Below are positions 1-64,000 of a stretch of DNA of 64,000 nt, piece by piece. The notes beneath the pieces are model-generated. The model ran no database searches. It was not told the DNA's origin and saw only the letters and a list, made by a program, of their open reading frames with translations. Where the stretch lies: assembly GCA_025201375.1 (NCBI GenBank), contig JAIWZP010000001.1, forward strand, positions 310,001 to 374,000, read 5' to 3'. Source of the DNA: Gongronella butleri (Eukaryota; Mucoromycota; Mucoromycetes; Mucorales; Cunninghamellaceae). Within the stretch, counting starts at the first letter, position 1, and every line of letters starts with the position of its first letter. The position numbers and the translations under genes were made by a program.

Positions 1-244
1 TTTGTGTGTATGCGTGTGTGTCAATGTGGCGTAGGCGCGTGATGCAGGCAACAGACAGAGGTTAAACCAAGAAAAAAAGGAGAGCACAGATGGAATGGAA
101 GCTTGGATATTCTCTGACAACAAGGTGCGAGGCTGGATCGAAGCGTGATCAACAAGAATCGGCGTGGTGCAAAGTGAAATCAAGCAAAAATGGTAAAGAA
201 GAGGTCAAAAAGAGAGGACCACCTAGTCCGGCGCTTTTATTCCA

Positions 245-800
245 TGATGCCCGGGCCCTTGCTTGAATTGGAATCGGCATTTCAAATCATCATTTTGCTC
301 TTCAACGCGCTCTTTCGACTGCGACAAGCTTTTTTGGCGACTCCATTTGCTTGCTCTTGCAGCGCGAAAAAGAGCCACAAGCCTTGCTAAGACAATTCAC
401 GTGCTTTAAAATGAAAAAAAAAGATATTGTGTCCTAAGAAAACACCAAAATGATCAGAAATGATGAAAAATTCGCTTGACTGTGACAGATCGTCGTTTTA
501 CAAGGCCTTCTGGACACTCTGAGGGCGCGAAAAGGGGCAATTGTCCTTGAGAATGGCATCCATGTGCTTTAAAATAAACTGGAATACATCCTATTTTCAA
601 AAGCACCAAAAAATGACTCAAAACTCTTTTGAATAAAAATAGATTGGCATTAACAACGCCTTGTGGTTGTTCTTTGGTCGTGAAAAAGGAACACCGTCGT
701 TATTCAAGGCAGCCCCGTGCTTTAAAATAGCACAGGAAACACATTGATAGTCAAAAAAACCCAAAAATGGACAAATGGTTCAAAACGCGTTACAAGCCAT
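245..800. repeat. Degenerate tandem repeat, unit about 155 bp
   Basis: The box GTGCTTTAAAAT recurs at 401, 564 and 717 (spacing 163 and 153). Between the boxes the same order of elements recurs: an A-rich stretch with CACCAAAA or similar, a CGCTTGACTG/CAACGCCTTG-like segment, GCGAAAAAGG and a run ending in GGCA(T/G)CC. The sequence just before 401 fits a further, more diverged unit. No coding potential was seen. Confidence 0.55.
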
Positions 801-2273
801 TTGCAACGACAGTCAATGGACTCGCAAGGATGAAGATGAAATTGATCAACGTGGCCCATTGCTCAATTTGCAAGCAGTTGCTTCGGAAGTGGCACCATTC
901 GGCTAGTGGCGTGCCGAACTGTGCCAAATGGGGCACCATCCTTGGCACAAACGTGCCCAATGAGAATCAAAAATTAGACAATGATGTCAGCGTGCCCTTG
1001 GGTCGAGACCTCATGCAAAAAAAAAAAAAAAAGGAACAGGGGTCGAATAGAACGCAGATCAAGGGGATTAGGCCGTTTTTGGATGATGGCCATGTATTTT
1101 TCTCAATGAATGCGCTGATGCCTCTTTGAAAGGGCGAAGAGACCACTGTCACTATCCGTCATCATTAATGCACCTTATTTCGCGGCCATGTAAGCTATCT
1201 TGCGTCAAATTTCAGTGAGGACGGGCCGAGAAGGCCAAATTCATTCGAATTCGCACTCGATTTCTCATTGCATTTATGCACAAGAAGGAGCAAAAGGCCA
1301 GGCAAACGCCAACGTACAGCAAGGCACGGTGCAGCGTTCGCATGTGCCAAATGCAGATCAATGAGCCTCTAAAAGGACGCGCCTCAGTTTGAAAGGCCTC
1401 GTTTTTTTTATTTTTCCCCGCGTTGCAGATAAACGTGCCTCCTTAATTCTCGGTCAATTCAGGGGCAAAAAAAAAAAAAAAAAGAGGACACATCACTATG
1501 ATTTGCCCATTCAAAAAAAAAAAAAAAAAAAAAAGCAGGGAGCATCCGTTGCGCCAAATTGCGCGCATCTGAGACACCTTTTGTTTTCTTTATGCGCCCA
1601 ACGTCGATCTCCTCCCTTTCCCCCCTCATGACACATTCGATCCACGGTGCATCTGTTTGTTTGCGCACCTTCTCCAATAGTCTAATCCGTGATTTGCCCT
1701 CAGGAGACGCTAATGCATCCACCCGTTCCAAAAAGCCGCTAAACAATGCACCGCCCTGGCTCACTAGCAAGGAGATCCACGCTTGGGAGCATGAAAAAAA
1801 CAAGGATGGATGGAGGAGGCACCTCCTTGAGAGCGACCCAGGGCGTGGGCAAAGGAGAAAAGCGAATGGGCAGTAAGATCACGTTGTCCTGGACGAGGAA
1901 ACAAGGAGATGGCCGCTCTCGGCAATCAATCAATCCGTCAATCAATCAATCAAAGAAAGACGCACGCACCGCGTGCCCGCGCTCATTTCTACCTTTTTGT
2001 TGTGTAAATGGCCATTGGTTTTTTTTTTCGAGTCGCGAACGAGTGGCCTCCCTCTTTTCAGGGGGTGCAAGCTAAAAAAAAAAAAAAAAAAAAAAGGAGG
2101 AAAAGATTCATTGCGGGAGAAGGGCGCGGCCCATGAGCTCACTTGCTTTATGCAACATCGCGTATAAAAAGTGCATGCGCGGAAATCGAGCACTTAATCC
2201 TCTTTTTTTTTTTTTGTTTGTCTCTTTTTACCACTCTTTTTTTTGACGCTAATTCCCCTCCTCCTCCTCTAAT
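801..2273. other. No gene seen; A-tract-rich upstream region
   Basis: No open frame here resembles a protein. The stretch holds A runs near 1017, 1467, 1515 and 2073, and a short TCAA tetranucleotide repeat at about 1924-1952. The last 100 bases have a pyrimidine-rich tract running into the start codon at 2274 and probably serve as promoter and 5' UTR of the next gene. Confidence 0.5.
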
Positions 2274-2909
2274 ATGAAGAACACAGCTGTGCTTGCTCTT
2301 GTTGGTCTGCTTGCCGCCGCCCAAGTCCACGCCCAATGCGATTGTGACCCCACAGAGTCCGACTGCATGCGCGAGTGTGGTACGGCAATGAGAAAAAAAA
2401 AAAGAATTCGAGAATTCGAGAACAAAAAAAAAAAAAAAAAGAGAGCCCTAATTTTTCTTTTTCTTTTTTTATTAGTGATCTCGACGCAAGACTGTCTCAA
2501 ATCGTGCGACGGTGGCCCCTGCTACGATGGATGCATTTCGCAGCACTGGCCTGGAGCCAAGCCATCGCAGGAGGTGACGACGCCGTCGGCTTCCGTGTCG
2601 GATGCGACATTGAGTGCGAGCGCGTCGGCCACGGGCACGCAGAGCGCGTCGTCCGGCACGCCCACGGCGTCCGCGTCCCTGTCGGCGTCTAGCTCTGTCA
2701 GCAGCGCGTCGTCCACGAGTTCGCTCAGCCGCTCCTTGTCGTCCTTGTCCTCGCTCTCGCTTTCCACACCCAGCATCGCGCCCACCTCGTCCCTCACCGT
2801 GTCGCCCTCGCCCTCCGCCACGCCCACGCGCAGCGATGCAAACAGCCTCAAGTGGTCCTCCGCCGCCGCATTGGTCGCTGGTGCCGCCGCCATTGCCTGG
2901 TTCCAATAA
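2274..2909 (+). CDS. Small secreted Cys/Ser-rich protein, probably GPI-anchored
   Basis: Two exons are proposed: 2274-2379 and 2476-2909 (179 aa); an alternative acceptor at 2489-2490 would give 174 aa. The intron holds an A run and a T run. Residues 1-20 are a clear signal peptide (MKNTAVLALVGLLAAAQVHA). Next comes a short cysteine-rich head (QCDC, DCMREC, DCLKSCD, CYDGC), then a long Ser/Thr/Ala stretch expected to be O-mannosylated. The end is a hydrophobic tail after Ser-Asp-Ala-Asn, as in GPI-anchor signals. This is the general architecture of fungal cell-wall surface proteins. The cysteines do not follow the CFEM spacing. No enzymatic function is suggested. AATAAA lies at 2976-2981. Confidence 0.75.
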   Translation: MKNTAVLALVGLLAAAQVHAQCDCDPTESDCMRECGTAMRKKKRIREFENKKKKKKRALIFLFLFLLVISTQDCLKSCDGGPCYDGCISQHWPGAKPSQEVTTPSASVSDATLSASASATGTQSASSGTPTASASLSASSSVSSASSTSSLSRSLSSLSSLSLSTPSIAPTSSLTVSPSPSATPTRSDANSLKWSSAAALVAGAAAIAWFQ

Positions 2910-3596
2910 GTGTCTTGCTGTTTTATCATCTTTTCCTCTCCGTATAAATATTAATTCCTTGTTTCCCCGAGTAAAAATAAACCTGATTTTCCTTTGATTG
3001 AAAGCGTAAATGAAGCGCTGCAACCCCCTTGCTGTCGTAACGCATCACCTCCTCATTTTGAGTTACACCGCGGCGCTTTCTCCTCACTTTTTTTTAAAGT
3101 TTGCAGAAAACCAAGCAAACACGCCCAGAAACATAAATTTAGGAGAAACTGGCATGGGGGCTCACCTGTTAAAAGATAAAACATGGGAATTGCCCATGCC
3201 AACAAGGGAGAACAGGAAGAGAGAAAAAGGAAAAGAACTAAAAACCATAAAAAACGCGAAATAGTGATTTCTTTTGACTTTTACCAAGCCATGGCGATAT
3301 TAAGAATCAGCCATTTTGTCGTATTTCTCGGCCGCCAGTGCCAGCAACAGCGACTGCGTGTCATGATGACGGCGTGCATGTGCATGGGACAAAAGACAAA
3401 AAAACAGGGCGAAAAATCGGATGTCGCGCGCCCGCGCCTGTCAAAAAAGCACCACACAGTGGAGTTTGAAATAGTCCGGCGGAGAATGAAGCGTGTCCGG
3501 TGGAGTGGATGACGGACAGGGCAAAAAGCGCAGGAAAAAAAATCCTTGTTTCATCATTTCTCGCTTTTTTGCTTCCTCCATATACAATACGACACC
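2910..3596. other. Intergenic, no gene seen
   Basis: This stretch holds the 3' UTR of the upstream gene (AATAAA at 2976) and, near 3540-3596, a pyrimidine-rich stretch ahead of the next start codon (context GACACCATGG). Short open frames here show no family resemblance and overlap low-complexity sequence. Confidence 0.4.
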
Positions 3597-5945
3597 ATGG
3601 CCACAGGCACTCTGAAGGTGTAAGTGAAAGACCAAGCATGAAACACGCGACTAACACGCCGGACTTGCTTTTAGACTCGTGACCGGTTCGGTCAACAGCC
3701 AGTTTTCCGCGTTTTTCGACAAGATCAGCAATATCAATAGCAAACACGGCCCGTTTGATCTCGTGCTGTGCACAGGCGACTTTTTCGCCTCTGACGACGC
3801 GCTGCCAGACGTCCATGCGCTCTTGCAAGGCAGCATTCAAGGTAAAAAACATCACAAAAAACGTATGAAAAAGCGAAAACAGTTTTTTTTTTGACGCTTT
3901 TTTCCTTTTTTTTTTTTTTTTTTTGGTTAGCACCCGTGTCGACGTACTTTATCCAGGGTGGTCAGCGGCTCCCTGAGGCCGTGCAGCAACATCTCGAGTC
4001 TAATCAGGACACGGTGTGCGAAAATGTGATGTATTTGGGCAGCAAAGGCATCATGACGACGGCCGAGGGCCTCAAGATCGCGTACCTGAGCGGCAATGGC
4101 GCCGGCGACGACGCGTCTGCATTGACGTACGACGCGGACGCCGTGCAAAAGCTGCGCACGTCCAAGCACGCGCCACATGGTGTGGATCTCCTTTTGACGG
4201 CCGAATGGCCGCTCGGCGTGCAGCAAGGCAGCGCAAATACGCCGTCTTCATCGCTTAAAACCGCGTCGCGCGCCATTGCACAGCTCGCGCTCGGCCTCAA
4301 GCCTCGCTACCACTTTGCCGACTCGGAAGCCATCTTTTATGAGCGCGAACCTTACACCAATATCGTCGGCTTTGGCGACAAGGACGAACAACCCGCTTCA
4401 CACGTCACGCGCTTCATCGGCCTCGGCCATGCCCTGAACAAGGACAAACAACGCGTCAGTTCAAAAGAGAAAAAAAAAGAAAAAAAATGCGATTCTCATC
4501 CCCTTTTCTTAGTGGTTCTACGCGTACAACATGGTGCCCATGTCCAAGGCGACACCCGACGTCTTGACCGCGCGCCCAACACTCACCACAGACGCGCCAT
4601 TCTGGGAAATCACACAAGCTGGACGCGATCGCAAGCGCGGCCCGGCCGATGATAGCAACGGCAGCTTTTTCTGGGGCGATGCCGGCCAGCCAGCCAAGAA
4701 ACGAGGTAATAGATGCCTTCCTTTATGCATTTAGATGCGTTATTAACCTTCCATTTCTGTCAGCGCCACCTCCCAACTATGTGTGCAAAAAATGCAATGT
4801 GCCCGGCCATTTCATCCAAGATTGCCCTGAAAATCAACAGCAACAGCAACAGCAGCATCGTGGCCCGCCCGACAGCTACGTGTGCAAGATCTGCAACACG
4901 CCCGGCCATTGGCTGCAGAATTGCCCACAGCGCACCGTGCCCAATTGTAAGAATCACGACAAAAAAAAAAGCCGAAAACCGACTGACACGTCACACCCCC
5001 CACCTCTTATTTTTTTTTTAAAAAAAAAAAAAAGTGAGCGAATGCTGGTTCTGCCTGTCAAATCCAAACATTGAAAAGCACCTGATCACATCGATTGGCA
5101 ATGAGATTTACATGACGCTGGCCAAGGGGCCCTTGGTCGCGCCTGAGACGTGCAACATCCCTGGCGGAGGCCACGTTTTGCTCATCGCCATCAACCATTA
5201 CCCTGCTTTTGGTCGCGTCCCGCCCGAGCACGTCGACGCCGTCCACGCCGAGCTAAACCAGTACAAGGACGCCCTCCGCAGCCTCTTTAACAAACACGGC
5301 CACGACATGGTCGTCTACGAAATCGCGCGCGAAGCCCAACGTGGCCTATCGCATGCCCATCTCCAGATCGTCGCCGTCCCAAAAGGCTCATCCGACAACA
5401 TCGAAGCCATTGTACAAGAGGAGGCCGCAAAGGCTGGCTACGCGCTGCAAAACGAACGATCGGACTCTGTAAGAAACGCGACTAAAAAGATAAAAAGATA
5501 AAAAGAAAAAAAAGAACAGGGTCTATCTTGGATCGATCGTGCCGCTTGATCGATGATGGCGTCATTGCGTGGCCCGCGCCCCCGCTTCTACAAAGAAAGA
5601 CCGATTGTGTCAGCTCACTTTTTTTGGATATTTTGCAGGACCGCGACTACTTTGACATGGAATTGCCCAATGGCAAGCATCTCATTCATCTCCTCCACCC
5701 AAAGACACGGTTTAATCTCCAGTTTGGCAGGTATGAATGGAACATCACTTCGAAATCACTTCGAAAACATATGATGTCACTCAACTTACCTATTTTTTTT
5801 TTTGATTGACAGACAAACCTTGGCACGTGCATTGGGCCAGGATGACCGCGCTGACTGGAAGAATTGCAAGCAGGAAACGGACGACGAAAAGCAGGCGGGC
5901 AAGGCGTTCAAGGGCGCGTTCAAGCCGTTTGATTTCACCCTGTAG
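3597..5945 (+). CDS. DRN1: CWF19-like protein 1 (Drn1 family), spliceosome/lariat-debranching factor
   Basis: Eight exons: 3597-3619, 3675-3841, 3931-4454, 4513-4705, 4764-4946, 5035-5468, 5639-5730, 5813-5945. They give 582 aa, and all phases agree. The N-terminal part (MATGTLKVLVTGSVNSQF...LCTGDFF) is the metallophosphoesterase-like domain of CWF19L1/Drn1, which is related to Dbr1. Two CCHC zinc knuckles follow (YVCKKCNVPGHFIQDCP and YVCKICNTPGHWLQNCP, about residues 308-354). The CwfJ C-terminal domain begins at CWFC and contains the HIT-like SHAHLQIVAV and NIPGGGHVLLI. The family associates with late spliceosomes and promotes turnover of intron lariats in the nucleus. Intron 3 has an unusual GTCAGT donor. 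Two tandem CCHC knuckles are a notable variation. Confidence 0.9.
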
Positions 5946-6196
5946 CCAAATTCTGCAATTCTGTTGTGTATATAGTTGCTGATTCGCAGCATTCCGTCAA
6001 ACCCTTGATAAAAACTTCTGCGTTTTCCCGCCTTTGTCCTCATTTCAATCGGCGCCTCGCGATCCAAACATGGGTTGGGCCAGGCGTTTGCACCTTGTAT
6101 CTTATAAAAAGACGTGATTTCTTCTTTTTTTCGATAGTTTTTCCTTTTTTTTTCATCGTTTTTTTTTATTTGATTTTTATACATTGCAAAGCCATC

Positions 6197-7565
6197 ATGA
6201 GTGAACATCCCACCGTGCCTGCCGTCAGCGTGGCTGAAGCCAAGAACATTGCAAGTGAATTCCACAGCCGCACTCAAAACTCCGCCAGTCCTGCGCACCA
6301 CCACACAGATCTTGGCCATCCGCCTCCCAATGCGTCGTCGTCGACGCTGAGAGACTGGTCCTTGCTGCAAGACCCCGTCATCCACACGGAACGCCTGGAT
6401 GCCATCCGCAACAAAAAGGGCTACATCATCGACATGGATGGTGTCATCTACCACGTAAGCAAAAAAAAAAAAAAAAAAATCGCGTGGAAAACACGGGGGT
6501 TGGCAAATCTGACACCATGGGTCTTTCTTTTTTTTTTCTTCTTTGCCTTAGGGTGGCACTTTGTTGCCAGGCGCTATTGAGCTTGTCAACTTTTTGCAAA
6601 AGAACAACAAGAAGTTCTTGTTTTTGACCAACAACTCGGCGCCCACGCCGCGTGAGCTGCAGTCCAAATTGGAGCGCCTGGGCATCAATGTCGGTGAGGA
6701 TCACTTTTTCACCTCTGGCCAGGCCACCGCCTACTTTTTAAAGTCGCAAGCCCCTGACGTAAGCTGAACACGGGATCAATTCATGCAATTGACGTGACTG
6801 ACGTCTCTTTTTTTTCTATTTCCAGGGTGGCACCGTCTATGTCATTGGTGAGCCTGGCTTGGCCTACTCGCTGTACGATATGGGCTTTTTCATGAATGAT
6901 CATAACCCCGACTATGTGGTTCTTGGTGAAAGCAACACGTACAACTTTGAAAAGCTTACCAAGGCCGTGCAATTGGTCCAGCAGGGCGCAAAGCTCATTG
7001 CCACCCACTTGGACACGGAGAATCTGGATTCGGTCGGCCGCAAGATCCCTGCAACTGGCGCATTCACCGCCAGCGTCGAATTAGTCACCAACACCAAGGC
7101 TTTCTATTGCGGCAAACCTTCTGCACTCATCATGCGCTACGCGCAGCGCGTCCTCGGCCTCAGCCGACTTGAAACATGCATCATTGGCGATCGCATGGAT
7201 ACAGAGTAAGCAATTAAAAGAAGAAAAAATGATAAAACAAAGCGAGAACACATTTACTCATCTCTTATTTCGTGTGTTCCGTGTGTATTGCGCAGCATTG
7301 TTGCTGGTATCTCATCTGAAATTGATCCTGTGCTCGTGCTCTCTGGTGTGACAAGCATGGACATGCTGCAGCAATACGCTTACCGCCCTTATTTGATTCT
7401 TGGCGGCGTGTACGAGATCCCGGCCGATGGCGAAGAGCATTTGGTCAGTCAATCAGACATGGATGAGGCCGCCAGACGCGTAAGTGCACCGTTAAATCTC
7501 CTCGCATGTCGAAATTTAACCAATTTTCGTTTTTTTTTTCCATGTTGCAGGCATCCTTCCTTTAA
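6197..7565 (+). CDS. NagD-type HAD superfamily (class IIA) phosphatase
   Basis: Five exons: 6197-6454, 6552-6758, 6826-7205, 7296-7479, 7551-7565 (347 aa). HAD motif I is DMDGVIYHGG (nucleophile Asp79, acid/base Asp81). Motif II lies in FLFLTNNSAPTPREL. The motif III lysine is probably in YCGKPSALIM, and motif IV is GDRMDTDIVAG. The C-terminal SGVTSMDMLQQYAYRP and LGGVYEI also match NagD. Families of this type hydrolyse nucleotide monophosphates or small phosphoesters in the cytosol. The core looks closer to bacterial NagD than to fungal Pho13 (which has DCDGVLW). An approximately 70-residue His/Ser-rich N-terminal extension precedes it. The last exon encodes only four residues plus stop, so the C-terminus is the least certain part. 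Confidence 0.88.
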
Positions 7566-7849
7566 AAAATGATTTTTGAGCGCAAAAAAATAAATACAGT
7601 ACGATTAAATATTACTGTACCGTGCATTTTACAGAACGAGTTCAATTTTGGGCCTAATCGGACAAATTCTTTGGGGGGGGGAAAATTGTAATATGCATTT
7701 TTCGCGTAAACCATCGTTCACCTCGCGAGTCAAGGACTGAATCGTTTCGAAACGCGCTCAACATGAAGTGGCAAGCAACCTGGTATCATAATCTCAAACT
7801 GGGACGAGCGAAATTTGCCATTGTCTGGCATGACGGGCACGTGCTAAAT
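7566..7849. other. Intergenic, no gene seen
   Basis: AT-rich 3' flank of the phosphatase gene, with AATAAA-like sequence near 7588 and a G8 run near 7673. No gene was recognised. Confidence 0.4.
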
Positions 7850-8940
7850 GAACATTAAATACGAGTTTTCAGAGTCATTGCACACCAAGTCACCGAGATC
7901 TCAACACAACCATTCCAAAACACAAGCGCTCTTACCGCGTTTGGCTGCTAATTCATTTGGAGATGACGTGCGCGCTGATACGTTTGGCTGTTGTCGCGTA
8001 CGCCACCAAAATGGACAAACCCTTACACCCATTTTGCTAGGCGCGTCCTCCGGATCTTGTTCATCGGGTCCCATATTTAAGCTAGAGGATGCTGAACACA
8101 AAACACCAACGATGGCAATTTTTTTTTAGAGATAGGATCACTCAGTCCTGAAAACATGCGTTTTGCATAAAATCAGGGCCAAATCAGGGTCAAAACGACT
8201 CCTGAAGGCTAAGTCGCTGAAAAATCGAAGCGATGTTGTTTCCAAAAAACAAGCGCTTTTACTTCGTTTGACCGCTGATTCATTTGAAGTGACTCACGTG
8301 TATGATAGGGGCGCTCAGCCGTTGCCGCTGTACAAGACAAAATGGTGCTGATCTTACCCCTTTTACGCCTATGAAACTGGCGCTTCATCAGAAACTTGCT
8401 CATTTGGTCCCAAATTTGGACCAGTAGATGGTAGACCTACCGGGTACTACTAATTCTCCAGTAGTGTTCATTTTTTTCGCGAATCGGATCACACAGTCCC
8501 GAGAAAGCTGGAGATACGTTTACTACTGAAACCCCAGCGTCAAACAATATTTTACGCGTTTCTCCTGATGAGCGTGACCATTTGGCATCAAACTTAGACT
8601 AGTGCATAATCGGCTCAAAACTTGCATGATTCCAAGTTTTTCCAGAGATCGAATCACTTTGTCTTGTGAGTTGTGAAAATGCATTTTCATAAATTCAGGG
8701 CCAAAACAGGATCAAAACTATGATATCCCTAAAGGCTAAATAACTCGCCGAGAACGTGGCGCGCGCAATGTCCCAAAATCACAAGCGCTTTTACTGCGCG
8801 CGTTCGTCCGCTCTCCGCTGGTTCATTTGAGGTGATTCATGTGTAGTAGGGGCGCTCAGCCGCCGTTGCCGCCATACTGTACGAGACCAAATTTTGCTGA
8901 TTTTACCCTTTTTTTTACGCCTATTATGAAACTAGCTCAA
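7850..8940. repeat. Degenerate repeat cluster with a recurring GTTTGACCGCTGATTCATTTG box
   Basis: Related blocks occur at about 7915-8050, 8127-8350, 8475-8560 and 8640-8900. One recurring block is AATCGGATCACACAGTCC-like (8130, 8480, 8645). Another is CAGGGCCAAATCAGGGTCAA-like (8175, 8697). A third starts CAAGCGCTTTTAC and runs into a CGTTTGACCGCTGATTCAT-like box (7924, 8250, 8782), followed by GGGGCGCTCAGCCG in two copies. Frames are not conserved between copies, so I treat it as non-coding or decayed repeat. The GCTGATTCAT box recurs in the Helitron relic at 24.9-25.1 kb. Confidence 0.6.
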
Positions 8941-9168
8941 GCGCTATGATAGGCACGTTGGTACGGCGACCTGTCTACAATGCACACAATGTGCATTGAC
9001 GCGCGCGGCGGCGCCTAGCACCACCCCACAATTGGTGTGCCTGGCTGATGATGGAGCTCATTGTTCTCGTTGTTCACATGCCAGAGCGAAGCATGAACGT
9101 CGTCGTGACCTTTGTTGTACCGGTATGTGATTATAGAGGAGATAAGGGAAGCAAATATAAATACTGTA

Positions 9169-10110
9169 CACTTTTTCATCAAAATCTTTGATCGCGCGCG
9201 ATTTGCTCGACAGCTGTCTAGTCGACCCCCAAGTTTTATTGCAGTTTTAATAAAAAACAGGGGGCAAAGCACCTCATGGGATGACTTACTCAGTACAGTA
9301 TGGCGCGCTACGTAGGTAGCTTCTTGGTGTTAAACTTTATTTTTGCATCGGTCATTTCGCCAGACTGCAGCCCAGTAGTCAGCGCACAAAAATTGCAAAA
9401 AAAGAAAAAAGAAAAAATTAAAAATTCTATGCAATCCACCACCTTAATTTGGAAGTATCAAACCTTAATTTTTTGCAAAAAAAAAGTCTTGCCCAAAGCA
9501 GGCAATTTTTCTCAGTCGATCGCCGTTCATGCGTCACTCGTTGCACATTTTTCTCAAGTTGAGGCGACCTGTCATTTTGCGTGCCAATAGCAAATTGTCG
9601 GAGTTACCTGTTTGGGATGCATTGATCACTCGGAGTTCGAAATTTCAAAAATTAGGCATTTTCTGAGATTGAAATGTGTGACCCCTGAGTGACCCCTGAA
9701 TTTTCAAAAGTGGTCGTAGCGCTTTGGGGTTTTAAACTTTTTTGTTGCAAAATTTTCGCTGAACTCGATGCGGCTATTTTTGAGCAGGGTCAACCATGCG
9801 GATGGACAGATGAATGAAAAATAGTATAAATTTGAGGTTTTTGGAATTTTCGAGTCCAAAAAAATCGGGCGGTTTCGTCTTGAGCGCTGTGCAATAGTTT
9901 ACAGTATCCCGTGACGCAGATTTCATTACGGTATCATACTGGCGGGCAAGAGTGGCTGTAAAAATATTTCTGGAGGCTCAACAAGCCGTCAAAGTCCAGA
10001 AAACGCGTCTTACAAAGGAAAGTGTGTTCTTTGTGCAGCGTAAAGTGTCATAGCGCGCTACTACTGTACTGGCCTTGAAATGGTGGCTTTCGTCAATTTC
10101 TGTCCACTGG
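9169..10110. repeat. Dispersed repeat, copy A (direct partner at 50414-51335)
   Basis: It starts at CACTTTTTCATCAAAATCTT and runs through matching landmarks: TTTGATCGCG, TTGCTCGACA, TTTATTGCAGTTTT, GATGACTT, a GCAATCCACCACC segment, TCAGTCGATCGCCGTTCATG, GGGATGCATTGATCACTCG, GTGACCCCTGAGTGACCCCT, GTGGTCGTAGCGCTTTGGGG, CAGATGGACAGATGAATG, and CAATTTCTGTCCA near the end. The same landmarks appear in the same order and orientation 41 kb downstream. There is no long open frame and no obvious terminal repeat. It may be a decayed or non-autonomous transposable element. Confidence 0.8.
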
Positions 10111-10591
10111 GTATAAAAATCAACAACAACAGATCAAAATTCCAAGCTGATGAAAATCGTGTTTTCATGCCATTTCTCGGCATTTTGGGTACTGCAGTAT
10201 TCATACAAATTCGGCAGCCAGAGATGGGACGCACAGCATACTGGCAGGGTGGCAGCGACGCGTCCATCAAGAAAGTTGACCATCGTCACGAAATCAAAAA
10301 TGATGGCGTTACAGTAGCAGCCGTGTGGAAGCAAAGTGCCGCTTCTTGCAGCGTTTTTGTTACTTGTGTCATATTTTTTGGTCATCAGCCATGAATTATC
10401 ATATAATAGACAACAGTACCAGGACACGCATTGAGTCTGTCAAGTTACAGTAGGAGCGCAGTCAACAGGAAAATAAAGGAGGCGTCAGAAAAAAAAAAAG
10501 AGCAAAATAAAAGGCGGAGTTTCCGTGCGTGTGCCTTTTCCTGCTCTTTCCACATTTCTTGTTGCCGCTTGCCAGAACGATTTCCGTCAAA
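10111..10591. other. Intergenic, no gene seen
   Basis: Flank of repeat copy A; several TACAGTA/TACTGCAGTA motifs occur (for example near 10190, 10308, 10445). The last 120 bases (A run at about 10489, then a T/C-rich stretch) are probably the promoter and 5' UTR of the gene starting at 10592. Confidence 0.4.
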
Positions 10592-12992
10592 ATGTCCCAG
10601 GTTCACCGTCCTGGCATAGCTCTATGGCCGCCACTGGGTGCGCTCAAGTTTGAAACGGACGATCAGACGCTGACACTGGCGGTTTTGCCCATGGTGGCGA
10701 GCGATGCTGAGCTGGAGGCGATGTTACAGGCGCAGGCGGTGCGCGCGAGGTCGACCAAGGCGCTCTCCGATCATTATGAACGAGTCGCCCAACAGAGCCA
10801 GCTCATGACTATGCCATCTGTGCTGCCTCTCTTTAGCCGCGACGGATCCATTGTTTCTGCAAACTCCATGGATCCCCGGCCGGCCCAGCCGCCACAAACT
10901 GCATTCACAGGCTTGAAACGCATCGTCCGTCCTGATCTGTTTGGAAGTCAACCCGCTCCGCCGCCCGAAACAGACGCTACCATTCATCTGCCGTTTGACA
11001 CGGAGAGATACAAGGCATCCGTGCGCGCAATGCTCGCCTTCATGGACAACCAGCCCGATGTGGCTGCTACGCACCCGGTAACGCAGCAGAAATTCAATGC
11101 AATTGTGTGTGCTCACGCGACGCTTTTTAATATTTTTTTTTATTTTTAGCCAATATCCACGTCATTGCCATCATTACCAGCACCAACACCTGATCAAAAT
11201 ATACCCGCGATCACTCTTCAGGTAATGGGGTCGTGAAATGGGATGCAAGTCATGGGATGACGCGGTCAAATCGCGCTCAAAATCGCAAAAAAACCACTAA
11301 ACAATGACTTTTTGCGCCTTGATTAGCCTGCCGTCGCCGAGCCTGATGTGCAAGTCACATCCGCAGCAACGGTCGCCCCAATTGTACATGAGACGCCGGC
11401 CCCTAGTGCAACAACAATATTACAGGATATTGTGCCCGTGTATCTGACCATGGAGCAAATCAATGCTTTGCAAGAGCTGAGCAACGTGCAGCCCAATGAG
11501 GATGCGCTGCCACGCAAGAAGCGCAATCATTTGAACGAGATGCTGAACATCTTAAATCACCCTGATTCGCAATGGACCGAGATTTCTTGGGACCAATCTG
11601 GCAAGACATGGTTCCTTCATAGCTTATTGACCCGACTCGGGGCCGAATTGGCCAAGGTACGAGCAAGAGGGCGAGAAACAACGGACAACAATGTTTCTGG
11701 CACGCTTATTTTCCATGTTTTATGCGATAGAGATTTGATGTGGTGATTGAATGTGGCGATCAAAACACCGAAAATGTGCTCCATCAGCTGCTACGGACGT
11801 CGTTCCAGCATTTCGGCCTGCAGCGCCTCCATGAAGTCCTACCCTCCATGGACGTCGTCTCTGGAGTGATTGTGCGCATCCCTAATGGGCCTGCGAGCGT
11901 CGTAAGTGGCTCCCTTTGCATCAATTACATGAAAATAAGCTATATTTGCTCATTTTTACGCCTTTTTTTTTTCTTTCACCACAGAAGCCATTGTCCGACT
12001 CAATTGATCTATACATTGCCATGGACGCTCGCATTCCTCTTGGTGCTGACCGATTCAAGTGCGCGTCGTCCCCTGGGGCGCCTGTGCCGCGCCTGCGCCT
12101 TCTTACGACCGATAGCATGGAAGAGCGGTTCTTTACACATGTGTTGGGCAATGGCACCCTTGCCGCCGGCCAAGCAACGGCCACGGAAAAAGGCGCGTTT
12201 ACAGCCATTTGCGACAATGCGCGCGAATTGGCGGCCGCGCGCCAAAATGTCGCAGATTTTCAAGAACGTACGAACGCATCCGTCACCAACGTGTTCCACT
12301 GGATCCAGGGTGGCATGAAACTTGCGTACGATCATTCCGCGCCCACGCAGGACACAAGCTCGCCCATGGATGTCGATATCGATATTGCCAATGTCGCTGA
12401 TGATACCATGCTTGTCGATAGCGCGCTCCTACCTGCGCGCCAGCTGTCCAATACCTCGTCCGAGGGCGACCAGGATGACAATGCATGGCGCGCACTCTTG
12501 CGTAGCGTAAGTTTTTATCAAAAAAAAAAGAAGTCGAATCACGCTCATCTTGTAAAATGTCCAACTAGCTCTTCACTTGCCACATCATGCCCGCCCTGGA
12601 GCGACAAAGCAAGCGACTGGAGCGTGGCCCTGATGTGTCATCGGACGCCGATTCGTTTTATTCAGCACACAGCGACTCAGAGTCCACGGTCAAGCGCGTC
12701 TCCGTGGAGGACGACGTTTTAAATATCATTGAATGTTTGCCCTGTAAGTCCAATGTGTCAATTGGTGCACAGAAGAAAGAGATAGCAAGAAAAGGAGACT
12801 CATTTTTGTATTCCAGTGTCACTGAGGGGCGATGATCAGCAGATTATGAGCGTGGTCAAGGCTAAACGTGCGGAATTTGACAAAAAGCTGCTTGTGGAGT
12901 ACCAAGAATTGCTGCGACAATTCCGAGCCAAGGTGGACAGCCATCAAGAGCAATTCATTGCGGCAACGACAAGCGCTTTGGAGGAAATGTAA
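10592..12992 (+). CDS. HDA1-complex subunit 2/3-like protein (vestigial helicase domain plus coiled coil)
   Basis: Seven exons: 10592-11077, 11150-11221, 11327-11656, 11731-11901, 11985-12506, 12569-12743, 12817-12992 (643 aa, all phases consistent). The first 190 residues are low in similarity and proline-rich. The middle, from VYLTMEQINAL through DQSGKTWFLHSLLTRLG, RFDVVIECGD, SIDLYIAMDARIPL and PRLRLLTTDSMEE, follows the layout of the HDA2/HDA3 (PF11496-type) SNF2-like fold. In that family the fold supports class II histone deacetylase complexes and S. pombe SHREC/Ccq1. An acidic linker (SSPMDVDIDIANVADD) follows. The last 60 residues are a predicted coiled coil (VVKAKRAEFDKKLLVEYQEL), also typical of HDA2/3. 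The assignment is by pattern only and an HMM search is needed. The role would be nuclear transcriptional silencing. Confidence 0.5.
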
Positions 12993-13226
12993 AAAAAAAA
13001 AAAATGGCGCGTAATAAAAAATGGATGACTTTGAATGATGATCCAATCATGCGGCCGGTTGACCACTTGACAAAACATTTCGCCCCGGCGAGAAGGGGTG
13101 CTGCGTTCAAATTCATTTCCAGAGCAAGAGGTGCCCCATTTTTGTCTTTTGTTCTCTCTTGGTTTGCTTTTTTCTTCGTTTCTTTCCATTTGCCTCCACT
13201 TTTTTGTATTTTATGTGAATGCAAGC

Positions 13227-15462
13227 ATGCAATGTCATTATTGTCGCTGTTATAACCGCAAGTTTTATTGCAAGGCGTGTTTGAGTGAGAGGTAAAACGG
13301 CGATGAGCCAAGGGGTTATGCTTTACCAGACTGTGTGTGAGCGTTGTAAAAGGACTTTTTGCTCCAACATTTTCTGCATTTTTAGATTGCTAGACCACAA
13401 CAAGGAGGTGCAGCGCACGCGTGACGAAAAGGAGACGGCCATCAAAGAGGCGCAATTGTATCTGGAGGAGACAGCGCCCATCCATCGCCTTGTTGTCGAG
13501 AAAAACAAGCGGTCGATGCATCTCGATAAGCTTGCACGCTCGCAGCAGCAGGTTACGATGGACACCGCGCAAGGTAAGGCACCAATTAAAAAAAAGAGAT
13601 GGATCAATGGCTTACAAGCAGCGAAAACCTGGAGATGTTGGCATGGCGAATGAAAAAAAAAATACGAAAAGCGCACCAAAAAAAAAAAATAAACAAAAGA
13701 AACGGCATCTGACACGTCATTTCTTTTTTTAGTGCGACGTGACATGGCGCAGCTGCAGGCGCAATTGAGTGAAAGAAGGGCTCGATTGCAGCAGGCAAAA
13801 CAAGCGTATCAAGCGGCATGTGCAAAGCTTGCGGTCAAAGATGATCCGACGGGCAAGGCGTGGCAGCGGACGCACAAAATGACGGCGCGCACGCGTCAAA
13901 TCCTTGTGCGCGAGGTCGCGTCGTTGTTCAATGTCAAAGCAGGCGTTGTCGAAGAAGAGGAGCCCGATGATGACGCGTCACGGCCAACACCCACGCCACC
14001 GGTGCCTGCCATGGACAGCAATGGCATGGACGATATGCCCTTCACGGCCATGCCACCTTCATCCACGCACCAGCGCAATCGCCCAGACTCGGACGACCTG
14101 TATATATGCGGCGTCAGCTTGCCAACACGCCTGATCGACATTTCAAGTAAAAAAAAAAAAAAAGAAAGAAATGACATTTCCAATGGAACGCGACATGTTG
14201 AATTCGCCTTTTTTTTTCGTATTTAGGATACCCTAAAGAAGAGCTCAATTCAGCTATTTATTACACGTGTCAGATGCTAGAGCTTGTGGTGCGATATTTG
14301 GGCATCAAGCTACCATTTACGCTCTTGCGCAAGGGCACACACCTGTACATCCGCCTTGTACCTCATTCCACCTTTTACGCGAGCCAAAGGTGAGGCAAAA
14401 AAGGAAAAAAAAAGAAGTACAATGGAACGATCTCATGGGATTTGTACCTTTTTTTTTTTTTTTTTTTTACCATTGCGCAGCAAAATGCCCCTTTTTGTGG
14501 ACCACGAGCGCGATTTTCGGCGATTCTTGTCAGGTATGGCGATGCTCAATTATGACATTGCGTACTTGTGCTACACGCAGGGCGTCGAGATCCCTCTGAG
14601 CCGCGTCGCCAATACATTGCACAATCTGATGGCATGCTGCTTTGCTCCAAATCTTGGCGTGTAATTTTTCCCACCTTTTTTTTTTTTTTTTTTTTTTTTT
14701 TTTGCAATTGGGATGCCCCATTGGCGGCTCACTCGTCTTTTTTATTATTATTATTTTTTTTTATCTTTGCTTAGGCGGTCGCATGCCACCATATACCAAG
14801 GTCTGATGGATATGGATTTCCCGCTGGATTTCCAGCAGGTCCTAAGGCAGACAGGGCTCCGGTAAAGGCCAATTCAGTCGCCAATGGCGCAAGAGGAGCT
14901 CCAATTGGCTCACGTGCCTTTTTTTATTTTTATTTCGGACGCGTCGTGCAGGTATCGGTGTGGCGTGCCGACAATGGAGCAAGATCTCGATGATAAGTAT
15001 TTTAAAGTGCGTCATTCTGCTTTTGTGGGCGATCAATATCATGGTGGTGATGACAATGACGACGACGATGACGATGACGACGACGACGATGATGACGACG
15101 TGGATGTGCAAGGTGGTGGCGGCGGTCGACGCGCGCGAAATGCACTTTTTGCGCCATTGGAAGATGCCGACGCCGACGAGCGCGACGACGCGGATCTTCT
15201 GGCGGCAACGGTGAGCCAGGGTGCCGGCGACGTGCAAAAGTCAGCGGCTGACAATAGCAGCAGTAGCCAAGAAAACTGGAATTTGGTGGATGTAATGCCA
15301 GCCTTTGCCACGACGCGGTCAGGGCCAAGCGAAAGCATTTTGCAGCTCGGCGCCACGTTCATGCCAGGCGTCCTTGGCATGATGGAGACACTAGGACGAA
15401 GCCACAATCATCATGGCTCATCCATCCAAAGAGATCAGCTGCGCACAAAGAGGCATCAATAA
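13227..15462 (+). CDS. ATG14: Atg14-like subunit of autophagy PI3-kinase complex I
   Basis: Seven exons: 13227-13291, 13386-13573, 13733-14146, 14227-14389, 14481-14660, 14775-14861, 14952-15462 (535 aa). The protein opens with the paired CXXC motifs of Atg14/Barkor (MQCHYCRCYNRKFYCKACL, Cys3/6 and Cys15/18). A long coiled coil follows (LLDHNKEVQRTRDEKETA to VRRDMAQLQAQL, about residues 25-150). The conserved Atg14/UVRAG domain then has YPKEELNSAIYYTCQMLELV, YLGIKLPF, NYDIAYLCYTQGVEIP and LHNLMACC. Atg14 recruits Vps34-Vps15-Atg6 to autophagosome-forming membranes. Residues about 398-415 are an almost pure aspartate run. The gene may continue: an open stretch at about 15552-15687 follows a good acceptor, but I see no matching donor, so I stop at 15462. 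No clear BATS domain was recognised. Confidence 0.8.
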
Positions 15463-16314
15463 AACTTTTCCCCGAGTCCATGCGCTACGCATTTTTTTTT
15501 TTTCGTGCATTCCATTGTTCCTTTGTTCTCCACAAACGAGACATCGTTTCAGTTGGATGGCGCATACCCTTTGTCATCCAAAAACTCAGGTTCGGTGTCT
15601 GAAATCAAGCAAATCCTGGCTGGCATTGCGCCTGTCCCGAAGCTCCATTGCCCATATGCAATGCCCCCAAAGATTGATCCCCAATGACTCGTGTGAAGCA
15701 TTGAAAAAAAAAAAAATCCATGTCTAGGGCAAAGTGAGCAAAAGGGAGTAAAGATTCATGAGGTTTTGACACCAATGTCAAAAAAAAAAAAAAACCGGGA
15801 ATTGGAAGTGCCACTCAGCTCATTTTTCTGTTTTGTTGAGCCCCGTCGGATTGAAGATTCCAGCAAGTGTGCCCTGACGACGGAGTCCACCCCACACTCG
15901 TACAATTTTTCAATTTAAACTTCCCATTTCGATCATCTCGCGCGAAGATCCAGAGCCAAGGGCTCTTTTTTTCTAGCCACAATGGGCTCAATTGCCACAA
16001 TGTTCATGACAGCATTGGCATTGGCTTGGCTGATCATGGCATCATAAAGATGGAGCGTGCTCAGTAGTGGCGTCTTGGCAAAAGGAAGGTGCAGCAATTG
16101 CCCATGATGGCTCTCTCGTCTTTTGTGTGACCCTCTCAAATAAAGAAAAAGGGTAAGAGGTGAATGGACTCCGATGGGGCCATTTCTATTTTTTTTTTCT
16201 TTTGCTGTGCACCCTTTTTTTCCCGTGTGGTTTCTTTCTTTCTTTTTTTTTTTTTTTTCCCTTCTTTTTCTTCTTTTTTTGTATCTCTGCGTTTTTTTTC
16301 TTTGTCTCGCCTTC
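15463..16314. other. Intergenic, no certain gene
   Basis: This stretch holds the 3' flank of the Atg14 gene and the promoter of the Zn2Cys6 gene. A short open stretch (about 15552-15687; QLDGAYPLSSKNSG to PKIDPQ) lies after a TTTCAG acceptor. It could be a missed last exon or chance. From about 16184 to 16310 there is a long pyrimidine tract with T runs just before the start codon. Confidence 0.4.
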
Positions 16315-19181
16315 ATGGACGACTCGTTCCCTTCTACAGAGTACACGGCGACGGGCGAGAAGCGCCGGCGACTTGCGCAAGCGTGCCTCACGTGCCGACG
16401 CAAGAAAGTAAGGTGTTTTGCGACGTTTTGTTCATGACTAAAGTTGCTGACTGCTTGTTTTAGACAAAGTGCGATGGTGTAAAGCCAGTTTGCAACAATT
16501 GCAGCCGCTTGCACCAGGAATGCAATTATGCTTTGAGTAGCCGAAAGCGCAAAGTGGCGCGCCAAGGCCATATTGAGGTTTTGGAAGCACGCCTGGCGAA
16601 AATGGAGACGCTGCTCAAGCAGCAAAATGGGCCATCGCAAGGCGGCCATACGACAGCGACAACTGGCAAGGCGGGCGCGCCATCCATTCTCGCCACGGCC
16701 GCGGAAAAGCGTGCCGCGTACCCAATTGATCTCAACAACCTTACCATGGTCCGCAACACGGACCCATCCTTGCCACCCATGTCCCTTGTCGAGTGCTTGA
16801 CTGAGGGTGGGTCGGCCCAGTATGTCATTGACATGGACAGGAGGTTGCTGCCGACCCGTGATATCCAGGAAAGGCTCGTCAGGCGCTATCTCGATCGTCT
16901 TTACGGGTGTGCTCCCTTTTTCTACCCCGAGGACATCCTGGACCTCGACAGATGCCCCACCGTTATCATCATGGCCATCACCACCGCGACCATCAAGTAC
17001 GACGCCGCTTCAATTCGCAAATCAGGCCGAAAAAGCGCGAACTAACGCCCTTTTTTTTTTTGCCAATTTTTTTGTTTTTACTTGACCAGATACATCCAAG
17101 ATGATGACAACAATGAGGACCTGCCGCCATGGCTTGCGGGTGAAAAGTATGCGATTCATATTCGCCAGCGGCTCAATGATATATTGGATGTGCCTTCCAT
17201 CATGCATATCCAGGTGCTCATGCTACTGATCATGCACGAATTCGGCTGTGCCCGTGGTGCACGCAGCTGGATGTACTGCGGCATGGCTTGCAGGTAATAA
17301 AAAAAAAAAGAGTTCAAATCGACCCCGATCGCGATGGCTAATCGGCAAAAATTGGCTTTTTAGAATGGCTCAAGAGCTCAATCTGCACGCCGAACCCAAG
17401 GTCAAGAAAGGAGAAGTCATCAGTATCGAATTATGGCGCAAACACGAGCTCAGTCGACGCGTCTTTTGGAGCATCTATATGTTTGACAGGTACAAAAAAG
17501 AAAAAAAAAAACGAAAACAGGACAAAGGGGGACGTGCGCGAGCTTTTTTTTCATCGTTCCCACTGTTTTGGTTCCCAATTCCTCTTAGATTTGGCGGCGC
17601 ATCGACGGCACGTCCCGTTATGTTTGACGACAACGATATTGATGTGCATTTGCCTGTGGAGGCCGAGGACATGGAGCAGGACGAGTTTTATTCCGAGTCG
17701 CTGGACGGTAGCACGCTTGCAACATACCAAGTGGTGCAGCGCGATGAGCACGGCGCGCCAATGAAGATTAAACTCGTGGACAGGACACCACAAGACCCTG
17801 TGCACCGCGCGCGCTGCAATCTCGGCTGGATCACTCATATGCTGCGCATCACCTACCTCTTCAACAAGGTCGCCACCTTTGTCAATCGCACCATGGTGCG
17901 TGAAAACACCCCTCTGGCCCCATTCGACATGGAGAGCCCCGATTATATCAATCTCAGCGCCGAGCTGGACCGCTGGATGGAGCAATTGCCCCTCAACATG
18001 CGCAACACCCCGGCCAATCTTGAACGCTACCGATCAGAAATGTCCAGAGATACGCACCGCTTCTTGCTCGTAAGTGGAAATAGAGGAAAAAAAGGAGTGA
18101 AATTGAAGAAAAACGAAGAAAAACGAGGCTCATTCGATGCGACGCGTTTTTTCTCTTTCCTCATTGTTCCAATAGTCGCATATCCTCTACAACTCGCTCG
18201 TGGTGTTTCTGAATCGCCCTGCACTCGCATTGACGTCCGGGATCAAGACAATGAACAAATTGCCGCAGCCAATCCGCGACGCGATCCATTTGGGCCTGGA
18301 AAAATGCCAGGCTGCGTCCGACAATGTATCTGTCATGCTGGACGACATCAACACGCACGTCAAGCAGGTGTTCCCATTTCTTTCGTATCTAACCTATTCC
18401 ACAGCCACCGTCGTTGTCCATACCATCTTCAATGGCCGCCCACACGAGGCCAAAAAGGCGGCTCAGGCTCTCAAAAGCCATTGCTTGTTCCTGCAGGTAC
18501 GAAGACGCGAAAAAAAAAAAGCGAACAACTTTGGAAGACTGACGCGTCTTCTCGATTTTTTTTTTTAAAAAAATGTGACAGAACATGCGCAAGTACTATG
18601 CCATGGCGGATAAGCTGTTTTTCATGATTCGCGACTTTTACGCGATCCACAAGAATCAATTGGTGATGAGTGACATTGACAATGATTCAGCGAGCAAACT
18701 GCCGAATTCACCCGCGCATAAAAAGGTGGTTTCGCCCGATGCAAAGCATGAAGAGTCGCCGCGTCGATCTTCCGCACAGACTTTTCCCTCGACCGAGGCG
18801 ACACTGGGCACGTCCGTGTCCAACAGCAGCATCGCGTCGTCGTCATCACCTTCGAGCACGTCGGCTTCGAGCTCGACACCGCAAATGAGCGCGCGGTCAC
18901 TCGATGAATTGCTCGGCTCCATCGACAACACTTTCACACAACTTCTCGACCAATCGTGGTCCTCCATTGGTACAGCTGCAGAGCCAACAAGCACCATGTT
19001 CGCCACCATGCCCGCGTTCCCCTCGATCAATGCCTCGTCACACCATCAAAATGGCAATCCAGCAGACCCTTCCATGGTCCTAGGCGCAAATCACACCTTC
19101 CCAGGCGTCACAAATGCCAATACCGGCTCCATCATCCCTCAATGGCCTTTCCCCACCTCCAATGCCGACTTTGATCTGTAA
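16315..19181 (+). CDS. Zn(II)2Cys6 fungal transcription factor
   Basis: Seven exons: 16315-16407, 16464-16996, 17090-17293, 17364-17489, 17589-18069, 18176-18496, 18582-19181 (785 aa). The Zn2Cys6 cluster is perfect, with Cys24, 27, 34, 41, 44 and 51 (QACLTCRRKK / TKCDGVKPVCNNC). Intron 1 splits the cluster. A basic linker and a coiled-coil dimerisation stretch follow (GHIEVLEARLAKMETLLKQQ). The middle domain, about residues 160-480, is the fungal-specific transcription factor fold, with LVRRYLDRLYGCAPFFYPED, RRVFWSIYMFDR, PVMFDDNDIDVHLP and SHILYNSLVVFLNRPAL. The C-terminus is Ser/Thr/Asn-rich, probably activating. The target pathway cannot be told from the sequence; the neighbours do not form a metabolic cluster. 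Confidence 0.92.
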
Positions 19182-19588
19182 CTTCCCAAGTCTTTTTCTT
19201 TTTCGTTTTGCACGCTTTTGCCGCCACCCCTCTCCTCGTCCAAATCTTTTGTATTTTATACCTGCTGTAGTTGTTTTTTTTTATGTAGTGCTCCCTGTCT
19301 TTTATATTTTCCTTGGGAACAGAGGAAGAAAAATAAAAAATATGTAAAAAGACACACCATCTTGAGGGGTGAGCGGGAGATCAAAAAAAAAAAAAGAGGA
19401 AGATATGTCAGACGAAAAAAAAAAGGAGAGCAAGCGGGCTTTTTTTTGCCCCATATTTGCAAAGGAGCTGCGGTCACCGATTTTTTTTGTATTTTGTTGC
19501 TTTTCTTCCCGCACTTGCCTCTCTTTTTTTTTTTTTCTTTACTTTTTTTCTCCTGTTCTTATTGTTTCTTTCTTTTGCTTCGTTTTAC

Positions 19589-20617
19589 ATGGATTTTTCG
19601 CCTCAGCCTGGCAGCTTCACAGTGTTCAAGGACGAGGACGATGCCTGCGATGATGTTTTGATGGACGACCGGGAGCCTGCTGCTGCGGACAGGCGCGCGC
19701 GCGCGACGTCAACCGGTTTTGCGCCACACCCCTTCTCCGCCGCGATCACCATGACCAAACACATCCCTTCCAAGGGCCTTGCCGACAAGACAAACCATGC
19801 ACGCAGCCTCAAAGTGGACACCTCGGCCAAGCCGTCCTCGCATTTGGCTGCGCCAGCAGACACACCCGCCTTTGGTCATTTTGCACACCCATTTCCCTTG
19901 GCATTGCCCCTCGCTAGTCCCGCTGTGGCTCGTACGACAAGGAAAAAAAAAAAAGAAAAAAAAGAGAAAGTGCTTCCTCACCGTTTTAATTTTTTCTGTT
20001 TCTATTTTTTTCTTTTTCTCTTCTTGTTCTGATTTGACATAGTCGATGTCGATGCCGATGCCACGCGCATTGTCGTGATTGAAAACCTGACCCAGGACAG
20101 ACAGCGTGTGATTGTGGACATGATTCGCGTGAGTGACTGGGAAAAACAAAAAGGCATGACATCAAAATGGCTAATCAAACTCATTTCAAAAAAAAAAAAA
20201 AATAGGGGGCTGGACAGGTCAAATCCATTCATCACAGGTTCGTTCCGACGCAGACCACACCAATGCCTGCATTTGCTGCGCCATTTTGCCCCCCTGTACC
20301 AACAGAGAGCGGCACAGCCAGCTTTTTGCTTGTCATGGCTGTGATTTACTTTAATGTGCAGCACGCACAGGCTTGTTTGACGTCTCTGAGTCAATACGAC
20401 GCACAACACGCCGCCGCCACGGGCGCCGCGCGCCTGATCATCTCCTACAGCACGGATGCTGCCTTCATTTCTTCTTTTTCACGAACACCCCTCGACATCC
20501 CACCCACCTGCATCTATGTTTCCATGCAAGCACCCCAATGGAGGCTCAAATTATTGGATTATTTGGTAAAAACGCAGTGCGCGGTGAAATGACAGCAGCC
20601 AACGCATCTTTTTTTTC

Positions 20618-20652
<35 letters not shown>

Positions 20653-22165
20653 GCATGCACAGAGCATATTCCGTGCGGAAGGCGACATCCGCGCGCACCA
20701 TGAGGTTCAATGGGTTGATCAATGTTTTGTGGTCATGCTGGAGTATCAAGATACGCGTGTCACCGCCATGGTCCATGACAAATTCCATCGAATTTCACAT
20801 CAAGTGAGCACTTCTTCCTAAAAAAAAAAAAAAAAAACTCGTTGTCGATTAGTGGCCGCCCTCGCAATGGCACCAAATGCCCGTAAAAGAGGACAAAGTG
20901 GCATTGACTCTGCTTTTTTTTTTTTTTAGGGTATCCGATTTGAAACGTCGTATTCGCCGCCAAATTCGATGATTTCCACACCAGCCGCGTTTTCGCTGTC
21001 TGAGCCGCTTCTTTCACCCCTGTCACCATTCAATGACATGCTTCCGCCTGTGGTCAATCCCACCATGTCGCGCTCAGCTTCGGATCCCCTCGTCTTGGGC
21101 GCGGAAATGACCATGGGAATGGCAGTCTCCGATCCATCCATGTCAAATCTGCAGGCCATCTGGGCCACCGACGTGTCGCGCGCGTCTTCCATCGACGACA
21201 CACTTGCCAATTCACCAATTCGCCCACTTTCACCTGAAATGGACTTGCCATCCACTCAAATAGAGCACACAGCCGCCATTTTAATGCCATCCATCTCTGA
21301 AGCTTCTCAAACAACCCCATTGCGCCGTCCAAAACGACCATTGCAGTCACAGGCACACAACGCTGCACGCAATTCGTCATCAGCATCGCTGCCTGCCAGC
21401 ATGAACTCGCCACGCGCCTTGTCATATGCCCACGTTGTTGCTTCCACTCCCATGCAAGGGGGTTTGCCGCCACCATCCGGCCTCAGTCAAAGCAGCAGCT
21501 CCAGTACCAACAGCGCCAATGCTTCCATGACCGGCATCGCCCCCAGCCAGCGCGTCACGCCTCTCAGCGGTCCAATGGCAAATTCCAATGCATTCAAGCT
21601 CGATCTCGCCAAAATCAGCAAAGGACAGGATAAGCGCACCACTTTTATGATCCGAAATATCCCAAACAAGTACACACAGGTAATGGAAAAGGAGCAAAAG
21701 AAAAAAAACCAAAAAAAAAGCTCGCGGAGGCGACGCGTCGCGGGGCTTGAATTGATTTGTCATGTGTGCTCTCCACGCATGTTTCGGTCTTTTGCAAACG
21801 TTTAGGAGATGATTCGATCGTGGATTGATACGACACACAAGGGAACATATGACTTTTTATACCTGCCAATTGATTTTGAAAACAAATGCAACATTGGCTA
21901 CGCGTTCATCAACTTTATGGAGCCTCGGTTCGTGGTGACGTTTGCGCAAACGCGTCTGGGCAAGCATTGGGCGCAATTCAACTCGGAAAAAAAGTGTGAT
22001 TTGGCATACGCACGGCTCCAGGGCAAGGCAAGTCTGATCCAGCGCTTCCGCAATTCAGACATCATGCAGCAGGACGTGTCATACCAGCCCATCCTCTTCC
22101 ACAGCTCGGGCCCCAACAAGGGCATGCCCGAGGAGTTCCCTCGGCGCCAGTCAAACCATCATTAG
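19589..22165 (+). CDS. Mei2-like RNA-binding protein
   Basis: Six exons: 19589-19931, 20043-20128, 20254-20565, 20663-20803, 20930-21679, 21806-22165 (663 aa). Two divergent RRM-like units come first: RIVVIENLTQDRQRVIVDMI, FLLVMAVIYFNVQHAQACL and CFVVMLEYQDTR. A long Ser/Pro-rich linker follows. The C-terminal RRM carries the family hallmarks (TTFMIRNIPNKYT, GTYDFLYLPIDFENKCNIGY, AFINFMEPRFV, AQFNSEKKCDLAYARLQGK). That third RRM defines the Mei2 family, which in fission yeast captures an RNA and drives meiosis, and in plants acts in development. Here a role in sporulation or zygospore differentiation is only an inference. Exon 3 is the least certain join, because a second acceptor lies just upstream at 20237. 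Confidence 0.88.
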
Positions 22166-23449
22166 GCCATCCACACGCACATTTCAGCTCTTTTTTTTTT
22201 TTCTCTTATGTCTTTTTTTTACTGCCGTAAATCTAGTCTCTCTCTTTGCTGTTAGTCATTTTCACCCTACTATTGCCTCTCTGTGTCTTGCTTTTACTAT
22301 CCATTCGTCTTTCTGCTACATTTCATTTTCGTTTTAATTCCCTGTTTTTTTTCCCCTTTTCCCCCCTTTTGTGCATGTCATTCCCGCTGTTCTCTGTCAC
22401 GCTTGGACGCGACCCTTTCCCAGCACCCCCTTTCATTTCTCCTTCCACTGCATCAAATAAAATAGCCACTTGTTTTCTGTATTTTATGAAGAAAATGAGA
22501 GAATACGCGCCATTGGAATGCAAAAAAGCATTTTGGGCCAGAAAAAAAACCCCCCATGTCCAAGCAACAATAATGCATCGTCAAGATGAGTAAGATTGCC
22601 ATGGCTTTCTCATTTAAAAAAGGCAAAAAAAAAAAGAGAGAGATGCGTCAAAATTGCCACGCCTCATCGCCAGAATGGTCGCCATTGTTCTTTTTCTTGC
22701 TTTATTTCTGGTTACGCTTTCTTTGAGAGGCGACTCAATGTCAGAGAACAAGTGCTGGTCTATGTTAATGATCAAAATTGCATCTGTCTCGACCTGGACG
22801 GGTGAATTTTGCGCCATTGCGCCCAAATCTTGGCAAAAAAAAAAAAAAAGTTCGTTGACTGGTTCCGCGTGGCACTTGCGCGTGTATTCTTTGCTACTGT
22901 CGTTGTGCATACATTAGGCGTTGTTTTCGCCTTGTGACAAAAACACAAAAAAGGGACACATTTTCGCCATTTTTTTTCGATTTTTGCTCTTCTTGCAGCC
23001 ATTGAAACCCACTGTGCGTACCTGTTTTGTGCAATCTTGTCACTTGCGCATTGTGCGCACGTCCAACCCAATATCTTGACAGGGCAATCCCTCGGGTAAA
23101 CAGCTTCTTTTTCATAAAATCTCCCAAAAAAATAACCATTTTCCTCTTACCCCATGTTATCATCCTCTTACAGAAAAAAGAAGATCATTAATGCTCTGTC
23201 CCACAACGAGGAAGTACCAAGTATTATGTAGAGTGTCACTTTTATTGAAGCCTCGTTGCTCAGAGCTTTATAAAACAAAGTGCAATAAAATCGGCCAAAA
23301 CGCGCGCAAAAGCACATATACTCTTATTTTAATTTTATCTATGGTGCCAGTGGGCGCGCGCGCTGATGTCAGCGAGCGAAATTTCCTAGGTCGATAGAAC
23401 TCCATGAGCCCAGCTCTCCAGAACTCCCGCCTTTGGCTTGGTTTCCATC

Positions 23450-23482
<33 letters not shown>

Positions 23483-23489
23483 TCCAAGT
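22166..23489. other. Intergenic, no gene seen
   Basis: It begins with a T/C-rich 3' UTR of the Mei2-like gene, with AATAAA near 22458. The rest is A/T homopolymer-rich with no recognisable protein. A 29-base T run at about 23453-23481 marks the edge of the Helitron relic. Confidence 0.45.
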
Positions 23490-23498
23490 GTAATAAGG

Positions 23499-23786
23499 CT
23501 AATTTCCCAATGTCCGCCGTGCGTCACCCAGGTGCCAGAAATACTTTGCATGTTTCAAGAGGGTCTCGTTGCGTTTGGCAATTGCCTCGGGCGTCCAGCC
23601 CGGATCGCCATACATAAACATGAGCGGATAGGCCATTGGCATATAATTGACATTTAGCGAGGATAGCCGCTGATATTGGATGTAGGCGCCGTCGGCGGCA
23701 CTTTCGGGATTGCGCAATTTCACCCTGACGAGGTGGGGCTGATTTGATTCACGCTTGACGTCCATTACCACGGCAATCTCTGGCAT
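23499..23786 (-). pseudogene. Helitron helicase-like N-terminal (Rep-flanking) fragment
   Basis: A 95-residue open stretch contains IQYQRLSSLNVNYMPMAYPL and FMYGDPGWTPEA. This matches the conserved Helitron 'R-L-S-S-L/H-P-x-Y-M-P-L-x-Y-P-L-L-F-x-Y-G-x-x-G-W' block, which lies ahead of the replication-initiator domain. The HUH motif itself was not found within it, and both flanks lose similarity at once. It is a fragment, not an active gene. Confidence 0.7.
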
Positions 23787-23879
23787 TCCAGATGATGGGT
23801 CGTGTCGTCGATTATTGCTGCCATTGACAGTTTGAGTTCATATTCCCGGGATCGCGCATTGGGACCAGCATGCCGCAGT

Positions 23880-24265
23880 GTTACTGGTGCTCTTCATGTG
23901 CGTTCACGTATTTTTGAGCAATTGGGCATCAGGTCACGCAAAAGATGATCAACGGCTTCGCAATTCCATTTGCTTGTCATGACATATTCGTCCCAGATGA
24001 TAACGCGTGCTGCGTGCAAGAGGGCAGCTTGTTGGCTTCCACGGGGCACATTTCAGGTCATGCCGGAGCCCTTTTTGACCGGCATCTTGAACAATGCATG
24101 TGCTGTCGTCCCACCCGGTAGCAGCAATGGCTCAATCCCAGAACTGGAGACAGGCAATGCAATGTCACCCTGCGATCTAACAGCAGACATGATGCACTTG
24201 AACAATTGGCTTTTGCCAGTTCCACCGGGGTCCAAAACGAAAAATAGCTTGCATGGCATGGTCAT
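23880..24265 (-). pseudogene. Helitron Pif1-like helicase fragment 1
   Basis: The reading frame from 24265 gives LFFVLDPGGTGKSQLF (Walker A), VRSQGDIALPVSSSGIEPLL and LLPGGTTAHALFKMPV. It then hits a TGA where the family has a cysteine in TCNVPRGSQ, and continues in the same frame as NVPRGSQQAALL and RVIIWDEYVMT (Walker B), then EAVDHLLRDLMP. The single in-frame nonsense codon near 24053, plus loss of similarity after about 23890, shows it is a pseudogene. Confidence 0.75.
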
Positions 24266-24519
24266 TTGATCACGAACGGCGCGAGAATGGTAGAATACGC
24301 GTGTGGTTTCTGGGTATTGAGTGTTGCGTGCAATTGCTGGTGGATTTGATCATGTTCCTGCACGCCGTACATTGCACGCTCGCGATCGGCAAAAGAGGTC
24401 ACCTTGAATTGCTCTGCTTCTTCGCCGTCCACGGCATCCTGGGGCATTGATGGAAAGTCGCAACCGTGTTTCAACCAAGGTACAACAGATGCAACGCTGC
24501 GAGAGCGAAAACAACGTTG

Positions 24520-25213
24520 TCATTTATCGTCATTTTTTTTCTTTGCAATTAGGTGGCTGCCAGCCATCAGAAACGTCTGAAAGCCGTACCTCGACATTAT
24601 GACAGCCTGAAAAAATTGAAAAAAAAATCTCGGTGAGGCCCAAAAAAGGGACGGTTTGCACAAAAAAAACCTTACTTTGTCCCAAATGATGGTTTTTACA
24701 GCCAGGATCAAAGTGGATCGGCAGTTTTGGCGGCTGTATGCACAAGAGCCGTGCTCGTCAAGGTTGTGCACAAGGATTCCAAAACAATTGTGCGCTATGC
24801 GACCGCCTGGAAGCAACTGTGCGGCAACAGCGGACGTGCCTAAGCGTAAAGCCAGATGGTCGTGGCCGCGGCATTGAATAATCGCGTCTTTCCGGTGCCA
24901 GGGGGCCATCGATACGTTCTTTTACCGCGTTTGACCGCTGATTCATATGAGGTGACTCGCACCGCGTCGATAAAAGCGGGGAGTGCATCCAAATATGCCT
25001 TGATGGCGTCCAAAGCGCGAGCCTGATTTGTATTGAGCTGACGTTATGTAAGTGGCGTTTGACCCCTGATTCATTTGAGGTGAATCGCGCCGTATCGATA
25101 AAGGCTGGGAGTGCATCCAAATATGCCTTGATGGCGTCCAAAGCGCGAACCTGATTTGTATTGAGCTGTTGGCGGGCTTTATGGTAGTGGCGTTGCCGCA
25201 GGTCGGCGTCCAA
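24520..25213 (-). pseudogene. Helitron Pif1-like helicase fragment 2
   Basis: A second helicase piece starts with QQLNTNQVRALDAIKAYLDA, the helicase Q-motif region. After a duplicated segment it has a Walker A core (PPGTGKTRLFNA) in one frame. In another frame it continues with TSAVAAQLLPGGRIAH, FGILVHNLDEHGSCA and KTIIWDK (Walker B). Frame changes near 24870-24900 break it. It duplicates the domain also seen at 23880-24265, so two element copies contributed. Confidence 0.65.
24915..25175. repeat. Tandem duplication of about 125 bp inside the helicase relic
   Basis: The segment from TACCGCGTTTGACCGCTGAT through GGAGTGCATCCAAATATGCC and TTGATGGCGTCCAAAGCGCG to GATTTGTATTGAGCTG is present twice, at about 24920-25045 and 25047-25170, with few differences. 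The first part of each copy carries the box shared with the 7.9-8.9 kb repeat cluster. Confidence 0.8.
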
Positions 25214-25250
25214 CTGGTCATTTCACCACGCGTATGGTCGCTCCGCGTGG

Positions 25251-26150
25251 ATGTAGGCTCCTAAAGCGCGAATAACTCTTCAAAGCGCCTCAAAGACGAA
25301 CAGCTGCTCACCAAGAACTCATTGATGTCTGTCAGAGCTTGCTGCTGGCTGGCGTGAACGGCACCTTGGGGCAAAGGATCGCAAGGCGCACGTGGAGGCG
25401 CGTATGGTGCCTGTGGAGACGTGTATCGCGCCTGTGAACGTGCTCCTTAGCAAGTTTGTTCTTGAAACGCTCCCAGAGAGCAAGGGGCGAGGAGGATCAA
25501 TGCGCGTGCTTCACGCCTTTGGCTCCCTTGTCTACAACACTCTAACAATAAAAAGAGGTCAAAAGCGTGAATTTTGGCGATTTTGGTTTTTTCTGGGCGA
25601 CAAATTTTACCTTATAGGCTCGGGCACCCCACCTTGTACCGACCCAGGAAAACTCGCACACTCTATTAGCATAAGCGTCTATTGACACCATAGACAATAG
25701 CAAAAGGTGTATTTATCATAAAAAAAACAAAGAACAAACCAAAGGCGCGATTTCTTGCGAAAAGTAAAAAAAAAAGCAGAGAAAAAAAAAAAAAAAGAGA
25801 CCGCGGCGGGCAAAAAAGGGGCAGCTGCAATAAAGGGATGCTTACCAAAAAAGGGCAAACCTGTCAATTTTTGCCTCCTCCCCCTGACAGTTGCAATGTC
25901 TGTGCCATTGTCAAGAGGGACGGACGTGAGCCGTGGTCGGCCGCGCATGTATGCATCGGTGGCGCCAAGGTGAGGAAACGCCAAAAAAAAAAAAGCGTGA
26001 CATACACGCCCGCCAGCCTTCACGAAGAAACAAAAAGGCCTTGATGGTCCCCTCAAAACACGTCGCCCGCGCATGCACTGGTCGCGGAATCACGCTTTTT
26101 CCCACATTTATCTATCAGAAAAGAGATGTGGTGAATAAATAATCGCACTA
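25251..26150. other. No gene seen
   Basis: Flank of the Helitron relic followed by A-tract-rich sequence (A runs near 25766, 25783, 25983). Open frames here are short and built on homopolymers. I see no gene. Confidence 0.4.
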
Positions 26151-26154
26151 CTAG

Positions 26155-26235
26155 CATCAAAAGCGTCTCAAAAGCACCTCAAAAGGGTGTCAGAAGCGTG
26201 TCAAAGTGTCTCAAAAGCGTGTCAAAAGGGTCATG
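26155..26235. repeat. Short tandem repeat, core (G)TCTCAAAAGC
   Basis: Units of about 11-18 bases recur: CATCAAAAGC, GTCTCAAAAGC, ACCTCAAAAGG, GTGTCAGAAGC, GTGTCAAAG, TGTCTCAAAAGC, GTGTCAAAAGGG. No protein frame is conserved. Confidence 0.6.
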
Positions 26236-26424
26236 CAGGTCAATTGCGCGTCAAGCGAATCGCATCGTCAAAGTTCACCCCCCTGATGCAAGGTCTATTT
26301 CTCATGTAAAGAAAAAAAATCTAAAAAAATGGCAAAAATGGCGATTTTAGCCATGTAACGTGGGTTGTGTATGCGCGACACGTGCATGCTTTATTTCATC
26401 ATACTTTTGGCTTCTCAGATGACC

Positions 26425-26885
26425 AGATGTAAGTGCAACGCGCGTGCACAACGCGTCAAACGCGCCCAAATTATGTTAAACGCGTCTCTGCCCCCCACGG
26501 GCCGCCCCCGCGCCGGAGCCCGCTCGCGTGCGCGACGTGTTACACGCGTGCAAAGTCAGTTAAACGCGTAGCTGCCCACGCACCACTCAACGCTTACCCG
26601 GAAACCCTCGTGTGACGCGCCAGGATGGCACGATACACGCATTTTTTCTTGTAAATTGCAAAAAAGCCAAGCGAGTCGCGTCACGTCCCCTTTTTTTTGT
26701 AGCTCCCCGCAAAAAAAATTATGGCAAACGCATTATTTTTGCCTTCAACGCGTGCGACACGCGTCACATTGGCGTGCAAAGCGGCGTACACAACGCGTCA
26801 AACGAGCTCAAAGTCTGTTAAACGTGTAGGCGCCCTCGTACCGCCCCCGCGCCCACATGTCCGTAGAAGCCGGCGCGCATCGGAA
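26425..26885. repeat. Two-copy repeat rich in ACGCGT and GTTAAACG
   Basis: ACAACGCGTCAAACG(C/A)GC(C/T)CAAA is followed by GTTAAACGCGT or GTTAAACGTGT and then a CCGCCCCCGCGCC segment. This occurs once at about 26440-26520 and again at about 26790-26870. A related CACGCGTGCAAAGTCAGTTAAACGCG unit lies between, at about 26545. The composition is very CpG-rich next to AT-rich flanks. Confidence 0.55.
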
Positions 26886-27287
26886 AGTGGGTCTAACTCA
26901 AAAAAAATCCATAATTTATAAAAGTACAATTAGGCAACACCGAGGGTTGATCGACGCGATGTCAGATACATCGCATTTAAATGCGTAAATCCTCACGTAT
27001 TCGACCAATGTGTGACACAAGCCAATCGTACAGCTTGCATTTGCAAAGACGAGTGTGCTCCTTGGAAAAAGATGCCGTGAGGGGCAGTTGCGCGGAAGGC
27101 GATGTATGCGACTCGATTTTTGTTTGTGTTGAAAGACACACAAACAAGCTGAAGTGTGTCAATAACATTTATTTTTGTTCGTAATATGATATATAATATA
27201 ACTATAGAGAGTTTTAACGTGCAGAAAATGGAAAACATCATGTTTATTATTATCAAGTTTATAAAGAATTGTGCTTTCAAATATCTA
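26886..27287. other. Intergenic, no gene seen
   Basis: AT-rich 3' flank of the secreted cysteine-rich protein gene on the minus strand. No gene or clear repeat was recognised. Confidence 0.4.
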
Positions 27288-27986
27288 TCATTGTGATCCG
27301 CATGTTTGAGCCCACGAGCCTACCCAATTAGAACAATGACCAGTTTTGCGGCAGCACACGGGATGGTTGCCTCGACATTCGTTGTCCTGCACACACTTGA
27401 CGTCCTTGTTTCCACAATAGCATTTTCCATCATATAAAATTGCACCTTGATAACAACATTTGTTATTAATTGGTGCCTGATCACATGCAGCACAGTCTTT
27501 TCCTGGAACGAGAGCCACACATTTGCCAGCCCTGCATTCCTCACTGGGCGGGCAGGTGTATTTGTCGTTACATGGCTTGCCAGGACCTTTGCACATGTTG
27601 GCAAATTCTTGGTAACAGCGACCAAAACATGTCTCATCAGCTTGCTCATCGCTGGTGAGATACATCAATCCACTGCAGCACTTGTCATATGAATCAGTGG
27701 TCTCGCCACCTGCTAAGCAGCCAAGCGGAGCCCCTTGCGAACAACTGCGATAGTCACCAATCAGGTTGATTATGATGCCACCATCTCCGCTCCAACTAAC
27801 ATGGTCATACGAAGAAGATCCGTACACGCAAAATTTGTAGGAGAGGTTATCGACAGGGTGGCACTCCTCGCCAGTAGCACAATCGCGGCTTGATGAGCAT
27901 GGTTCTTTGTCAACACACAGATCGGTAATATTCATGTCAGCCATAGCTGCACCGACAAGCAATGCCAATAATAACAACTTCAACAT
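27288..27986 (-). CDS. Secreted cysteine-rich protein (232 aa), function unknown
   Basis: Single exon. The start is taken at the ATG at 27986 because it opens directly into a signal peptide (MLKLLLLALLVGAAMADMN); an upstream in-frame ATG at 28034 would bury that signal. The mature part has about 30 cysteines in clusters: EPCSSSRDCATGEEC, FCVYGSSSY, DKCCSG, CKGPGKPCND, CPPSEECRAGKC, KDCAAC, KCCYQG, CYCGN and CCRKTGHCSNW. This disulfide-knot arrangement is common in secreted fungal effectors and in WAP/Dickkopf-like modules, but I cannot assign a family. Upstream it shares a duplicated promoter module with two other secreted-protein genes (31299 and 37974). A broken relative of its CATG..C..CVY block lies at 49034-49213. 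Confidence 0.82.
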   Translation of the reverse strand: MLKLLLLALLVGAAMADMNITDLCVDKEPCSSSRDCATGEECHPVDNLSYKFCVYGSSSYDHVSWSGDGGIIINLIGDYRSCSQGAPLGCLAGGETTDSYDKCCSGLMYLTSDEQADETCFGRCYQEFANMCKGPGKPCNDKYTCPPSEECRAGKCVALVPGKDCAACDQAPINNKCCYQGAILYDGKCYCGNKDVKCVQDNECRGNHPVCCRKTGHCSNWVGSWAQTCGSQ

Positions 27987-28029
27987 CTTGACACCCGAGA
28001 CAGAGCACTTCTCGTTCACCATGGGAGTT

Positions 28030-29010
28030 GTCAAAGTGTATGTTGAATTATTTATTTATTTATTTGATCTAGTGACCTTTTTATATCAAATTATCCGAGA
28101 AATGGCGAGCATAGGTAAAAAAAAAAAAAAAAAAAAGAGCATTTGCAAGGGGAAATGCAACACACGCATGATAAAAATGCCCAAACGGGATGATCTCCCT
28201 GGCTATGGTGCATTTTTTTTTTTGCCAATCGCCCCGAAGAACCACCGCGGTTTACGTATCTTGTTGCGCAGACGAATCACCAAAAAACGCCAAAAACAAG
28301 AGAGTACGATGTCTTTCCCCCTTGCAGTGGATTGTCGAATCCCAGGAGTGTTGCACAGCTAATGGGCTGGAGAAAAAAAAACATAAAATATGCACCCCTT
28401 GCAAAATGAGTGCTTTCCGTAAAATAAAATGATTGATGTGGCTAGACGGTCATCCACGACGACCAGTAGCTCAGAATTGTGCAAAATAATCATACAAAAA
28501 AGGCCATTTTATTCAATTGATAGGTTGCAATGAGCTAAAAGTTGGCCAAAAAGCAAGAAGCTTAAATATTACACGTCTCAAGGCACGCTCAAAGCCACGC
28601 AAACGAAATTAAGCGAAGAATAACAGAGCGGCACAAGGCACAACTGCTAAAGGAGGCTGATGCGGCAATTGCATGAACAAACCCCTTTATTTTAAACTTT
28701 ATTTTGTGCCTATAGCTTCCAGTCGCGTTGCCAGCGCCCCTGTTCGTTTCTTGCATGGTTGCTTCTTTGTTCCATTTAGGCTGTGTACCTGAAATTTCAT
28801 TGTAAAAAGTGGATATCGTGTAGAACTTGTCTAATGGACCGCTTAAAGGTCGCAATGTGATATATTAAAGCCATAAGCTATGCGGGCACATCATTGCAGC
28901 ACATCTGTCGCTGTTGGAGGCAGGAGTCGCCTTGAAAATCGTGCATTTGCATCATCTTTTATTTTTTTCTTGTTTTTGAATCTGCAGGGGATGGCAACCC
29001 CAAATTTGCA
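28030..29010. repeat. Shared upstream module, copy 1 (partners 31850-33580 and 38215-39905)
   Basis: Landmarks in the same order as the partner copies: GTGACCTTTTTATATCA (TATA-like), TGCACCCCTTGCAAAAT, AAAATGATTGATGTGGCTA, GGTCATCCACGACGACCAGT, TTGATAGGTTG, CGTTTCTTGCATGGTTG and GTGTACCTGAAATTTCATTG (about 28786), then a GTCGCTGTTGGAGGC-like block. The TATA-like box is about 90 bases upstream of the ATG at 27986. This copy is shorter than the other two. Confidence 0.75.
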
Positions 29011-31298
29011 TTAAACACGGAAAATGCAATCTAATCATGCACAGTGGCGCTCACTGTCGTATTGCATAGGATGTAGCTGGCCCAATGTGTCAAGCGCATG
29101 CAAGAGCTTCATTTTTTCTTTGTTTTTAGCGTTTCCTTCCGTGGCTGTCGATCACAAACACGCTGCTTCCTTTTACTTCAATTTACTAGCCCCTGGCTTT
29201 GAATTGCATAACAAGACACTTCTCGTTTAGCTGAAAAAGGGTCCATCTTAACGTGATTTTCCAACTGATGTGTAAAAGTGTCATTCTCGGCCTTAAATGT
29301 GCCGCTAAAATGGCAAAACGCTTGAATTTTTGGTGATTTTAGCGTGTCATTTGCAATTTTATTACAGCATAGCTGGACTGATTTATCAACTCCTCGTGCC
29401 AAATGCTCATACAGCAGCCGCTATGCAACCCATGACGCAGTGCACCACTGACGCTGTTGTCAAAAATCGTGCGTTTTCACGACCTCTGGATCTGAATTAC
29501 CCATTGGGAGTCACTAATCAGACGTAATTGGGCACATATATGGTTATATGGCAGGAATCGCTTTGTGCATGGAGCAAGAGTGAGCGGGCTGAAGCAAGCA
29601 AACACGACCATGGCACACATTAACATGCCTTGTTCCTCTGGGCGTGCAATTTGGGAAGCTCTGCCTGCTTGAATCTTTGTGCCGTGGGTGTGACGATTTT
29701 CGCAAAAACAACTATAAAGTCCTTTGATCATCCTCAAGCTTGCAGTGATAGTGGGCACCAAAGGCTAGTACTAGAGAGCCAAGTTTCACAAGATCCCACC
29801 TTGTGGATCCTGCGAAAATTGCGGTTTAATGAGCTGGAAGTCTTTGTTTCAAATGCCCATCCTTCGACGATGAAACGAATTAGTGCAGAAGGCTTGACAT
29901 TTTCTCGGAAAGAATTACCCAGAGTTCCATGTATATGGCTTGCGAGGTCCATTGGTTGTGCGCGATCCGGAGTATTGACGCGTCGTAAATCACGTCCAAA
30001 AAACGCGGGTTCGACGCGTCGCCATTCACGCGCAAAGCGTTATTTCTTGTGGCCCTGGCATCCACGCGTGTGCACAACCCATATGCGCGAAATATGCTCG
30101 TTTCAAGTCATTGGAAGCATTTCGACAAACAGGGCATTGAATTGAAAATCCGGTGATTTTGGAGCTCTTTTGTCGAATTTCTTTCCAACCGGTATAACGA
30201 TGGTCGGCATGCCATAATAATAAATAATGAAGCGAGCGTGGTCTTGCAGCCGTCCAAGTTTCACGGCGATCCGTCCACACTTTTCGATTTTCAAATTTTT
30301 GCCAGGGGGGTGTCTTATGCTTATTAGTGCCATTTTGTTTCAGCTTTTGCTCGCCAACTACGCGACTTGGATATGTCTGTGTAGGCTCAAATTGAAGTCT
30401 GTCGAGTCCTTTGTTGCGTGGCGTAATACTGTAAATCAATCGATAGACAGTGTGTGGCATGCAAAAAAAAACGGCAAATTGTTGTTTTATTGCTTTTTTG
30501 CCATTTTCTCGCGTCTAATTAGGTGCTCCAAAAAAAGCCAGTGCCATTCGAGAGTCAGTCGACAGCACTATCATCTGTCTGCCCAGAGCAAGTCCTGTTT
30601 CCTTGTTATTTTTTGAACAATTCGGTCTCTCAAGTCAACAAACGATGATTTGGCGTTGCTACTGTAAAAATTTGTGCTTTGAGCATCAAGTCCATAGGGC
30701 TCAGAGTTGTGTGAGATGTCAGGATGGTCCTGTTACATGATTATTTTAATTTCTCAATGGGTACAAATTCTGTATTTATCTTGCCTGGGAGCAAAAGGAC
30801 GCCAATTATCTGCTGCACACAAAGGAAACGTGTGGGTACAGCTAGATGTATTGCGTAGATGTGGACAACAATTGGGACTTTGATTTAATTATAGTAGGAG
30901 TGGTCGGTGGACAAGACAGCCTTCATCAAATGAATAAAATGCAACTTTTTTTTCTTTTTTTTTGCAAGGCGCTTATTACAATTGGGTTTTATCATCATAA
31001 AACATCAAAATTCCGCGTCCACATGCATAAAAAGAGTTTGGTGCATGTCGCATGTCAATTGAGTGAGCAAATATCAAACTCAGTACAGTATATTGCGATT
31101 TTCTTGAGTTTGCTCTCACACCACTCGATGGAGTCCCTGATTTTTATTGCATGAAACCCGACTAAAATGGTACTGAAACGTCAAGTGGAGTCAAGACTGT
31201 GATGCCCAAATATATTATGGCTCCCTTTTAACGGATTTTATTTAAATTGACGCTAACTTGACAAAGTTACTTCAACAAACTTAAATAACTGTTGACCA
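29011..31298. other. Gene-poor, AT-rich region; no gene recognised
   Basis: There are several short open frames on both strands but none with family motifs, and adjacent frames split the same stretches, as expected of decayed sequence. A CpG-rich patch with repeated GACGCGTC elements lies at about 29980-30070. TACTGTA-type motifs occur near 30426, 30658 and 31083. Confidence 0.45.
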
Positions 31299-31841
31299 TC
31301 ACATTGCTCCTTTGCCACTGCCACCTTGTGCGCCATTCTGGGCGCCTCCAGACGTGTCGACAGCGCCTCCGGCTGGTGCTGGTGCTGGTGCTGGTGTCGT
31401 AGTGTCATCAGTCGTAGCGTCTCCGGGGCCACCTGGAGCATTCTGGGCTGGTGTTTGTGGCGTAGTGTCATCAGTCCTAGCGCCTTGGTTTGCCACGGAG
31501 CTGAGGCAGGCTTTGTTTATGCACCCCAACTCCAGGACGCAAAATGGTATATTGGTAGTTCTACGGAGACATTCGGAAGCGCATTTCGCGAAGGCAACTT
31601 TAAAAGATTTGCTGTTGGTATCGCATTTTGCAGCGGTGGCAGCCGCATTCCCGGTGTTATCGGCACCAGCACCTCCTTGGATAGCGCCCAGACCAGCTCC
31701 AGCATTCTGGCCAGCATTGCTACCCGGTTCCCCTCCAAGTGACGGATCACCTGGAGATGTGGTATTTTCCTCCATCACTGGGGCAGGGGCAGCCAAAGCC
31801 GCGACAGCCATGGAAATTATAAAAACAGAGAGAAAGCGCAT
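31299..31841 (-). CDS. Small secreted protein with six clustered cysteines and Gly/Pro/Thr-rich arms
   Basis: Single exon, 180 aa. The start at 31841 opens a signal peptide (MRFLSVFIISMAVAALAAPA). A Gly/Asn-rich arm follows. The cysteine core has spacing C-X3-C-X9-C-X5-C-X4-C after one earlier Cys (KCASECLRR, PFCVLELGCINKACLSSV). A low-complexity tail with two related TTDDTTTP / RTDDTTPQ units ends the protein. The core resembles the CFEM protein at 37974 (which has ECINSKC) but lacks its central CXC segment, so it may be a diverged paralogue. The two genes share orientation and a duplicated upstream region. Likely extracellular or wall-bound; function unknown. Confidence 0.75.
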   Translation of the reverse strand: MRFLSVFIISMAVAALAAPAPVMEENTTSPGDPSLGGEPGSNAGQNAGAGLGAIQGGAGADNTGNAAATAAKCDTNSKSFKVAFAKCASECLRRTTNIPFCVLELGCINKACLSSVANQGARTDDTTPQTPAQNAPGGPGDATTDDTTTPAPAPAPAGGAVDTSGGAQNGAQGGSGKGAM

Positions 31842-31849
31842 TGTAGTAT

Positions 31850-32107
31850 GTTGATTGATTGATTTTTTTTTCGATGTATGCACCTATAGTAGCCTTTTAT
31901 ATAAGAATCATCAGATGCACGACAACTCTAATCGTACGCAGAAGCAAAAAAAAACAGGACGAGTGCATTATAAAAAGGGGAATGCACCCCCTGCGTACAT
32001 GTAAAGCTGTTCTAACTAGCATGATCGCCATGGAAAGCGTGCATTTTTTATCAATCACGCGCTGCCGCGGCTCACGTATCGTTTTATCCAAGTGAATCAT
32101 TATAATA

Positions 32108-32142
<35 letters not shown>

Positions 32143-33580
32143 CAAGAAAGTATCTTACCCCTTGAAATAAGGAGTGTTGCCGTTGGGCTAAGCAGAAAAT
32201 AATTTTGCAACTGACATGTCCATTGAAGAGTTGCGTCGCATCGAATGTTATGATAGAAAAAAAGAAACAAAGAAGCGTGCGCCCCTGCAAAATAGGAGTC
32301 ATTTCGCAACTTAAACTCATTTCCATGTATCATAAAAGTGATCATCTGCCAGTTGCTCATAATTAACCACAGTAGCATCCAAGTAATCCTTTTTTTGTAA
32401 GAGTGAATCGCGAAAAAGAAAAAAAAAAGCGCAAAATAGGTGTTTTTTTTAATTGTGATCAAGGTCAACCGCAAAGCAAGCGTCTAAAATAATTAAGGTT
32501 ATTGGGCGTGCCCAGTGTCACGTAAAACGGGTTTGCATGAAGAATGACTGGCAGTATAAGACACAGATGGCGTAATTCAGCAAAAGCTGCAAATGCATGC
32601 ATGAACCCCTTTTTTAAGCTTTTTTTATGCCCGGTGCTTTAATCGAGCTGCAGCCGAGTGCCTTAGCGTATCTTGCACGCCTGTCTCTCTATCTCGTTTA
32701 GCCTGTGTACTTGAAATTTCATTGTAGAGAGTTTAATTCATGCGAAACTTGCCTCATTGAATGCCTAAATATCACAGAAGCATCACTACAGCCACAAACT
32801 GTATGGACGCGTCATTCCAGAAGAGTTGTCGTTATCGGAAGCAGGTCATCCCCGCAAAATCGTGAATCTGCATCTGCATCACCTTTTGTTTATTTTCTCG
32901 ATTTTATGATTTGCTGATGACAATTCTGGTTTCTACAAGGTTCGAAACATGACAAGCAAAAACACAATCAATCGTCAATCATCGCTTAAACACGAAAAAT
33001 GCCCATTACACGCATCTAATTGTCATGTAACCGCGCCATGCAACGTTCAGGCGCATCACATTTTGTTTAAAAGTCATATTGGCCTGCCAAATGCCCTCCC
33101 ACTTGTTGCCCAAGCGCGCCAGTTGTCGGATTTAGCGCGTCTGTTGCTATTTTAGAGCACCTTTAGGGGCCTGGTACAAGCGACGCACGAAATCGATTGA
33201 ATGACTACAGCGATGCGCTGCAGATCACAACGAGAAGAAATTGATCGACAAAAGGAGACATTTATTATGCAGCATTGGGGGTCCACGAAAAAAATGGATG
33301 AAATACAGTAGAGAATCATGGGACGATCCAAAAAGGGGTTTCGGTGCACTCTTTGCCGTCTGATCGAGGCATTACGGTCCCCTAGGAGGCTAACTTCAAG
33401 GCAACATGAGAGAAACATGAGAGTAAAATATATATATATATATATAAAAAAGGAGGTGACATGATGGTGCAGGGGGGAAACCAGCACAAGGGAATGAGAA
33501 AAGTTAAAAAAAAAAAGGATTCAATGAAAGGGAAGTGGAGAAAAAAAAAGGATCAGCGGCGGCGTGCAAAAAGGCGAGAT
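31850..33580. repeat. Shared upstream module, copy 2; long duplication of 38215-39905
   Basis: About 1.7 kb matches 38215-39905 in order and orientation: a GATTGATTTTTTTTTCGATG-like start, the TATA-like CCTTTTATATAA, GTGTACTTGAAATTTCATTG (about 32704), GAAACTTGCCTCATTGAATG, GAGAAGAAATTGATCGACAA, AAAGGAGACATTTATTATGC, GTGCAGGGGGGAAACC, CAAGGGAATGAGAAAAGT and finally GATCAGCGGCGGCGTGCAAA. The last block is the 3' end of the coding sequence of the gene at 39887-41508, so the duplication stops inside a gene fragment. Confidence 0.85.
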
Positions 33581-33867
33581 GCAACGCAATCATATCACAG
33601 CAAAAATGAAAAAAATAATGTGAGCCAATTGAAGAACGCGGATGCCGATTGCTTAATGCCCTGGTTTCCAGGATCGTTGCCTTTTTTTTTTTTTTTTAAC
33701 TTACCAAAATTAAGAGCTGCAGCTTTTACGGCTACAGGTAATGGCAAGGAGGGGAGTGTGTCGTGGGATGACTAGGCAGTGGTGCTGGGTGGATCGGGCC
33801 GGGGCTTGAATGGGACTGCGTTGGTTTTGGTGAATGAGAGTGGACGCGATGTTGGATTGGCGTGCTT
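33581..33867. other. 3' flank of the Fanzor relic, no gene seen
   Basis: This lies between the duplication breakpoint and the Fanzor stop codon. In known Fanzor/TnpB loci the guide RNA tends to lie at the 3' end of the nuclease gene, so this is where an omega RNA remnant would be expected. I see no obvious fold from reading alone. Confidence 0.3.
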
Positions 33868-36230
33868 TCACCGGTGAAAGAGGGCGCGGCCAAGGACATT
33901 GACACCAATGGCATGGATATCGCGGGCTGCGTTTCGATCGCGCTGCCACAGCGTCTGGCAAGATTGGCACTTGACATCGCCATGCAGCTTTGGGAAGGGG
34001 CCGCAGGGGGAGAAGACCTTGATATTTTCCATGCATCGTTTGCCACAGCGAGAGCACACTTGAGAGGTCCATGCCTGATTGACAGAGGTGACAATGACAC
34101 GGCCCTGTCTCTGGGCTTTGTTGAACATTGCACGGAGCCTCTTGGCGTGTCCATGAGGTTTTGCGCGCCACGTGCGACGGCAAAACTGGCCGCTGCCCAA
34201 GAAGTTCAATGGAGGGACTCCAGGGTCATTGCGTGTGAATTGAGCTGCGCGCCATCTATGTCACAAAGAAGAAAAAGAAATAAAAAGAAATAAAAAAAAA
34301 AGGGAGCATAAAATGAGCCATTGGGATCGCTGCGCATGGTGGCAAGGACTTACTTTGTTGACGATGGATGGGGGGTGCAGGGTAGACATTGGCTGTTGGC
34401 TGTCCATACTTGCGTCCGCCGCCTAGAAAGATGTTGACCATCTCGTGGTTTGCCTTTTGCTTGCCGCGGTATAGACTGAAGCGGCGCTTTGTTGATCCAT
34501 ATCGTAAAAGGCGAGCAATACGGGTAAAGCAGTCAAAAGGGCACGGACACGCTCCTCCACTCGATCAATGCGCGCTGTTTGCGCCGTTGGCAGGCGGCTC
34601 TCAATGACAACGATGCCTGCTTCTTCTTTTCTGTCGTGCAGCCATTTCTTCGCTTGGGGTACACCGGCCAGCTTGTTGTATTCCACAGAGCTCATTCGCC
34701 GGATCTCGTGTGCTGTGTGTGTTGTGTACTCGCGGCGCGATCTTGGGGATGTGCTAGCGGATGACGTGTCGCTTTGGCGAGGATTCACCGACACAGACCG
34801 CTCGCGCAGCGAGGGCAATAGGTCAAATGCGCGTGTCATTAGTGCAGGCTCTTTGGCCGACCGCGGCCGATGGCGCGTCGGGCCAGCAGGGGCCGGTGGG
34901 GTGGTTGGTGGCGCGGCGGAATAAATCCCCGTGTTCACACTGCTTCCATCAGCTGCGACAAAGATGTGGTCAACGCCCGGGTCCACACTCCAGGCGCGGC
35001 AGCGGCGCAATTGCTCCAGCGTAATCTTGTCCAGTTCGACAATTGGAGGCGGATCGGGTTTCACATGCTTGAACGTGAATGACGTAGAGAACCCATCGGT
35101 GCCAAGTGCATTTTCGAACGCGGACTCGGCCGATCTAATCAAAAACGTCAGCCATTTCTTTTTTTTTTCCTTTTCTCTTACCTGTGGAACTGGGTCATGT
35201 TGAACATGTTGAAAATGACATGAGTGGAGCCATCTCGTGGCAACGCCTTGCCGCCCGCATTGTAATTTCCCAAGCCGAAATGCAGCAGGATCTTGTTTAG
35301 GGATTTATGATGGATGTGTATGTGTCGTAGGCGGAATGACGGGACCGGGACAAGCGTAAAAAGGCGCAACGAGGGGCGGACAACGATTTCTGGTAGAATA
35401 AGGGTGTATTTGTCTATCTTGGCCTGGGTTTCCTCCACCATGTGAACGACCATGTCCTTGGATGCATGGCTAAGGGACGGCGAGAGACGTAAAGGCAGAG
35501 GCTCGACGTTCTCGTTGATCAGAAGCATGACCGTGCGTGTCAGCTGCGCGCGCTTGCGGTGATTCAGTTTCGCCCAATCGTTGGGAATGTATTCTTAAAG
35601 GACGTGTCGTGTCCAGGGGATAGTGACCTTGCTTTGGGCGGTCTCGTCGAGCAATGCGTCGGCATCGTTTACATGACTCCATTGCTGTGAGAATGCGGTA
35701 CATGACGCCCAAGAAAAAAGTGTGGATGCTGCGAAATGACAGAGGTCGTCACATGAAGGTCACTGATGGCGAGATTGGACACGCCCAAGGACCCCACAGT
35801 GGATTGTGAGGCGGTCGTCATGGCCGTGGCAATGTACATGTCATTATCGTCGTCAGGCGCATCGTCGTCATCATGGTCCACATCGACGTCCATGCCATCG
35901 TCACGACCATCTTCATCCACGTCCATCACGTTTGGGTTGGTTGATGACGAGGGAATGGCAAATTGGCGCGCCTTTCGCGCCTGTTGTGCTTGCAGACGCG
36001 CGGCCTCAGCGGCTTGCTGAGTGCGCTTGGCTTGATCAGTCGCATGCTTTTCGCCTCGGATATGTAACCCGCCACACGCCGCCATTCCGCCTCTGTTTCC
36101 ACCAGCAAATCCTCTGACAGCGCTTCCAGCCGCTCTTTCAGGGTCGCTTCCACTTTGCACGCGGGCTCTTCCGCAAGATTGGTCGGGATTGCGCACAGAT
36201 CGCTGATAAACATAGGAAGCAAAAGCCATG
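33868..36230 (-). pseudogene. Decayed Fanzor (eukaryotic TnpB-like RNA-guided nuclease) gene
   Basis: Read on the minus strand. An N-terminal helical part (TLKERLEALSEDLLVETEAE, then a Gln/Ala-rich stretch and an acidic tract) leads into SDLHVTTSVISQHPHFFLG, VMYRILTAMES, DADALLDETAQ and EYIPNDWAKLNHRKRAQLTR. Then come PSLRLFTLVPVPSFRLRHIH and, after an intron (35135-35181), NALGTDGFSTSFTFK. The RuvC-I-like CRAWSVDPGVDHIFVAADG follows at about 34983. Then come KRRFSLYRGKQKANHEMVNI, an intron, PLNFLGSGQF and the zinc ribbon plus RuvC-III: AWTSQVCSRCGK, DVKCQSCQTLWQRDRNAARD, ending at 33868. These are TnpB/Fanzor hallmarks. At least four frame changes (about 36050, 35715, 35665, 34495) and a TAA at 35595-35597 break it. 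Fanzors are transposon-encoded and guided by an omega RNA; none was identified here. Confidence 0.8.
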
Positions 36231-36589
36231 GTGACATGCGGCTTGACGTCCAGCTCATAAAAGAAAGGAATTGAATGACACGCGTCTTTTTTTTTTCTTT
36301 TTTTCTTTTTTCTCCCTTTTGTTCTTTTTTTCGCTTTTTATTCACTTTTTTTTTCTTTCTTTTTTCTTTTCTCTTTTTCTGAACGGCAAGCAAGAAGAGG
36401 GTAGCATAGTGCTCGATTTTATGGCAGTGACGCGAATCGATGGCACGCGTAAGCGACAAAAATGCTTGAAATTCAAAACCGGCCGATTTGTCGCCGACAA
36501 GGCACTGCACTGGCCCGCAATGCGTCCCAACGCGATCTTTTCGAGCTTTTATATCCGAATGAAACTAAACTTACACATGTTAAAATAGC
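36231..36589. other. Pyrimidine-rich stretch upstream of the Fanzor relic
   Basis: About 36283-36382 is almost pure T/C with repeated TTTTCTTT units. No gene is seen. It may be the old promoter or 5' intron of the Fanzor gene. Confidence 0.4.
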
Positions 36590-37350
36590 ATGAGACCGCA
36601 CAACACGCAAATAAAAGTTTGTCGTGTGTCGAGCTCGAAAACCAAAATTGAAAATTCAGGTCTTCAGAATTACGCCAAATTTACAGATAAGAACAACCGT
36701 ATGGAGAAACCAACGAATACACAAAAAAAAAAAAAAAAAAACAGGGCAATCCATCTGCTGCGTAACGAGCAATAGGCTAGTTTCGATTTTATTTCAACCA
36801 CGGTTTGCATGAGAAGAACGCGTCTATAGACCCGCACCTACCCGTTTCCAAGCAAGAGGCATGCCAGGGGCATGGATTTGATAATGAACAAATGTGTGTC
36901 ACTCGACGTCTGACGCGGTTTTTCACGCATCGAAAAATTACTATTGTTTTAAATCCGCGTCAAAATGTCTAAAAAAAACCCCCCTTTTTTTTATTGATCA
37001 TTGATGGTCAGTACGCAGCGAGCCAAGCTCTTTTCGATAATATAACTTTCAAGTAGCTGCGGCCAAAACTCGTAGAGTTTACCTTGGGACGAAAATTAAC
37101 AGCTTTTTGTGAATTACGCGACAACCAGCCAATGGACCACAGATTTTTTTTTTTTGCCTTTTTGTCAGTGAATGCACCTTGTTTACCATAGGGTTGAATG
37201 GCGTGGTGATCCAAAGACAAAAATTTTGTCATTTTCAAATCCTTGACTGTATCCCTAAGAAAAATCGCGATTTTGAAAATCGCCCGTGGCGAGCCATCCA
37301 GTGGTTGCAGCGGTCTCCGAGTGGGCTCATTTGAACTTCAGGGCTTGAAT
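36590..37350. repeat. Dispersed repeat, inverted partner at 60930-61650
   Basis: The reverse complement of this stretch matches 60930-61650 in order. Landmarks (given as in the partner): GAGCCCAC...CTGCAACCACT(A/G)GATGGC, a (G/A)GATC(A/G)CCACGCCATTCA block, a TTCGTCCCAAGG/TTCGATTCAAGG block, TCAATAAAAAA, CGCGTCAGACG, TCAAATCCATGCCCCTG, GACGC...TTCTTCTC(A/G)TGCAA, and GAATTTTCAATTTTGGTTTT. It borders the Fanzor relic. No intact open frame spans it. Mobile-element origin is likely but unproved. Confidence 0.75.
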
Positions 37351-37973
37351 TGCCCGTTCAGTGGGCAGATGGCCGTGTTGCTAGAGATTTTGTCGGCACG
37401 CCATTAATGGAAGGTGAAAAATGCTACCAGTCAGAATCTTTCTCGATGGCAACTCGTAGAAACGACGTGCTTTAGGCTTCTATTTGTGCGGTTCGGTTAC
37501 AGGGATTTTATGCATACAAAAGACACGGAGAGCCCGCGCTAAAGTAGATACCAAAAATGAAAAAAGGACAAAATTGGCGTCCAAAGCCGTTGTAAAGCCG
37601 CTTCAACCCCGATTGCGAACCATCGATATTTTTATTCTTACAGAAATGCGAGAATAAGCCGAAGAAAAGGTGCGAGAATAACAATTCCCAGTTATAAGCT
37701 GCTTTCAGGCTATTTTTAGCTTTTTTTATAGAAAAAATGTCACACTAAATCATCGCAAATGCTCTCCAGGTTGCAGCCTATTATAACTCCAGCTCATCAA
37801 CCTGCACAATGCAGCTCATATTAGTAAGGATGAAGTGAAAAAACCATTTATTGAGTTAGGCTGAAAAATAAATCCGACGGTTTATCGAGCGCAGCAGGCG
37901 TTTCGGATAAAATATCGACACGATCCTGTTGTTTTAAGGACTATTGACGAGCGATAGCGTTCTCGATACATGA
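37351..37973. other. Intergenic, no gene seen
   Basis: AT-rich; 3' flank of the CFEM gene on the minus strand. The imperfect direct repeat AGAATAAGCCGAAGAAAAGG-like near 37650 is the only structure noticed. Confidence 0.4.
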
Positions 37974-38207
37974 TTATCCACAGTGCTGTTGTTGTAGTTG
38001 TTTTGCTTCTTCCATGTCTCCAGGGCACTTGCTGTTGATGCACTCATTCACCTTATCTTGATATTCTGTGTTGGTACATGCACATTGATCCATATAACTA
38101 CATCCGGTCGAACCAGAACCTGCAACAGCACAGCCCAATATGCAAAATGAGATGCAATTAACAACGATAGCACACCCAACCACTATTAACAATAGTGTCT
38201 TGATCAT
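37974..38207 (-). CDS. Minimal CFEM-domain secreted protein (77 aa)
   Basis: Single exon. Residues 1-20 are a signal peptide (MIKTLLLIVVGCAIVVNCIS). The mature part has eight cysteines spaced C-X3-C-X9-C-X5-C-X-C-X11-C-X4-C-X14-C, with an Asp in the third gap (CSYMDQCAC). This agrees with the CFEM consensus except that the last gap is one or two residues short. CFEM domains bind haem or act in surface adhesion and effector roles in fungi; the conserved Asp coordinates haem iron in Candida Csa2-type proteins. There is no Ser/Thr tail or GPI signal, so it should be freely secreted. Its upstream region is the third copy of the shared module. It may be a paralogue of the protein at 31299. Confidence 0.78.
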   Translation of the reverse strand: MIKTLLLIVVGCAIVVNCISFCILGCAVAGSGSTGCSYMDQCACTNTEYQDKVNECINSKCPGDMEEAKQLQQQHCG

Positions 38208-38214
38208 TTACACA

Positions 38215-39905
38215 AAGTAAGTTGATTGCGTCGATTGGTTTTTTTATTCGATGAATGCATTTGTAGTGGCCTTTTTATATCATCAGAGGCAGGGAAAGAT
38301 AGATCATTCGCATAAAAATTATAGGACAGTGCATTAAAAAAAAATGCACCCCTTGCGTGTAAAGATGCGGGTGCATCACATTTGGCAATCACCCCAAGCG
38401 ATAGTGCCGCCGTGGTTCTCGTATCTTTTTGCCTAGACGAATCACAAAAGGAACACGACAAAAACTAGAGAGTATTTTTCCCCCTTAACAATGGATTGCC
38501 AAAATTCAGGGGTGGTGCCATGACAAATTGGTTGTCATTGGGCTAACAAAATACTTTTGCATCGGACTTGCCCATTGAGCAGCTGAATCATGTTGAATGT
38601 TGAAAAAAAGAAACAAAAGAGCATGCACCCCTTGCAAAATAGACGCCCACCGAAAGTAAAATGATTGACATGGCTAAATGGTCATCCATGACTACCAGTC
38701 GCTCAAAATTGACACCATCGACATCGATCGTATCTTTATTGCGCAGGGAGCTTGCAAAATAGTCACACAAAGGGACGCTTTTATCCATTTGATAGGTTGT
38801 CATAGGCTAAAATTTGGCCACAAAGCATGGAGCTTAAAGTTTAACGTTGCAGGACACGCCCAATTTCACGTAAACAGGATTGCGTGAAGAATAATGCAGC
38901 TGCACAAAGCATAGCCCCGCAAAGAGTCCAATGCGGCAACTACATGAGCAGACTCCTTATTTTAGCGTGCTTGGGCATGTCATACCGCTCCTCTATTCGT
39001 TTCTTGCATGGTTGTTACTCTATTCCATTCAAGCTGTGTACCTGAAATTTCATTGTAGAGAGAGTAATTCATGTGAAACTTGCCTCATTGACTGCCTAAA
39101 GATCATAGAGTAGCCATTACAGCCACGAGCTGTATGGACACGCCATTCCAGAAAAGTTGTCGTTGTTGGAGACACGAGTCATCCCTGCAGAATCGTGGGT
39201 ATGCGCCATCTTTTTTTTTACTTGCATGATTTTATGATTGCAGATGACAATTTTGGAATCTGCAAGATTCGATGCACGACAAAAAAAAAAAAAAAACAGG
39301 CGATGATCAATTATCGCTTAAACGCTAAAAAGGTCCACTTAAGCATCTAGTTGTCATGTAGCCGCGACATACACCGTTCAGGCGCACCACAAGTGATTCA
39401 AAAGTCGTATTGACCGTCCGAACGTTCCTCCCGTTTGTTGCCCAAGCGCGTCACATGTCGATTTAACGAGTCTATTGCTGTTTTAGAAGAACTGTTAGGA
39501 AAACCGGCACAAATGAACCGTGAAATCGCTCTGTATGCTTACAATGATGCGCTGCAGTTCACAGCGAGAAGAAATTGATCGACAAAAGGAGACATTTATT
39601 ATACAGCACTGAGGGTTCATGAAAAAAAAAAATGAATAAGATACAGGCATTGATCCTGAGAGTGCATGAGACAAAAAGCACTCTTCCGTCTAATCGACGC
39701 ATTTGGGTGTTCCTTAGGAGACAAGTTCAATGCAACAAGAGAGAAACATGAGGGCAAAATATAAAAAAAAGGAGGTGGCATGGTGGTGCAGGGGGGAAAC
39801 CCTGCGCAAGGGAATGAGAAAAGTAAAAAAGAAAAAAGAAAAAAGAAAAAGATTCTATGAAAGGGGGTGTGAAAAAAAAAAAAAGATCAGCGGCGGCGTG
39901 CAAAT
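38215..39905. repeat. Shared upstream module, copy 3 (source-like copy adjoining an intact gene)
   Basis: Matches 31850-33580 throughout and 28030-29010 over the first part. The TATA-like box GTGGCCTTTTTATATCATCA lies about 65 bases upstream of the CFEM start. GTGTACCTGAAATTTCATTG is at about 39037. The right end runs into the last codons of the gene at 39887-41508, which is intact here, so this copy keeps the ancestral junction. Confidence 0.85.
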
Positions 39906-41508
39906 GCGGGATCATCCTGCAGGATGGTATGGCTGCGGCGGATGCCCTCTGCCCATTTCTTTGAGAATCGGTGCTGTAGCTGAACAGATGTGGCGGAAGG
40001 CGGGGAATCGTAATAAAAGGTGCCTGCCGTCTTGCTGGAGCCCAAGTCTGTGGGTGATGTGCTGATGTGGAGCTGGTCAAGGGACGAGGAGCGCGATTGC
40101 GAGCGTGACGAAGAGGAATTGGGCTGAGTTTTGCCATAAACGTAAGATTCAGTGCGATTGGAAGACGTTTTGATGATGGTGACGACGGGGCTCGTGAGTG
40201 ACTCATCCTCGCTGTCGCTTGCGTTCTCGTCGGCGGGTATGGAGCCATGCCACCAGCCGTGGTCGAATTGATGCAAGCACGACTGCTCAAAAACAATGCG
40301 ACGGCATGCAATTGACGCAGCTTGGTCCTTGGCGAATAGCATGATGCATGGCATCACGGGTAGCGCGTCGACCAGCGTGGGCAGCGCGTCCAACACGAAC
40401 CGTGGACGCGTATTGTCCGACACGTCGTGATAAAAAAGCAGTGTCAGGCGCTCGTACCACGTGTGTTGCGCGTCAATGGCCGATACCAGGTCGTCGATCC
40501 GCCGAATCTCCTCTAAAATAGCGTGTCTATAAAAAGAGGGCAAGAAAAAGGTTAGCACCAAAGCCTATAAATAGGCTCCGCCCTGTTTTTTGTTTTTGTT
40601 TCTTTTGTTTTTTTTTTTACACGCTGGTGTGGATGTCGAGACAAAGCATGATGGTTGTGATGCCAAGGCGACAGAGAACAAGATTTTTCCACTCGTCCAA
40701 TGTCTTTGGATGATCCATGTCTGGCGTGACGAGTGTGCAAATGGCCTGATGGCTGTCGACGGGCCAATGCACGGTGCGCTCCGCCATGGCCCCCGTCATC
40801 GGCATTGTGACCTGCACGCCAAAGAGTGAGTGCCAGACTTGCGTCTAAAAAAAAAATAACAAAAAAGGGAAAAATAAATATAAAAAAAAAAACTCAATTC
40901 ACTCTTTTTACATTGCCAAAGCCAGCAAAGACAAAGTGCAATGGTGCCTCGGGACGTAAAACAGGGTCGAGGACAGCAGTGGGGTTGAGCGAGGGGCGCA
41001 GCCAGCCCAATGGCATATCTGAGCCGACCATGAGGGGCGGATGTGGTTCTTTTGGCGTGGTATGGTGGTAAGAGGCTGTCCACGACGGGTATTTTGGCGT
41101 TTCTTCTTCTTTTAGCTCATTTTGCTCATTTTGCTCATTTTCCTCTTCTTCGTGTTGCAATTCGCTGCGATGGGCATGATCCGATGTGGCGGGGCGTTTT
41201 TGCGGGGAGCCCGGCGGTGACATGGCGCGAGAGGACGATGTAGAGCCGCTGGAAAAATTGGAATCGACGGAATTGTGCTTTGAAACCGAGGCGGATGTAT
41301 AATAAGTGGGGGATTGCTGGACTTCTTGGAGCGTATATCGCTCGACGCGCGGCAAGGGCGTGGTGTTGATAGGCATCACCGAGATGGTCTGCCGCGTCGT
41401 CACCGTAGACGGCACCTCTTGCAGCACAAGCTTCGTGTCGCGTATCGACGGCCCCGCTTGCATAATATCGTCAAACCGCCACCCGCTGCTATTTTGACGA
41501 TGTGCCAT
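39887..41508 (-). CDS. Uncharacterised fungal protein (486 aa)
   Basis: Three exons on the minus strand: 41508-40912, 40844-40621, 40526-39887; the phases agree. The N-terminal third is polar and Ser-rich, with a Glu/Asn-rich run (EEEENEQNEQNELKEEE). A compact central region follows (APLHFVFAGFGNTQVWHSLF, WPVDSHQAICTLVTPDMDH, GITTIMLCLDIHTSVHAILE, DALPVMPCIMLFAKDQ), with alternating hydrophobic strands and helices, possibly an alpha/beta fold. The C-terminus is Ser-rich. I do not recognise the family. A truncated copy of its 3' end lies at about 33555-33580, left by the segmental duplication. Confidence 0.75.
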
Positions 41509-41822
41509 AGAGCCTTGTGGAATAAAAACGAAAAAAAAGAGAGGGAGAAAAAAGCAAAAGAAAAAAAAGGGGAAAAAAAGTCATCCTGCCGCCCCGCCCA
41601 CCGCCTTTTTTTCTTTTTTTTTCTTTTTTTTTCTGCGATCAATTCCTTTGGGAGAGGGCCAAGGCGTCACACAACGTGTCACCTGCTCATGAACGCTATT
41701 TTTGGGACAAGCGACCGCACGACGATCCCCGGAATTGCAACAAGACGCGCTTGACAAATGATTGTAAATGGAAGTGGGCTTTGCACGGCTCTTCACTTTT
41801 TTTTTCTTTTATTTTTCTTTCT
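41509..41822. other. Intergenic between two minus-strand genes
   Basis: A/T homopolymer-rich promoter and 5' UTR of the gene ending its start at 41508, plus the 3' UTR of the next gene. No further gene is seen. Confidence 0.35.
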
Positions 41823-43325
41823 TTATTTCTGGTCTCTACTGACACTTGTGGTGCTTGCGGTGCTGTTGCGTGGATTGGTGGAAGTAGCGCAAAGGACGCG
41901 GCCCTTGAGTAATGGGTCTGGTTGATGGATCAGGCGAAAAGGCGGGGAAATGCAGAATTGGATGATGCCAGAGTGTTTTCCGGCCAATTCGTCCATGAGG
42001 ACCGTGTCGAGAGGTTGAGTGCCTTCTTCGACGGCGGTCGGGGTAATGTCATTCTCAAATCCCTTCATGGCAAAGCCAATGGCAATGGCCTGATCGACGA
42101 GAACCTGGATTTGTGCGCCAAAGTGGGTGGAGATGTCGTGTTGGTTGGAGGTGTCGTACTGATAAATATAAGGATAAGCCTTGACAAGGCCGCTGTACAG
42201 GTATTTCCAATGCTGGCGCACAGTGTGCTCGAGACGCGTCTTGACATTTGGCAATTTCTCGCCTTTGACGATAGAACGCGCGAGTCGCTGACGCAAGTCG
42301 GTGGCCATGTCGTCCAATTGGTGGTCAAGTAGCCATTGGTATACGGCGGTGTATTCTGGAGCACATTCACAGCCGTCCATGTCATGTAGGGCGAAATTCT
42401 GCATAAGAACGTCGCTGATGAATTTTTCGGTCAAGAAGCGTGTCAATTGAGTTGAAAATGGGATCATTGGTACGAGAACGTCGCGTAGATTAAGCCAGAA
42501 ACTTGCGAGAGCAGTATGGGTGTGGTCAGGCGAGATATGTGGCGTGAGCCTGTCTGCTAGTGTGCCAATTGCTTGTTGCAATTGCGTTAATTTTTGCTTA
42601 ATGGAGGTGAGATCGTCGGGCGTGGCGCGCAAGCCCTTGACATGCTCTTGATATTGCCGCTGCAATTTGTCGGCGCGTGCTGTGCGTTCGGCCAATCTCT
42701 TTTGTTGTTGCATCAATTGCTCCGAAAGTCGCTGATTATCGTGCCGGCATTGCTCGCGCTGCTGCTGCCATCGCTCCAATTGCTGCTGTGTCTCCATCAG
42801 TCTTTGTCTTAGCTCGTGCGCCGTCAATGCCACCTTGTTGCTACTGATATTGCTGCCGTTGTTGTTGTTGTTTTCTTCCAATGACCCTGCATAGCTGTTT
42901 CGCTGCAAGGACGCCGATCGCTGCATCCGATTTTGCGCAGAGGCCGTGTCGCTGCTGCTCCGCATGCTGCTGCTTTTAGTCTCGTCGTCATTTTCGTCGC
43001 TCTTGTTCTTGTCGTGGCTCAAACGCTCGCCGGCTGGGCCAAGACCGTCACGGTCATACACATATTCTCGCTTTCGCAGTGAGTCGAGTCGTGTCGGGGT
43101 CGACCGTATGGACGCGTGCCTCGACACAGATGACAAAGGAGGCGACGCCGTGTTGCCAAGCGTCGTGTTGCTGCTGGCCCCAGGCGGCATAGGTGCCGCT
43201 GACTCCTTTTTCGGCTTGTTGTTGCCCCGCTTAGAGAAAAGGCGCGACAACCGCTCCTTGGATTTTTTCGTCGGCGCACTGTGCTCATCAGGCCATGCTT
43301 TTCCCTGTTCATTGAAGCGAAGCAT
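41823..43325 (-). CDS. Uncharacterised coiled-coil protein (500 aa)
   Basis: Single exon. The start at 43325 is chosen because everything upstream in frame is T-run-derived Phe. Residues 1-180 are basic and Ser-rich (KKSKERLSRLFSKRGNNKPK), with poly-Asn. About 185-285 is a Gln/Arg-rich coiled coil (AHELRQRLMETQQQLERWQQ onward). The C-terminal 220 residues are a helical globular region (FWLNLRDVLVPMIPFSTQLT, YTAVYQWLLDHQLDDMATDL, HWKYLYSGLVKAYPYIYQYD). No known domain is recognised. It may be a cytoskeletal or signalling scaffold, but this is only suggested by the coiled coil. Confidence 0.78.
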   Translation of the reverse strand: MLRFNEQGKAWPDEHSAPTKKSKERLSRLFSKRGNNKPKKESAAPMPPGASSNTTLGNTASPPLSSVSRHASIRSTPTRLDSLRKREYVYDRDGLGPAGERLSHDKNKSDENDDETKSSSMRSSSDTASAQNRMQRSASLQRNSYAGSLEENNNNNGSNISSNKVALTAHELRQRLMETQQQLERWQQQREQCRHDNQRLSEQLMQQQKRLAERTARADKLQRQYQEHVKGLRATPDDLTSIKQKLTQLQQAIGTLADRLTPHISPDHTHTALASFWLNLRDVLVPMIPFSTQLTRFLTEKFISDVLMQNFALHDMDGCECAPEYTAVYQWLLDHQLDDMATDLRQRLARSIVKGEKLPNVKTRLEHTVRQHWKYLYSGLVKAYPYIYQYDTSNQHDISTHFGAQIQVLVDQAIAIGFAMKGFENDITPTAVEEGTQPLDTVLMDELAGKHSGIIQFCISPPFRLIHQPDPLLKGRVLCATSTNPRNSTASTTSVSRDQK

Positions 43326-43614
43326 GTTAAAAAATGCGAAAACAAGATAAAAAAAAAATAAAAAAAGGAGGCAAAAAATAAAAAAAAAAAAAGAAGAAAA
43401 AGAAACGGAGAAGAAAAGACGTGCAAGTCGCCAAAAGACGAAAAAAAAAAAAAAAAAAAAAAAAAAAGGGGTCAAAGCCCATTTGTAGGGAGGTTTCCGC
43501 CTTGCCCAAATAAGGAGAAGCACCTTTCTCCCATTTTGTTGCTCAAGTCAGCTGTCAAACAGTGCGCTTTTTATTGGAGCATGCAAAAAAAAAGTCTATG
43601 TGTCACCCAGAACG
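43326..43614. other. Intergenic, A-tract-rich
   Basis: It contains long A runs (27 A at about 43441-43467) that are the T-rich leader of the gene starting at 43325, then the 3' end of the RUS gene. No gene is seen. Confidence 0.35.
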
Positions 43615-45730
43615 TCAAGCGACTGTGAAAGAGAGAGAGGTGGAAAAAAAATTACAAAAATTGATATGATACAATGCAAAAACGATGAAATCTAGGTGCC
43701 TTTGTTGTAAATCTAGGAACGGTCTCATTTTGAAACCTAGGCACGGTCCCATGTCACGCGCTTGCCACTGTGCATTTCGAAAAAAGACAAAATAAAAGGT
43801 GAGAAACACTTTTTTTTTTGCTCTTTTTGCCATTTTTTTCATTGTTCTCTCCCTCTTCACGTTCTCTTTTTTTTTTGACTTGCGTGTCGTTCCAATATAC
43901 GGTCTCGCGCTGCCACTTGTAGTCGTCGAGCGATTGGACAAAGGCATCAAGATTGGCATTAGTCCAGTCGCGTGAGTCGGCCATGGCTTGCCAATACGCG
44001 TCCCAGTGGGTATCCTTGTTGATCTTTTGGGCGTCGAGGTGGTCGTGCATCTTGTTGGCGTGCAGTATGCTCTTTAAAATGTCCCTTGGCGCGGCGTCGT
44101 CGTGGTACAGGATCGCCATGGTATTTTTGCCCGCGTCAAAATTGAGCAAATATTGCTCCGCCCCGAGGATCGTCGTGGCATTGCTCACCTCCTCGGCGCA
44201 GCGGAATGCCTCGTCAGCACTCGCGCCCATGTGGATCTTGAAACGAATGTTACCCTTGCCGGGCTTGATCCATTCGCCAAATCCAATTTCTTTAGGTGCA
44301 AGCTCATCATACGTCTGCACGTGGCCCATGTCAATGAATGCGCGTGTCAAAAGGGTCGCCTTGGCCTGATTCAAAATCTCAAACTTGGACGCCTGGATCA
44401 TCCTGTACGTCGACCAAATGTTGATGGGCGACAAAATCGCAAACATTGTGAATAAAAATGCAGGCGAATCGCACACTGCAATCAGCCCAACACCCGACAA
44501 CATGCCCAGCAGGTGCGCAGTCGACATTTGCGCGTCGTCCTTGGCCACAATGTCGCCAATATTGCCATTTGGCTAAAAATACCCAAAAAAAAAAAAAAAA
44601 ATAGTGAGCAACTTTGCTCACGCCGCGCGTCATTGCCCCGTGCTACACGCGTCCTTGTCCACGGAAGAGGTTTTTTACCGAGAATTGTTTGGTAAAAGTC
44701 ATATGGCTAGCGATCCACACGCTCTCATGCACCAACTCAAAGGCATTGCCAACTAAAAAGAGAGAAAAATATCAATATACAGCATTGATTCTTTTTTCTC
44801 CCCGTTTTTCTGATCGCTTGTCGTACCGGAGGCAAGGGGAAGGAAAAGTTTGGGCGACGCAATGCTCGTGCACAGCTGTAAAAACGAACCAACAGATGAC
44901 AAGATCTCACAAACGAATTTCCACGTCTTGGGATGCGAGTCAAACGAGCTGGCATACCGTTTGATGAAGAAGAGCTTGCCCACCTCGCCAATGCCGTCTT
45001 TTAAAATATACTTGATCACAGCACTGTCGAGAAAAAGAGGAAGATAAGAATAGATGAGGTCATTGGCTCTTTGTCCTTATCCTGCTCCTCTTACCCGCTC
45101 GTGGCTTCGACAGTGCCCAAGCCGAGAGATGCCAGCATCGCTTGCGAACAGAGCACACCAATCTAATTCAAAAAAAAAAAGCAGAAAACGGATTAAAAAA
45201 AACACAAACACATCATGCGCACCCAGTTGATCCGAGTTTTTGAGTCATACACACGAGCCGACATAGGTTTCCAATGCGAGCCACAGGTGGAATTTCTTGT
45301 AGCACGGGTGAAGATTGTCCGGGTAGCCGACGGGAAGAAACAATTCGCGCAGATTTTGCTTGACACTGCTGATGATGGACAAGGATGGCGACGACGGCCG
45401 CTGTTCATGCGGCGACGCCGAGGACCCTGGCGCGGTGTGTAACCATTCCCATGTCAATCTCGGCGACGTCACCGGAGCCGCGATACACGTCTTGGTCGTT
45501 GTGCTCGACTTGATTTTGCCCATAGTGCTCGTGTAAATACGCGTTCGTCCATAGACGTGCTCGCGCAAAATCGTGGTTTTGCCGCTTTGCACAGCACAGG
45601 ACGCAGAGAACGCCCGCCGCGGCAGAACCAGGGTCCTTGTCAAAGAAACACCGCCATGGCAGCTCGAGGCGCGCAAAGACTGCGCACTTGAAGGACACAG
45701 GCAAGAAGATCGTATACAAATTTGAAGCAT
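43615..45730 (-). CDS. RUS family (DUF647, root UVB-sensitive-like) protein
   Basis: Six exons proposed on the minus strand: 45730-45251, 45162-45095, 45023-44827, 44752-44679, 44572-43880, 43767-43615 (554 aa). The family core is clear: LRELFLPVGYPDNLHPCYKK, IGVLCSQAMLASLGLGT, AVIKYILKDGIGEVGKLFFI, SFDSHPKTWKFVCEILSSVG, GNAFELVHESVWIASHMTFT and NIGDIVAKDDAQMSTAHLLG. The N-terminus (Arg/Ser-rich, no acids for about 40 residues) could target mitochondria. RUS proteins are membrane-associated; plant members link vitamin B6 status and UV response, and no reaction is established. The last intron uses a GTCAAA donor; without that splice the protein would end at 43754, so the last 51 codons are uncertain. 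Confidence 0.82.
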
Positions 45731-45971
45731 GACACGGTCTATGAAGGAATCATCCAAAAAGTAAAAGAAGAAGAAAAAAACGAGAGGAAAGGCAAGCGAC
45801 AAGTTGAAAAAGAAAAGAAAAAGAATAATTGAAAGAAAAGAAAAATGCAAAATGGGAAAGTGGCGGCCCGATCCCGTCGCTTTTTTTTTATGTGTCTTTT
45901 TTGATTCCCAGCCACTTTTTTTTTTCTTTTTCTTTTCACAACTTTTTTATTTTTTGTAGATTTTAGCCATC
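45731..45971. promoter_or_regulatory. Bidirectional promoter region (RUS-like / eIF3j)
   Basis: The two genes are divergent, with only about 240 bases between start codons. The stretch is A-rich on the left and T-rich on the right, so each gene sees a pyrimidine tract just before its ATG. The only non-homopolymer core is about 45850-45890 (GGGAAAGTGGCGGCCCGATC). No TATA box is seen. Confidence 0.5.
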
Positions 45972-46640
45972 ATGAGCGACTGGGGTAAGCAAAAAGCTTA
46001 TTAAACACGGCATAGAGCCCGGATCTCACCTCTTTGAGTATAGAAGAAGAAGAAGAAATTCAAGTCACCGTGGCCAAGAAGGTCAACAAGTGGGACGACG
46101 AGGACGAAGACGACGACGATATCAAGGACGACTGGGAGCAGTCCGACGAGGAGGACAAGCCCAAGGCTGAGCCTGTTATCAAGAAGAAGGTCCCTCTCGC
46201 CCAGCGCATTGCTGAGAAAAAGGCCGCCGACGAGCAAAAGAAGAAGGAGCTCGAGGCTAAAAAGGCTGAAATGGTACAATCCACGCTTCAATTGTTGCCC
46301 TGAGGGTGCTCATTATTTTTTTTTCTTTAAATCGACCTTAGGCCAAGCGCATGGAGGATGAGACTGAGGAGGAGCGTTTTGAACGCAAGCAGCAAGAGCG
46401 TCAGTTGCAATTGGAGTCTGATATGGCCAATGCCACGGCGCTCTTTGCTGGCGCCTCTGTTGGCCCCAGTAAGAACTCATAAAAATGGCGGAAAAAGCAG
46501 TAAGACGCTCATCATTTTGCCCCCCCCCCTCAATTGACAGAGAAAGACGAGGGCGACAGCGTTGAGGCCATGAAGCCCAAGACCCGTGTCGAATTTGAAA
46601 ACTATCGCAAGAAGCTGACCGAGCTGATCTTGGCCAACTC

Positions 46641-46679
<39 letters not shown>

Positions 46680-46997
46680 CGTCGCGTCCCTAACCTGTTC
46701 CTCGTAACAATTGCTGACTCACTGCCTTCCCCCCCCCACTAGAAATCGATGCATTACGCCTCGTTTGTCGATCAATTCGTGCGTGACATTGCCGGTCCCC
46801 TCAAGGACATGGATGTGCGCAAGGCCGCGTCGACGCTCAACTCGCTTGCCAACGACAAGCAGCGCCAGGCCAAGGAAGCGACCAAGGGCGGCAAAAAGAC
46901 CAAGAAGCCTACGCTCTCTGCCGCTGGCAAGGCCGATGCCATTGAGGAGTACAGCTCGTACAATGACAAGTTCAACGACTTTGACGATTTCATGTAG
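45972..46997 (+). CDS. HCR1: Eukaryotic translation initiation factor 3 subunit J
   Basis: Five exons: 45972-45984, 46044-46273, 46342-46468, 46541-46641, 46743-46997 (241 aa). The start MSDWEEEEEIQ is the typical eIF3j opening and is split by intron 1 after 13 bases. An acidic N-terminal region (KWDDEDEDDDDIKDDWEQSD) precedes a Lys/Glu-rich helix (PLAQRIAEKKAADEQKKKEL). The conserved C-terminal half contains KTRVEFENYRKKLTELIL and ends in FNDFDDFM, the signature eIF3j tail. It binds the 40S decoding site and loosely the eIF3 complex, acting in initiation and ribosome recycling. Intron 4 carries a 34-base A run, so its length may vary between strains. Confidence 0.95.
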
Positions 46998-47034
46998 ACG
47001 CATTGATTCCAAAATTATAAAATAAGCTTTATTT

Positions 47035-47078
<44 letters not shown>

Positions 47079-47276
47079 AGAGAGAAGAGAGAGAGAGTGA
47101 GCCAGGAACAGAGGGGAGGGCATGCTTGGGGTTGCTGAGGCAAACATCCGCCCGTTCGGATGACGCTTTTGGGCGAGAATTTCCCGAAACGCATAAGGTT
47201 TCAGGGGCGACGACACTTTTTGCCTCGCCTTGCGTCATTTTTTGCCCTTCTTTTTCATTTTCTTATCTTTAGCAAT

Positions 47277-48594
47277 ATGCGCGTTCTCCCTTGGCTGTCA
47301 GCCGTGTTGCCTTTTGTTGCCGCCTTTGACCAGGTGGTTGTAAACAAGCACCACAATGGTAAAGAAAACGACGACGCCCTCGAGCGCGCAACGCACCTCC
47401 TCAAAAAGCACCCACTGATCGACACGCACAACGACTTCCCCATGTAAAAAAGCAAACGAGCACGCTCGGTCACGTGTCTACATGTGCCTTTGGCTCACTC
47501 GATGTGCCTTTTTTTCGTTTACTACTAAAACAGGCTCCTGGCGTTCGAATTGAAGGGCAAGTTCAACGAATTGAACCTGAAACACATCGAAGGCAGCCAT
47601 ACGGACCTGACCAAGATAAAAAAAGGACATTTGACTGGCCAATTCTGGAGCGTTTACACGGATTGCGACACTCCCGGCAGCAATCAAGTGCTGGACGCTA
47701 TCGAGTCCATCAATGCCATCAAGCGCATGATCCAGCTCTACCCCAAGACATTTGAATTCGTGGAGAGCACCAAGCAATTCAAAAAGGCGTTTAAACACGG
47801 CCGCGTCGCCTCCATGATGGGCATGGAGGGCGGCCAGATGATTGGAAACTCGCTCCCTGCCTTGCGCACCTTTTACGACCTTGGTGTCCGTTACATGACC
47901 GTAAGAGAGAACTTGAGAAAAAAAAAAAAGATCGCTCACCGACGCGCCCCACTCCCATTTTGCTCAGTTGACACACAATTGCCACACGCCGTGGGCCGAG
48001 TCGTGCTGCGATCCTGCAAACCCGCCATTTGAAAAGGGTCTTGGTCTGACGGCATTTGGTAACAAGGTGATTGGCGAGATGAATCGCCTTGGCATGATGG
48101 TCGACATTAGCCACGTGTCGCACGCGACCATGAACGCTGTGCTCAACGTGACCAAGGCGCCCGTCTTGTTTTCCCATTCGTCCAGCCACGCCCTGTGCGC
48201 CATTGAACGCAACGTGCCCGACAGCGTGCTCAAGCGCCTCGACGAGGTCGACGGTGTCGTCATGGTCAACTTTTACAACCGATTCGTGCGCTGCGGCGAG
48301 GACGCCACGCTCTCCGATGTAGCAGACCACATTGAGCACATTGCCAGCGTCGCTGGTCGCGACAAGGTCGGCCTCGGTGCCGACTACAATGGCATTGAAA
48401 TCACCCCCACCGGGCTCGAGGATGTCAGCAAGTATCCGGACCTCATTGCAGAGATGATTCGCCGTGGATGGTCCGATGACGACATCATTGGCCTTGCAGG
48501 AAAGAACTTGCTTCGCGTCTGGCGCGGCGTCGAGCGCGTCCGCGACAAATTGCATGGTGAGCTGCCCGCCGAGGACCGCATCGATGACTTTTAA
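47277..48594 (+). CDS. Secreted membrane-dipeptidase-family (M19) zinc dipeptidase
   Basis: Three exons: 47277-47443, 47534-47900, 47968-48594 (386 aa). Residues 1-16 are a signal peptide ([16 protein letters not shown]). Zinc ligands of the M19 family are present: His and Asp in [10 protein letters not shown], the bridging Glu in GMEGGQMIG, and His in [10 protein letters not shown] and [30 protein letters not shown] and the C-terminal [20 protein letters not shown] also match. The enzyme hydrolyses dipeptides outside the cell or in the secretory lumen. There is no hydrophobic C-terminal GPI signal (it ends [11 protein letters not shown]), unlike the mammalian enzyme. Confidence 0.93.
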
Positions 48595-49033
48595 AAACGT
48601 CTGCATGCGTGCGGTCATAGATGGTGCTACCGCTGCCTACAGTACTACTGTAGCTATGATACTACATACTTGGGAGATGTTCTTCCTTTCGATTGTATAA
48701 TTTCATGACAATGAATAAAGAAACACATACTACTGTACGCTTGTGAAAGCAGCCGTTCAGACATTACAAAATTTTTCAACAACCTCGATGTTTGGCAACG
48801 GACACTGCTGACAACTGCTTGAACTTTGACAATGAATAAATATGCAGCACAGAATCTGTCTATTTTTTTTAGCTTCTGCTTACAGTATCGATTGCTACCT
48901 TTCATGCGATGACACATGGTTGCTAGGATGAGGTTGGGTGTGGAGGGCAAGCAAAATATCCGGCGGCTGAGGAGCGCACACGACCAGGCAAAGCAAGAAG
49001 ACAATCATTTAATAGCACAAAAAAGCGCGCAGA
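48595..49033. repeat. Repeat-rich flank with TACTGTA motifs; block shared with 50229-50330
   Basis: The block ACTGTACGCTTGTGAA, then GC(A)GC, (G/C)TCA(G/A)ACATT, AATTTTTCAAC, CTCGATGTT and GGCAAC (48733-48810) recurs at 50229-50310. In both places it is followed downstream by GATGACACA(T/C)GG. AATAAA at 48715 and 48834 may serve the dipeptidase transcript. Confidence 0.6.
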
Positions 49034-49213
49034 TGTGCCACTGGCCGACAATGCGTTGTCTTGGATGCTTGCCGGCCGTCTAGCCAGTGCGTGTACAACG
49101 ATGGTAGCTACGCAGTGTCGAGCTGCAAGTGCTTTAATCGCGGTGACCATCCAAAAAGTTATTGTGACCGATTTGCTTGCCAAAGCAATACGCATCTTGT
49201 TTGTATGAAATGA
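49034..49213 (+). pseudogene. Cysteine-rich coding fragment, relative of the 27288-27986 protein
   Basis: An open 59-codon stretch reads CATGRQCVVLDACRPSSQ, CVYNDGSYAVSSCKC, SYCDRFACQ and stops at 49211-49213. The order CATG-X2-C, then about 10 residues, then CVY-X3-SY is the same as in the secreted protein at 27288 (CATGEEC ... CVYGSSSY). The only upstream context is a CGCGCAG acceptor-like site; no signal-peptide exon or start codon fits, so it is probably a decayed exon. It could also be a real gene with a first exon I failed to see. Confidence 0.5.
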
Positions 49214-50413
49214 TAGCCCATCCCTTTTGAACATAAAGAATATGTAACGCGCGTACGCCCTTTCCCACCCCCCTTTTACAGTAGGTACTGTATTAACATG
49301 AAATGATCATCTATCATATCCAGCAAATCAATTGTTTTTCGTTTATTCTTCCTCTTTATTTTTTTTTTATTTCGCACGTTAAAAAGACTCATCCCATAGC
49401 CAAGGCTGCTCCTGTGGAATGACAAGCATTTTGCTGCGGCGTAAATAACAAGCTCAGGGTCCTTGAGAGATGAAGTGGGACCTTGCTGCGGCGCAACTCG
49501 TTAAGATCACAAATTGAAAAATGTGCCAAAACCGAATTTTCTCGAGATCCGGCGATTTGCAGCGCATTAAAGCGTGCGATTGTACAGTAATTATGTTCTC
49601 GGTACATTGGGTTTACCGTATGATACTGCTTGCAACAATGCAAACAATTTTGATTTGTGCGTTAAAAATTCGTGATTCGCGCCAACAAGTGGCCAAATTC
49701 AGTAAATTTAACTTCAATCAGCAAAATACAGTAAACAGTATCATACACGGAAAAACACGCCAGCAGAACCGTGTTGAACTGTTGATGCGTCGTCTCTTAC
49801 TGTAGCATGGCTTCTCCAGTCTACAGGCGTACTTGTCGCTGGCAAAATCAAGTGTGGTGATGTGGTGTGAATGAAAAAATTAAAAATGCGGTCCTGGCGG
49901 TGGGTATTGATTCGTATGATACATCAGGTCATCATTCGCCTCAGATCTGCCTCCTCCTGGTCCGCGTCTTTTTTCAATCAACAACATGGAGTTGAAAACA
50001 GAGGTCAACAATCAGTTTTTGAGTCATCGTTGTGCAGCAGAAGATGAACCCAAAATCTCGAAAATTTCAAAATTTTTACAATGTCTTTACAGTACTGTAC
50101 GTACAAATTCTTCTTCGATTGCCATGAAACTTGCATTGTTCGAATCTGACGGGTTCGGACGTCATTTCCAGAATGTTTGCTCGCCCGATGCGTGGTCTTT
50201 GTACTGTATGATACAGTACTGTACGTACAGTACTGTACGCTTGTGAATGCCGCTCAAACATTGGATAAATTTTCAACTACTGTACTTCGATGTTCTCGGC
50301 AACCGATAAGATGACACACGGCGCTTTTTGCGTGTCGAAAGCATCCGGTCAATCTCCATCAAATGAGACCAGTTGCAAGAACGATGATGGATGGCGAAAA
50401 CTCGCAGAGAAAA
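49214..50413. other. Repeat-rich, no gene seen
   Basis: AT-rich with many TACTGTA/TACAGTA and TATGATAC motifs (for example 49280, 49583, 49605, 49729, 49797, 50090, 50203). Short frames show no family features. The block at 50229-50310 duplicates 48733-48810. Confidence 0.45.
50212..50237. repeat. Perfect 26-bp palindrome built of TACTGTA units
   Basis: Each half is 13 bases, TACAGTACTGTAC, followed by its exact reverse complement. A partial copy (TACAGTACTGTACGTAC) lies at about 50088-50104. An imperfect palindrome, GTACTGTATGATACAGTAC, abuts it at 50201-50219. Confidence 0.85.
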
Positions 50414-51335
50414 TTCACTTTATCGTCAAAATCTTTGATCGCGATTTGCTCGACAACGGTCTAATCGACCCTCAATTTTTATTGCAGTTTTGATAACAAA
50501 CAGGAGGGCAAAGCATCTAATAGGATGACTTGCAGCGCGCTAACTTGAGTTTGAACTTTTTTGCATCGGGCATTTCACCAGCCTGCAGCCCACCACCACC
50601 ACTCAGCGCACAAAAATAATGTGCAAAATAAAAAAAATAAAAAAATGCAAAAAAATAAAAATTCCATGCAATCCACCACCTAAATTTGGAAGCGTCAAAC
50701 CTTAAATTTTTGCAAAAAAATCTTGACCAAAGTAGGCATTTTTTCTCAGTCGATCGCCGTTCATGCATCACTCTTTGGACATTTTTCTCAAAGTTGGGCG
50801 GGGTGACTTGTCGTTTTGTCTGCCAATCGTATTTCGTCGGAATTGCCTGTTTGGGATGCATTGATCACTCGAAGTTCGAAAAATCTCAAATTTGGCATTT
50901 TCTGAGATTAAAATGCGTGACCCCTGAGTGACCCCTGAATTTTTCAAAAGTGGTCGTAGCGCTTTGGGGGTTTAAAGCTTTTTTGTTGCAAATTTTGCGT
51001 TGAGTTTGATGCGACTATTTTTGAACGGGTTCGGTCATGCAGATGGACAGATGAATGCAAAATGGTACAAATAGGACGGTTTTGACATTCTCGAGTCGAA
51101 AAAAAATCGGGCGGGTCCGTCTTGAACACTGGGCTAAAGTTTATGCCGTGACGCGCAGGTTTCATAGGCGGGCAAGTAGGTTGTAAAAAAAATTCTGGAG
51201 GCACAGCAGGTCGGCAAAGTTTGAAAAACACGCACGCTCGTAGACTTTACAGTAAATGCAGCGTAGCAGGCTGCTTCTATTACAGTATCGAATTGATTTC
51301 ACGCGTCGTCATCAGTTTCTGTCCAGCGTCCACTG
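50414..51335. repeat. Dispersed repeat, copy B (direct partner at 9169-10110)
   Basis: Same orientation and order of landmarks as copy A, from CACTTTATCGTCAAAATCTT through GGGATGCATTGATCACTCG, GTGACCCCTGAGTGACCCCT, GTGGTCGTAGCGCTTTGGGG and CAGATGGACAGATGAATG to CAGTTTCTGTCCA. Small indels differ between copies and no open frame is shared, so both are decayed or non-coding. Confidence 0.8.
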
Positions 51336-52132
51336 AGATAGAAAGACCGGCCGCACCGGCCGATGGGCGGATCAAAAGCTTTTTTACAGTATGTATCATA
51401 TTTTTTGTGTGAAAAAAAATCCAACTCGGATGAATACAGTATGATATCATAGCGTGCGTGCTTTTGCACAAATTATCGAGCCGTCGAGTATTGTACTGCA
51501 CGTACAGTAATAAACCTGACAAACTAACTTCAAATCAGTTGAGTGAATTACTGATTACGGTATACAACATTTACTGATTACTGTATCATACTGTAGGTCT
51601 CAAGAATCACATGTCATATCATATCGGTAAAATGCTCTCAGCCTCTCATAAGAAAAAGGGGCACGGGGAAACCCGAAAAAATGCAAGGAAGCTAATTGAT
51701 TATTCACCCATTCATTAGTTTTACAGGCAAATGCCATCGTGACATCGTGTCACGGAGCCGCGCTGACGCGTTCATCAGTTAGATTTGCCCCACGTGCACG
51801 GATTGGCTGCGCTCAAGGAGCGCGTGCCGCGACGGTTGCGCAGCTCGGCACGTGTTCTAAAATGAGTAAATGACACAAAGGTAGTTTTTTTCCTGCAAGA
51901 TTGTACAAATACGTATGATTTATGATACAATATGTGCTGAAGACGTTTTTTTTTTCATCGATCACCTCCAACCACGTACGCAGAGGAGTGCCCTTTCTGG
52001 TGATGTAATTTACAAGGCGCTTTGACCGGTCCTTGTTGGGACACTGTAGTCTTAGCCCTTGGGTTGAAATCAGGGCCTAAAAAGTTGCGTTTTACGTTAA
52101 TACGTGCTATTAGCCCATGGACTGCAGTTTTG

Positions 52133-52168
<36 letters not shown>

Positions 52169-52953
52169 GTGAATCAGGTGTGATTCACCATGCAGTTGAC
52201 CGGTGCGGCGATTTCAAACCACCAAACCTCTTGAATTTCAAATAATTATCTGAACTCCTTGGGAAATTCGCGATTTTCGTCATTGCGCGACATTTAAGTA
52301 TCAATCAATATGTCCCAATGGAGGGCTCGCTTAAGCGAGAAAGCACACACTATATTATCATATAACCTCCATGATTTCGCTCTAAATACAGCAGCACACG
52401 GCAAGCGACCGAAATTCAGCAATGTATGATGTTCGCGACTATGTTGATTTTATGTGTGTTGCGCTCTGAGTATGGTAAGCATTGTGCAACTGCAAATGAA
52501 GAGAATGGCAAGTGTCGGCGCAGGTTCGCGTCATTCAGGGGGGCAATCCATTCGCTCATCAGGGGGAACCCAAAAAAAAAAAAACCAACAACACGTGGGT
52601 CTTGGCGCACACACGTGCATGGCCGACGCGAGAAGATCAAAGCAGCGCATGCGCTATGCCATCATGGAGGGAGTCGGCGCGGTGCTGGTTGCCGAATTGG
52701 CCATTTTTGTGTCCATTGTCAAGTCGGTAGGACAAAGAAGCAAGAACGGCAGCACGGCAATGGAGCGGACTGTCCAAAAGTTTGACGGGCCTCGTTTTTT
52801 TTGGCAATCGAGCCTGGCCCCCCCTTTTTTTCCGTCCTCTTCTTTTCTCACCTTTTTTTATTTTTATTTTTTTCTTGAAAAAGCCCACATTCTCGATACC
52901 ATCTCGTCACTCCCTTTACCACTCGTTTTGATTTTTACCCTTTTGCGTCAATT
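51336..52953. other. No gene seen; TACTGTA motifs, 34-base T run, promoter of the TBC gene
   Basis: TACAGTATG, GTACAGTAATA and TACTGTATCATACTGTAG motifs continue to about 51600. A run of 34 T is at 52134-52167. The last 150 bases are T/C-rich and lead into the start codon at 52954. Confidence 0.45.
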
Positions 52954-55329
52954 ATGACCTCGTTGACGCGCTCCACCACCTGGAAGCGCCGCGATAGTGC
53001 GTCACCGCCACGCATCCGCGGCCGGTCGTCTTCATTCACGGCGTTGATGCGCCTGAAGCAGCAAGACCAGCAGCACCAGCAGCAGCAACAACAACAACAA
53101 CAACAAGACCGGTCATTGCCGCGGCGCAATGATTCGCATCACACGCTGCCCACGTATGACATGGCGCCAAAGCGCCAGCCGTCATCCACTTTTTTGATGC
53201 CCCACGACCCCATACCAACCACCGGCTCATCCATGTATAGCGGCTCTGACGACGACGATGACGATGATGATGATGTCGATGATGATGATGATGACTTGCG
53301 TGCCATGCCCACGCGTCTCAATGCGTCTACATCTGCCTCGTACAACGCGTCATCGGCGCAATCCCGCCCTCTACGCGTCGATCCGGGCTATACGCCATCC
53401 CCCACGGGCGCTTCCTCATCCACGTCGTCGTCCACTTATGAGCCACCCCCTGTGCCGGCTAAAGAGCCCGGGCCCATCAGTGCTCCACTTGAAAAGAAAC
53501 TGTCGCTGCAATTCAAGGATAAATTGCAGTTTGCACGACGGTCGCAGAGCACAAAGGGCGGCCTCACCCACGGATTCTCGCTCTGGAAGCATCACCATCA
53601 TCACTCGGCAACCTCCACGTCGAATGACACGCCAAAGCTCTATGACGATGGCAAAAATGTCTACCCGCCCCGACACATCGCAGATACCCGTCGAAGGTAA
53701 GTGCGTCCATTCGCCATGAAAGATCCTCAATGGCTTATTTTCTTTTTTCATTTTATACAGGGACCAATACGGATTTACACAATCGACGCAATGGATCACA
53801 GCCGAAGAATACGAAACATTTGAACAAGAATACACGCCCATCATGGCGCGCCGGTCACAAAAATGGCGCGCGCTACTTGAAGAGAACCAGGGCCAGTGGC
53901 CGCAGCCAAGCAGCAAATGTAGGGTCCGCAGACTCTATTCCGAATTCTCGGGCTCAATTGTCTTTTTTCTTTTTCTTTTTTTTTTTTTTAGTCAAGCGAT
54001 ACGTGCGCAAAGGTATCCCGCCCGAATTTCGCGCCAGTGTATGTCAATGGGTCCCTGAATCACTTGGCGCGTCCGCTGACATGTTTTTTTTTGACCGTAG
54101 GCATGGTTTCACTATAGTGGCGCTGAGACGTGTATGCGCGCGAATCTTGGCGTGTACCAACAGTGCGTGCAAAAGGCCATAGACATGGGCAGCGACAAGA
54201 ATGAATACCTTGATATCATAGAGCGAGGTAAAATGACAATGGACACAATCTGGCCAGCTGGCATGAACACTCTTTTTTTTTTTTTTCCAAATTCCATTAG
54301 ATTTACATCGCACTTTTCCTGACAATGTCAAGTTTAAATCCAAGAATCGCAGCTCGACAACGCTTGCACAGCCTCAGGAGGGTGACTCGGCAGCCATTCG
54401 ATCGTTGCGCAACATCCTGTACGCATTTTCGGTGTACGCGCCGTCCATTGGATATTGCCAATCGCTCAATTACATTGCCGGCTTTTTATTGCTTTTCATG
54501 GAGGAGGAACGCGCATTTTGGACCTTTGTGACGCTGATCCAGGATATTCTGCCGGCCAATGTGTACGACATGTCCATGGAGGGCGCTAGCATTGACCAAA
54601 ACATCCTCATGATGCTCCTTTCCGAGCGTTGTCCGCACATTTGGCAGCGCATCGCCGGCGGCCGCTCCTTTTGGGAGTGCGACGATCCAAATGGCCTGGG
54701 AATGCCCACAAGCTCACTCGTCACAAGCCATTGGTTCTTGACCTTGTTCATCAACATCTTGCCGACAGAGGTAAAAAAGGGAGAAAAAATAATGTTGCAT
54801 GACAGTGTCGCGTCGCATCGTGTCATTCTCATTCTTCTTACATCAATTTAGTCTGTGTTGCGAGTCTGGGACTGTCTCTTTTGGTAGGCACGACAAAAAA
54901 AAAAATGCTTATATACAAGGAAATTCACTCTCTTTTATTATTAGCGAGGGAAGACAGACGCTGATGCGCGTGGCACTTGCCATTTTCAAGATGAATGAGG
55001 CGGCAATCATGTCTGTTTCTGATCCGCTCGAGGTGTTCCAGGTGGTACAAAACATGCCAAAGCGAATGGTGGACTGCCACTATCTGATGGACGCGACCTT
55101 TTACAAGTACGCGTCTGTAACACGCGTCAATGACCAAGATCTGGAGCGGCGGCGCGCTATTTTCAAGCAGCGGCGCGATGAGCGGAGACGAGGCAAGCCT
55201 CCGCTCCCCAGCAAGCTTCAGCGCGGCGGTGTCGCGGGCACACTGCTCTCAAAAGCAAAGGAACGCATCGTTGAGAGGGCAAAAAGCACCGTGCGCCATC
55301 CAAAATCCCCTGGTTATCCGCCATCTTGA
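52954..55329 (+). CDS. TBC-domain Rab GTPase-activating protein
   Basis: Seven exons: 52954-53696, 53761-53918, 53992-54038, 54101-54227, 54301-54770, 54852-54883, 54945-55329 (653 aa). The first 250 residues are disordered and low-complexity, with a Gln run, an Asp run and a His run. The TBC domain starts at KRYVRKGIPPEFRA. It carries both catalytic fingers: the arginine finger IERDLHRTFPD (IxxDxxR) and the glutamine finger GYCQSLNYIAG (YxQ). Further matches are SLVTSHWFLTLFINILP, LRVWDCLF and LMRVALAIFKMNE. Such proteins switch off Rab GTPases in membrane traffic; the spacing recalls the Gyp2/TBC1D-type group, but the Rab substrate cannot be predicted. The C-terminus is basic. Confidence 0.92.
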
Positions 55330-55646
55330 GCCCCTCCCTTTTTTTTTTCTATTCTACCGTCCTCTTCATTTTTTTTTTTTTTTTTGAAAAACGATTAAAT
55401 CACGCCATCCGCCCTTCCAATGGATCACAAAGAAAGTGAGAGAGAGAGAAAAAAAAAAGCACGCGGCCAAGCGTGGTTTCGCCACGTGTCGCCCTTTTTT
55501 TTTCATCCATGGCGTACGCATCAACCTTTGCGCTCAATTCATGCCATTCCCAGCCAATACTTCACGTCGCGTATGAAAAAAAAAAGAACTTTGTAGGTTC
55601 AAAAGGGATCGATTTATTACAGGGATGGGTGAGGGGCGAGGGAAAT
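55330..55646. other. Convergent 3' ends of the TBC and SLY1 genes
   Basis: T run at about 55368-55385 and ACGATTAAAT follow the TBC stop; A-rich sequence near 55574 and TTTATTAC (reverse of GTAATAAA) at about 55613 suit the SLY1 3' end. No gene is seen. Confidence 0.4.
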
Positions 55647-56091
55647 CTATGTGGACGCGTCGCCAAGGGCGGACAGCTGTTGCAGGAATTCATGGGGCGA
55701 GAGGATGGCCGTGGAACCATAGGTGATTTTCTTCTTTTGATTGTTGGGTAGCGTGAGTTCCTGGAGATTTTGATACTCGACATAATTGCCGCCGCCAACG
55801 ACAAAAACAATGGCTTCTTGGAAGGACACCTTGTTCTGGCGCGGCGACCTGCTGCTCTTGCTCAGCTTTGGATCAAAGTAGAGGAACTCGTCCGCCTTGG
55901 ATTGCTCATTGGGAGGCGGCGACATGATGTCAGACACAATCTTGCTGATCACAAGCTCCTTTTTCGTCGGCAGCAGGTTCTTCACACCAGACAAAAGATT
56001 CTCAAATCCGCCGCTCAAGCCGCCTTCCTTTAGACGATCCGTCAACTATTAAAAAAACAAGGTCAGACCCGCACGGATCACTTTCTTCTTC

Positions 56092-56126
<35 letters not shown>

Positions 56127-58288
56127 ACCATACCTTGTTGCCAATGCTGCTGAAACCGCGGAACAAGTCGTTTTGCGAGAAGCTAGATGTCGATGGGTTG
56201 GGATTAGGCGACGTCAGCATCGATGTCATGCGCATGAGTGCGCGCACCCTACAAAAAAAAAGGCAAAAATAAGGGCAAGTTAGATGCGGTCGCGCCTTTT
56301 TTTTTTTTTACGCGTTTCCACTTACTTTTCAATGTATTTGAGTGGTGCCATGTTGCAGCCTGCCTTTTCGAGAGCCTTTTTGTAGGCGTCCATGTCTTCG
56401 GCAGGTATCTCCTCGACGGTCGACAGATAATAAATCAAAAACAAGCGCATTTTATCCTCAGGGTTCTTTTTCTCGGGATCATTGATCGCTTCCAATAGCA
56501 CCGCCTTGCCCTATATGCAAAAACATGAGCCACCGCGCCTTTTTTTCTCTTTCTCTGTAATTGATCATTACCTGACGAGCGATATTCTCTTCGATTTGGA
56601 AAAATGTGTCAAGTTGGCGGTCCTTGATATGGTTCAATAGAGACGTGGCGACATTCATGTGCATGTCGAGCGTCGCCTTGCGTGCCGTGAGCTCGGGCAG
56701 AGCACCAATTGCCGATTTCAGGATCTTGGTGTTGCTCGACATGTCCCTATGGTTGGCCGTGTCAGTTAAAAAAAAGGGGGGGGGAACAGAATCATCAGCA
56801 CTTACAATTGACCCACGTCCTCCAAGGAGCTGACGCCACTGATGCGTGTGATCTCGGCCGCGTCTCGCTTGTAATTGTTCAATTCCAAATCAATGTCCTC
56901 TGCGCAAAAGTAAAAAAAAAAGGGGGGGGTGCGATCAGATGCAGCCATTTTACGGTTTTTTCGATTTTTTTTTTTTTTTTTTGGGATTTGTGCGTTACCA
57001 GCGACTTGGGGGAAGGGATTGGGGGCATTCTTGTTCCAGAAAAAGTCGGCGCGGTCGACATCGTAGCTGCGTCGCATCTTGTTTTGCTCGTCTGGCTCGA
57101 GGGTGATGCGATTGAGCTTGAGAGAGAGGACGTCGTGGATGAGGGCCTGGTACGTCCAAGAATGGCTGAGCATGGGGGTCAGGTCCATATTGCGATCAAG
57201 CAGGATGAGGACGGGGCGCTGCAAATGAATATGGCTACTGGCGTGCTCGCTAAACAGATTGGTGCGCGAATTCATGACGTGGTCGCGCAGCTTGCTGTCC
57301 AGCTTGTTAGCAATCATCTCGGCAGCATTGCCGCGCGGGCAGCGAATGATGGGTATCATGCCCATGGTCACAATCACCGAAAACAGCGAATTGACCGCAC
57401 GGTCGATGGTTTCGTCAATCAGGCTGTCTGGTGCCGTCGGATTGTTCAGGTTGATAAATGCATCCTCTTGGTGCAGCGAGAACACGTCCGCATTCGTGCA
57501 AATGAAATTCAAATACTGGTCGTACACCTGCGTCACCTGCTCAGACGTGTTGCTTTGAATCGTCTTGGTCGCAAAATCTTCCAACAGTGGCCGTGGCACC
57601 GTCGAGCAAAAGTTGATGTAATAATCGTCGTACAAGTTGCGATTGAGATCCTAAAGTGAAAAAAAAAACGCGTTCAATCGCATGTAAATCACGTGCAAGA
57701 GACGCGTCCAATACGCGTCAAAATGCCCATTTGCCCCCCCCCCATTTTCGCGTCCAATCCCCAAATTGATCCCGCAATGGATATTTACCTCGCACAAGCG
57801 ACGAATATTCTCGGCCGAGGGCTCGATAAAGTAGACGGCAGGCACGTCGGGCAGCGGTGAGCGATCACTGCTTAGCAACCTAGCCAAAAAAAAAAATACG
57901 AAAAACGATAAAAGAAGAAGAAAAAGGATGAGCAAGCGCCATTCCCCCTCGCCCCAAGTTCGGATTCAGGGCGAATTGGATGCTTACATGTGCACCGTGA
58001 TGCCATTCTCGCGCAGATCGTTCACGCGCATAATGGAAGACACAATGTCCTGGCAAAACCGATCAAAAATCAAGACTTTCCATACTGGTCCGTCCTGCAG
58101 CGCCTTGGCATCGTCGTATTCGTTCAATCCTTTGTTCTCGTCCGTCGCCGTGTTGAGATTGAGCATGGTGGCAATAGCATCTGCAAAAAAAAAGGGGGTG
58201 TCACCGCCCACGTCCCTTATTTTTCGTCTCAAATCCTTCCCCAAGTCTTACCATACTGATAGGAACGAAGCGACGATGTGTCAGACAT
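55647..58288 (-). CDS. SLY1: Sec1/Munc18 protein Sly1 (ER-Golgi SNARE regulator)
   Basis: Nine exons on the minus strand: 58288-58252, 58180-57988, 57879-57789, 57650-56999, 56899-56806, 56746-56572, 56510-56326, 56248-56134, 56045-55647 (646 aa, close to yeast Sly1). Motifs in order: WKVLIFDRFCQDIVSSIMRV, DVPAVYFIEPSAENIRRLCE, DLNRNLYDDYYINFCSTVPR, RPVLILLDRNMDLTPMLSHS, WTYQALIHDVLSLKLNRITL, KAVLLEAINDPEKKNPEDKM, VSFQEAIVFVVGGGNYVEYQ. Sly1 binds Sed5/Ufe1-type syntaxins and drives SNARE assembly for ER-Golgi and retrograde transport. It is divergent from the HAC1-like gene, which fits secretory-pathway control, though co-regulation is only inferred. Confidence 0.94.
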
Positions 58289-58665
58289 ATCTCGTGCTTA
58301 TCAACCAAGGGCGTAAGAGGGGAATAGATGAGGTGTCAAGAAAGTGGCAAGCAACAAGAAGCGACAAGAAAAAAGACAAATGGGCGCAACACCAAGTCGT
58401 GATTCAAAATCAAGGCCCCAGAAGCATTTCACTTTTGAATTGGCGACTGGCACCGAAGAGGGCGCAAACGTGGCACTTAGTTTTGCGCTGACGCGATGAA
58501 GACAAGCATTTTTCACGCAAATCGATCTAGCATGAATCCAACTCCCAAAAATAGGATAGGTCTGCTCCTTTGGGAATTCTTTTTTTATCAAAAAGAAAGA
58601 AAGGGTGGGGACTACGGCACAACGTGTTCCAATGAAACAGGATGCAATGGCAATTGCCGATGCTT

Positions 58666-58699
<34 letters not shown>

Positions 58700-59297
58700 C
58701 CTTTTTTTTGTAATAGGGTCTTGGCGTGCTGGGCGCTCCTGTGTCCTTGCCCATTGGTATGACACAGGGCCACTGGTGTGCTGCTACAGCCGAGACCAGC
58801 CGAGAAAGTCAGCAAAAAAGGCACGATTCATGTTGAAAAAAAAGAAAGGCCCATTGGCTAGGCCAAGACAGCCTGTTACCCTTGCTAATTCACGCAATTC
58901 CCGAGCCATCTCACGTGATGACCAAGCACAAGCTAATGAGGCAGAAGGGCGGGGGGCCCAAGGTCACGATGATGAGGGAACATCCATTTTTTTTTCCGGT
59001 GACACCTTTGCACAAGAGAACAGATGTTCCATCCTGATTGGCCAGGATCCACTGGCACACACCCTCCTTATCCGCCAAGGTGGGCGAAATACAAAAGGCT
59101 GCCCCTTCCTTGAGATTCTTTTCTTTTCTTTTCTTTAGACTTTCCTCTTTTTTTTTTCTCCCCTTGCAACTTTGAACACTTTTGATATCAATCCATTGGG
59201 TGGTGGTATATTGAACTTGTTCTCTTTGTGTGCTATTCTCTTTTGATCTTTGTTTACTTCTTTCTCAAGCCCCTTCGCTTTGAAAAAATCTCAAAAA
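58289..59297. promoter_or_regulatory. Divergent promoter region of SLY1 and the HAC1-like gene
   Basis: One kilobase between divergent starts. It contains CACGTG at 58912-58917, ATTGG/CCAAT elements near 58735-58760, 58850 and 59036, and pyrimidine tracts close to both ends. No other gene is seen. UPR-type elements (for example CCAAT-N9-CCACG) were looked for and not found in a perfect form. Confidence 0.4.
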
Positions 59298-60353
59298 ATG
59301 TCATCGACCTCGTCCTCTGACTCTCTGACCTCGCTGCTCAGCATGCCCCTGCCGTTCACTATTGATCCCATGGCCACGCTGCAGTGTGAGTCATCCTCCT
59401 CTGGATACTTGTTCCCTCTTTTGCCCATCAAGACGGACGATGATGCCTCTTCCATGTCGTCATCGCCCTCGTCGCCCTCGTCGCTTTCGCTGTCGCCTTC
59501 GCTGTCGCCAAAGGACAAGAAGAAGATCAGCAAGCCGGTGGTCAAAAAGTCGCGCATCTCCTTGGAGGATAAAGACCAAAAGACAAAGGAAAGAATCTTG
59601 CGAAACCGCGCAGCCGCGCAAGAATCTCGCGACAAAAAGCGCCGCTACGTCGCCGACCTGGAATCCAACAACAAGAAGCTCACCGAAGAAAATGAGATGA
59701 TGAACAAGAAGCTCAAGCTTATGGAATCGCAGAATCACCTTCTCCTCGCTCAACTCGCACAATTGCACGCTCATCTCGCCAAGGATGCCGCCGTCACCGC
59801 CAGCTCCACCGCATCTGACTCAGCCTCATTGCTTGCTCATGGCTTTTGCGATTCAGCACGGATCGCAAGAGGCCATGGCCCATTGTCCGCCTTGCCTTTA
59901 CGCCTTGCCGCCTAATGAAGGCACGCTCCCACAAAAACGTCGTCCGTCCATCAGCAAAAAAAATCATTGTTGCCAGAAAAAAAAAACCAGCCCCCCCCTC
60001 AGGATCGCCTCACCACCACCACCTCAAAATTCCACCACCCAATGGATTGAAATCACGGCTTTTTCCCCTTACTTTTTTTTTTTTTTTGCTGATGGACCAC
60101 GCACGCGCAAGGTTTTCCGTCTCTCGTATTGGCAACATGGCAACTTTGGTCCATTGGTCTTTTCCCTGCAGCGGAGGTTGTGCAGCAAGTCAATGAACTG
60201 AATCAGGTCGCCGCCCGTCTGGCCGGTCTCCCCTCGCCCATGCTCTCTCCTCAAGTCTCCTCGTCAGCCTCGGCTTCCTCAGAAGATGGCTCGCCTGTGA
60301 TGACGCCCGATCTATATGATCTTTTTGATTGGGAAGGTCAGCAGCATGCCTAA
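59298..60353 (+). CDS. HAC1: HAC1/XBP1-type bZIP transcription factor of the unfolded protein response
   Basis: Proposed spliced form: 59298-59856 joined to 60169-60353 (247 aa). The unspliced frame ends at 59915 (205 aa). The Ser-rich N-terminus is followed by a basic stretch (KDKKKISKPVVKKSR). The bZIP basic region ILRNRAAAQESRDKKRRY is about residues 100-117, and a leucine zipper follows (LESNNKKLTEENEMMNKKLK). This NRxAAQxSR type is typical of HAC1/XBP1. The second exon adds AEVVQQVNELNQVAARLAGL and ends in an acidic tail (TPDLYDLFDWEGQQHA), a likely activation domain. The intervening 312 bases lack GT-AG ends and are bounded by Ire1-type hairpins. Under ER stress the nuclease Ire1 would remove them, giving the active nuclear factor. 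AATAAA-type signals follow near 60533. Confidence 0.85.
59848..59866 (+). promoter_or_regulatory. Ire1-type 5' splice-site hairpin
   Basis: Stem GCGATT (59848-59853) pairs with GATCGC (59861-59866): five Watson-Crick pairs and a terminal G-U. The loop is seven bases, CAGCACG (59854-59860), with cleavage expected after the third base (CAG|CACG, after 59856). Loop size and the C-N-G|C start match the known Ire1 sites; the sixth base is C instead of the usual G. Confidence 0.72.
59857..60168 (+). other. Candidate unconventional (Ire1-dependent) intron, 312 nt
   Basis: It starts CACGGATC and ends CCCTG, so it is not a GT-AG intron, unlike all others read in this window. It contains a stop of the unspliced frame at 59913-59915, A and C runs, and a 15-base T run near 60072-60086. 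Removing it joins codon phase 1 to phase 1 (G + CA gives Ala187), keeping the frame to the stop at 60351-60353. Confidence 0.75.
60161..60177 (+). promoter_or_regulatory. Ire1-type 3' splice-site hairpin
   Basis: Stem TTTCC (60161-60165) with GGAGG (60173-60177): C-G, C-G, T-A and two G-U pairs. The seven-base loop is CTGCAGC (60166-60172), identical to the 3' loop of animal XBP1, with cleavage expected after CTG (60168). Confidence 0.75.
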
Positions 60354-60929
60354 AGGCGCCCCGGCAATCCCCTCCCCCCTCCCTCTTTTGTGCATTCCGG
60401 ACTAGTTGATCTCTCGCTGTCCCCCCGATTCCTTGTCTATAGCTTTCATCTACTTACTCATTTTACTTTTTAGCTGTTCCCCCTTTCCCCCCTGTCCCTA
60501 ATTGTTGCTTTGTGATTCCTCTTCTCTTTGAAATAAAATAAACACTTTGTGAACTTATAAAAAATTGCGATTTTGGTGCCTTTGGTGTGGTTTGGGTGCT
60601 TGTGTTATATATAATTTCATGCCATGCTCAGAGACGGGGGATGCACTCGATTCGAAAAAAAAAATGGTGGGGAGCCGAGCCAGGTGCCGACTTGGACGCG
60701 TATTAGCCGGTAAGCTTGTATTTTGCTGTTTGATGCACGCCTTGGCCAACATGGCTTGAGGTGACACGCATCAAATATGCTCCAAATATCTACTATATGC
60801 CTGTCTGGCAAATAAAATAAACGATCGATAACGCGGTCGTCGAGAAATGTTACAAAAATGCCGTTTTCATCTCCGTTTGTCGTGTGTGTCGATGAATTTA
60901 CACTTGACAACAGCATCCATCCTTTCGAT
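60354..60929. other. 3' UTR of the HAC1-like gene and intergenic sequence
   Basis: Pyrimidine-rich 3' UTR with AAATAAAATAAAC near 60531-60543 as polyadenylation signal. A second AAATAAAATAAAC lies near 60811. No gene is seen. Confidence 0.45.
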
Positions 60930-61650
60930 CAACGAAATCAGCTGCGCTCGTTCGATTGAGCCCACCGCCAAAGTTCTGCAACCACTAGATGGCACGCAGT
61001 CACCCATTTTCAAAAATCTCGGATTTTCCAAGGGGTCCAGCCGACCATCGGAAAATCGAGAAATCAAAGCCTTCAGATCGCCACGCCATTCACGCAAAAG
61101 GTGAAATCATCTGGATAAACGACAAAAATGCAATAAAAAGGTGGGATCCGTGGCTGGTTTTGGTGCAAACTGCGTTTTAGGTCTTATTTTCGATTCAAGG
61201 TCATCTCGACGAAAAATGTATACATATTGAGGAAACATACACCATTGGAAAGAGCAGGGTACGCTTCGTACGTGAACATTGGTAATCAATAAAAAAGTGA
61301 ATTTTTTGGTATCTTTGGCACGGTTTCAAAGTCATATGTAATTTTCGACGCGTGATAAAGCGCGTCAGACGCCGCGTGACACGCGTCTGTTCTATTTCAA
61401 ATCCATGCCCCTGCTGTCTCTCTTGCTAATGGACGCGTCGGCGCGACTCCATGGACGCCTTCTTCTCGTGCAATTCGCTGTTGAAATTAAATCTAAAATT
61501 GCTAATTGCTCGTCATTGGGTAGATGGAGTACATTCTTTTTTGTCGTTTTCCGTGGTTTCTTCATGCACTTCGTCTTGTGTGAGGGTATGGTGCAATTCT
61601 GATGACTTGAATTTTCAATTTTGGTTTTCGAGGCTCGCCATGACTAAATT
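60930..61650. repeat. Dispersed repeat, inverted partner at 36590-37350
   Basis: Matches the reverse complement of 36590-37350 along its length, including CTGCAACCACTAGATGGC, CGCCACGCCATTCACG, TGGTAATCAATAAAAAAG, GCGCGTCAGACGC, TCAAATCCATGCCCCTG and GAATTTTCAATTTTGGTTTT. No intact open frame was found. Confidence 0.75.
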
Positions 61651-61807
61651 TGCATTTGCTTGTGGCACCCCCATTAAGGCTCATGGTCACCGCAAATCGC
61701 GTCCAACTCGGGTTTCGAGCTGGCCATTTTACGCAAAGTCGCCTTTCGGGGCATTGCAATTGCGTGGATGGCAAGTTTCCATTGGACGGCACGGTAAAAA
61801 TGACCAT

Positions 61808-62035
61808 TTAGCGATAGAGACCCAATTCCAACTTGACTTTTTTGCGCTGCTTGTCGTTGTCAAATTCCATCCGAGTCTTGGCCATCCCAAGCATGCTCAA
61901 GCTGGGCGTGATCGTGGCCATGGACCTAGCGGTGCCAGCGAGTATGCGCTCCGTGCCATACAAATGCATCGCATTCGTATTGTTCTGCCTGGATGTGTCG
62001 TCGAGAATGTCCGATTTACCCGTGCGCGTCGCTGG
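61808..62035 (-). pseudogene. Orphan coding-like fragment, 75 codons
   Basis: An open stretch on the minus strand reads GKSDILDDTSRQNNTNAMHL, YGTERILAGTARSMATITPS, MAKTRMEFDNDKQRKKVKLE, LGLYR and stop at 61808. The composition looks protein-like, but the frame opens just after a TGA and has no start with a known exon partner. I do not recognise the family. It could be the last exon of a decayed gene carried with the adjoining repeat. Confidence 0.3.
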
Positions 62036-62370
62036 TCACGCTGAGGCGCTCGGAATTATAACAAAAAAAGGTACAAGGGGTGGTGCAAAATATAAAAAAA
62101 AGGGGTGTGTGAAAAAGCCCTTTTAACGAGCTCCCTTTGTTACGCAAGAAATCGAAGGGACCTGCAATGCAGATCATATTCGAATGGTAACAACGTCATC
62201 AACAGGCAATCCATGGGTGTCAAGGAATAAAACTCAAATCACAAAAATGATGGATCGCGTTGGTTTAGCCAAAATACAAAGAACACGGGGCTAAATAGCA
62301 AGGGGGTGTCGTCTCGTTTTATTTCCAGGGAAAGGGTTACACACATGATGATGATGGTGAGGGGGGTATG
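62036..62370. other. Intergenic, no gene seen
   Basis: A-tract-rich; the 3' flank of the one-TM protein gene on the minus strand, with AAACGAGAC and TTTTATTTCC near 62315-62328 as a possible reverse polyadenylation context. Confidence 0.35.
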
Positions 62371-63132
62371 CTATACGGGATGATCACGCCGTTTGATGCC
62401 AATGGATCGTGGCAGTGTTGACAAGGGTGTGATCATGGCACTGGGCTTTTTTTTCTTAGGCACCAAGTACCACCACGTCAAGTAGTGCAGGTTGGGTGAG
62501 AAGAACGACGCGTCTCTGGCAACGGCGGGCGACGCGGACGCGCTTTTGGAGGGGTCGAGCGCGATTTCTGAGAAATCATCTTTTTTCTCATGGTGCATCT
62601 GGTAGTGTGGTGGTGGTGGAAGCTGGGCTGGGTCAATGCTGGTCGGTGTCAGCTTGACGTGCATTAGCAGCTCGCTAGTCGCATTTAAAATGGTCCGGTG
62701 GACGTGCTGGTGGTACACGGGCAGCACGTACGGCGACAGGCCCTTTTTTTCTTCCATGTACTTGTCCGCGCTAAAGACATCAATGATCATCTCGGGTCGG
62801 CGCTTCGACGTCATGGGCACACGTGCTTTGGGTGGCGCAGACACGGGCTTGAGGCGTGAGAGTGGCGGTGTTGGCAGCTGGACCTTGGATTCCGCCGCTT
62901 TTGCGACCGTTGCAGCCGTTTTAGGCTCCGCACACGTGCACGACGCGCCAATCGCGTCCAATTGCACCTTGGTGCTTGATTGAGACAAAAGGGCGCCATG
63001 GCTGTGATCGGGCCAACGCGTCATGCACGGCCTCAGCTTCCAAATAGAGATGCGGTAGCGGAAAAGCACTACGGCCGCCAATACCACGCCACACGAAGCG
63101 GTGAGAATCACCAGAAGCGGGCCACTGTCCAT
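62371..63132 (-). CDS. Uncharacterised single-pass membrane protein (253 aa)
   Basis: Single exon. The start at 63132 gives a short extracytoplasmic head and one transmembrane segment (LLVILTASCGVVLAAVVLFR, residues 5-24), then basic residues (YRISIWKLR), so the remaining 220 residues are probably cytosolic. The cytosolic part has a Pro-rich stretch (QLPTPPLSRLKPVSAPPKAR), a compact segment (RPEMIIDVFSADKYMEEKKG, LPVYHQHVHRTILNATSELL) and a tail with HYLTWWYLVPKKKK. Upstream in-frame codons are poly-T-derived Phe and were excluded. No family is recognised. Confidence 0.72.
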   Translation of the reverse strand: MDSGPLLVILTASCGVVLAAVVLFRYRISIWKLRPCMTRWPDHSHGALLSQSSTKVQLDAIGASCTCAEPKTAATVAKAAESKVQLPTPPLSRLKPVSAPPKARVPMTSKRRPEMIIDVFSADKYMEEKKGLSPYVLPVYHQHVHRTILNATSELLMHVKLTPTSIDPAQLPPPPHYQMHHEKKDDFSEIALDPSKSASASPAVARDASFFSPNLHYLTWWYLVPKKKKPSAMITPLSTLPRSIGIKRRDHPV

Positions 63133-63616
63133 CGTAGTGCAAAATAAAAAAAAAACAATGAAAAAAAAAAAAAAAGGATGAGGAAAGAATGTAAAAGAAG
63201 AAGTTAGACTCGGCCACGACTGAAAAACAAGAAAAGGTCGGTCCGGTTTTACACGCGATCTGGAATTGCACGCACCATGCCACGAGGTGCGTGTCAAATC
63301 GCTATTTTTTTTTTCTTCTTCGTCTCATCCTCAATTGACATTCCAGTCTGCTCACAATTCAAGTATCAACACGAAAGCAATGGATTCTTTTTGATACTCT
63401 GTTCTCCTTTTATTCTTTCACTGTCCCATGCTGAAGGATCTTTCGACCCTGTTTGACGCTTGCCCATAGCTCGCTCACGTGAAGATACGGATGTTTCTTG
63501 AATGACACTTTTTTTTTATTTCAACTTTTTTAAAAAAGGCAGAATGCGATGAATTAGGATGCAAGAAAAAAAAAAAGCGCCAACGCGCTATGTACAAAAA
63601 GGAATGAGAGAATTTT
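63133..63616. other. Intergenic, no gene seen
   Basis: Promoter of the one-TM protein gene on the left and the 3' UTR of the WD40 gene on the right. A/T runs only. Confidence 0.35.
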
Positions 63617-64000
63617 TTACACGCCAAAGTCCGCGACTCTAAAGTCGCCAGCTTCGGACGCGCAGACAATCTTGGTATCAGAGAGGCCGACGGCATTGAT
63701 GGCGCTGCCGTCAAAAATGTCGACTGTGTGCATGACCTGGCCATTTTCAATGTCCCAGATGCGCAATTGGCCGCCGGCATCGCCACTGATCATGCGCAGC
63801 TTGTCGTAGGCAAGTGCCTGGATGCCCTTGTTGTGGCCAAACAGCGTGGCCAGGCATCGACCAGTTGTCAAGGACCACACCTTGAGCGTTTTGTCTTGTG
63901 ATGCCGAAATTGCCACAGGTGCGCCCGAACGGTGCAATTGGAGTTGCTGCTGGTGCCATTGTTGTGAAGAGGAGGATGGTGTGGAAGATTCGGTGATGGA
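63617..64000 (-). CDS. WD40-repeat protein, C-terminal part (5' end outside the window)
   Basis: The minus-strand frame is open to the window edge (at least 127 codons) and ends at 63617. Repeats: ISASQDKTLKVWSLTTGRCL, then a next repeat with LFGHNKGIQALAYDKLRMIS and GDAGGQLRIWDIENGQVMHT, then a last incomplete one (VGLSDTKIVCASEAGDFRVA). A Gln-rich insert (SSSSQQWHQQQLQL) precedes them. The GRCL..FGHNKGI spacing resembles F-box/WD proteins such as Met30/Pof1, but the F-box end is not visible, so the function is open. Confidence 0.8.
   Translation of the reverse strand, partial: SITESSTPSSSSQQWHQQQLQLHRSGAPVAISASQDKTLKVWSLTTGRCLATLFGHNKGIQALAYDKLRMISGDAGGQLRIWDIENGQVMHTVDIFDGSAINAVGLSDTKIVCASEAGDFRVADFGV

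Follow-up and report, generated by a model that had tools for sequence, protein, structure and literature searches.

The window, a 64,000-nt stretch of Gongronella butleri DNA, carries a HAC1 gene that appears to be spliced by Ire1 and whose unspliced mRNA appears to be translationally locked by pairing between its leader and its intron, a reading to which we assign a probability of about 0.85. A bZIP frame of HAC1 type on the plus strand runs from 59298 to a premature stop ending at 59915 (205 aa unspliced), and removal of 59857-60168 leaves an open frame of 247 aa with a new acidic tail. The parts of the gene are listed below.

59298..59856, plus strand: coding part of exon 1, encoding the bZIP protein as far as the 5' Ire1 site (open reading frame, bZIP_1 and bZIP_2 domains, homologues)
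59857..60168, plus strand: unconventional intron of 312 nt, with an in-frame TAA stop at 59913-59915; neither annotated relative, P0002 or P0008, has it
60169..60353, plus strand: coding part of exon 2, an acidic C-terminal tail ending LYDLFDWEGQQHA (alignments to P0002 and P0008; exon-2 motif in homologues)

The preliminary description of this locus had proposed the early-stopping HAC1-type frame, its exact restoration with gain of an acidic C terminus, and two seven-base loops, CAGCACG at 59854-59860 and CTGCAGC at 60166-60172, at the borders of the intron; all of these were confirmed at the coordinates claimed. Pfam models PF00170 and PF07716 both scored above cut-off at residues 92-151, which places the bZIP domain upstream of the intron. 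The single PDB match was 6iak_A ('Uncharacterized protein'), covering residues 88-184. A search of the 33.0-Mb genome (110 contigs) returned only the two exons of the HAC1 locus and no paralogues, indicating a single-copy gene.

The splice junction was analyzed by comparison with 73 homologous proteins, among them P0001, an exact match to the protein encoded in the window; the closest homologue with a name comes from Hesseltinella vesiculosa (Mucorales, Cunninghamellaceae). FCDSA|AEV, the predicted product of Ire1 splicing, occurred in two of the 73, P0002 (Hesseltinella vesiculosa) and P0008 (Mucor lusitanicus), which are annotated gene models of unstated derivation. Pairwise alignment across the junction gave 161/245 identities between the spliced protein and P0002 and 114/251 between it and P0008; exon 2 is thus real coding sequence. 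The exon-2 motif was reached by seven of the 73 homologues (P0002, P0008, P0012, P0013, P0014, P0018, and P0027). A pattern search for F[CR][DE]SAR[IV][AV] retrieved 44 of the 73, own protein included, and in these the annotated frame continues past the 5' site into intron sequence. Many of the homologues free of the pattern came from outside the Mucorales (Mortierella and allies, Endogonales, and a chytrid). Across 37 aligned proteins, likeness spanned the hairpin-coding peptide and dropped after it in those reading into the intron, as would be expected if selection acts on the RNA hairpin and not on the peptide. No relatives' DNA was present among the 25 pattern matches in viral contigs and the 128 in genome contigs.

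As alternatives in which the spliceosome joins the exons, we enumerated donors at 59700-60150 and acceptors at 59950-60235 with introns of at least 40 nt. The frame to the tail was kept by 63 GC-AG, 31 AT-AC, and three of 100 GT-AG combinations, and other joins are annotated in the relatives P0012, P0013, P0014, and P0018, all of which favors the spliceosome. However, the three GT-AG combinations all use the sole workable GT donor, which is poor (GTCACC at 59793), and none of the three falls at the HAC1 junction. Sliding the junction along its shared CAG gave only GC-CT, CA-TG, AC-GC, and CG-CA ends, with no GT-AG, GC-AG, or AT-AC among them, and the exact Ire1 junction is present in P0002 and P0008. 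Joining by the spliceosome is thus highly improbable. The preliminary description had named a conventional GT-AG junction between the same exons as the result that would speak against Ire1; one was looked for and none fits.

Genes for the splicing machinery are present in the genome. IRE1 is a 729-aa open frame on contig C97 in which a kinase domain (PF00069, E 2.8e-37) is followed by an RNase domain (PF06479, E 1.4e-23), and an RNA ligase of the tRNA ligase type (PF09511, E 4.9e-54) is encoded on contig C45. Because the junction recurs in two relatives, the hairpin peptide is found in 44/73 homologues, no GT-AG junction fits, and both IRE1 and the ligase are encoded, HAC1 is almost certainly spliced by Ire1, in agreement with the earlier proposal that this gene is the unfolded protein response (UPR) switch of the fungus.

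The two putative splice-site hairpins differ in predicted strength.

59847..59867, plus strand: 5' splice-site hairpin with loop CAGCACG, cut presumably after 59856 (folding); codes FCDSARIA
60161..60177, plus strand: 3' splice-site hairpin with loop CTGCAGC, cut presumably after 60168 (YCNGNNGNG plus 4-bp stem); weak

The 5' hairpin folded at -10.3 kcal/mol in a 22-nt piece and at -24.4 kcal/mol in a 41-nt piece, and its four innermost pairs had a probability of ~0.88 within 421 nt. Its codons, TTT TGC GAT TCA GCA CGG ATC GCA A, form both stem and loop, with FCD and IA(K/R) encoded by the two strands. The 3' hairpin folded at only -1.9 kcal/mol alone, had pair probabilities of at most 0.25 in the 421-nt piece and 0.02 in a shorter one, and was missing from the minimum-energy fold; a structure with both hairpins lay ~4.2 kcal/mol (ensemble) above the free fold. 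The earlier claim of two hairpins with seven-base loops therefore stands for the loops and for the 5' stem, and the 3' stem is weak.

The published Ire1 loop consensus requires C1, G3, and G6 (PMC549064), and G6 is reported there as essential to efficient cleavage in yeast tests. In HAC1/XBP1 genes such 7-nt loops sit on stems with a closing G. All three bases are present in the 3' loop CTGCAGC. The 5' loop CAGCACG has C at position 6, and so the 5' site departs from the yeast Ire1 rule and the form CNG|CNGN assigned to it in the preliminary description has to be corrected. In the relatives, the Ser-Ala-Arg peptide would exclude G from loop position 6 and leave C or A there, provided that they share the window's reading frame and its TCN codon for serine. 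A search for the reported pattern YCNGNNGNG with a 4-bp stem found only the 3' site in 59120-60560, but 10 such sites on the plus strand of the window, and the loops alone are therefore weak evidence.

Folding of 59800-60220, which the preliminary description had suggested as a check, gave a z score of -4.52, with none of 100 shuffles as stable. Two long stems were predicted in and around the intron.

59946..60097, plus strand: intron rod with an 18-bp perfect stem, 59946-59963 paired with 60080-60097 (inverted repeat; constrained fold)
59811..59849, plus strand: exon-1 strand of a 36-bp exon-exon stem, pairing with 60171-60211
60171..60211, plus strand: exon-2 strand of the exon-exon stem, pairing with 59811-59849 (folding)

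An A/T run accounts for eight of the 18 pairs of the rod stem. In the spliced RNA the exon-exon stem is predicted to comprise 36 pairs that close a 9-nt loop containing the junction, at -41.7 kcal/mol. Synonymous shuffles that kept the protein and the codon counts had a mean of -24.3 (sd 4.3), and one in 1000 was as stable; the stem was also the most stable of 219 equal-length windows in the coding sequence. The same pairing appeared in the unspliced fold. By analogy, the stem likely keeps the cut ends together and pushes the intron out; Peschek et al. (2015) are said, going by their title, to describe an RNA zipper that ejects the XBP1 intron. Rfam returned four matches on 58500-61000 (E 1.3 to 4), none of which reached the gathering threshold.

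The leader and the intron contain a long complementary pair, which was the first inverted pair of the repeat search.

59183..59214, plus strand: leader arm of the proposed lock, presumably transcribed; its perfect core spans 59188-59206 (-110 to -92 from the ATG)
60024..60055, plus strand: intron arm of the proposed lock; its perfect core spans 60032-60050 (+735 to +753)

The arms are complementary at 29 of 32 positions (91%), including the core of 19 nt, and the constrained fold places the intron arm in the loop closed by the rod stem. There is no ATG in 59120-59297. Leader and intron were dinucleotide-shuffled 2000 times; with low-complexity matches kept, the longest perfect run was 14 nt, reached once. 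When the same geometry was placed 2516 times over the window's two strands, 19 nt was found in only seven placements, all holding the HAC1 pair; the next value was 12 nt without low-complexity matches and 16-18 nt with them. In the unfiltered control the 18-nt match and the one 17-nt match inspected were A-rich runs, and low-complexity matches were for this reason dropped from later controls. With them excluded, the longest run was 13 nt when this geometry was tried at 7200 placements across 20 further stretches of 10 kb. Across the whole 33-Mb genome the core had two perfect matches, which are its own arms, and 19 further sites with up to three mismatches (one with two, the rest with three).

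The predicted cost of opening is 7.5 kcal/mol for the leader and 6.1 kcal/mol for the intron arm, versus -35.6 kcal/mol for the 19-bp helix. This helix was not seen in a 1.28-kb fold, where the leader arm paired locally; it would cross the exon-intron rod as a pseudoknot, which the method cannot build. RNAduplex applied to the whole leader and intron was dropped as a test of the lock, as it did not discriminate from shuffles: the native duplex energy was -56.2 versus a shuffle mean of -47.1 (sd 4.9), ~1.9 sd beyond, and the best of 500 shuffles (-62.9) was better than the native value. By eye, 59207-59270 could be a small conventional leader intron (GTATAT...AAG) starting right after the perfect arm; the outer arm complementarity at 59207-59214 argues that this candidate stays in.

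From these comparisons, a leader-intron lock that acts on translation is likely. The preliminary description had hinted at a translation-attenuating intron, and the 19-nt perfect match, which it did not report, strengthens that suggestion. The complementarity could also be without any translational role in an Ire1-spliced HAC1, arising by chance or from a shared CCAAT-box-like promoter motif, CCATTGG, which is present in both arms. Counting both strands, this motif and its complement have 32 sites in the window where ~7 would be expected, and the duplex energy over the whole stretch is unexceptional. Yet CCATTGG explains only seven of the 19 core bases whereas the match extends to 29/32, neither the shuffles nor the 7200 placements approach 19 nt, and the rod holds the intron arm in its open loop, so that an origin without function seems rather improbable. 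Around HAC1 there are five CCATTGG/CCAATGG sites (58751, 58851, 59193, 60039, and 60151; range 58751-60151), and such sites may be CCAAT-box promoter sites.

A different use of the splicing switch, mainly as in XBP1, would make the unspliced protein a regulator in its own right or a target of degradation by way of the tail that the intron encodes. In favor of this, the frame without splicing is long, at 205 aa, and in yeast the intron-coded tail of Hac1u is reported to target the protein for degradation (PMC5114014). Past the hairpin-coded RIA(K/R), however, the tails of the aligned relatives are short and unalike, and we consider this use unlikely as the main one. The unspliced protein's tail may still have a fail-safe role alongside the lock.

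The preferred reading, an Ire1-spliced HAC1 with a locked unspliced mRNA, would operate as follows. In unstressed cells, the mRNA would retain its 312-nt intron, and the intron loop would pair with leader sequence ahead of the start codon (19 pairs without a mismatch, and 29 of 32 along the longer arm), blocking ribosome loading. Under ER stress, Ire1 would cut CAG|CACG and CTG|CAGC, the cut ends would be kept together by the exon-exon stem, and tRNA ligase would join them. The lock would depart with the intron, and the frame would continue into exon 2, giving the active factor its acidic tail.

S. cerevisiae HAC1 is reported to have the same arrangement of Ire1-type twin loops, a long intron (252 nt), leader-intron pairing, and a C-terminal tail gained on splicing (PMC5114014, PMC6116095). 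In that yeast the pairing keeps ribosomes from loading, and re-establishing it through compensatory changes brings the block back (PMC5114014); cap-proximal pairing matters, and 24 extra bases between the cap and the pairing site released the block (PMC8881652). In contrast, the gene described here belongs to another phylum, its intron is longer, its 5' loop is without G6, and its leader pairing lies ~100 nt upstream of the ATG. It also differs in that folding of 60354-60560 found no yeast-like 3'UTR stem-loop, an accessory feature of the yeast system; the stretch was no more stable than its shuffles (z +1.04). Among yeasts, HAC1 introns are reported to range from 19 to 848 nt (PMC6222058). 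The HAC1 genes of Kluyveromyces lactis and Hansenula polymorpha resemble the present one in their 297- and 177-nt introns and proposed leader pairing (PMC6116095, PMC10608004), but both are budding yeasts, and the K. lactis pairing is reported at -52 to -28 with +909 to +936, in contrast to -110 to -92 with +735 to +753 here.

Cryptococcus neoformans HXL1 is likewise an Ire1-spliced bZIP gene outside Ascomycota, with CAG at both intron borders, but its intron is 56 nt, and its report states that leader complementarity was sought and not found (PMC3154848). The 3'UTR stem-loop, which in yeast carries a bipartite element, is reportedly missing from HXL1 too. Metazoan XBP1 is also an Ire1-spliced bZIP gene with a frame switch, but its intron is given as 20-26 bases and it is without a leader-intron lock.

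The neighborhood of HAC1 includes a Sec1-family frame on the minus strand at 56802-57650 (PF00995, E 2.2e-59), probably a gene of the secretory pathway that points away from HAC1 and has its promoter region in common with it, and a plus-strand frame with a Rab-GTPase TBC domain at 54267-54851 (PF00566, E 6.9e-29). Downstream, 61160-61720 is a dispersed repeat; 701 bases there match at least 40 further places on many contigs, mostly at 73-81% identity (40 of 930 candidates scored). By eye, a relative of this repeat can also be seen on contig C97, past the RNase end of IRE1.

A HAC1 leader-intron lock has so far been reported or proposed for three budding yeasts and, according to the Cryptococcus report, was sought without success in that fungus. 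A literature search outside subscription journals and preprints returned no title or abstract on HAC1 in Mucorales, and an earlier report elsewhere is possible. As far as the literature searched shows, a lock of this type has not been described outside budding yeasts; the unusual 5' loop comes in addition. With such a lock proposed for a mould outside their phylum, whether it arose once or several times becomes directly testable by aligning Mucorales HAC1 loci, and the change at loop position 6 offers a test of Ire1 specificity. We tentatively suggest, at slightly less than even odds, that Mucorales as a group have a yeast-like lock, either invented independently a second time or inherited from ancestral fungi and lost in many lineages, and that they combine it with a 5' Ire1 site that systematically lacks G6 (CNG|CN[C/A]G), which would amount to a changed cleavage rule.
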